Shown one piece after another: positions 1 to 29,997 of a DNA stretch of 29,997 bases (positions are counted from its first letter, which is position 1; the number at the start of each line of letters is the position of its first letter). The translations under genes and the position numbers were made by a program. The notes below the pieces were generated by a model, which saw nothing but the letters and a program-made list of their open reading frames with translations, was not told the DNA's origin and did not search any database. Source of the DNA: a virus; the IMG/VR virus record IMGVR_UViG_3300037488_000203, positions 1 through 29,997 of that record, one strand, 5' to 3'.

Positions 1-147
1 ACTGAATGGGAAACTGACCAGGTATCAGGAACCATGACAGGCAAGTACAAAGCTCCTAACTTGACAGCTCGACTTAATGGGTTAGGTGATAAGCAAGATA
101 TCACAACACAGGGTCAGTCTATCAATGAGATTAAGGTTAATATTATT
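1..147. repeat. Terminal direct repeat, left copy
   Basis: These 147 bases are the same as the last 147 bases of the window (29851-29997) except at base 21, which is G here and A at 29871. The reading frame of the terminase small subunit continues through the repeat, and the difference is silent (CAG/CAA, glutamine). The simplest reading is an assembly overlap that closes a circular or circularly permuted genome of about 29,850 bp. A true packaged terminal repeat cannot be excluded from sequence alone. Confidence 0.93.
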
Positions 148-153
148 AAGTAA
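1..153 (+). CDS. terS: Terminase small subunit, C-terminal part (gene crosses the contig join)
   Basis: This is the C-terminal 50 codons of a 139-residue protein that starts at 29584 and runs through the circular join in one frame to the TAA at 151-153. The small terminase subunit recognises the packaging site on phage DNA and hands it to the large subunit. The visible tail, around GKYKAPNLTARLNGLGDKQD, resembles the end of P22 Gp3-like packaging proteins, where a G-x-(L/F)-x-L-x-x-x-x-x-W/L-x-DKQ segment follows the DNA-binding bundle. It sits directly before terL, as expected. It has no start codon in this copy because the contig was cut inside the gene. Confidence 0.75.
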   Translation, partial: TEWETDQVSGTMTGKYKAPNLTARLNGLGDKQDITTQGQSINEIKVNIIK

Positions 154-177
154 TATAACCTATAAGATATATATTAA

Positions 178-201
178 CTATACTACTAATTAGTGGTATA
201 G
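178..201. promoter_or_regulatory. 24-base dyad between terS and terL
   Basis: The ten bases 178-187 (CTATACTACT) pair with 192-201 (AGTGGTATAG) around a central AATT, with nine Watson-Crick pairs and one T-G pair. The dyad lies in the 65-base gap between the terS stop and the terL start and ends 17 bases before the terL ATG. It is not followed by a T run, so it is not an ordinary terminator. It could be a packaging-site element, an operator, or an mRNA hairpin that adjusts TerL translation. The symmetry is seen; the role is inferred. Confidence 0.5.
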
Positions 202-218
202 CCAAACCTTTGCCTAAA

Positions 219-1367
219 ATGGAGCTAAACAGTACTGTGATATTCGAAAAGAACCATGATGCCCTCAACTCAGATGTGAGGTTTATCATTAATGAGGGAG
301 GCTCAAGGAGTTCTAAGACCTACTCACTATGCCAGCTAATCATAGTGTACTGCCTGCAGAACAGAGGTAAGGTAGTCAGCATCATTCGTAAAACCTTCCC
401 TGCCTTGAGAGCCACAGTCATGAGAGACTTCCTTGAGATAATGAAGAGCCTTGAGATATATGATGTGAACAGCCATAACAAATCAGAGCACATCTACACT
501 TTTAGCAATGGCTCGATAGTGGAGTTCTTTTCAGTGGATGATGAGCAAAAGATAAGAGGTAGGAAGAGAGACATGGCATGGTGCAATGAGGCTAATGAGC
601 TGTACTACGATGACTTCACTCAGCTTAACATGAGAACTGAGAACAAGCTAATCTTTGACTACAACCCGTCTGAGTCTAACTCATGGCTCTATGAGTTACC
701 TGCAGATGAGAGCATCCTAATTAAGTCAACGTATAAGGACAACCCCTTCCTGCCTGATAGCATTAAGAAACAGATTGAGGACTTAAAGAGAACTGATGAG
801 GCACAGTATCAGATATATGCATTAGGGGAGAAGGCTATCTCCAAGAGTAACATCTATTCTAATTGGACATTTGTCAAGCATAGACCATCCAAGTTCACTG
901 ACTATGTCTATGGCCTTGACTTTGGTTATAATCACCCTACTGCCTTAGTTAGAGTCTATTGGAGGGATAAGGACTTATACATTGAGCCTGTGATATATGA
1001 GAGCTATCTCACCACTACTGACCTCATTGCAAGGATGGATCAGTTAGGCATAGAGAAACACATCAACATCTTAGCTGACTACTCAAGGCCTGAGACCATT
1101 GCAGAGATAGATAGGGCAGGATACTATATCGAGAATGCTAACAAGGTAGTAAAGAAGGGGATAGATAACATCAAAACCTTTGGAGTTCAATGTGAAGACC
1201 ATCCTCAACTTAAGAAGGAGTATGAGAATTACAAATGGAAAAAGATAGGTGATACCATTACAGATGAGCCTGTCAAACTTTGGGATGATGCAATGGATGC
1301 CATCCGATATGCTGCCACTTACATCAAGGAGGAGTATTACACAGATGACTCATATCTATCCTTCTAA
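219..1367 (+). CDS. terL: Terminase large subunit (packaging ATPase/nuclease)
   Basis: TerL pumps DNA into the prohead with its N-terminal ATPase and cuts it with its C-terminal RNase H-like nuclease. With the ATG at 219 the protein has 382 residues. Walker A is GGSRSSKT (27-34), Walker B is DMAWCNE (118-124), and the nuclease acids are D234 in GLDFGYNHPTA, D287 in ILADYS and D360 in DDAMDAIRYA. The GLDFG-HPTA motif is typical of the PBSX-type terminases. An in-frame TTG at 210 would add three residues; I prefer the ATG because A-rich bases stand just before it. It follows terS by 65 bases, and late promoter P1 begins in its last codons. Confidence 0.95.
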   Translation: MELNSTVIFEKNHDALNSDVRFIINEGGSRSSKTYSLCQLIIVYCLQNRGKVVSIIRKTFPALRATVMRDFLEIMKSLEIYDVNSHNKSEHIYTFSNGSIVEFFSVDDEQKIRGRKRDMAWCNEANELYYDDFTQLNMRTENKLIFDYNPSESNSWLYELPADESILIKSTYKDNPFLPDSIKKQIEDLKRTDEAQYQIYALGEKAISKSNIYSNWTFVKHRPSKFTDYVYGLDFGYNHPTALVRVYWRDKDLYIEPVIYESYLTTTDLIARMDQLGIEKHINILADYSRPETIAEIDRAGYYIENANKVVKKGIDNIKTFGVQCEDHPQLKKEYENYKWKKIGDTITDEPVKLWDDAMDAIRYAATYIKEEYYTDDSYLSF

Positions 1368-1399
1368 CAGGATGCCAACTGAAATACAATATAGGTATG
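1362..1399 (+). promoter_or_regulatory. Late promoter candidate P1 (start-codon-overlapping)
   Basis: A TTCTAAC box (1362-1368), 16 bases, then TACAATATAGGTATG (1385-1399). The final ATG is the start codon of the next gene. The same arrangement is found at 8665, 13084, 15663 and (with a weaker upstream box) 29142. TACAAT resembles a -10 element, and initiation 7 bases downstream would fall on the A of the ATG, giving a leaderless mRNA. Conservation is seen; promoter function is inferred. Confidence 0.65.
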
Positions 1400-2896
1400 G
1401 CAATGACAATCATAGCAGAACCTCAAGATTTCACTCCTGCTTACAATGAGTGCAAGTTCATAGTTAACTCAACTAATGTCAACAATGATGGCTTCCGATA
1501 TATCTTTGAGGTATTCGAGTCAGGCACATCCAACAGGATAGGATACTATAAGGCACTGCCTACCTTTGGCACAGGCTATGGGGAGCAGGACTTGAGCAAG
1601 CTCTTGAGTAACATGGTAAGCTATGACTTCAATCCAACTATAACAACCTTCTATGATGCAGCTAACTCATACTATAAGTATGACATCAAGATAGGAGAGG
1701 AGTACATATTCACGTTGAGTTATACCGCATCATTGTCAGATGACAGCGGCAATGTCGAGATAACTCCAACAGCTGCTCACCCCTTTGCTGTGGGTGACCA
1801 GCTCAACATAACACAGGCAGACTTAGGTGTGGATAATCCAGGAGTGGAAGGACTACACACTGTCATAGCTGTGACAGGTACAACATCATTCACTATCAAT
1901 GCACTATGGTCAGAGGTAACTGATCCGACTGAGAACGGTACTATCAAGTATGCTGACAACAGGAAGGACATTAACCTCAATGAGATTAACACATTAAATA
2001 AGTATGTATTCAATGGAGCTATTCCTTGGATAGACATGCCGTTCTACGATCAGACTGACTACACTCTTGATAACACATCTGGACTGTGGCTCACTGACCA
2101 ACCGTTCACGTTCAGCTGTACACTTGGGCAGGACTTATACCTTAACATGAAGGATCCTAATATCAACACAAATCCTCGTATATATTTTGAGAACAGCAAT
2201 GGTGATATATTTAGGAAATCAGTAACAGGAACTCAATATATAAGCGGCATCCCATGTGGTCCTAATAACTATGGTACATTAACATTGGTAAGTGGCACTG
2301 CAGGATTAATTAAAGGAACTACTGACTACTATGATGTATGGTATAGCAATGGGGTGTTTAACCCTGTAAAGTCTCAAAAGTATAGGATTAATATAGATAG
2401 GAGGATACAGATATCAGAGAGTCATATCTTATTCTTAGATAGGATGGGCTCATGGAGTAGCTTTGCCTTCCAACTTAAGAGTTATGAGAAGGGAACTATC
2501 AAAAGAGATACATACAATAAGGATGTGCCAGGATATGTTACCTCATCTCAGTGGAAGTATAAAACTTATGAACAAGGGCAAGTAAATTTCAACACTCAAG
2601 TAGTTAAGACATTTGACCTCAATACTAACTGGATGAGTGAGGCAGATGGTACATACTTTCAACAGTTGTTAACATCTCCACAAACCTATGTTAAGAACGT
2701 AGTATATCGAATTACTGAGGACTTAGATAACCTCTATGATGAGAGTGGATGTATCATACATATCCCTGAGTCAACTGAGTATGTAAGCTGTAATGTACTT
2801 AATACAAACTTTGAGGTATTTAAGCAACGAAATAACAACCTAATCAAGCAGTCAATACAAGTAAGGTTATCTAATAACGACATAATCAATGGTTAA
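1397..2896 (+). CDS. Distal tail structural protein (putative)
   Basis: The protein has 499 residues, with no signal peptide or membrane segment, and is rich in Asn, Thr, Tyr and Asp with beta-type alternation throughout, as in phage tail-tip and baseplate proteins. Residues about 111-187 (from ASLSDDSGNVEITP to GTIKYADNRK) read like an inserted small beta domain of the type that includes an AxGDQLNIT turn. It begins at late promoter P1, overlaps the following 925-residue gene by eight bases, and the tape measure follows that, so a place in the tail-tip complex fits. I do not recognise a named family; its assignment rests on composition and position. The gene could encode a Dit-like or upper-baseplate protein. 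Confidence 0.6.
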   Translation: MAMTIIAEPQDFTPAYNECKFIVNSTNVNNDGFRYIFEVFESGTSNRIGYYKALPTFGTGYGEQDLSKLLSNMVSYDFNPTITTFYDAANSYYKYDIKIGEEYIFTLSYTASLSDDSGNVEITPTAAHPFAVGDQLNITQADLGVDNPGVEGLHTVIAVTGTTSFTINALWSEVTDPTENGTIKYADNRKDINLNEINTLNKYVFNGAIPWIDMPFYDQTDYTLDNTSGLWLTDQPFTFSCTLGQDLYLNMKDPNINTNPRIYFENSNGDIFRKSVTGTQYISGIPCGPNNYGTLTLVSGTAGLIKGTTDYYDVWYSNGVFNPVKSQKYRINIDRRIQISESHILFLDRMGSWSSFAFQLKSYEKGTIKRDTYNKDVPGYVTSSQWKYKTYEQGQVNFNTQVVKTFDLNTNWMSEADGTYFQQLLTSPQTYVKNVVYRITEDLDNLYDESGCIIHIPESTEYVSCNVLNTNFEVFKQRNNNLIKQSIQVRLSNNDIING

Positions 2897-5666
2897 GATA
2901 GTACTTGAGACAGGAGTCTTAGATGTATCTGAAAAGACTAACTTTCCTATCACGTTTAACGTGGGAGATATTAGAGACCTGTCAGCAAGGAAGGGGACAT
3001 TCTCTAAGACAATCACACTTGAAGGAACTAAGAACAACCATGAGCTATTAGGACACTACTATGATGTGAATATTCAGGCAGGTAGCTTTAACATCAACAC
3101 GTTGACTCGCTGTCAAGTGATACAGGATGGAGTGCCTATCTTAGATGATGCACTCTTGCAGTTGGTGAGTGTTAATAAATCTCAGTATACTAATGCTTAT
3201 GAGGAGGAGGTTAATTACACTGTACTCATCAAAGATAGTAGAGCTGAGTTTTTTAGTGCTATCACTAATGCTAATCTTGATGACTTAGATTTCTCAGACT
3301 TAAATCACGCATTCTCATCAACTGACATAGCAGCTACATTCAGCAACACTGTGGCAGATGGGTATAAATATGTAATGCCTGTATGTACAGGAACAAATGT
3401 CTATCAAGCTAATGAGTTCAAACCTGCTATCTATGCTAAGACTTACTTTGATAGGATATTCGCTGTGGCAGGATTTACATACACTTGGGCAGGTTTAACA
3501 GATGCTCACTTTGATAAGTTGTTAATACCTTACAATGGGGATGTTAATAACTTTGATTATACTGACTATAAAGTGGAAGCCACTAACACATGGACCACAA
3601 GTTATGTACAGGGCACAGGTGTGAACTATACATTCCAAGAGGACATTGACTCAGGATGGACAGAGATAGTGGATACACAATCTTTATTCAATCCTACTAA
3701 TGGAGAGTACAGTTCACCATTCAGTATAGACCCATGGGCAGGTGAGCACTATACTTATGAGTTACAGATTGGAGGCAGCATTATCCTTGATAATAATAGT
3801 GGAGGTAATGCAGTCCTTGAGTATATCGCGGGAGGATACATAGTTAAAAATAAATATAGAGTATTTGCTGAGGTTATTGTGGCAGGTTATGGCAACCTCA
3901 AGGTGTATGGCACAACAAGTGGAGTGGCTTACTATCCTGCAGCCTCACCATTACCAACAGGCAACACTACTCTGTTGACCTTTGCTGAGTCTCTTAGCAT
4001 CCCTGCCTTAGTTAGTGCAGTAGGTGTTCCTATAGATGTAGCTGACATACAAGTGTTATCAATAGGTGTTGAGGTAACTCAGACTTATGGTAGTGCTAAC
4101 AGTAACGGTGCTAATATTTGGATAGCAGCAGGTGGAGGCTTCACCCCTGTAGATGTTAATGTTGTTCTTAACTTAGCATCTATCACTATGGTGATACTGC
4201 CAAGTCAAAACGTGCAGACTACAGGAGGTACTCTAATCATGAACTCATATGTTCCTGTAGAGATTAAGCAATCAGATTTTGTTAAGTCAATATTTCAGAT
4301 GTATAACTTATACGTTGAGCAGGATATTGACAATCCATACAACCTTATCCTAAGACATAGAGATGAGTATTATGACTCAGGAGCTGAGAAGGATTGGAGT
4401 CAAAAGTTAGCGAAGGATAAAGCTCAAGAGTTGATGTTCCTTCCAGATGTGACTAAGAAAAAACTCAAGCTCACCTATGCACCCGATGAGGATCAGTCCA
4501 ATGTGTTATACACTCAGGCAACAGGAGAAATTTACGGCCAGATAGAATATACCTTTGACAATGAATATGTTAAGGATGTAGATACTAAGGAGCTACTATT
4601 CTCACCTACCCCTGTGTATAAGACATTATTCGGAGCTTATGTTCCTGCAATCAATGGAGCTGCACCTAATACTAACATCCGAATCTTATACGATGGAGGC
4701 TTAGGTACTTGCCAACCATTTGACATCATAGATTTTGGCACAACAGGAGAGATAGGCTTGACTGACTATCCTATGCTTGGCCACTTTAATGACCCGTTGT
4801 ATCCTACCTTTGATATTAACTTTGGCACTAATGATTACTATTTTTATGAGGTAGCAACACTGACAGCTAACAACCTTTACAACTTATATTGGAGGAGGAC
4901 TGTCAATCAGATAAACGTAGGTAAGATGTTGATAGCATTCTTTGACTTGAGTGAGGTTGATATCCAAGCTCTCAAGCTCAATGATAAGATATACATTGAT
5001 AACTCATGGTGGAATATTAACAAGGTGCAGGATTACAATGCTAATAACAACAGCCTCACAAAGGTAGAGTTAATTAGTATTGATACTGAGATTGACTTAG
5101 CACCTTATAAGACTGCAGCAGGTAAGCCTATTGGAGATACTATCGTGGCAGTTGGTAATAATGAGGTATTTAAGCAGAGTGCTCAAGTTAACAATGTAGT
5201 GGTGCCAGGCTCAGATGTTCTCATATTTGGTAAGGGCAACGCTGTGAGTTCAGGTGTTAAGGGAGTAGTGATTGGAGATGGACAGATACTTGAGCAGGAT
5301 GGTATGGTAGTACCTAACTTGACTGTGACTGATAGTATCAATGGAGCACCTGTGGTTAACTATAGGAAGTACATAGCTAATATTAGTCAAGCAGGTACAG
5401 CAGACCCTATAGTGACGGTGCTTGAGAATACAATAGGTGACATAGTTTGGGCAAGGGTAGCAGCAGGTAGGTATCAAGGTACATTAGTAGGAGCTTTCCC
5501 TGACCAAGATAAACTATATCTTTATTTAGGCAACAGTCAACAGAATAACTATGTTGCTATTTTTAGAGTCTCTGCAGATATTATTGAAATAATTACTTAT
5601 GACTTCACCAATACAGGGCAAGACAATATGCTTGATTATAACACAATCGAAATAAGAGTTTACTAA
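2889..5666 (+). CDS. Large tail protein, baseplate or tail-spike-like (putative)
   Basis: The protein has 925 residues. The N-terminal 120 residues contain FPITFNVGDIRDLSARKGTFSKTI, an opening I associate with large tail proteins of Bacteroidota phages. The centre is beta-rich. Near residue 780 there is a glycine-rich GKGN-GVKGVVIGDGQ stretch reminiscent of trimeric fibre heads, followed by a C-terminal domain of about 110 residues. It overlaps the gene before it and ends one base before the tape measure start, so translation is probably coupled. It likely forms the tail hub or spike that bridges tube and receptor. Exact role is inferred from size, composition and position. Confidence 0.65.
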   Translation: MVKIVLETGVLDVSEKTNFPITFNVGDIRDLSARKGTFSKTITLEGTKNNHELLGHYYDVNIQAGSFNINTLTRCQVIQDGVPILDDALLQLVSVNKSQYTNAYEEEVNYTVLIKDSRAEFFSAITNANLDDLDFSDLNHAFSSTDIAATFSNTVADGYKYVMPVCTGTNVYQANEFKPAIYAKTYFDRIFAVAGFTYTWAGLTDAHFDKLLIPYNGDVNNFDYTDYKVEATNTWTTSYVQGTGVNYTFQEDIDSGWTEIVDTQSLFNPTNGEYSSPFSIDPWAGEHYTYELQIGGSIILDNNSGGNAVLEYIAGGYIVKNKYRVFAEVIVAGYGNLKVYGTTSGVAYYPAASPLPTGNTTLLTFAESLSIPALVSAVGVPIDVADIQVLSIGVEVTQTYGSANSNGANIWIAAGGGFTPVDVNVVLNLASITMVILPSQNVQTTGGTLIMNSYVPVEIKQSDFVKSIFQMYNLYVEQDIDNPYNLILRHRDEYYDSGAEKDWSQKLAKDKAQELMFLPDVTKKKLKLTYAPDEDQSNVLYTQATGEIYGQIEYTFDNEYVKDVDTKELLFSPTPVYKTLFGAYVPAINGAAPNTNIRILYDGGLGTCQPFDIIDFGTTGEIGLTDYPMLGHFNDPLYPTFDINFGTNDYYFYEVATLTANNLYNLYWRRTVNQINVGKMLIAFFDLSEVDIQALKLNDKIYIDNSWWNINKVQDYNANNNSLTKVELISIDTEIDLAPYKTAAGKPIGDTIVAVGNNEVFKQSAQVNNVVVPGSDVLIFGKGNAVSSGVKGVVIGDGQILEQDGMVVPNLTVTDSINGAPVVNYRKYIANISQAGTADPIVTVLENTIGDIVWARVAAGRYQGTLVGAFPDQDKLYLYLGNSQQNNYVAIFRVSADIIEIITYDFTNTGQDNMLDYNTIEIRVY

Positions 5667-5667
5667 T

Positions 5668-8238
5668 ATGAATGAAGTTGAAATACCATTAAAGATAACA
5701 GGGATAGGTGCTATCAAGGCAGAGCTCAGAGAACTTAAAGGAGCTATAGCAGATGCAACTGATCCCGAACAAATAGCACAACTCTCAGCAAGAGCAGGAG
5801 AGCTTAAAGACCAAATTTCAGATGCTAATGATGCAGTGAATGTATTTGCATCAGGCTCTAAATTTGAGCAGGTGAGTAATTCTATCGGAGGTATTAAGGA
5901 CTCATTAATGAGCTTAGACTTTGAGGAGGCACAACAGAAGGCTCAAGTGTTTAGTAATGTAATGGGAAAGCTCAATCCTGGAGACTTAGCCAAAGGCTTC
6001 AAGGGGTTCATGGGTACTCTATCCACAATGGGTGGAGCATTCGTAAAACTTGGAGCAACCATCTTAATGAATCCTATCTTTTTATTAGTGGCAGTGATCA
6101 CTGCTATAGTGGTTGCCATTGGTATATTCTTAAAAAAGATAGGAGTACTTGATGCTATCTTAGAGGCAATCATGATACCTATCAATGCAGTGATACAAGG
6201 CTTTAAGGACTTGACTGATTGGATGGGTTTAACAGATAATGCAGCAGAGGAAAATGCTGAGGCAGTTAAAGAGGCAAGTGAGAAAAACAGAGAGAGCCTT
6301 AAGGCAGAGAGTCAAGCAAGGCAGGAACTATATAACCTTACTAAGGACTTAAGTGATGAGGAGATAGCTGCCATTGAGGAGAAGTTAGGAATTCAGATAG
6401 ATACAAGTCAGAGTATCTTTGACCTTAAGAGGGAACAGATAGAGGGTGACATGGCTATCAATCAAGCTGAGATTGACTCATTAAACTTAAAGAAGGAACT
6501 TACAGATGAGGATAAGAAGAGATTAGCTGACTTGACTAAAACTCAAGCAGATCTCGCTAATCAACAAGTGCAGAATGAGATAAACAAGATTAACGCTATA
6601 AGGAATCTCAATGTCAGCTTAGATAAGCAGATTGAGTTACTACAGGCCAAGCAAATCAAGGGAGAGTCTGAGCGTGCTAAGGCAATGCTTGACATACAAC
6701 AGAAGGAGGCACTTGCTAAGGTAGAGCAGCAGATTAAAGAGGCTCAACAGTTAGGTGATAGCACTGCACTTGCTAAGGCTCAACAGTTAAAGAACTTGAT
6801 TATCCAAGACTTTAAGAGACAGGAGTTAGAAATAACTAACAAAGGGAATACAGCTATAAGCAAGGCTAATGTCACAAGTGTGGGCAATACTAATAAAGAG
6901 GTAAAGAATAAATACTCTGATGCACTTGCTGACCTACGCAAAAAGAATGAGGTAGCTTTGCAAGAGGCAGAGAATGCAGGTAAGTCAGAGCAAGAGCTTA
7001 GAGAATTACGCATAACACAACTTGAAGCTGAGAGAAAATATTTGTTTGATAACCTTGCTAAAATCTATAAAAAGGAAGTTGATCAAAAGGCAGCACTCGC
7101 AAAGATTGACAATGACCTTAAGAAAGCAAGAGATAAGAATGCAGCGGATATAGAGAAGGCAGAGAATGAGGAGTTAATTGCAAGGCTAAAAAGAAAAGAA
7201 CTTAATGCAGCAGATGACATTGCTAAATTCGAGGCACAAAAGGAACTACTTGCAGCAGAGGCAAAGATAAAGATGGACTCACTTGAGGTAGGCTCAGAGG
7301 AGAGAGGATTGCTTGAGGATGAGACTGCTAAAAAGTTAAAAGAAATTGATGACCAAATCACAGCTAAAAAGATTGAGAATCAACAAAAGATTTTAGCAGC
7401 TGCACAACTTACAGCAGAGACTAAATTATCTAAGGAAGCCTTTGAACTTGAAAGATTTAAAGGTACTAAGGAGGAAGAGATTGCAGCAAATGAGGCATTC
7501 CTTAAAACTACATTAGATACACTTGATGCTCAAAGAACTGCTGAACTTGCAGCAAAAGACTTATCAGAGTCAGAGATAGCAGCAATAAAAGAAAAATATC
7601 GTCAAGCTGAAATAGTAGCAGAAGAGACTAAGGCCGCTAAGTTAGTTGAGATAGATGAGAAGGCAAGAGAGAAACTTAATGCAAATATTGAGGCTGGATT
7701 TCAACTTGCTACAACAGCAGCAGGAGCCATTGCATCAATACAAGATATCAACACAAAAAAGAAACTTAAAGGAGTACAGCAAGGAAGTAAGGAAGAGGAG
7801 AAAATACTTAAGCAACAATTTGAGCAACAGAAAAAAATGCAGTTAGCAATGGCTGTTATCAATGGTGCTCAAGCCATTACATCAATCCTTGCTCAGTATC
7901 CTAAGTTTGATGGAGGCTTTGCTATGGCAGCTGCAATAGCTGGCTCAGTAATATCAACGGCTACAAGTTTGGCAACAATAGCAAGCACATCCTTTGAAGG
8001 TGGAGGTAATGCTCCAACTGCAGATACTAATAGTTTCACAGGTGGAGGTAGCACAACAGGAGGCATGGCTACTCCATCAGTTAGTCTATTCGGTCAAGGT
8101 AACCAACTTAATAATGTAGGCAACCCGAACCAAGAGGGAGGAGGTCAGACTATCACAGTCAATGCTATAGTGAGTGAGACTGAGATGACTAACGTACAGA
8201 ACAAAGTAAATAAGATACAAAAGAACGCAGAACTATGA
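5668..8238 (+). CDS. Tail tape measure protein
   Basis: This 856-residue protein sets tail length and is ejected with the DNA. It has a helical N-terminus, a hydrophobic segment at about 129-155 (ATILMNPIFLLVAVITAIVV), then roughly 450 residues of Lys/Glu/Ala/Gln-rich coiled coil with many LAKA, EEIAA and KAK heptads. A second hydrophobic region near 725-785 precedes a Gly/Thr/Asn-rich tail. Its size predicts a tail on the order of 130 nm if about 1.5 angstrom per helical residue applies. In most long-tailed phages this gene precedes the tail-tip genes; here it follows them. Its CpG content is very low, like the rest of the late genes. Confidence 0.93.
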   Translation: MNEVEIPLKITGIGAIKAELRELKGAIADATDPEQIAQLSARAGELKDQISDANDAVNVFASGSKFEQVSNSIGGIKDSLMSLDFEEAQQKAQVFSNVMGKLNPGDLAKGFKGFMGTLSTMGGAFVKLGATILMNPIFLLVAVITAIVVAIGIFLKKIGVLDAILEAIMIPINAVIQGFKDLTDWMGLTDNAAEENAEAVKEASEKNRESLKAESQARQELYNLTKDLSDEEIAAIEEKLGIQIDTSQSIFDLKREQIEGDMAINQAEIDSLNLKKELTDEDKKRLADLTKTQADLANQQVQNEINKINAIRNLNVSLDKQIELLQAKQIKGESERAKAMLDIQQKEALAKVEQQIKEAQQLGDSTALAKAQQLKNLIIQDFKRQELEITNKGNTAISKANVTSVGNTNKEVKNKYSDALADLRKKNEVALQEAENAGKSEQELRELRITQLEAERKYLFDNLAKIYKKEVDQKAALAKIDNDLKKARDKNAADIEKAENEELIARLKRKELNAADDIAKFEAQKELLAAEAKIKMDSLEVGSEERGLLEDETAKKLKEIDDQITAKKIENQQKILAAAQLTAETKLSKEAFELERFKGTKEEEIAANEAFLKTTLDTLDAQRTAELAAKDLSESEIAAIKEKYRQAEIVAEETKAAKLVEIDEKAREKLNANIEAGFQLATTAAGAIASIQDINTKKKLKGVQQGSKEEEKILKQQFEQQKKMQLAMAVINGAQAITSILAQYPKFDGGFAMAAAIAGSVISTATSLATIASTSFEGGGNAPTADTNSFTGGGSTTGGMATPSVSLFGQGNQLNNVGNPNQEGGGQTITVNAIVSETEMTNVQNKVNKIQKNAEL

Positions 8239-8681
8239 CAAGTTATCAAGCATTAATCAACAAGATAGAGGCATTCTATAACGCACATCTACAAGTTAAA
8301 AAGGTAGGTAGTGACTTTGCAGAGCAGATGCCTAACTTTGCCACAAAGGATGAGAAGTATCCTATTGTGTTCATAGCACCTATCACAGCAATAGCAACTG
8401 AGAACACTAACACATTGAGCTTAGAGATCACATGCTTGGACATCATCCAGAAGGATAGAGCTAATATCACTGTGATACTCTCAGACTGCCATCAGATATT
8501 AGTTGACTTAGTGAACTATTTTAATTTTAGCTCAGACTACAGTTTCGATATCTTAGGTACTCCTTCCATAGTGCCATTGAATAATCAGATACTTGACTAT
8601 GCAGCAGGGTGGGTTATGACCTTAGATGTTGACATGAGTAATTGGACAGATTGTCAAGTGCCTATTATAACAGAATCATAA
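8235..8681 (+). CDS. Small tail protein, possible terminator/completion protein
   Basis: The protein has 148 residues and overlaps the tape measure stop in an ATGA, so translation is probably coupled. It is a compact alpha/beta protein with an ending (DMSNWTDCQVPI) that I associate with small tail proteins of Bacteroidota phages. Length and fold pattern (helix, then alternating strands around SLEITCLDI, then ILSDCHQILVDLVNYF) fit tail-terminator or tail-completion proteins, which cap the tube and join it to the head. It closes the transcription unit that starts at 1397; the next late promoter begins before its stop codon. The family assignment is tentative. Confidence 0.5.
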   Translation: MTSYQALINKIEAFYNAHLQVKKVGSDFAEQMPNFATKDEKYPIVFIAPITAIATENTNTLSLEITCLDIIQKDRANITVILSDCHQILVDLVNYFNFSSDYSFDILGTPSIVPLNNQILDYAAGWVMTLDVDMSNWTDCQVPIITES

Positions 8682-8702
8682 GTTAATTACAATATAGGTA
8701 TG
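8665..8702 (+). promoter_or_regulatory. Late promoter candidate P2 (start-codon-overlapping)
   Basis: TTATAAC (8665-8671), 16 bases, TACAATATAGGTATG (8688-8702). The ATG at 8700 starts the tail fibre gene. Both boxes and the spacing match P1 exactly, apart from one base in the upstream box. The upstream box lies inside the last codons of the preceding gene. Confidence 0.65.
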
Positions 8703-10016
8703 GCTATCAATAGGCAAAAAATATCTCAGATGACTCCTAAGGGAGCAGACCTTGATCCTACTGACTTACTTGAAGTAAGTGTTCAAACAGGCTCAGGTTA
8801 TGAGACACGTTCTATCACAGGGCAGGAGATAATAAATGCAGCAGGTGGAGGTGGCTCAGGAACAGTAACATCTGTTGACTTGACTATGCCTTCTGCATTC
8901 ACAGTAACTGGCAATCCAATAACAACAGCTGGCACATTAGCAGTTACAGGTGCTGGGGTTGTTTCTCAATATGTTCGTGGTGACGGTTCTTTAGCTAACT
9001 TTCCGTCTGTTTCAGGAGGTGGAGCTTCAACAAGTTACTATTTAAACGGCTCAATAAGTCAAGGCACAATAGGTGGCGTTACTTATTATGAAATGAATAA
9101 GACTCCAATATTGGGATCAGGCACAGATTTCATTCGCACAAATGGAGCGGGGAATGGTTATATTGCTTCATTCTTAACGGATGCGAATGACCCTAATTTA
9201 TTAAAGATACCGGGCGGTAATTGGAATTTAGAGTTTTATTTTTCAGCTTCAAGTAGTGGAAGTTCACCTTCGTTTTATGTAGAACTTTATAAATACAATG
9301 GGACTACCTTTACTCTATTAGCTTCAAATTCTGCAAACCCAGAAGGTATCACGAATGGAACTACAATAGATGCTTATTTTACAGCTTTAAGTGTTCCTGA
9401 AACTATTTTATTAGCGACTGATAGATTAGCTATTAGGGTTTATGTAACTACTGCAGGACGCACGATTACATTACATACAGAAGATAATCACCTTTGTCAA
9501 GTAATAACAACATTTACAACAGGCTTAACAGCATTGAATGGGTTAACTGACCAAGTTCAAAACTTTGCAACAGGAACAAGTGGGACAGATTTTGGTATTA
9601 ACTCAACAGGAAGTACTCACACATTCAATTTGCCTACTGCATCAGCTACTAATAGAGGAGCATTGAGCACAACTGATTGGAATACTTTTAATGAGAAAGC
9701 TCCAAAAAATGTAACTATTGACACTAAGACTGTACAATATACATTAGTAACAGGAGATAACTCTAAATTCATAGAGCTTAACTTCTCATCAGGTAACAAT
9801 GTTATCATACCAACTAACACAGCTCAACCCTTCCCTATTGGTGCTCAGATAATACTATCACAATATGGAGCAGGTCAAGTTACTGTAGTGCCTGATACAG
9901 GGGTTACACTTAGATCAAGTGGAGGTAAGACTAAGACAGCCGCACAATATGCTATGGCTACATTGATAAAGAGAGGTACTAATGAGTGGTATTTAGCAGG
10001 AGATTTAACAACATAA
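8700..10016 (+). CDS. Tail fibre / receptor-binding protein with a swapped middle domain
   Basis: The protein has 438 residues. An N-terminal anchor of about 50 residues (INRQKISQMTPKGADLDPTD) is followed by a Gly-rich linker, a middle domain at roughly 88-260 (from SQYVRGDGSLANF to TLHTEDNHL), and a C-terminal beta domain rich in Thr and Asn. The middle segment differs sharply in base use: 16 CpG in 8941-9480 against 1 in the next 540 bases. That is the mark of a receptor-binding module acquired from another donor. The anchor would attach it to the tail and the middle domain would bind the host surface. It leads the recognition operon from promoter P2. Confidence 0.75.
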   Translation: MAINRQKISQMTPKGADLDPTDLLEVSVQTGSGYETRSITGQEIINAAGGGGSGTVTSVDLTMPSAFTVTGNPITTAGTLAVTGAGVVSQYVRGDGSLANFPSVSGGGASTSYYLNGSISQGTIGGVTYYEMNKTPILGSGTDFIRTNGAGNGYIASFLTDANDPNLLKIPGGNWNLEFYFSASSSGSSPSFYVELYKYNGTTFTLLASNSANPEGITNGTTIDAYFTALSVPETILLATDRLAIRVYVTTAGRTITLHTEDNHLCQVITTFTTGLTALNGLTDQVQNFATGTSGTDFGINSTGSTHTFNLPTASATNRGALSTTDWNTFNEKAPKNVTIDTKTVQYTLVTGDNSKFIELNFSSGNNVIIPTNTAQPFPIGAQIILSQYGAGQVTVVPDTGVTLRSSGGKTKTAAQYAMATLIKRGTNEWYLAGDLTT

Positions 10017-10028
10017 TAAATAAATAAA

Positions 10029-10295
10029 ATGGCAACAGATAATGAAATTTTAATAGCAGGTCAAGGTACTTATATCTTGAATAACACAACTGAGTTCACA
10101 GGTAACTTTGATGCTATTGTAGTACTTGAGGATACAGTGTTTAACCTTATCAAGATAGCAGGAACAGATGTTAAGTCAACATACATAGCAGCTCCAGGAA
10201 CAGCAGTTAAGGCAGGTGCTATCATCAGACCTACTAATGCTCAGAAGTTTAGTGGTGTTAAGTTAACAAGTGGATCAGTTACTATTGTATTATGA
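10029..10295 (+). CDS. Small fibre-associated structural protein (putative)
   Basis: The protein has 88 residues. Most of it is predicted beta: EFTGNFDAIVVLEDTVFNLI, then KAGAIIRPTNAQKFSGVKLTSG. There is no signal peptide or membrane segment. It starts behind an A-rich leader 12 bases after the fibre stop and overlaps the next gene in an ATGA, so it is translated as part of the recognition block. Small beta proteins of this kind are often fibre partners or capsid decorations in Bacteroidota phages. I cannot name a family. Its region lacks CpG almost entirely, unlike the fibre middle domain and the following gene. Confidence 0.6.
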   Translation: MATDNEILIAGQGTYILNNTTEFTGNFDAIVVLEDTVFNLIKIAGTDVKSTYIAAPGTAVKAGAIIRPTNAQKFSGVKLTSGSVTIVL

Positions 10296-11149
10296 TAGGT
10301 AATGGATATGGTAACAGTATGTTTTTAGCAACGCATGGCATATTAGCAAGGAGTGAATCTACTCCTGCATTTAGTTTTTTACTTGACACTTATTCAGGTG
10401 CATCAGCTGCTTATTCACTTAGGCAATTAAGAAGTGCATATACGGGTGATGCAATAAGAGTTAGAAGGTCAAGCGATAATGCAGAACAAAATATAGGCTT
10501 TGTTAATAACGTTTTAGATACAGCTTCTTTGCTCACATTCTGTGGTGCAGGTAATGGCTTTGTAACAACTTGGTATGACCAAAGTGGTAATGCAAAAAAT
10601 ACAACACAAACAACAGCGATTAATCAGCCAAGAATAGTAAATGCTGGAAGCATAGATTTAGTAAATAGCAAACCAGCTATACTTGCGGATGGTATTAATG
10701 ACAACCTTACAAATACAACACTTTCACTAACTAACCCAACTTCTATTTTTACAGTAGTAGATAAAGTAGGTAATAGTGGTAATTTTGGTTTATTTGATTC
10801 GGGGTTTGGATTATCTGGAGCATTTCTTTTATCAGGAACAGGTATTTATTTTTACCAAAATGGTTCGTCTTTTTCTCCTCAATATACTAATAATAATCAA
10901 TCTTTACTTGTGGCTAAGACAGCAACAACAGGGACTAATTGGGAGCTTTACGGAAACAACACTACTGTTACTAACGGGGGTCAAAATATAGGTTCACAAA
11001 TTGGTACAGTTATAAATTTATTTACAAGGTCTCCTGGTAATTTACAATCTAATATGTATATGCAAGAGTTCATAGTATGGAATAGTAACCAAATGACTAA
11101 TAGAGCTGCAATTCAAACACAAATTAATACTTATTATACTATATACTAA
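10292..11149 (+). CDS. Lectin-like / arabinofuranosidase-B-like surface-binding protein
   Basis: The protein has 285 residues. Residues about 35-140 carry AYSLRQLRSAYTGDAIRVRR, CGAGNGFVTTWYDQSGN and KPAILADG. This series recalls the fungal arabinofuranosidase B / concanavalin-type jelly roll (LRRLRSSYTG, IYDQSG). I see no reason to claim catalysis; a carbohydrate-binding role on the virion is more likely. It overlaps the 88-residue gene before it (ATGA) and the gene after it (TAATG). CpG is several-fold higher than in most late genes (about 11 in 860 bases), so it may have been exchanged together with, or like, the fibre module. It probably contributes to attachment to host glycans. Confidence 0.6.
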   Translation: MIGNGYGNSMFLATHGILARSESTPAFSFLLDTYSGASAAYSLRQLRSAYTGDAIRVRRSSDNAEQNIGFVNNVLDTASLLTFCGAGNGFVTTWYDQSGNAKNTTQTTAINQPRIVNAGSIDLVNSKPAILADGINDNLTNTTLSLTNPTSIFTVVDKVGNSGNFGLFDSGFGLSGAFLLSGTGIYFYQNGSSFSPQYTNNNQSLLVAKTATTGTNWELYGNNTTVTNGGQNIGSQIGTVINLFTRSPGNLQSNMYMQEFIVWNSNQMTNRAAIQTQINTYYTIY

Positions 11150-11385
11150 TGGAAATTATAGGCTACAAATACACTAATGAACAGGAGGCTATTAATGCAA
11201 GAGAACAATGTGATACTTACTATGGTATTCCAGTATCTCCTGATGATGTTACACAAAATTGGGTTGAATATAACACAGCAACTTTAGACAATCCTATATT
11301 CTATTATATTACTTTTGATGAAAGTTTAAAAGTAGTTTTAGGAGAGCCTGAAACATTCGAAGTGACAGTACCTAATCCATTATAA
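11149..11385 (+). CDS. Small protein of the fibre block, possible fibre chaperone
   Basis: The protein has 78 residues. It contains YKYTNEQEAINAREQCDTYY, then PVSPDDVTQNW and a beta hairpin ending ESLKVVLGEPETFEV. There is no membrane segment. Start and stop with the previous gene overlap as TAATG, so it is probably translated by the same ribosomes. Small acidic proteins that follow receptor-binding genes in this phylum may assist fibre folding or sit on the fibre. The function is inferred from position only. Confidence 0.6.
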   Translation: MEIIGYKYTNEQEAINAREQCDTYYGIPVSPDDVTQNWVEYNTATLDNPIFYYITFDESLKVVLGEPETFEVTVPNPL

Positions 11386-11386
11386 G

Positions 11387-11824
11387 ATGGCACGCTACGC
11401 AAATAATGGTATATTCAATGTCAAGTATCCTACGAGAAGGAAGATACAACGCATCCTGCAGCAGATAATATCTGAGGATGGTGCTATTGATACAGGAGCT
11501 ATGTATGACTCAGTTCGTATCAATGCTAAAATCCCTGCATTAGGTGAGCTTGAGATACAAATTATTGCAATGTATTACTTTGGATTTCTTAATAATGGAA
11601 CTATCTATATAACACCTTATGATTTCTGTGCAGAGCTATCCAGGAGATTAGATGCAGAAGGTATTACTACAGAAATTTATTCTCAATATACTGAGTGGAT
11701 GGTTGAAAGGTATCCTATATTACAAGTGGCAAATATATTAGGGGATAAAAAATCTATTATCTATACATTTGAGCCTATTGGTGGAGACTTCTCAGCTCCT
11801 CTATCATTCAGAGGTATGTTATAG
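11387..11824 (+). CDS. Neck / tail-completion-like protein (putative)
   Basis: The protein has 145 residues. It begins with a basic helix (RRKIQRILQQIISEDGAIDTGAMYDS), then strands (RINAKIPALGELEIQIIAMYYF). The segment DTGAMYDSVR resembles the DTG-L-x-S motif of HK97 gp10-like tail-completion proteins, which help fix the tail to the neck. It is the last plus-strand gene of the recognition block and ends six bases inside the converging minus-strand gene. If it is a gp10-type protein it is oddly far from the portal and connector genes. The assignment is tentative. Confidence 0.5.
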   Translation: MARYANNGIFNVKYPTRRKIQRILQQIISEDGAIDTGAMYDSVRINAKIPALGELEIQIIAMYYFGFLNNGTIYITPYDFCAELSRRLDAEGITTEIYSQYTEWMVERYPILQVANILGDKKSIIYTFEPIGGDFSAPLSFRGML

Positions 11825-12550
11825 ATTAAGTTCTTTTTTCATTGACAACATATTAAAGGTAAGGATAAGAGGCAAGTCAGTTACTTGCTTAAACTTAGTC
11901 AAGTCCTCATTGCAAAGGGAGTAGAGTAGTCGCTCCCATCCCCACTTAACAGCAGACTTTTGCTCAGCTTGAGCCTTAGACTCATCGGAGGTCATTGGTT
12001 TATTCTCATCCTCCTCATCTCCATCCTCCTCATTAAAGAGTAGGTGATACTTATCCATGAAATCCTGCCTAAAAGATAGGTACTCAGGTATGATACCATA
12101 AATGTCATTAATGCAGTACTCATCAAATAGTTCATGTCGGTCAAATGGATTAAACTCATAAGGCTCAAAGCTCAACTGACCCCACTCATTAGTGGTATGC
12201 TGCCTGTACATGATAGCTGCTATATGACAAAGGTGCTTGATGTAGTCATTAGCAAAGAAATACTCTAAGTCAATGAACTCCCCACAGGTCAGCTTAGATA
12301 GTGGCTTGACCTTCCACTGTTCAATGTCTCTCTTGTAGTTTTTAGATGGCTCAGAGTTAATGAATGTAATATCTTTGAGCATAGCACTCACCTCACTTAC
12401 ATCTAAGTCCTCAAGCTCATCTGAGCTAACTCCTGCAAGAGCTGAGAGTATCTCTATCTCTCTGGCGAAAACCTCCTCAATAGAATATAACTCTCTTATC
12501 TCTTTAAACTGCAGGACATCAATCTCACTCCACGACTTCGGAAGGTTCAT
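11819..12550 (-). CDS. Tail-assembly-chaperone-like protein 2 (minus strand)
   Basis: The protein has 243 residues. It opens with LPKSWSEIDVLQFKEIREL, which matches the opening of the gene upstream of it on this strand (IPNQLKELTVQQFEDITSI) in spacing and key residues (L/I-P, E-(I/L)-x-V-x-Q-F-x-(E/D)-I). The C-terminal part is acidic (EEDGDEEDENKP) and then helical. Openings of the SW-E-(I/V)-T-V-x-Q-(F/Y) type are known to me from tail-assembly chaperones. Its start overlaps the end of the partner gene by 26 bases in another frame, as with lambda G/GT-type pairs, but I see no clear slippery site. It converges with the fibre block, sharing six bases. Confidence 0.5.
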   Translation of the reverse strand: MNLPKSWSEIDVLQFKEIRELYSIEEVFAREIEILSALAGVSSDELEDLDVSEVSAMLKDITFINSEPSKNYKRDIEQWKVKPLSKLTCGEFIDLEYFFANDYIKHLCHIAAIMYRQHTTNEWGQLSFEPYEFNPFDRHELFDEYCINDIYGIIPEYLSFRQDFMDKYHLLFNEEDGDEEDENKPMTSDESKAQAEQKSAVKWGWERLLYSLCNEDLTKFKQVTDLPLILTFNMLSMKKELNL

Positions 12551-13073
12551 TACGCTTGATTTCTTTGGACAGTTTTTGTCCTATCTCTACTAAGTAAGGC
12601 ACTGCTAACTCTGCCTTGAGCTCTCTTATCATTTTTGCCTTATGCTTGATGTGAGCAGAGTCATAATGTTCTGCCTTGCTTAGATCATTTCTCTTGAATA
12701 GGATGCCTAACATTTCAGAGATATAACCTTTATGCTTAGAGTTCATGACCTTCTCAATGTGCTTAGTGTCTCTCACTGATAGCTTAAACTCCTCACCTTC
12801 AAAGGCAGTGTAGTTATAACCATCAAGCTCAATGGCTGACTGTAGCTCTGGCTTACCTTTGATATTGTTAAACTCCTTGACATAAGTTTTGAACTGCTCA
12901 ATGGTGGTATCCTCAAAGTCATTCTCAGTGATACCAAACAACTCAAATACTTTCAGATGTTTCTCAATAGCATCTAAGTCCTGTTGTGCATGTATGGATG
13001 TGATATCCTCAAACTGCTGCACTGTTAACTCCTTCAATTGGTTAGGAATTTCTTTGTCTAAAATTTTTACCAT
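12525..13073 (-). CDS. Tail-assembly-chaperone-like protein 1 (minus strand)
   Basis: The protein has 182 residues. The motif IPNQLKELTVQQFEDITSI lies at about 9-27, followed by a helical body rich in Lys and Glu (EKVMNSKHKGYISEML, KAKMIRELKAEL). It is the first gene of the two-gene minus-strand operon and overlaps the second in a different frame, so the two are probably translated together. The host-type promoter motif TATATTTG lies on this strand 17 bases before the ATG. The pair may bind the tape measure during tail building, which would need early or low-level expression from a separate promoter. The chaperone role is inferred; the motif shared by the pair is seen. Confidence 0.5.
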   Translation of the reverse strand: MVKILDKEIPNQLKELTVQQFEDITSIHAQQDLDAIEKHLKVFELFGITENDFEDTTIEQFKTYVKEFNNIKGKPELQSAIELDGYNYTAFEGEEFKLSVRDTKHIEKVMNSKHKGYISEMLGILFKRNDLSKAEHYDSAHIKHKAKMIRELKAELAVPYLVEIGQKLSKEIKRNEPSEVVE

Positions 13074-13083
13074 AGATTTTAAT

Positions 13084-13120
13084 TTTTAACAAATATAACA
13101 CTATTTACAATATAGGCATG
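13084..13120 (+). promoter_or_regulatory. Late promoter candidate P3 (start-codon-overlapping)
   Basis: TTTTAAC (13084-13090), 15 bases, TACAATATAGGCATG (13106-13120). The ATG at 13118 starts the prohead protease. It differs from the other copies by one base (GGC for GGT) and one base of spacing. Its left part overlaps the minus-strand TATATTTG motif (13097-13090), so polymerases could not use both at once. Confidence 0.65.
13090..13097 (-). promoter_or_regulatory. Host-type -7 box for the minus-strand pair
   Basis: On the minus strand this reads TATATTTG, matching the Bacteroidota TAnnTTTG box, 16 bases upstream of the ATG at 13073. I find no TTTG at the usual 19-21 base distance upstream, so it would be a weak or activated promoter. 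It lies inside late promoter P3 of the opposite strand. Confidence 0.5.
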
Positions 13121-14107
13121 GATAGACCTGTCTATAAGATAACAATAGATCCTGAGTACTCTGATGGAGAGGACTTAGGTATTGAGATGATTGCCTTCAC
13201 ATCTAAGCCTGCTATTAAGGTGAAAGGTATGGCATTCAATCAAGCTACTCCAATGACATTTTCAGATGACATTAAGATGCGTATTGTAGCACCTGCTATG
13301 ATACCGATGTCAATCTATCGTAGAGATGAGGATGGCACTGAGTATGATGTGCTATTCACAGAGGAGGTCATTGAGTCTATACATGCTAAGTTCATGCAGA
13401 ACCTACAGAACAAAGATATCTTTAACTTAGAGCATGAGGCACAGGAGAAAGTACCTGCCTACATCCTTGAGGCTTGGATAGTTGAGAACCCTAAGAAGGA
13501 TAAAGCATTCACTACCTATGGTATTGAAGTACCTAAGGGAACTCTAATGCTAACAAGTCAAGTAACTGATAAGGAATACTATGATAGCCTTGTTGAGTCA
13601 GGTCAAGTAGGATATTCTATTGAGGGATTCTTAGGACTTAAACTATCGGAATTATTAAAACTAAATACAATGAAGTTACCTGATGGAGAACATCTGATTG
13701 AGGATAAAATCTATATCGTTAAAGATGGAGAGGTTATCGAGATTAAGGATGCACCTGCTGAAATAGCAGAAGAGCAGATGGCAGAAGAGCCAGCTGTTGA
13801 GGAGGAAGCTGAGACTACAGTTGATGAGGCTGCTGAGGATGTACAAGAGGAGGAGGCAGATGCTGCTGCAGAGGATGTAGAGATGGCAGTTGATGTTACT
13901 ACTGATGCTGAGGCTGTACTTGCAATAGTATCACCTGTGATAGAGGAGCAAGTTAATCAATTACTTGCTATCATAGCTGACCTTAAGAACCAAATGGAGG
14001 AGTACTTAGCTCCAAGAGATGAGGAGATTGAGGTTGAGGCTAAGAACCAAAAGATGAGCTCAAGAGAGCTTTTTAAAGAATTTGTAAAATTTTCAAAAAC
14101 CAAATAA
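13118..14107 (+). CDS. Prohead serine protease of the XkdF type with scaffold-like tail
   Basis: The protein has 329 residues. Residues about 55-172 form the protease: VAPAMIPMSIYRRDE, the catalytic-type histidine H106 in FNLEHE, AYILEAWIVENP, and the serine S167 in GQVGYSIEGF. These fit the phage serine protease family that includes PBSX XkdF. Residues about 215-265 are very acidic (EEEAETTVDEAAEDVQEEEA), followed by a coiled-coil and a basic end (KEFVKFSKTK). That tail looks like a built-in scaffold; no separate scaffold gene is present before the capsid gene. It would organise the prohead and then cleave itself and the capsid protein. It is the first gene after promoter P3. Confidence 0.82.
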   Translation: MDRPVYKITIDPEYSDGEDLGIEMIAFTSKPAIKVKGMAFNQATPMTFSDDIKMRIVAPAMIPMSIYRRDEDGTEYDVLFTEEVIESIHAKFMQNLQNKDIFNLEHEAQEKVPAYILEAWIVENPKKDKAFTTYGIEVPKGTLMLTSQVTDKEYYDSLVESGQVGYSIEGFLGLKLSELLKLNTMKLPDGEHLIEDKIYIVKDGEVIEIKDAPAEIAEEQMAEEPAVEEEAETTVDEAAEDVQEEEADAAAEDVEMAVDVTTDAEAVLAIVSPVIEEQVNQLLAIIADLKNQMEEYLAPRDEEIEVEAKNQKMSSRELFKEFVKFSKTK

Positions 14108-14108
14108 A

Positions 14109-15041
14109 ATGAACCGTAATTTAAAATTTAATTTAGAGGTTGAGACTAACGCATTATTGTGTGCCAACCCAGAGGAGTTCTACTCCAAAGCATATCTTCA
14201 ATCAGAGGATATTGCATCTAACTTCCGCTCTTTACCAGGCATCAAGTCTAAGACTAAGTTAGCTAATGTAACTTTTGGTAACATCTTACAAGCATCTACT
14301 TGTAACTTCTCTGCTCCTAATGATTCATTAGATGCAGTTGATATTGATGTATGTCCTTTGTCAGCTATGGCTCAATTATGTCAGTTTGACTTAGAGCAAT
14401 CATTCTTAGCGTTGCAAATGGCAAAAGGATCTAATGGTGATTTCACTGTTGCATCTTTTATGTCATACTATTGGAATGAGATGGCAATGACTATCGGTCA
14501 AGATATCGAGTTATTGAGATGGCAGGGTAACTCTGAGTCTGAAGATCCATTATTGTCTTTATGTACTGGATACTTATTTCCACTGTTCTATGATACAGAT
14601 GTAGTTGGTTTATATGATGGTGTTATCACTACTGCAAATGTACTTGACCAATTGAGTGCTGTACTTGATGCTGCTCCTTCAACTATTAGCAGAAGAAAAA
14701 CTGAGTTAAGATTTTATGTATCTACTAATGTAGCTAATGCTTATGAGCTTGCTGCTGCACAAGGTAATACTTTGACTTATGTTACTACTCCATTAGGTTT
14801 AACATTCTTAGGAATCAATGTAGTTGTGTGTGAAGGGATGCCAGATAACACTATCTTGTTGACTTTGAGAAATAACCTTATCTATGCATTTGATGCAGAG
14901 GGTGATGACAAAGCATTGAAAGCTGTTAACTTATCTGACACTGTAGCTGAGCCTTATTTGAGAACTCGTGCTAACATGAAAGTAGGTTTCCATTATGTTA
15001 ACCCTGCAGAGATTGTATTGTATAACGCATTCTATATCTAA
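14109..15041 (+). CDS. Major capsid protein (HK97-fold, putative)
   Basis: The protein has 310 residues and follows the protease directly. It is predicted mixed alpha/beta, with SLPGIKSKTKLANVTFGNILQ near the N-terminus, a helical spine region (DLEQSFLALQMAKGS through IGQDIELLRW) and a C-terminal P-domain-like stretch ending RTRANMKVGFHYVNPAEIVLY. The order protease then capsid, and the length, support a HK97-fold capsid protein of the Bacteroidota type. The start is chosen at the ATG after an A-rich leader (CAAATAAA). A strong hairpin follows the stop. Codon choice is more T-ending than in neighbouring genes, as for very highly expressed genes. Confidence 0.85.
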   Translation: MNRNLKFNLEVETNALLCANPEEFYSKAYLQSEDIASNFRSLPGIKSKTKLANVTFGNILQASTCNFSAPNDSLDAVDIDVCPLSAMAQLCQFDLEQSFLALQMAKGSNGDFTVASFMSYYWNEMAMTIGQDIELLRWQGNSESEDPLLSLCTGYLFPLFYDTDVVGLYDGVITTANVLDQLSAVLDAAPSTISRRKTELRFYVSTNVANAYELAAAQGNTLTYVTTPLGLTFLGINVVVCEGMPDNTILLTLRNNLIYAFDAEGDDKALKAVNLSDTVAEPYLRTRANMKVGFHYVNPAEIVLYNAFYI

Positions 15042-15049
15042 AATATAAC

Positions 15050-15072
15050 GGGGGTAGAAATACCCCCTATTT
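15050..15072 (+). terminator. Hairpin between capsid and tail tube genes
   Basis: GGGGGTA (15050-15056), GAAA tetraloop, TACCCCC (15061-15067), then TATTTT. The stem is perfect with a stable loop but the T run is short, so it may terminate only some transcripts or protect the capsid mRNA end. It would set the ratio of capsid to tail-tube message. Confidence 0.65.
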
Positions 15073-15095
15073 TAAAACATTAAAAAACAACTAAA

Positions 15096-15617
15096 ATGAG
15101 CTGTGCAACTTTAGAAACAATTTTAAAAAGCTGTGACAATAACTCAGGAGGTATCTATAAGTTCTATGTAAACCAACAAGATAACATCCAATCTATCTCT
15201 ACAGATGAGACAGGAACTAATTGGATTGTTGATGGTATTACATTTATACCTACAGCTGACCCCTTCATTGAGTTAGAGTTCAGAAGAAACGTATCCTCAT
15301 TTACAGAGGACTCTGCTATTGATTTAATTAATGGCTCAAGCTATGTAACTGCAACTATCAACTTGATGTTCCATAGAAGAGATCAAGAGAAATCAAAAGC
15401 TATTAAAGTATTAGGAGCAGGACAACAGTACTTAGCAGGTATTGTTGAGGATGCTAATGGTAAATATTGGTACTTTCCATTTTTGCAATTATCTGCAACA
15501 GGTGAAGGATCAGGAACTACAAGAGCAGATGGCTCTAAGTACAGTGTAACACTTGTAGCTGAGAATGAGTTTTTGGCTTATGAGGTTGATGCTACTATCA
15601 TACCAAGTCTCCTTTAA
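15096..15617 (+). CDS. Major tail tube protein (putative)
   Basis: The protein has 173 residues. The opening (LKSCDNNSGGIYKFYVNQQDNI) and the closing part (LSATGEGSGTTRADGSKYSVTLVAE) give a small beta-sandwich of the type that forms tail tubes. The SCxNNSGG-IY start is one I associate with tail tube proteins of this phylum. The gene lies between two hairpins (15050 and 15642), so it may also be present as a separate, abundant message. Its leader is A-rich (AACAACTAAA before ATG). The assignment is by sequence flavour, size and position after the capsid gene. Confidence 0.65.
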   Translation: MSCATLETILKSCDNNSGGIYKFYVNQQDNIQSISTDETGTNWIVDGITFIPTADPFIELEFRRNVSSFTEDSAIDLINGSSYVTATINLMFHRRDQEKSKAIKVLGAGQQYLAGIVEDANGKYWYFPFLQLSATGEGSGTTRADGSKYSVTLVAENEFLAYEVDATIIPSLL

Positions 15618-15641
15618 TCTTGCCATAGATTATAAACTAAG

Positions 15642-15666
15642 AGCCTCACTTCGGTGGGGCTTTTTT
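15642..15666 (+). terminator. Rho-independent terminator after the tail tube gene
   Basis: AGCCTCAC (15642-15649), a TTCG tetraloop, GTGGGGCT (15654-15661) with one T-G pair, and six T. The T run overlaps the upstream box of late promoter P4, so termination of one unit and start of the next are directly joined. Confidence 0.88.
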
Positions 15667-15700
15667 AATAATTATTTCTTTGAGATACAATATAGGTATG
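15663..15700 (+). promoter_or_regulatory. Late promoter candidate P4 (start-codon-overlapping)
   Basis: TTTTAAT (15663-15669), 16 bases, TACAATATAGGTATG (15686-15700). The ATG at 15698 is the start of the next gene. The copy lies in a true intergenic gap after a terminator, so coding constraint cannot explain its conservation. Confidence 0.7.
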
Positions 15701-16033
15701 ATATATCTTGAGAAGGATACAGTTAACACCTTTGTGTTGACACTTACAGAGGTTACAACAATCTCCAATCCTTACTATTTATTTGAATTTGAGGATGAGT
15801 TTGACACTACAGCTGACCCTATATATTGGCAAGGTACTGATAGCTCCTCATGGCCTTCAAGATATAACCTATTCACTATCGAAGATCCTATTGATGTTGA
15901 CTTTATTAAGGGGCAGTACAGATATAAAGTATATCAAAGTCCTACTCCAACAGTTGATCCAACAGGATTGACTATGATAGAGGAAGGTCGCATGGTAGTG
16001 GCAGGGATACAAACTAATTCAATCTATGACTAA
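15698..16033 (+). CDS. Small structural protein upstream of portal (putative)
   Basis: The protein has 111 residues from the ATG at 15698: MIYLEKDTVNTFVLTLTE, then beta strands and ending MIEEGRMVVAG. A TTG at 15680 is in frame, but it lies upstream of the promoter-like motif, which would then be translated; the ATG is the better choice. Proteins with this opening are common beside portal genes in Bacteroidota phages and are probably beta-sandwich virion proteins. It overlaps the portal start by one base (TAATG). The precise role is unknown. Confidence 0.6.
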   Translation: MIYLEKDTVNTFVLTLTEVTTISNPYYLFEFEDEFDTTADPIYWQGTDSSSWPSRYNLFTIEDPIDVDFIKGQYRYKVYQSPTPTVDPTGLTMIEEGRMVVAGIQTNSIYD

Positions 16034-17346
16034 TGGCATGGTATAACAGATTTATAGGCAGTAAGCCACAAACAGCAGAGATAGTAGAGGGATATCAGTC
16101 CTTCTCTACTCCATTTCAAAAGGTAGGCGGTGCTAACCTATCACTCCCTTATGTTAATGGCCGCTATCAGATAGCAGGTTACATCCCATTTGGGCAGGAT
16201 AACCTCTATCCAGAGTTACTTAATCAACTGTATTACAGCTCACCTTTACATGGTGCAATAGTTGACTTTAAGACTAACTCAGCAACAGGAGGAGGATACA
16301 CTATTGAGACTGAGAAAATGTCTCAAGAGGATAAGCTCAAGCTATATACCTTTGAGAGAAAGCTCAAGTTAGGTAAAACAATCAGAGCCATAGCTCAACA
16401 GTTGATAGTTCACCATAGAGTGTACTTCAAGCTGTGTTATAATAAGAAAGGAGAGATATATAAGGTAGAAAACATCTCACCTGAGAGAGTTAGAGTATCA
16501 AGAGATAAAGAGACATACTTCCTTTGCGATGATTGGACAGCTCGAATTGATGTGAGAGAAATAAAAAAGTATCATCCTGCCAACACTGACCTTGAGCAGC
16601 TATATTGCTATGAGTTAATGACATTAGGACAGGAGTGGTATCCATTGCCACAGTACACATCTGCTTTGAACTTTGCATTTTTATCAGGTGAGCTTAGCTA
16701 CTTCGCTAAGAGTAACATTCAAAACTCAATATTTCCATCCTTTGCTATGATGTTCCCTAAGAGGCCACAGTCAGAGGAGGAGAAACACATGATTAAGCAG
16801 ACCATTGATAGGTTGAAAGGAGCTGCTAATGCAGGGAAGGCTGTTGCATTCTTTGCTAATAATCAGGATCAACTACCTAAGATTGAAAGCCTACCTACTA
16901 ACAGCAATGATAAGCTGTTCCAAGAGGCCTCATCTCTCAATACAGAGCAGATATGCTTTGCTCACACAATAGATCCTATCCTCATGGGAGTTCGCACTCA
17001 AGGATCACTTGGCTCAGGTAGTGATATTAAGCAGGCTTATGTTGTATTTGAGAAAAATGTAGTTATGCCATTGAGAAGGCAGGTGGAGGAGATAGTAAAT
17101 GAGATAATGGCTATTGCTAAGATACCTGGCAAGTTCTCAATTAACAACTTCCAAATCATTAATGAGACAATCATTGAACTTGAAGGAGATACCTCTAAGA
17201 CATCTGATGCTTTGAACTCATTGAGTCCATTAGTAGCTACTAAGGTACTTGAAAAGATGACACCTAATGAGATAAGAGCTCTTGCTTCACTGCCTCCAAT
17301 AGAGGGTGGAGATGTAATACAAACAGAAACACCTGCAGCACCATGA
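16033..17346 (+). CDS. Portal protein
   Basis: The protein has 437 residues. Portals form the twelve-part ring through which DNA passes. Features are the N-terminal YNRFIGSKP, a wing region with GQDNLYPELLNQLYYSSPLHGAIVD, a stem-type helix region after SGSDIKQAYVVFEKNVVMPLR, and a Pro-rich acidic C-terminus. The DNLYP-(x)-SP-HG pattern is typical of portals of Bacteroidota phages. It sits after, not before, the capsid gene, which is unusual for a long-tailed phage. It overlaps the connector gene after it (ATGA). Confidence 0.85.
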   Translation: MAWYNRFIGSKPQTAEIVEGYQSFSTPFQKVGGANLSLPYVNGRYQIAGYIPFGQDNLYPELLNQLYYSSPLHGAIVDFKTNSATGGGYTIETEKMSQEDKLKLYTFERKLKLGKTIRAIAQQLIVHHRVYFKLCYNKKGEIYKVENISPERVRVSRDKETYFLCDDWTARIDVREIKKYHPANTDLEQLYCYELMTLGQEWYPLPQYTSALNFAFLSGELSYFAKSNIQNSIFPSFAMMFPKRPQSEEEKHMIKQTIDRLKGAANAGKAVAFFANNQDQLPKIESLPTNSNDKLFQEASSLNTEQICFAHTIDPILMGVRTQGSLGSGSDIKQAYVVFEKNVVMPLRRQVEEIVNEIMAIAKIPGKFSINNFQIINETIIELEGDTSKTSDALNSLSPLVATKVLEKMTPNEIRALASLPPIEGGDVIQTETPAAP

Positions 17347-17909
17347 ATTACTTTATTACAGAGACATACTTAAAGACTAATACACCTATCACAGCCAATG
17401 TTGATGTGACAGATGTAACTCCATACATAGCAACACAGGCACAGCTCAGAGTTATGCCTATCTTAGGTACTACATTCTACAACTATCTACTAACTAAATA
17501 CAATGCTCAGACCTTGACTAATGTTGAGGAGGCACTTGTTGCATATATTCAACCTGTCATAGCTTGGAGGAGTGCAGAGGATGCTGTGTTTGGCTTGACA
17601 TACCAACTTAAAAACAAAGGACTGCAGACTCAGTTTGGAGATTTCTCAAGTTCAGTAACTCGCTCAGAGGTAGCCTTTGGGATGGAGCACTATGCACAAA
17701 AGGCTTCATTCTTTGAGACCAGGTTAACAAGATACTTGATAGCTAACAAGGACTTATATCCTGAGTTCACTGCAGAGGTGAACAGAGATACTGACCTAAG
17801 ACCTATGATAGACCATTGTGGATGTAACTGTGGGGAAGTATGTAGATTTGACTGTCCTTGTGGAGGATTTAGAGAAAATGGTTATAATAACAGTATATTG
17901 ATTTTGTGA
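17343..17909 (+). CDS. Head-tail connector / neck protein (putative)
   Basis: The protein has 188 residues. The first 140 are helical: YLKTNTPITANVDVTDVTPYI, ATQAQLRVMPILGTTFYNYL, VIAWRSAEDAVF. Such proteins follow portals in this phylum and resemble head-tail connectors that dock on the portal. An odd feature is the Cys-rich end, HCGCNCGEVCRFDCPCGG at about 159-176, with seven cysteines in 18 residues, which could bind a metal. Overlap with the portal gene suggests coupled translation. The connector role is inferred from position and helical content. Confidence 0.6.
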   Translation: MNYFITETYLKTNTPITANVDVTDVTPYIATQAQLRVMPILGTTFYNYLLTKYNAQTLTNVEEALVAYIQPVIAWRSAEDAVFGLTYQLKNKGLQTQFGDFSSSVTRSEVAFGMEHYAQKASFFETRLTRYLIANKDLYPEFTAEVNRDTDLRPMIDHCGCNCGEVCRFDCPCGGFRENGYNNSILIL

Positions 17910-18196
17910 TGGGATTTAATGAGATAGCATTTACAGTAATAACAATACTTATATCTGGGATAGGGTATTTTTTGAAGAGTTTACATAGTGATTTGAGAAG
18001 TGTTATGAATGAACAAAAGCAAATAATTGAGACTCAAGGTAGATTGAAAGGTAAGATTGAGCTTGTTGATAATGAGGCACGCTTCAAATATGAGGCAATT
18101 GAGAAAATGACTCAATTAGAAATCAAGCACCTTGCTGAGCAGATAAGTGAACTCACTCAATCAGTTAAGAAACTAATAGAAATCAATTTAAAATGA
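17909..18196 (+). CDS. Membrane-anchored coiled-coil protein, possible holin or spanin partner
   Basis: The protein has 95 residues from the ATG at 17909, which touches the connector stop in TGATG; a GTG directly before it is in frame and would add one residue. A single membrane span (IAFTVITILISGIGYFL) near the N-terminus is followed by about 65 residues of charged coiled coil. This layout resembles XhlA-type and other small lysis-associated membrane proteins. It is followed by a second membrane protein and a peptidoglycan-enzyme candidate, so a lysis role is likely. Confidence 0.6.
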   Translation: MGFNEIAFTVITILISGIGYFLKSLHSDLRSVMNEQKQIIETQGRLKGKIELVDNEARFKYEAIEKMTQLEIKHLAEQISELTQSVKKLIEINLK

Positions 18197-18408
18197 GCAT
18201 AGCACAAAGATGGAACGCTCCCACTCCAAAGTTTTGGAAGAGAGTACAACAGGCAGCCATTACAGTGGGTGCAATAGCAGGAGTTATCCTTGCTGCACCT
18301 ATCACACTACCTGCAGCGGTCATAACTGTGGCGGGATATGTGGCAACAGCAGGAACAGTGGCGGCAACACTATCACAATTAACTGTAGAAACCAATGAGC
18401 AACGTTAA
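18193..18408 (+). CDS. Holin-like membrane protein
   Basis: The protein has 71 residues. A short amphipathic start (RWNAPTPKFWKRVQQAA) is followed by two hydrophobic stretches (ITVGAIAGVILAAPITLPAAVITVAGYVATAGTVAATL, quoted here in two joined parts around the Pro residues) and a polar tail. The APTPKFWK opening and the Ala/Val/Gly-rich spans match small holins that I associate with Bacteroidota phages. It overlaps the genes on both sides. Holins gather in the inner membrane and open it at the end of infection, letting the lysis enzyme out. Confidence 0.65.
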   Translation: MSIAQRWNAPTPKFWKRVQQAAITVGAIAGVILAAPITLPAAVITVAGYVATAGTVAATLSQLTVETNEQR

Positions 18409-18943
18409 GAACTACACTGATAAGCAACTCTTAGATAGAGTAAAGCAACTATCTAACTATAAGACTATTCCATCTGATATGTGGCTGTTGTTTGTGCGTT
18501 CTAATGAGGATGCTAATAATGTATTTGATGACAAAGTGTATATCTTTAAAGGCTCATCATTTCAATTTGTTACATCTTGCACAACAAACAAAGGAAACAA
18601 AGGAACTGCAGTAATGGAAGCTGACAGATGGAACTATGATTGTTATGCTTATGGACTTCACAGAGGTAAAATGGAGGCACTCAGACAGGTTGCCAAAGTA
18701 CCTTATAGAAGAGACTACACAGCAGATGGTAAAACTAACCCAACTACTGAGCTAATGGATAACATTATCTTTATGAATGTTCATGGTGCAACATACAACA
18801 AAGGTAGTCAACAGGTAGCAACTCAGATAGGAGGATGGTCAGAGGGATGCTTAGTACTTAATAACAACCCTGATTATGAGAGAATGGTTCGTATGGCAAA
18901 AGACCAGGCGAAAGTATCTATATGTTTAATAAACGAATTTTAA
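18395..18943 (+). CDS. L,D-transpeptidase-fold protein, candidate lysis enzyme
   Basis: The protein has 182 residues and no signal peptide. Residues 125-157 hold IFMNVHG (H130, G131) and, 17 residues on, WSEGCLVLNN (S149, G151, C152). This is the HG...SxGC active-site pattern of the YkuD L,D-transpeptidase family, which attacks peptidoglycan peptides through the cysteine. No lysozyme, amidase or other endolysin is visible in the window, and two holin-like genes precede it. I infer that it cuts peptide crosslinks or stems during lysis, although the family is best known for making bonds. The family match rests on the motif and context. Confidence 0.65.
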   Translation: MSNVKNYTDKQLLDRVKQLSNYKTIPSDMWLLFVRSNEDANNVFDDKVYIFKGSSFQFVTSCTTNKGNKGTAVMEADRWNYDCYAYGLHRGKMEALRQVAKVPYRRDYTADGKTNPTTELMDNIIFMNVHGATYNKGSQQVATQIGGWSEGCLVLNNNPDYERMVRMAKDQAKVSICLINEF

Positions 18944-18944
18944 A

Positions 18945-19214
18945 ATGGCAAAGAAAGTAGGCAGACCTAAAAAAGTACAGGTCAACATTGAAGGTGATAA
19001 GACAGATGTTATCATTAAAACAAATAAGGCAGAAATAGAATACCACAAAGATGGCACTAATCATGAGCTTGATTATGATGGTAAGAAAGTAGATGTCAAC
19101 ATCAAAAAAGATGAGACAGGCACTAAGGTAACTGTAGAATCTGAGAATAAGTTTCTCAAAGCTGTTGCTACTCTTGCCTCTAAGTTTGTTGTCAAGAGGT
19201 TTAAGAAAAAATAA
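18945..19214 (+). CDS. AT-hook-like basic small protein
   Basis: The protein has 89 residues. It starts with a basic AT-hook-like motif (KKVGRPKKVQV), has alternating short strands of V-D-V-x-I type in the middle, and ends with a basic patch (KFVVKRFKKK). AT-hook GRPKK segments bind AT-rich minor groove, so DNA binding is plausible, whether in the virion or in the cell. It is the last gene before the strong terminator at 19234. I know of no function. Confidence 0.6.
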   Translation: MAKKVGRPKKVQVNIEGDKTDVIIKTNKAEIEYHKDGTNHELDYDGKKVDVNIKKDETGTKVTVESENKFLKAVATLASKFVVKRFKKK

Positions 19215-19233
19215 CTCTCCACTATATATCCTG

Positions 19234-19258
19234 AGCCCTACTGCAATAGGGCTTTTTT
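19234..19258 (+). terminator. Rho-independent terminator ending the late region
   Basis: AGCCCTA (19234-19240), loop CTGCAA, TAGGGCT (19247-19253), six T. The stem is perfect. It separates the late unit from the early promoter 40 bases downstream. Confidence 0.92.
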
Positions 19259-19299
19259 GTTATTAACAATTAAATGTTAATATTTATTTTGTCTAATTA

Positions 19300-19330
19300 T
19301 TTGCATATATGAAAAAACTTATTAACTTTG
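19300..19330 (+). promoter_or_regulatory. Early promoter PE1, Bacteroidota consensus
   Basis: TTTG (19300-19303), exactly 19 bases, TAACTTTG (19323-19330). This agrees fully with the Bacteroidota primary sigma consensus TTTG-N19-TAnnTTTG. Transcription would start near 19335 and give a leader of about 20 bases before the ATG at 19356. It is the clearest sign of a Bacteroidota host. Confidence 0.85.
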
Positions 19331-19355
19331 CTTCATAATAATTAACAAATCAAAT

Positions 19356-19700
19356 ATGAAAGCAGAATTTTTAAAAGAATGTGGCAAGTGTTGGGGCACA
19401 GGCACAGTATCAATCAGCAGCTCTTATGAGCATCCATCTCACAGCGAGTCTGATACTTGTAATGAGTGTAGAGGTGAAGGCAAATACCTTGACTATGAGC
19501 TATTAACTGAGCGTGTTGAGGATGTAGAGTGGATGATTGATGGAATGTTGACTCGAATTAGATTAACATCTGATACTTTAAAAGACTTGAGTAGAGGTAT
19601 GTTCTATGAGTTACTCCCTAAGTATAAGCATAGACTTAATATTCAATCAAGAGCTCTTGCAAGATTAGAACTTTATTTGTTAAACCTTAAAATTAAATAA
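19356..19700 (+). CDS. DnaJ-type zinc-finger small protein
   Basis: The protein has 114 residues. Two CxxCxGxG modules, CGKCWGTG (C9, C12) and CNECRGEG (C35, C38), form one zinc site of the DnaJ central-domain type. The remaining 65 residues are helical and charged, with a pattern typical of a small adaptor. No J domain is present. As the first gene after the strong early promoter PE1 it should be one of the most highly expressed early proteins, possibly acting on host proteins. The zinc-finger call is firm; the target is unknown. Confidence 0.75.
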   Translation: MKAEFLKECGKCWGTGTVSISSSYEHPSHSESDTCNECRGEGKYLDYELLTERVEDVEWMIDGMLTRIRLTSDTLKDLSRGMFYELLPKYKHRLNIQSRALARLELYLLNLKIK

Positions 19701-19701
19701 C

Positions 19702-19800
19702 ATGACAGAAGACCAAAAGGCTGTGAGAGACGTTTTAGTGTTCTCTGCTGCATTATTAGCTATCACCTTTGTGTTAATGTATATCGGAGTCGTAGGATAG
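19702..19800 (+). CDS. 32-residue single-span membrane peptide
   Basis: The ATG at 19702 opens a 32-codon frame: a charged N-terminus (TEDQKAVRDV) and one hydrophobic segment (FSAALLAITFVLMYIGVV). It starts one base after the previous stop and ends one base before the next ATG, with no non-coding room, which supports expression. Such peptides may sit in the inner membrane. The function is unknown. Confidence 0.6.
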   Translation: MTEDQKAVRDVLVFSAALLAITFVLMYIGVVG

Positions 19801-19801
19801 C

Positions 19802-20017
19802 ATGAGAGAGCCTAAAATACATTTAGCATCTATAAGTTGGTGGACTAACTTTGATGAGGTAAGATATAAAAATTATTTAAAAGCAATACAAAATGTGGAA
19901 AATACGTTATCGAGGTTACATTGGAGGAGCCTGGAGGATATTAGAAAAGACAATCAAAGCAGACTCAGAATGGGAAGCTCGCAGAATGAGCAACCTTTGG
20001 GAGAAACTAATAATTAA
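19802..20017 (+). CDS. Small early protein, uncertain; overlaps a second frame
   Basis: The frame is 71 codons. The first 30 (REPKIHLASISWWTNFDEVR) look like normal phage coding; codons after about 31 become atypical (ACG, TCG, CTG), and from 19893 another frame carries better coding signal. So either the protein is real and its end is overlapped, or the early part is joined to the second frame by a frameshift (the second frame is at +1). It starts two bases after the preceding stop. Function unknown. Confidence 0.4.
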   Translation: MREPKIHLASISWWTNFDEVRYKNYLKAIQNVENTLSRLHWRSLEDIRKDNQSRLRMGSSQNEQPLGETNN

Positions 20018-20033
20018 AATAGAGAGGATATGA
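19893..20033 (+). CDS. 46-residue basic protein in overlapping frame
   Basis: The ATG at 19893 starts a 46-codon frame (MWKIRYRGYIGGAWRILEK, then DSEWEARRMSNLWEKL). Codon choice is like that of the neighbours, the composition is protein-like, and its stop overlaps the HNH gene start in an ATGA, as with several real pairs here. It overlaps the 71-codon frame by 125 bases. I prefer this frame as the real gene in the overlap. Function unknown. Confidence 0.55.
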   Translation: MWKIRYRGYIGGAWRILEKTIKADSEWEARRMSNLWEKLIIKIERI

Positions 20034-20647
20034 CAATCAATGAAATTATAAAAAAAAGATTTCCTAATGAAAGGACTCAAGATCTTGCCAATGACCTTGG
20101 ATTAACATATTCTCAAGTAGCAAATAGAGCATTCTCAATGGGCCTTAAAAAGTCAATAGAATTTAAGATGTCTAACAAATCTGGAAGGCACAATCTAATT
20201 GAAGGTGGTAAGCCATTCAGATATCCAAAAGGACATGAGCCTCATAACAAAGGAGTTCCAATGAGCTCAGATGTTTATAATAGAGTCAAGCCTACCATGT
20301 TCAAAAAAGGTGATAAGCCTCACAACACACAACCTGTTGGCACCATCCATTTCAGAACAGATAAAGCGGGTAGGACTTATGCTTACATCAAAATCAAAGA
20401 TAAAGATTGGAGGTTGATACATCGAGTAGTATGGGAACAACACAATGGACCAATCCCTCCAGGTCATGTAGTAAGATTCAAAGATGGTAACACAATGAAT
20501 TGGGATATTAACAACCTTGAGATGTTCCACCAATCTGGCAACATGGAGCTTAACACAATACAAAGATTTCCTGCAGAGCTCCAGGAAGTAATTAAATTAA
20601 AAAGTAAACTAAAAAAGAAAATCAATGGCACGAAACAAAATCAATGA
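20030..20647 (+). CDS. HNH endonuclease
   Basis: The protein has 205 residues. An N-terminal helix-turn-helix-like region (TQDLANDLGLTYSQVANRAFSMGL, shown here as its span 17-39) is followed by a basic linker and an HNH domain of the HNH_3 type at about 104-165: H131 in WRLIHRVVWE, a NGPIPPGHVV loop, FKDGNTMNW, and INNLEM. HNH_3 domains occur in homing and free-standing phage nucleases. The second-strand histidine position (usually HKDG) is R-F-K here, so activity needs testing. It is in the early operon, so roles in host-DNA cleavage or homing are more likely than in packaging. Confidence 0.85.
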   Translation: MTINEIIKKRFPNERTQDLANDLGLTYSQVANRAFSMGLKKSIEFKMSNKSGRHNLIEGGKPFRYPKGHEPHNKGVPMSSDVYNRVKPTMFKKGDKPHNTQPVGTIHFRTDKAGRTYAYIKIKDKDWRLIHRVVWEQHNGPIPPGHVVRFKDGNTMNWDINNLEMFHQSGNMELNTIQRFPAELQEVIKLKSKLKKKINGTKQNQ

Positions 20648-20870
20648 TCTACGTGATCACCTATTCGCATCTCTTGAGAGATTAGATAATGATGAGCTCA
20701 CACCTGAGCAACTGAATGCAGAGATAAACAAAGCAGAGGCAATTGCACAAATTGGAAGTGTGATCATCCAATCTGCAAAGGTGGAGGTTGACTTCCTCAA
20801 AGCAATGGGGAAGGCAGGAACTGAGACAGAACTATTCAAAGATATTGACCAACAAAAACAAATAGCATGA
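20625..20870 (+). CDS. Conserved small early protein
   Basis: The protein has 81 residues. It is helical: INDLRDHLFASLERLDND, then NKAEAIAQIGSVIIQSAKVEVDFLK. Proteins of this shape are frequent in phages of this phylum (LRDHLF...AKVEVDF), and their role is unknown to me. It overlaps the HNH gene by 23 bases and the next micro-ORF in an ATGA. It may be a regulator or a cofactor of the nuclease, going only by position. Confidence 0.65.
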   Translation: MARNKINDLRDHLFASLERLDNDELTPEQLNAEINKAEAIAQIGSVIIQSAKVEVDFLKAMGKAGTETELFKDIDQQKQIA

Positions 20871-20938
20871 CAGTAAAAAACCCAACAAGATTAATCTTAG
20901 CTTACAAAGCACTTTATTACACAACTAAATTTAGTTAA
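20867..20938 (+). CDS. 23-residue peptide, coupled micro-ORF
   Basis: The ATG overlaps the previous stop in ATGA and the stop (20936-20938) is one base before the next ATG, so the frame fills the gap exactly. The peptide is basic and aromatic (PTRLILAYKALYYTTKF). It may be real or simply keep ribosomes coupled through the gap. Function unknown. Confidence 0.4.
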   Translation: MTVKNPTRLILAYKALYYTTKFS

Positions 20939-20939
20939 C

Positions 20940-21161
20940 ATGAAAGAACTTAAAAAACAACACTTAGAAATGCTGCAGCTACTTGAAAGCATAGAGGTAA
21001 TGCTGCAAAATGGTAACTCAATACATCCTGACTCAGTCATTAGAGGAGCTATTCGCATAGCAATAGGAATGGATCAGTATGGAATGCCCGAAGGATTAGA
21101 TACTCCAGAGAAGCATGAGCAGTATTTGAAGGATATAGGGTTAATTAATAAATCAGAATAA
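20940..21161 (+). CDS. Small early protein of unknown function
   Basis: The protein has 73 residues. A helical first half (LKKQHLEMLQLLESIEVML) is followed by HPDSVIRGAIRIAIGMDQYG and an acidic end. No known motif is visible. It is one of a row of tightly packed small early proteins, with an A-rich start site. Confidence 0.6.
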   Translation: MKELKKQHLEMLQLLESIEVMLQNGNSIHPDSVIRGAIRIAIGMDQYGMPEGLDTPEKHEQYLKDIGLINKSE

Positions 21162-21162
21162 C

Positions 21163-21255
21163 ATGGCAGAAGAAGCAAAGATGGCAATGCTACTATTTAG
21201 CATAGGGATAATTATGATTATAATAGGATTGATTAAAAAACATAAAAATGACTGA
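21163..21255 (+). CDS. 30-residue single-span membrane peptide
   Basis: The ATG at 21163 opens MAEEAKMAMLLFSIGIIMII followed by GLIKKHKND: an acidic start, one hydrophobic span, a basic end. It overlaps the DnaA-like gene by eight bases and starts one base after the previous stop. The charge pattern would place the N-terminus outside. Function unknown. Confidence 0.5.
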   Translation: MAEEAKMAMLLFSIGIIMIIIGLIKKHKND

Positions 21256-21631
21256 CATAATACAATACATTGAGGATAATGACCTCAAAGCTCGCCACAG
21301 ATATAGACACTACACTTACAAACGTTTCTATCTCTACAACCTACTTAGAGAGGAAGGACTTACACTCTATGAGATAGCAGCCATGTTTAACAGAGACCAT
21401 GCAAGTGTGATACATGGACTTAAGACTCATCATGATCTAATCTCAATCAAAGATAAAATATACCTGGACTATATTGAGGAGCTCATGTTGATATTTGAGA
21501 ATTACAATGAAGGTCATGACCTTGTTGAGGATATTATGAACTGTTTTTGTTTGAAACAATTGAGAAAAATTAAGTTTAGAATTAAGAATAATCTCTACAA
21601 AGAATTAACTTTACCCTCGCATAACATATGA
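21248..21631 (+). CDS. DnaA domain-IV-like DNA-binding protein
   Basis: The protein has 127 residues. Residues 31-60 contain LLREEGLTLYEIAAMFNRDH and then ASVIHGLKTH: a helix-turn-helix plus the DHxSV-(I/L)-H signature by which DnaA domain IV reads DnaA boxes (family pattern R-DH-(S/T)-V-x-(H/N)-A). The ATPase domain is absent. The gene is the last before a strong terminator and an AT-rich gap with repeats, next to the primase-helicase, so it may mark the phage origin or compete with host DnaA. Motif match is seen; role is inferred. Confidence 0.72.
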   Translation: MTDIIQYIEDNDLKARHRYRHYTYKRFYLYNLLREEGLTLYEIAAMFNRDHASVIHGLKTHHDLISIKDKIYLDYIEELMLIFENYNEGHDLVEDIMNCFCLKQLRKIKFRIKNNLYKELTLPSHNI

Positions 21632-21651
21632 TTTTTTAAATTTATCTTAAG

Positions 21652-21684
21652 ACCCCCTTTGCAAACGAGCTCAGGGGGTTTTTT
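21652..21684 (+). terminator. Rho-independent terminator ending the early operon
   Basis: ACCCCCT (21652-21658), a 14-base loop, AGGGGGT (21673-21679), six T to 21684. It closes the 19356-21631 operon and isolates it from the gap and RNA downstream. Confidence 0.88.
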
Positions 21685-21958
21685 GTTTGTTAAACCGAAA
21701 TATTTATTTTTTGAAATATCTTGAAAATTGAATTTTTACGTGTTAAAACTCACATTATTAAGTAGTTAGAAAAAAGAAATATTTTTTACTCCTATACGCT
21801 CTATGAACGAATAGCAAAAACAAATTATTTTTTTCTGAAAAAAAAGTTACGATTTTTACAAAAGGCACTTAACAAATTAGTTATCAATAACTTACAACCG
21901 AAATATTTCCGAAATATTTTTTTTCTAAATATTTCTATTTTTCTATTAAAATAATACT
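21685..21958. other. AT-rich gap, candidate replication origin
   Basis: About 275 bases with no gene and very high A/T. It holds three copies of the 11-mer CCGAAATATTT (21695, 21898, 21909), the last two head to tail, a palindrome GAAATATTTC at 21900-21909, and TTATCAATA at 21881-21889, which matches a DnaA box at 7 of 9 bases. It lies between the DnaA-IV-like gene and the primase-helicase gene. These are typical neighbours of a replication origin, but nothing here proves one. Confidence 0.45.
21898..21919 (+). repeat. Tandem 11-base iteron-like repeat
   Basis: Two adjacent copies of CCGAAATATTT (21898-21908 and 21909-21919), about one helical turn each, with a third exact copy at 21695-21705 and a partial AAATATTTC at 21927. 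Repeats with helical phasing near a replication gene are typical of initiator-binding sites. Confidence 0.6.
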
Positions 21959-21966
21959 TATATTTG
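21959..21966 (+). promoter_or_regulatory. Host-type -7 box upstream of the structured RNA
   Basis: TATATTTG matches the Bacteroidota TAnnTTTG box. The -33 region is only T-rich (no TTTG at 19-21 bases), so it is weaker than PE1. Transcription would start at about 21970-21973, at or just inside the first stem of the RNA at 21968-22069. Confidence 0.55.
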
Positions 21967-21967
21967 T

Positions 21968-22069
21968 AAACGGTTAGACATCCACTTATAGAACCAAAGG
22001 AATTTATTTTAAGCCTTGAATTATCGAATGGAGTGGATGCCGTTTGATTTTTCAGGGCTTATTTTTTTT
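21968..22069 (+). ncRNA. Structured leader RNA: interleaved stems (pseudoknot) and switch-like alternative pairing
   Basis: Stem 1 pairs 21968-21973 and 21979-21986 (CATCCACT) with 22032-22039 (AGTGGATG) and 22040-22045: 14 pairs with a 5-base bulge. Stem 2 pairs 22010-22020 with 22051-22061 (11 pairs, one G-T) and is followed by eight T. The order of arms (1,2,1,2) makes an H-type pseudoknot; stem 2 with the T run also looks like a terminator. A second CATCCAC at 22080-22086 touches the ATG of the next gene and could pair with the same GTGGATG (22033-22039) instead. It may be a regulated 5' leader, an attenuator or a free small RNA. It matches no riboswitch class I recognise. Confidence 0.6.
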
Positions 22070-22086
22070 AACTTAATAACATCCAC

Positions 22087-23034
22087 ATGGCTATTGAATT
22101 TGAATTTGCAAGATGGTTTACGAATGAGGACTATCAAAAATTAAACTCTATCATTCAACATAACAAAATAGAAAATAATTCACAAAATCAATTATCCTGG
22201 TTACAGTCTAATTCTGATGCTATTATAAAAATGCATTCTGACTATTGTTCAATAGAATGGCATGACCAATGGGAAAAAAGAAAACAAAATAGTATCGATG
22301 TTCGGAATCATAATTTAAAAATAAATAACATAAAAAATGGAGATATTGAATATTGTATATGTGGATCTGAATTAAAATTTGTAACAAATTATAATTTTGT
22401 CGGATGTTCAAATTATTTAGATAAAACACAAAAACATACAATAATGTATTATAAACAACCTTGGTATGAAGATGATTCAGAACCTTTTTCTGCTACTTTT
22501 AAATTACATTACTTATCTGATATATGTAAAAAAATTAAACAACAATACAATATAAAAATACAATCATCTAATTTGTTTGAGTTTTATTTACTTAATAATG
22601 TTGAGTTATTAAATAAAAATATTACAAGAGAAACATTTAAAAATGCTGTTCAGGCATCTGAGACATCCAAAAAAAGAGAAATTTTAATAAAAAGCATTTT
22701 AGAAAAAAACAACATAAGATTTGGTTATCAAAGAAAAATAATTTATAAAATAAAAGACGGTAAACAAAGTCATGCAATACCTGATTTTATTGCTTTTATA
22801 AATGACAAGTTTTACATAATAGAACAGAAAAAAAATATGCATAATATCAATGAGTATCAAGTTGATTTTTATAAAGATTTAATTAGTTTTATGTATCCAA
22901 ATAAAAAAATTCACATCATTTTTATCATTGAAGAATCAAGTGATGATATTGAATATTTAATGCGTTTAAGTGAACGTAAAAAAAATGAGGTATTAACAGT
23001 AGAAGAATTTAAAAAATTTATATCATGGATCTAA
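22087..23034 (+). CDS. Zinc-ribbon plus PD-(D/E)XK nuclease, very AT-rich
   Basis: The protein has 315 residues. A Cys-containing motif CICGSELKF (C90, C92) with C107 and possibly H117 looks like a zinc ribbon. The C-terminal third has a PD-(D/E)XK nuclease core: AIPDFIAFINDKFYIIEQKK, with D233, E246 and K248, after a long helix that carries E198. GC is roughly a quarter, well below all neighbours, with A/T-ending codons almost throughout, so it was probably acquired recently. It has its own promoter box and structured leader, and overlaps the primase gene by ten bases. It could be a homing or anti-competitor nuclease or part of a defence-like cassette. The target is unknown. Confidence 0.7.
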   Translation: MAIEFEFARWFTNEDYQKLNSIIQHNKIENNSQNQLSWLQSNSDAIIKMHSDYCSIEWHDQWEKRKQNSIDVRNHNLKINNIKNGDIEYCICGSELKFVTNYNFVGCSNYLDKTQKHTIMYYKQPWYEDDSEPFSATFKLHYLSDICKKIKQQYNIKIQSSNLFEFYLLNNVELLNKNITRETFKNAVQASETSKKREILIKSILEKNNIRFGYQRKIIYKIKDGKQSHAIPDFIAFINDKFYIIEQKKNMHNINEYQVDFYKDLISFMYPNKKIHIIFIIEESSDDIEYLMRLSERKKNEVLTVEEFKKFISWI

Positions 23035-25388
23035 AAGATTATGCCTATGATTTACTAATGGAGGGATTTAATCCACTGCCATTAAAAGAGAACAAAGCTC
23101 CAAATCTTGAGAAGGGCCACAACTATTTGTATGAGTTAGTTGATGAGAATGATCTTGATAGACTATTTAATGACACTGCAAAGATAGGTATTGCCTGTGG
23201 AAAAGTATCAGAAGGTTTCTACTGTATTGATTTTGATGCTCACAAGGATGAGCCTATTAAAAATATTTATGACTCATTTATTAAGTTGCCATACATTCAA
23301 GGTCTTATCCAGGAAGGTAAGTTGTGCAGCTATAAAACTGCAGGAGGAGGGTATCACATCTATTTTATCTACAAAGATGAGGTATTGAGTGGTAAAACTT
23401 ATGCTTATTGGGAGACTAAGTCAGTAATGATTGAGATTAGAGGTAATGGTCAGTATGTTTGTTGTTGGCCAAGTCAAGGATATGAACACATATTTGGTCC
23501 AGAGTATGTCAAGCTCCAACCATTAGAGTCAAAAGATGAGGTTCAAACTATTCAAGATTTTGCTCACTCATTTAATAAGTACAAAGAGATAGTATCTAAA
23601 TCAAAAAGAACTGACTCAAATAAGAAATGGGCAGAGACTTGGAAGGATACAACTCCTGATGGAAAATACAATCTTGAATTTCAAACAGAGGCACTTGATT
23701 TACTTGCAAAGGCAGGATGGCAGTATTGTGAAACAAGAAATGATGATGTACAATATTGGACCAGACCAAATAAAGATATTAAAGATGGTTTCTCTGCTAC
23801 ATTTGGACACTATACAGGGATGTTTTATATATTTTCAGAAGACTTATCCTGCCAACCATTTGCAGCAAAGCAAGCCTACTCCCCATTTAACATCCTTACT
23901 GAGTTAAAATATGATGGTGATTGGAAGAGAGCAAAAGATGATCTTCGCAAGAGGTTTAACATGGTTGATAATGAGGAGTTTTGGAGTAAGAATGAGAAGG
24001 GCAATTATTCATTAAACAATAAACGCTTTAAAGACTTCCTTGAGTCACATGATTTCTTTAAAAACTCACCTAATGAAGGCAGTACATTTGATTTTATTCA
24101 AAAACAAGGTATATTTTTAAAGTTAATTTATGAAAAAGATATCAAAGATTTTGTCATTGATTGGATTGAAGAGAATCAATGTGATGAGGGAGTGTTTAAT
24201 CTAATGACAGGTAACTTGAAATTCTTTAAAAGAGATTATTTAAGCCTATTAAAATCAAAACCTATTGATGTTTTGAAGGATACTAAGGATGAGTGTTACT
24301 TATTTTATAAGAATTGCATTGTAAAAGTGACCAAAGATAATAAAGAGGTCATTAGTTATTCAGATGTGAACATGGCAATTTGGAGAGACCAGGTAATTAA
24401 TAGAGATTATTATCCAACTGATCACCACAAATCTGAATATAGAACATTTATTTGGAAAATTTCAGGTCAAGATGAGGTTAAATATAAGGCATTTGAGACT
24501 GTTATCGGTTACTTACTTCACTCATTTAAGACAAACAGCAACAATAAAGCTATTATTTTCAATGATGAGATTATCTCTGACAACCCAAATGGAAGGTCAG
24601 GCAAGGGTTTATTTTGGAATGCACTTAAACAACTACGAAAAGTACAGGCATTAGATGGCAAAACCTTTGATTTTAATAAGTCATTTCCTTATCAAAGTGT
24701 AGCAACAGATTGCCAGGTATTAGTATTTGATGATGTAAGAAAGTCATTTAACTTTGAGAATCTATTTAGTGTCATAACAGAAGGTATTACAATAGAGTAC
24801 AAAGGTAAGGACAGCATTAAATTGGATGTAACTGAGTCACCTAAGATTATAATCACAACCAATTACACCATCCAGGGAGATAGTGCCTCATTCAATGCCA
24901 GAAAATATGAGGTAGAAATGAGCTCTTATTTCAATGATAAGTACACTCCAATTATGGAATTTGGACATGAGCTATTTAATGAATGGTCAGATGATGAGTG
25001 GGCCAACTTTGATAATTACATGATGGAATGTATTAGCATCTATCTTGAGCATGGTTTAATTGATATGCCATTAAAGAATCTTGAATATAGAAAATTGATT
25101 GATCAGATAGGCAATGAAATGAACATATTTTTTGAGGGACTTTATAAGAATGAATATCTAAATATTAAGTCAACTTATGACAATTTAATGGATAACTTTC
25201 CTGAGTTAAGAAAAAGAAATATAAGTCAGAATCTTATGACTCGAAATTTAAAAAAATACTGTGAGTTCAATAAACTTACATTTGAAACAGCTTATTCTGG
25301 AGGTATTGGTAAGATGATAATTAAGGACCCAAATAAACCTGCAGATGTTTGGGATAATGTAACACCTATAAATGAAACACCATTTTAA
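23025..25388 (+). CDS. Primase-polymerase / SF3 helicase
   Basis: This 787-residue replication protein has an N-terminal prim-pol domain: the metal-binding CIDFD (D69, D71) and GGGYHIYF (H111), then the IEIRG-QYVCCWPS strand near 137. A middle domain follows. The C-terminal superfamily 3 helicase has Walker A NPNGRSGKG (K527), Walker B VLVFDD (D569, D570) and sensor TTN (N613). Such fusions synthesise primers and unwind DNA at phage and plasmid origins. It lies downstream of the candidate origin gap and overlaps the AT-rich nuclease gene. No separate DNA polymerase gene is present, so elongation probably uses the host enzyme. Confidence 0.92.
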   Translation: MDLKDYAYDLLMEGFNPLPLKENKAPNLEKGHNYLYELVDENDLDRLFNDTAKIGIACGKVSEGFYCIDFDAHKDEPIKNIYDSFIKLPYIQGLIQEGKLCSYKTAGGGYHIYFIYKDEVLSGKTYAYWETKSVMIEIRGNGQYVCCWPSQGYEHIFGPEYVKLQPLESKDEVQTIQDFAHSFNKYKEIVSKSKRTDSNKKWAETWKDTTPDGKYNLEFQTEALDLLAKAGWQYCETRNDDVQYWTRPNKDIKDGFSATFGHYTGMFYIFSEDLSCQPFAAKQAYSPFNILTELKYDGDWKRAKDDLRKRFNMVDNEEFWSKNEKGNYSLNNKRFKDFLESHDFFKNSPNEGSTFDFIQKQGIFLKLIYEKDIKDFVIDWIEENQCDEGVFNLMTGNLKFFKRDYLSLLKSKPIDVLKDTKDECYLFYKNCIVKVTKDNKEVISYSDVNMAIWRDQVINRDYYPTDHHKSEYRTFIWKISGQDEVKYKAFETVIGYLLHSFKTNSNNKAIIFNDEIISDNPNGRSGKGLFWNALKQLRKVQALDGKTFDFNKSFPYQSVATDCQVLVFDDVRKSFNFENLFSVITEGITIEYKGKDSIKLDVTESPKIIITTNYTIQGDSASFNARKYEVEMSSYFNDKYTPIMEFGHELFNEWSDDEWANFDNYMMECISIYLEHGLIDMPLKNLEYRKLIDQIGNEMNIFFEGLYKNEYLNIKSTYDNLMDNFPELRKRNISQNLMTRNLKKYCEFNKLTFETAYSGGIGKMIIKDPNKPADVWDNVTPINETPF

Positions 25389-25389
25389 T

Positions 25390-25869
25390 ATGAAAAAAAT
25401 AAACAAATCAAAACTCAATGCTCTCATGATGGAGAGTTTAAAACTGAAATATCCAAACATGCCAGAGGCATATATCCCAAAGACTGAATGGAATGATAAC
25501 AATGCAAATGCCTTGACAAAGTGTGTCATTGCATGGATACAGTTCATGGGAGGTCAAGCAGAGAGAATATCATCTCAAGGTCAGTACAGAGAAGGAGCTA
25601 AGATACAAGTTGGCTCAGGTATGATGGCTCACACTAAGCAGCTGCCAGGGAAGTGGACTCCTGGACAAAGCACCAAAGGAACAGCGGACATCTCTGCAAC
25701 CATAAGAGGGAGGTCAGTTAAGATTGAGATTAAGTATGGGAAGGATAGACAGTCAGATGCTCAGAAGGAATATCAAGCAGCCATTGAGAGAGCAGGTGGG
25801 GTATATATCATAGTGAGAGACTTTGATAGTTTTGTTGAGTGGTATGAATCATTTACATTAGGATTATGA
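25390..25869 (+). CDS. VRR-NUC domain nuclease
   Basis: With the ATG at 25390 the protein has 159 residues; an upstream ATG at 25372 would add six residues inside the primase end, but the inner one has an A-rich start site. Residues about 95-155 form the VRR-NUC core: KGTADISATIRGRSVKIEIKYG, KDRQSDAQKEYQAAIERAGG, YIIVRDFDSFVEWY, with the acidic D, E and K of a PD-(D/E)XK site (D100, E116, K118 by this numbering). This family covers structure-specific nucleases, some of which resolve Holliday junctions. It likely processes replication or recombination intermediates. Confidence 0.85.
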   Translation: MKKINKSKLNALMMESLKLKYPNMPEAYIPKTEWNDNNANALTKCVIAWIQFMGGQAERISSQGQYREGAKIQVGSGMMAHTKQLPGKWTPGQSTKGTADISATIRGRSVKIEIKYGKDRQSDAQKEYQAAIERAGGVYIIVRDFDSFVEWYESFTLGL

Positions 25870-25970
25870 AACACAAGCCATCCCCATTAGTCAGATATGA
25901 TGTGTATATCAAGAGCCTCAAGAGGAGGAGGAGGAGCAAGAGAGTAACAATTAACAACGAAATAGATTAA
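25866..25970 (+). CDS. 34-residue Arg-rich peptide
   Basis: The ATG at 25866 overlaps the VRR-NUC stop as ATGA. The peptide reads MKHKPSPLVRYDVYIKSLK, then a run of basic residues (RRRRSKR) and a short end. The stop is three bases before the next ATG. The basic run suggests nucleic-acid or membrane interaction. Function unknown; the tight coupling supports expression. Confidence 0.5.
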   Translation: MKHKPSPLVRYDVYIKSLKRRRRSKRVTINNEID

Positions 25971-25973
25971 ATT

Positions 25974-26336
25974 ATGACATTAGACTCGCATGAAATTAGG
26001 TTAGGTAATACCTATAAAGTAGAATTAGGAGATGGGACTCACAAAACTGATCTCATAAACTTAGCAGACCTTGAGAATCTGCTTGATGATGACCTTGATG
26101 ACTTTTATCAGGCACTTGAGATAAGTGAGGAGTGGTTGATTAGGGTAGGATTTAAGCAAGTATCAGATAGGATATATGTAAAAGATTATCATTATGGTTA
26201 TGAGTTTGGTATAACTAATAATTTTGTCATTAAAAATGGTGCTCACTTTATAAGATACAATCATATTCAATATGCTCATCAACTTGAGAATCTTTACTTT
26301 GCACTTACAGGGCAGGAGTTAACATACAAATGTTAA
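25974..26336 (+). CDS. Conserved small phage protein of unknown function
   Basis: The protein has 120 residues. It contains EEWLIRVGFKQ and ends with YAHQLENLYFALTGQELTY. The latter ending (HQLQNLYFALTG-E-L) recurs in many Bacteroidota phages and prophages as I remember them, but no function is known to me. Its stop codon lies inside a small hairpin (26319-26336) and it is followed by the next host-type promoter, so it closes the unit that starts at 21959. Confidence 0.7.
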   Translation: MTLDSHEIRLGNTYKVELGDGTHKTDLINLADLENLLDDDLDDFYQALEISEEWLIRVGFKQVSDRIYVKDYHYGYEFGITNNFVIKNGAHFIRYNHIQYAHQLENLYFALTGQELTYKC

Positions 26337-26345
26337 TAACTTTAA

Positions 26346-26376
26346 TTTGTAAATATGCAAAGTTTTATTATCTTTG
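26346..26376 (+). promoter_or_regulatory. Early promoter PE2, Bacteroidota consensus
   Basis: TTTG (26346-26349), exactly 19 bases, TATCTTTG (26369-26376). It matches the same consensus and spacing as PE1. It shows that the true start of the next gene is the ATG at 26397 and not 26355, which lies inside the promoter. A 7-bp hairpin (TTAACAT, loop ACAA, ATGTTAA) at 26319-26336 lies just upstream. Confidence 0.82.
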
Positions 26377-26396
26377 ACGAAATTAAAAAATCAGTT

Positions 26397-26954
26397 ATGC
26401 AAAAAGAAATCAAAACAGCTACCGAAAAAATCAAGGAGCTCAATGAGTTAGGGGGAGTACTAACTCTACACCAAAAGTTACACAGGGCAAAGTTAGCCAT
26501 TGGGAAGGTAACTAAGAACGCAACCAATCCACACTTCAAAAAGGCTTATGCTGACATCAATGCCTTGCTTGATGCTGTTGAGCCTATCTTACTTGAGAAT
26601 GGCCTGCTATTATTACAACCTATCCAAGGCAACAATGTATGCACTCAGATTATTGACATTGACTCAGGTGCAATGATAGAGTCATGCATGGAGTTACCAT
26701 CTAACTTGACACCACAGCAGTTAGGTTCTGCTGTGACCTACTATAGGAGATACACATTACAGTCAAGTCTATCCCTTCAAGCTATAGATGATGATGCTAA
26801 CACAGCAGAGCAAGCAGCTAAGCAGCCTGTTAAAGAAACATTATCTGCAGAACGCTTCAAAGGTGCTCTTGATAAGATAGCAGCAAATGAGTACACTGTT
26901 GAGCAGCTCAAGTCTAAGTTTAACCTAACTAAAGAACAGGAGGCACAACTATGA
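26397..26954 (+). CDS. erf: ERF-family single-strand annealing protein
   Basis: The protein has 185 residues from the ATG at 26397. Residues about 22-125 are the ERF core: LHQKLHRAKLAIGKVTKNA, PHFKKAYADINALLDAVEPILLENGL, TPQQLGSAVTYYRRYTLQSSL and DDDAN. ERF proteins coat single strands and anneal complementary DNA. The C-terminal region is helical and variable, with YTVEQLKSKFNLTKEQE. The gene overlaps the exonuclease behind it by four bases, so the two form an annealase-exonuclease pair for recombination-based replication or concatemer formation. Confidence 0.9.
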   Translation: MQKEIKTATEKIKELNELGGVLTLHQKLHRAKLAIGKVTKNATNPHFKKAYADINALLDAVEPILLENGLLLLQPIQGNNVCTQIIDIDSGAMIESCMELPSNLTPQQLGSAVTYYRRYTLQSSLSLQAIDDDANTAEQAAKQPVKETLSAERFKGALDKIAANEYTVEQLKSKFNLTKEQEAQL

Positions 26955-27574
26955 AATGGAGACCATCGCAATTAGGTAAGCTCATGACCAACTCCAGGAG
27001 TAAGTCTGACCCATTATCTGAGACTGCAAAGTCTGAGATTAGAAAACTTGCAAAGCAGGACTTCTTTGGATATGAGCTCAACATAAAAACTAAGCCAATG
27101 ATCAAAGGAACTGACTGGGAGCATGAGGGTATCAAGTTACTCAATGATGTGAGATTTACAAATAAATACGTTAAAAACAATCTAAGAGTAGAGAATGACT
27201 ACATGACAGGCTGCTGTGATATCATAACAGATGACCTCATCATTGACATCAAGAGCTCATGGTCATTAGATACCTTCCCTGCAACACCATCCGAAGGTGA
27301 GAACTCAGACTATGAGTGGCAAGGTAGAGCTTATATGTGGCTTTATGATAGACCTGCATTTGAGTTAGTCTATACCATGTACACTACACCCGATGACCTA
27401 CTCACTGAATGGGATAACTTATCCATCCATAGAGTTAATCACATACCAAGCCACCATAGAGTAACTGTGCTAAGCTATGAGAGAGACATGGATAAGGAGG
27501 AGCAGATAAGAGAGAGACTGATCTACTGCAATGAGTACTATAGTAAATATGTAAATGAATTAAATAATAAATAA
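26951..27574 (+). CDS. Phage exonuclease of the YqaJ / lambda-Exo type (PD-(D/E)XK)
   Basis: The protein has 207 residues. The core motifs are GTDWEHEGIKLL, MTGCCDII and IIDIKSSW, followed by ENSDYEWQGRAYMWLYD, which together give the G-x-D-(x)-(D)-x-K-S and QxxxYMxL pattern of phage recombination exonucleases. It would resect double-strand ends to give single strands for the ERF protein before it. Translation is coupled to it by ATGA overlaps on both sides. The lack of a zinc motif and its length fit the family. Confidence 0.85.
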   Translation: MKWRPSQLGKLMTNSRSKSDPLSETAKSEIRKLAKQDFFGYELNIKTKPMIKGTDWEHEGIKLLNDVRFTNKYVKNNLRVENDYMTGCCDIITDDLIIDIKSSWSLDTFPATPSEGENSDYEWQGRAYMWLYDRPAFELVYTMYTTPDDLLTEWDNLSIHRVNHIPSHHRVTVLSYERDMDKEEQIRERLIYCNEYYSKYVNELNNK

Positions 27575-27891
27575 TGTCAGAATCAACAATCAAAGGAGCT
27601 ATCAAGCTCATCAATGAGGTGAAGGTCATCTCAGACAAGTTCTCAGTGAGAGAGTTCGTAATCACAACACCTGATCCAAAGTATCCACAGGATATTATAT
27701 TCCAATTAACCAATGATAAGATGGATATTATTAAGCCTTATGGAGTAGGTCAAGAGGTAGAGGTATCATACAACCTAAGAGGCAGAGAGTTCAATGGTCG
27801 CTACTATAACACGCTTGATGCATGGAGAGTAACAGGTGAGGCAGCTCCAAGTGTTCAACCACAAGCTGAGCAGGATGACCTACCGTTCTAA
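27574..27891 (+). CDS. DUF3127-type single-strand-binding protein
   Basis: The protein has 105 residues. Strand pairs such as KGAIKLINEVKVISDKFSVREFVITT and VGQEVEVSYNLRGREFNGRYY fit an OB fold, and the acidic end EQDDLPF is the classic SSB tip for protein partners. Bacteroidota DUF3127 proteins have the same layout (FVVET, YPQ-I-FQ, GRE). It completes the annealase, exonuclease and SSB set. It starts one base overlapping the exonuclease stop. Confidence 0.85.
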   Translation: MSESTIKGAIKLINEVKVISDKFSVREFVITTPDPKYPQDIIFQLTNDKMDIIKPYGVGQEVEVSYNLRGREFNGRYYNTLDAWRVTGEAAPSVQPQAEQDDLPF

Positions 27892-28093
27892 GACAGTATA
27901 TCTCAATCTTGATGAGTCATTCTCTGAGTGGCTCAGAAGAGAACTAACTGACCAACTGTCATATAGATATAAAATCATTCACATGGCAGAGGATATGAAC
28001 GTCAATGCAGCTACACTGTACAGGTTTATGAATGGCAATGAGGTGAGAGGTTCGTTCTATGATAATGCATTCAAATACTTAGTAAAGAAATGA
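27875..28093 (+). CDS. Small HTH-type DNA-binding protein (putative)
   Basis: The protein has 72 residues from the ATG at 27875, which overlaps the SSB end; a GTG at 27836 is in frame but would make the overlap 56 bases. Residues 30-67 form IIHMAEDMNVNAATLYRFMN, then NGNEVRGSFYDNAFKYL, a helix-turn-helix of Cro/XRE type. It may regulate early transcription. Function inferred from the fold only. Confidence 0.55.
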   Translation: MTYRSKTVYLNLDESFSEWLRRELTDQLSYRYKIIHMAEDMNVNAATLYRFMNGNEVRGSFYDNAFKYLVKK

Positions 28094-28173
28094 ACTACTT
28101 AATACAGATATACAATAAGTATGGATGGGAGTATAAGACTCCTCAATCAATACTTGATAAGATTAACAACTGA
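28090..28173 (+). CDS. 27-residue peptide, coupled micro-ORF
   Basis: The ATG overlaps the previous stop as ATGA. The peptide is MNYLIQIYNKYGWEYKTPQS with a short helical end. A second short frame (28121-28207) overlaps it, so only one is likely real. The ending lies next to the RNA-like element at 28174. Confidence 0.35.
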   Translation: MNYLIQIYNKYGWEYKTPQSILDKINN

Positions 28174-28230
28174 GGCTCGGCAGCCTGGCTCTGGTAGACC
28201 AGCATAGGGGGAGTGTAACAGCTCCCCTTT
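28174..28230 (+). ncRNA. Three-hairpin RNA element, tRNA-like first half but no T arm
   Basis: GGCT-CGGC-AGCC (28174-28185), then a CTGG/CCAG stem (28185-28188 with 28199-28202, loop containing GGTAGA as in a D loop), then GGGGAG/CTCCCC (28208-28213 with 28222-28227). The first two recall an acceptor and D arm. No T arm (GTTCGA) and no 7-base anticodon loop follow, so it is not a working tRNA. The last stem ends six bases before the ATG at 28234 and may affect its translation. Confidence 0.35.
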
Positions 28231-28233
28231 GTT

Positions 28234-28491
28234 ATGTTAAAAACTTTTATTATCTTAGCACCCATGATAGACTATTTAGCTCCTCTTGTTGTATCATGGT
28301 GGTTCGTTAACTTTGAGCCTCTTCAAGATCGCATCAACAGGCTTATCCTACCTGATTGGCTACACACAGCTCTTGGATGTTGGAAGTGTACATCATTTTG
28401 GGGAACACTAATCTACTCACAGTCCTTCACTATTGCCTGTGCCACTTCACTCACCGCTGTATGCTTGAACAAACTGATATACAACTCATAG
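28234..28491 (+). CDS. Small membrane protein with two spans and a Cys pair
   Basis: The protein has 85 residues. Hydrophobic spans at about 3-25 (IILAPMIDYLAPLVVSWWF) and 53-80 are joined by a loop that contains DWLHTALGCWKCTSFW with CxxC spacing (C49, C52). The CWKCxSFW pattern is one I associate with a group of Bacteroidota phage membrane proteins of unknown role. It overlaps the next gene. A function in membrane change or superinfection exclusion is possible but unsupported. Confidence 0.6.
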   Translation: MLKTFIILAPMIDYLAPLVVSWWFVNFEPLQDRINRLILPDWLHTALGCWKCTSFWGTLIYSQSFTIACATSLTAVCLNKLIYNS

Positions 28492-28667
28492 ATACTATCC
28501 TCAATCAACCAGAGGAGAAGGTGCTCACTAAGAGAAGCCTTATACAACTACAACAAGTTAAGAACAGAGTCACAGGGCAGCGAGATAAGGAGTGTTTCTG
28601 TGCATCAGTACGCAGGAAGGTATGGCTCAAGGACTTCACTCAATGGTATGAAGGAGCACTTGGATAG
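28461..28667 (+). CDS. Small basic protein with conserved Cys-Phe-Cys motif
   Basis: The protein has 68 residues from the ATG at 28461, chosen over an upstream start at 28356 that would lie inside the membrane protein gene. It has a helical first half (LTKRSLIQLQQVKNRVTGQR) and the ending CFCASVRRKVWLKDFTQWYE. It overlaps genes on both sides by 31 and 20 bases. Proteins with this CFC-R-x-x-W-x-x-x-F ending are found, from memory, beside sigma-like genes in phages of this phylum. It may be a partner of the sigma-like protein; that is inference. Confidence 0.6.
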   Translation: MLEQTDIQLIDTILNQPEEKVLTKRSLIQLQQVKNRVTGQRDKECFCASVRRKVWLKDFTQWYEGALG

Positions 28668-29190
28668 ATATCTCACTCGGAACTATCTTGAGGTGCTCAA
28701 GTACACACGTCACTTCTTAGATGTGCTCAACATACCAACCTCAATAGATGCAGATGCAGTTATTAACAATGCTTACATCCACTGTGCAGGACTCAATGCT
28801 CAAGATATGACAGAGGATAAGGCTAAGAGTTACCTACTCAATACTATCAAGTGTGACCTTATATGGACTCAAGGCTCTAAGACTAAGAAACAGGATCTAT
28901 ACAAGTCTCAAGAGTACACAATGGATGTTATTGATGACCCTACTGACCTGGAGCATAAGATAGAGATAGAGGATAGGTACAATTTTAAGAAAGCACTTGT
29001 TGAGATATACAGAACAGAGCAAAAGGATAGGATAAAAAAGATAGTATTCGAGGCATATTACGACAAAGGGCACTCTACTCAGACTGCACTCGCTAAATAT
29101 TTCAACATCAACAGTACATCTGCTTACTTCCTAATTAAAGAAATTAAAGAAAATATAAATCAAATACAATATAGGTATGAGGAATGCTAA
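28648..29190 (+). CDS. Phage sigma-factor-like protein (putative late activator)
   Basis: The protein has 180 residues from the ATG at 28648; a GTG at 28600 is in frame but would overlap the preceding gene more. Residues about 5-75 (YLTRNYLEVLKYTRHFL, DADAVINNAYIHC, KAKSYLLNTIKCDLIW) resemble sigma region 2. Residues 125-170 (RIKKIVFEAYYDKGHS, TQTALAKYFNINSTSAYFLI) resemble region 4 with its helix-turn-helix. It is the last early gene, and one of the five late promoter copies lies in its final codons. I infer that it redirects host polymerase to the late promoters. A plain regulator with an HTH is the main alternative. Confidence 0.6.
   Translation: MKEHLDRYLTRNYLEVLKYTRHFLDVLNIPTSIDADAVINNAYIHCAGLNAQDMTEDKAKSYLLNTIKCDLIWTQGSKTKKQDLYKSQEYTMDVIDDPTDLEHKIEIEDRYNFKKALVEIYRTEQKDRIKKIVFEAYYDKGHSTQTALAKYFNINSTSAYFLIKEIKENINQIQYRYEEC
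29142..29179 (+). promoter_or_regulatory. Late promoter candidate P5 (start-codon-overlapping)
   Basis: AATTAAA (29142-29148, the weakest upstream box of the five), 16 bases, TACAATATAGGTATG (29165-29179). The ATG at 29177 starts the first packaging-unit gene. This copy is inside the last codons of the sigma-like gene, so the motif is kept there despite being coding sequence. Confidence 0.6.
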
Positions 29191-29338
29191 TTTTTTAGGC
29201 TTAATGACTTACATAATGGCCTTTGGAGTAGTGATAGCACTGTGGAATGAGAATATCTATTTGCTATTTAAGTTCTCAAGCATTACCTTAGCACTATATT
29301 TAACATTTATAATAGTTAACGAATATGAGCAATTTTAA
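29177..29338 (+). CDS. 53-residue membrane protein
   Basis: The frame starts on the ATG of late promoter P5. Two hydrophobic spans are visible: FLGLMTYIMAFGVVIAL and SSITLALYLTFIIV. It overlaps the sigma-like gene (14 bases) and the following gene (14 bases). Being the first product of the packaging unit, it could be a lysis-timing or envelope protein. Function unknown. Confidence 0.6.
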   Translation: MRNANFLGLMTYIMAFGVVIALWNENIYLLFKFSSITLALYLTFIIVNEYEQF

Positions 29339-29597
29339 AATTAAAACAGAATACATTGACAAAACTGTCAGAGTGTATGATCGCATCTTAGGACAGCGTT
29401 CTATCGTGGTGGCTAAGATAGACATTAGCAAAGTTAAGTACTACCAATCTATAGGACTTGGATATATCTTTGAGGAAGTACCTACAGTTATCAAGTATGA
29501 GGCAGTTGAGCCACCTATTCCTGCTGAGTCAGTAGAGGTAGAACCTAAGCCTAAAAAGAAACGTAAGAAAAAACCTGCTCAAGATGGGCAAGCATAA
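29325..29597 (+). CDS. Small protein with basic Pro/Lys tail next to terS
   Basis: The protein has 90 residues. The first 55 form a small beta domain (IKTEYIDKTVRVYDRILGQ, then KYYQSIGLGYIFEEVPTVI). The tail is Pro/Glu-rich and then strongly basic (KPKKKRKKKP), which suggests nucleic-acid contact. It overlaps terS by 14 bases. Its position before the terminase suggests a head or packaging accessory role, without firmer evidence. Confidence 0.6.
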   Translation: MSNFKIKTEYIDKTVRVYDRILGQRSIVVAKIDISKVKYYQSIGLGYIFEEVPTVIKYEAVEPPIPAESVEVEPKPKKKRKKKPAQDGQA

Positions 29598-29997
29598 GTA
29601 CGTTGAGTCACCTGAGAAACTCCTGCAAATGTGGGATGAGTATAAAAAGTCAGTTGACAAAGACCCCGAAATGGAGGAAATTGTTAATATTAAAACAGGT
29701 GAGATAGTTCATATAGCTAAAAAGAAACCGTATCTTAGAAGTGGCTTTGAGTCATTTGTCTATAGGAATTATGGCTTTTTAGTGAAGCAATATTTGGATA
29801 ATCAGGATAAGTTATATTCTGAATATATGGGAGTCATAACGTGCATAAGGACTGAATGGGAAACTGACCAAGTATCAGGAACCATGACAGGCAAGTACAA
29901 AGCTCCTAACTTGACAGCTCGACTTAATGGGTTAGGTGATAAGCAAGATATCACAACACAGGGTCAGTCTATCAATGAGATTAAGGTTAATATTATT
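29584..29997 (+). CDS. terS: Terminase small subunit, N-terminal part (gene crosses the contig join)
   Basis: The ATG at 29584 opens a frame that runs off the window and continues from base 1 to the stop at 153; 139 residues in all (89 before base 29851). The N-terminal part (KYVESPEKLLQMWDEYKKSV, then KKPYLRSGFESFVYRNYGFL) has the pattern of P22 Gp3-like small terminases: a first helix with W-x-E-Y, the K-P-Y/F-x-x-x-G-x-x-x-F/Y loop that starts the HTH, and a bundle of helices. TerS binds the packaging start and loads TerL. It overlaps the 90-residue gene before it. Confidence 0.78.
   Translation, partial: MGKHKYVESPEKLLQMWDEYKKSVDKDPEMEEIVNIKTGEIVHIAKKKPYLRSGFESFVYRNYGFLVKQYLDNQDKLYSEYMGVITCIRTEWETDQVSGTMTGKYKAPNLTARLNGLGDKQDITTQGQSINEIKVNII
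29851..29997. repeat. Terminal direct repeat, right copy
   Basis: Identical to bases 1-147 except 29871 (A here, G at base 21). See the left copy for the reasoning; the difference suggests strain variation in the sampled population or a read error. Confidence 0.93.

Follow-up and report, generated by a model that had tools for sequence, protein, structure and literature searches.

A kissing-loop pseudoknot RNA with its own terminator heads the replication gene block in more than 150 viruses of Flavobacteriales-type bacteria

We describe a large family of structured RNAs, about 95-105 nt long, that is found in more than 150 viruses of Flavobacteriales-type bacteria, where it occurs once per genome and heads the DNA-replication gene block. 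The RNA is a kissing-loop pseudoknot of four helices, P1 to P4, the 3′ part of which has the form of an intrinsic terminator. The family is absent from Rfam 15 and is new as far as the sources searched show; structured leaders that carry a terminator are themselves of an already known kind.

The member that we analyzed in most depth lies in a stretch of 29,997 nt, IMG/VR record IMGVR_UViG_3300037488_000203, called the window below (Table 1). A sequence-only reading of the window had proposed a pseudoknot of two interleaved stems between a host-type promoter and a nuclease gene. The arm order 1,2,1,2 is indeed found in the window sequence, and the 7-bp pairing of CATCCAC with GTGGATG lies at the positions that had been proposed, as does the second stem, a 10-bp helix that is followed by the eight T's; both pairings show compensatory change in 100 relatives. 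Only the inner portion of the proposed stem 1 held up, however. Its outer portion, AAACGG (21968-21973) with CCGTTT (22040-22045), shows no family covariation: in the 100-member family these bases are split over two hairpins, P1 and P4, and in the window the outer pairs compete with both conserved helices. The inner hairpin P4 was missing from the earlier account. Plain folding of the window region gave a z score of −2.65, and its minimum-energy fold already holds P1, P3, and P4.

Table 1. Positions of the RNA and of its neighboring features in the window
Feature	Position	Strand	Remarks
DnaA C-terminal-domain-like gene, last of the upstream operon	21248-21631	+	Bac_DnaA_C, E = 1.9e-6, 28.2 bits (curated cut-off 31.5, narrowly missed)
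Strong terminator of the upstream operon	21652-21684	+	−16.9 kcal/mol hairpin and T-run; isolates the promoter of the RNA; same place in locus L001
Full match to covariance model R1	21957-22064	+	51.2 bits, E = 6e-9, sole strong match in the window; score not independent, since the window is among the 38 sequences of R1
Promoter −7 box TATATTTG	21959-21966	+	A few bases 5′ of P1; box present in 93/100 members
P1 5′ arm GGTT	21972-21975	+	Covarying hairpin; GGTTC in many members
P2 5′ arm CATCCAC	21979-21985	+	Kissing strand, within the P1 loop; 96-98% paired with 22033-22039 family-wide
P1 3′ arm AACC	21992-21995	+	Family covariation
Linker P1-P3	21996-22010	+	A/T-rich, without pairing in the family
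P3 5′ arm, terminator stem, AAGCCTTGAA	22011-22020	+	97.6-100% paired, 40 arm pairs
P4 5′ arm	22023-22031	+	9 bp in the window versus 4-5 bp in most members
P2 3′ arm GTGGATG	22033-22039	+	Within the P4 loop; family covariation
P4 3′ arm	22040-22048	+	Family covariation; in the minimum-energy fold of the window
P3 3′ arm	22051-22060	+	Pairs with AAGCCTTGAA at 22011-22020, 10 bp
T-run of the intrinsic terminator, eight T	22062-22069	+	Directly seen in the window
Second CATCCAC	22080-22086	+	Real, abuts the ATG at 22087; private to the window, not a family feature
Gene for a 315-aa protein	22087-23034	+	PD-(D/E)XK-like motif (PD 232-233, E246, K248) and CxCG Cys motif; first gene after the RNA
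Prim-Pol/primase-helicase, replication gene of the operon	23025-25388	+	Pfam Prim-Pol 4.9e-7, PHROG primase matches

Relatives of the RNA were collected by its own pattern. Protein search with the window nuclease found a sole homologue in IMG/VR, at locus L001 (55% identity), and none in phages, plasmids, or genome contigs, and with so few homologues the nuclease gene is a poor search handle and the RNA pattern a good one. L001 has the gene order of the window, and its leader keeps the promoter, pseudoknot, and terminator with altered but matching bases. A pattern built from these two leaders recovered some 33 further copies; this first DNA pattern was loose and its matches were largely chance, the true copies being distinguished by a fixed length of 37-38 nt. 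Two stricter patterns yielded additional copies, and a pattern for the 3′ half, in which P1 was not used, yielded many diverse copies among the matches listed. Covariance model R1, built from 38 members including the window, then matched strongly in 158 other IMG/VR loci (99 + 9 + 50), a number that contains some near-duplicates and is a lower bound on the family size. All of a set of 100 loci gave R1 matches (100), and in whole-record scans exactly one strong copy was present in 35 of the 37 records of about 18-70 kb. Two cultured phages also matched R1, Flavobacterium phage FL-1 (E = 2e-12) and Tenacibaculum phage JQ (E = 1e-6).

R1 does recover phage records; it found no copy in the genomes of 395 Bacteroidia species, a set scanned under stricter filters and holding no known positive. 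The Rfam search that the sequence-only reading had called for assigned the window RNA to no Rfam 15 class: across the window, five relatives, and targeted sensitive scans, only chance matches far below the gathering threshold appeared. The literature searched, a body that leaves out preprints and most subscription articles, contained no description of the RNA. Several candidate relatives were rejected. The blastn match in Tenacibaculum phage Larrie and the first one in JQ, whose true copy lies elsewhere, reflected promoter resemblance only, as did matches in Riemerella phages, which gave no R1 match; three pattern matches in genome contigs were due to chance. Two records, L044 (about 7110-7189) and G015 (19334-19413), also contain weak R1 matches, which lie about 2.1 kb upstream from the RNA; that in L044 has a TATATTTG promoter with a GGGGTTTTTT terminator no more than about 70 nt behind it and is possibly another small RNA.

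The fold is carried by covariation in the homologous leaders, the check that had been suggested for it. Among the 38 members, standard pairs filled 90.8% of the cells of the named structure, compared to 69.1 ± 1.0 after shuffling, and 22 of the 27 pairs had changed on both sides; the covariation score was 0.589, against 0.182 ± 0.013 for shuffled data and at most 0.11 with the partners slid. When mutual information was computed over all column pairs of 100 members, P1, P2, P3, and P4 came out on top and no further helix appeared. Since P2, a kissing pairing of 7-8 bp between the P1 and P4 loops (median duplex energy about −12.5 kcal/mol), is absent from the alignment model, its covariation is independent support for the pseudoknot. 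Members collected with the P1/promoter patterns were 98% paired in P2, 100% in P3, and 84% in P4, and those collected with the 3′ pattern were 92.5% paired in P1, 96.6% in P2, and 97.6% in P3, with 33, 18, and 40 different arm pairs, respectively. De novo covariation in the 100 members revealed no conserved antiterminator helix that would exclude the terminator. Some pseudoknot riboswitches switch without an exclusive helix of this type, so that its absence is not decisive against a riboswitch. A leader peptide was rejected by inspection, as the ATG of the AATGAA motif opens ORFs of 2 to 10 codons, none of which is kept; as noted for the L063 RNA, the ORF that starts in this conserved motif has 10 codons in some members but only 2 in others.

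Both ends of the RNA are equally regular. The TATATTTG box of the window matches TAnnTTTG, which we take to be the Bacteroidota promoter consensus, and this box lies a few bases ahead of P1 in 93 of 100 members, so that the host-type promoter of the earlier reading is borne out. The terminator at the RNA end was likewise recovered throughout, all 100 members having 5 to 8 T among the 8 nt that follow P3, and the P3-P4 hairpin has a median energy of −16.7 kcal/mol. From the RNA end to the next ORF start the median distance is about 19-20 nt, and it is 30 nt or less in 82 of 95 cases, whereas for control terminators in the same contigs (n = 83) the median is 93 nt and only 14 lie within 30 nt of a start. 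The following gene shares the strand of the RNA in 106 of 108 loci. The terminator thus abuts the ribosome-binding region, and no promoter fits between the U-run and the start codon. A strong terminator also stands roughly 220-320 nt upstream in the window, in L001, and at several further loci, mostly those with a downstream prim-pol, and there transcripts of the downstream operon most likely start at the promoter of the RNA, though promoters outside the simple consensus that we used could exist.

What follows the RNA is constant in function but not in its first gene. In 80 of 92 loci, at least one of the five genes that come after the RNA belongs to a recognized replication cluster. The replication genes downstream are those for a DnaD-like helicase loader, a DnaB-like helicase, and a NinG-like endonuclease (PHROGs) or, as in the window, for a prim-pol with Erf and an exonuclease; the cluster of the DnaA-C-like protein is represented among the four genes upstream of the RNA in 34 of 81 loci. 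The gene that adjoins the RNA, in contrast, falls into 23 groups, among them HNH endonucleases, which are frequent, and the nuclease of the window. Since the RNA stays before the replication genes while its first neighbor is exchanged, the nuclease is incidental to it, and the link between RNA and nuclease drawn by the sequence-only reading did not survive the comparison. The nuclease label itself is reasonable as judged from motifs, PD...E-x-K (residues 232-248) and CxCG both being kept in three homologues; the protein had no significant Pfam or PADLOC match and no name in PHROGs, and its AlphaFold model is poor (pLDDT 53) and unfit for a fold search. The position directly after the RNA is a cargo hotspot, e.g., for homing-type nucleases, swapped among the 23 groups. 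Pfam PF00589, which covers integrases of the tyrosine type and leaves the serine type aside, matched in none of 34 records, which include both isolates and may include incomplete ones; together with the lack of the RNA in the Bacteroidia genomes this fits virulent phages, and the carriers apparently are virulent phages of Flavobacteriales-type hosts. Between the DnaA-C-like gene and the RNA, the window has about 260 nt of AT-rich intergenic DNA (21690-21950) with repeated CCGAAATATTT and GAAATATT words, and L001 is similar here; this segment could be a replication origin.

A conserved terminator that is placed between promoter and operon and fused into a pseudoknot is most simply read as controlled termination. 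We therefore give slightly better than even chances to a cis-acting attenuator, that is, a pseudoknotted intrinsic terminator that meters transcription into the replication operon. Transcription would start at the TAnnTTTG promoter just 5′ of P1; hairpins P1 and P4 would form during synthesis and their loops kiss via P2, and P3, which encloses P4, would close right before the U-run to give the intrinsic terminator. With the start codon about 20 nt past the U-run and no room for a promoter, polymerase must read through to reach the replication operon, and the level of read-through would set the amount or timing of replication gene expression. Termination presumably occurs and is regulated, and the kissing pairing P2 would tune it. 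The absence of a conserved alternative helix means that a classic two-structure attenuator is not indicated and argues for control at the level of the tertiary fold, by a bound factor, or by way of the polymerase; the signal might be a ligand, a protein, or a modified polymerase. At loci whose upstream gene reaches right up to the promoter, the stem may do no more than end transcription of the preceding operon. The preQ1-I, fluoride, and ZTP riboswitches are alike in being pseudoknotted leaders whose 3′ part is an intrinsic terminator before a gene, a likeness that implies no membership: the phage RNA differs from them in having neither an Rfam match nor a conserved alternative helix, and in having been found here in phages only, one per genome and before replication genes.

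The main rival holds that the principal product is a stable small RNA of the phage, about 95 nt long, that acts in trans on host or phage targets while the operon lives on leaky read-through. It would leave the same sequence traces, namely, a promoter of its own at the 5′ end and a terminator of its own at the 3′ end, a compact pseudoknot fold, a single strong copy per record, and retention of the RNA despite a changing downstream gene, save for the fixed spacing of about 20 nt to a same-strand start codon, which is unexpected for a free RNA. The unpaired segments, moreover, are A/T-rich and present no evident conserved seed, and we hold this explanation to be unlikely, if a serious contender. 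Considerably less probable is an element like put of phage HK022, in which the transcribing polymerase, once bound by the RNA, would become resistant to later terminators of the early operon. In favor of this reading, the RNA forms the extreme 5′ end of the transcript of an early operon, with a single copy in each phage, does not depend on which replication proteins are encoded, and was not found in the 395 Bacteroidia genomes. Antitermination would have no need of a terminator, however, yet every member ends in one, and put RNAs are two simple hairpins, located at two promoters. The put RNAs and the Bacillus EAR element are comparable as cis-acting structured RNAs that stand at, or close to, the beginning of long operons, cis action being what we propose for the phage RNA, but the latter includes a terminator stem and a U-run in all of its members.

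Two further readings take their cue from the window alone. In its toggle, the sequence-only reading had GTGGATG pair with either the 5′ CATCCAC or the copy at the ATG, thereby switching translation of the nuclease. The window does offer a perfect 7-bp alternative (duplex about −11.7 kcal/mol), and a comparable three-copy layout with true covariation exists in the unrelated Riemerella phage leaders described below. Nevertheless, when the 60 nt downstream were searched for repeats of the P2 5′ arm six or more bases long, the window alone of 100 members had one, against 0.76 expected, so that the second copy, while present, does not exceed chance. L001 and L069 have the same nuclease gene and the RNA but lack this copy, as do all other members tested; loss of the pairing bases where the gene is kept, the outcome that was to count against the earlier reading, thus applies to the start-codon copy and not to the pseudoknot. 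The terminator, furthermore, stands between GTGGATG and the start codon. The copy measures eight bases, notable for one sequence, but the reader had all of the window to pick it from. It could be due to chance or peculiar to the window; the family does not operate in this way, and we regard the two-state toggle as very improbable. Least probable of all is a system akin to type III toxin-antitoxins, or a guide-RNA system, with the pseudoknot RNA as the partner of the adjoining nuclease. The order of promoter, pseudoknot RNA, terminator, and nuclease gene in the window resembles that of toxIN loci, but exchange of the adjoining gene among 23 groups strongly disfavors such a partnership, and there is no PADLOC match. 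Compared to ToxI RNA, the phage RNA has no tandem repeats or repeat array, is present as a single strong copy, and has no conserved toxin or nuclease partner.

A better example of a toggle than the window is the leader of Riemerella phage PT03 (MZ995504; L269, positions 5069-5260) and of L270 and L272-L276, seven records in which an unrelated leader precedes a KilAC/antirepressor operon. Just after a TATATTTG promoter stands a 12-nt word, whose reverse complement follows about 110 nt on; a terminator comes next, and then the word once more, spanning the start codon. The word variants TGTTCAAAACCC, TGTTAATCCAAG, and TGTACAATCAAG change in all three places together. This leader, for which two records tested gave no Rfam match, looks like c4-type antisense control of an antirepressor. 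The C4 antisense RNA of phages P1 and P7 (Rfam C4) shares with the RNA of the window, and of the window alone, the design of a leader RNA that is part of the transcript itself and has one strand complementary to a start region. In the phage RNA family, by contrast, this start-codon complementarity is not conserved, and the window has no Rfam match and no antirepressor directly downstream, which sets its RNA apart from C4. This RNA belongs instead with the kissing-loop terminator family, having compensatory pairing in P1-P4, the promoter, the U-run, and a start codon about 20 nt on.

Structured gene-proximal RNAs that are conserved in many phages and yet lie outside Rfam are uncommon, and the timing of early and replication genes in Bacteroidota phages is little known. 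The presence of only one copy, heading a single operon, and the turnover of the gene next to it likewise mark an insertion hotspot. As cultured phages of Flavobacterium (FL-1) and Tenacibaculum (JQ) carry the RNA, laboratory work can tell the attenuator, small-RNA, and antitermination readings apart. Building on the attenuator, we tentatively suggest, at somewhat below even chances, that the family constitutes an undescribed, widespread class of phage RNA in which a kissing-loop pseudoknot around a terminator gates the replication operon and senses a signal of the infection stage, for which a phage or host protein, a metabolite, or the state of the polymerase would be candidates. It would then serve as a replication checkpoint in phages without lysogeny control.
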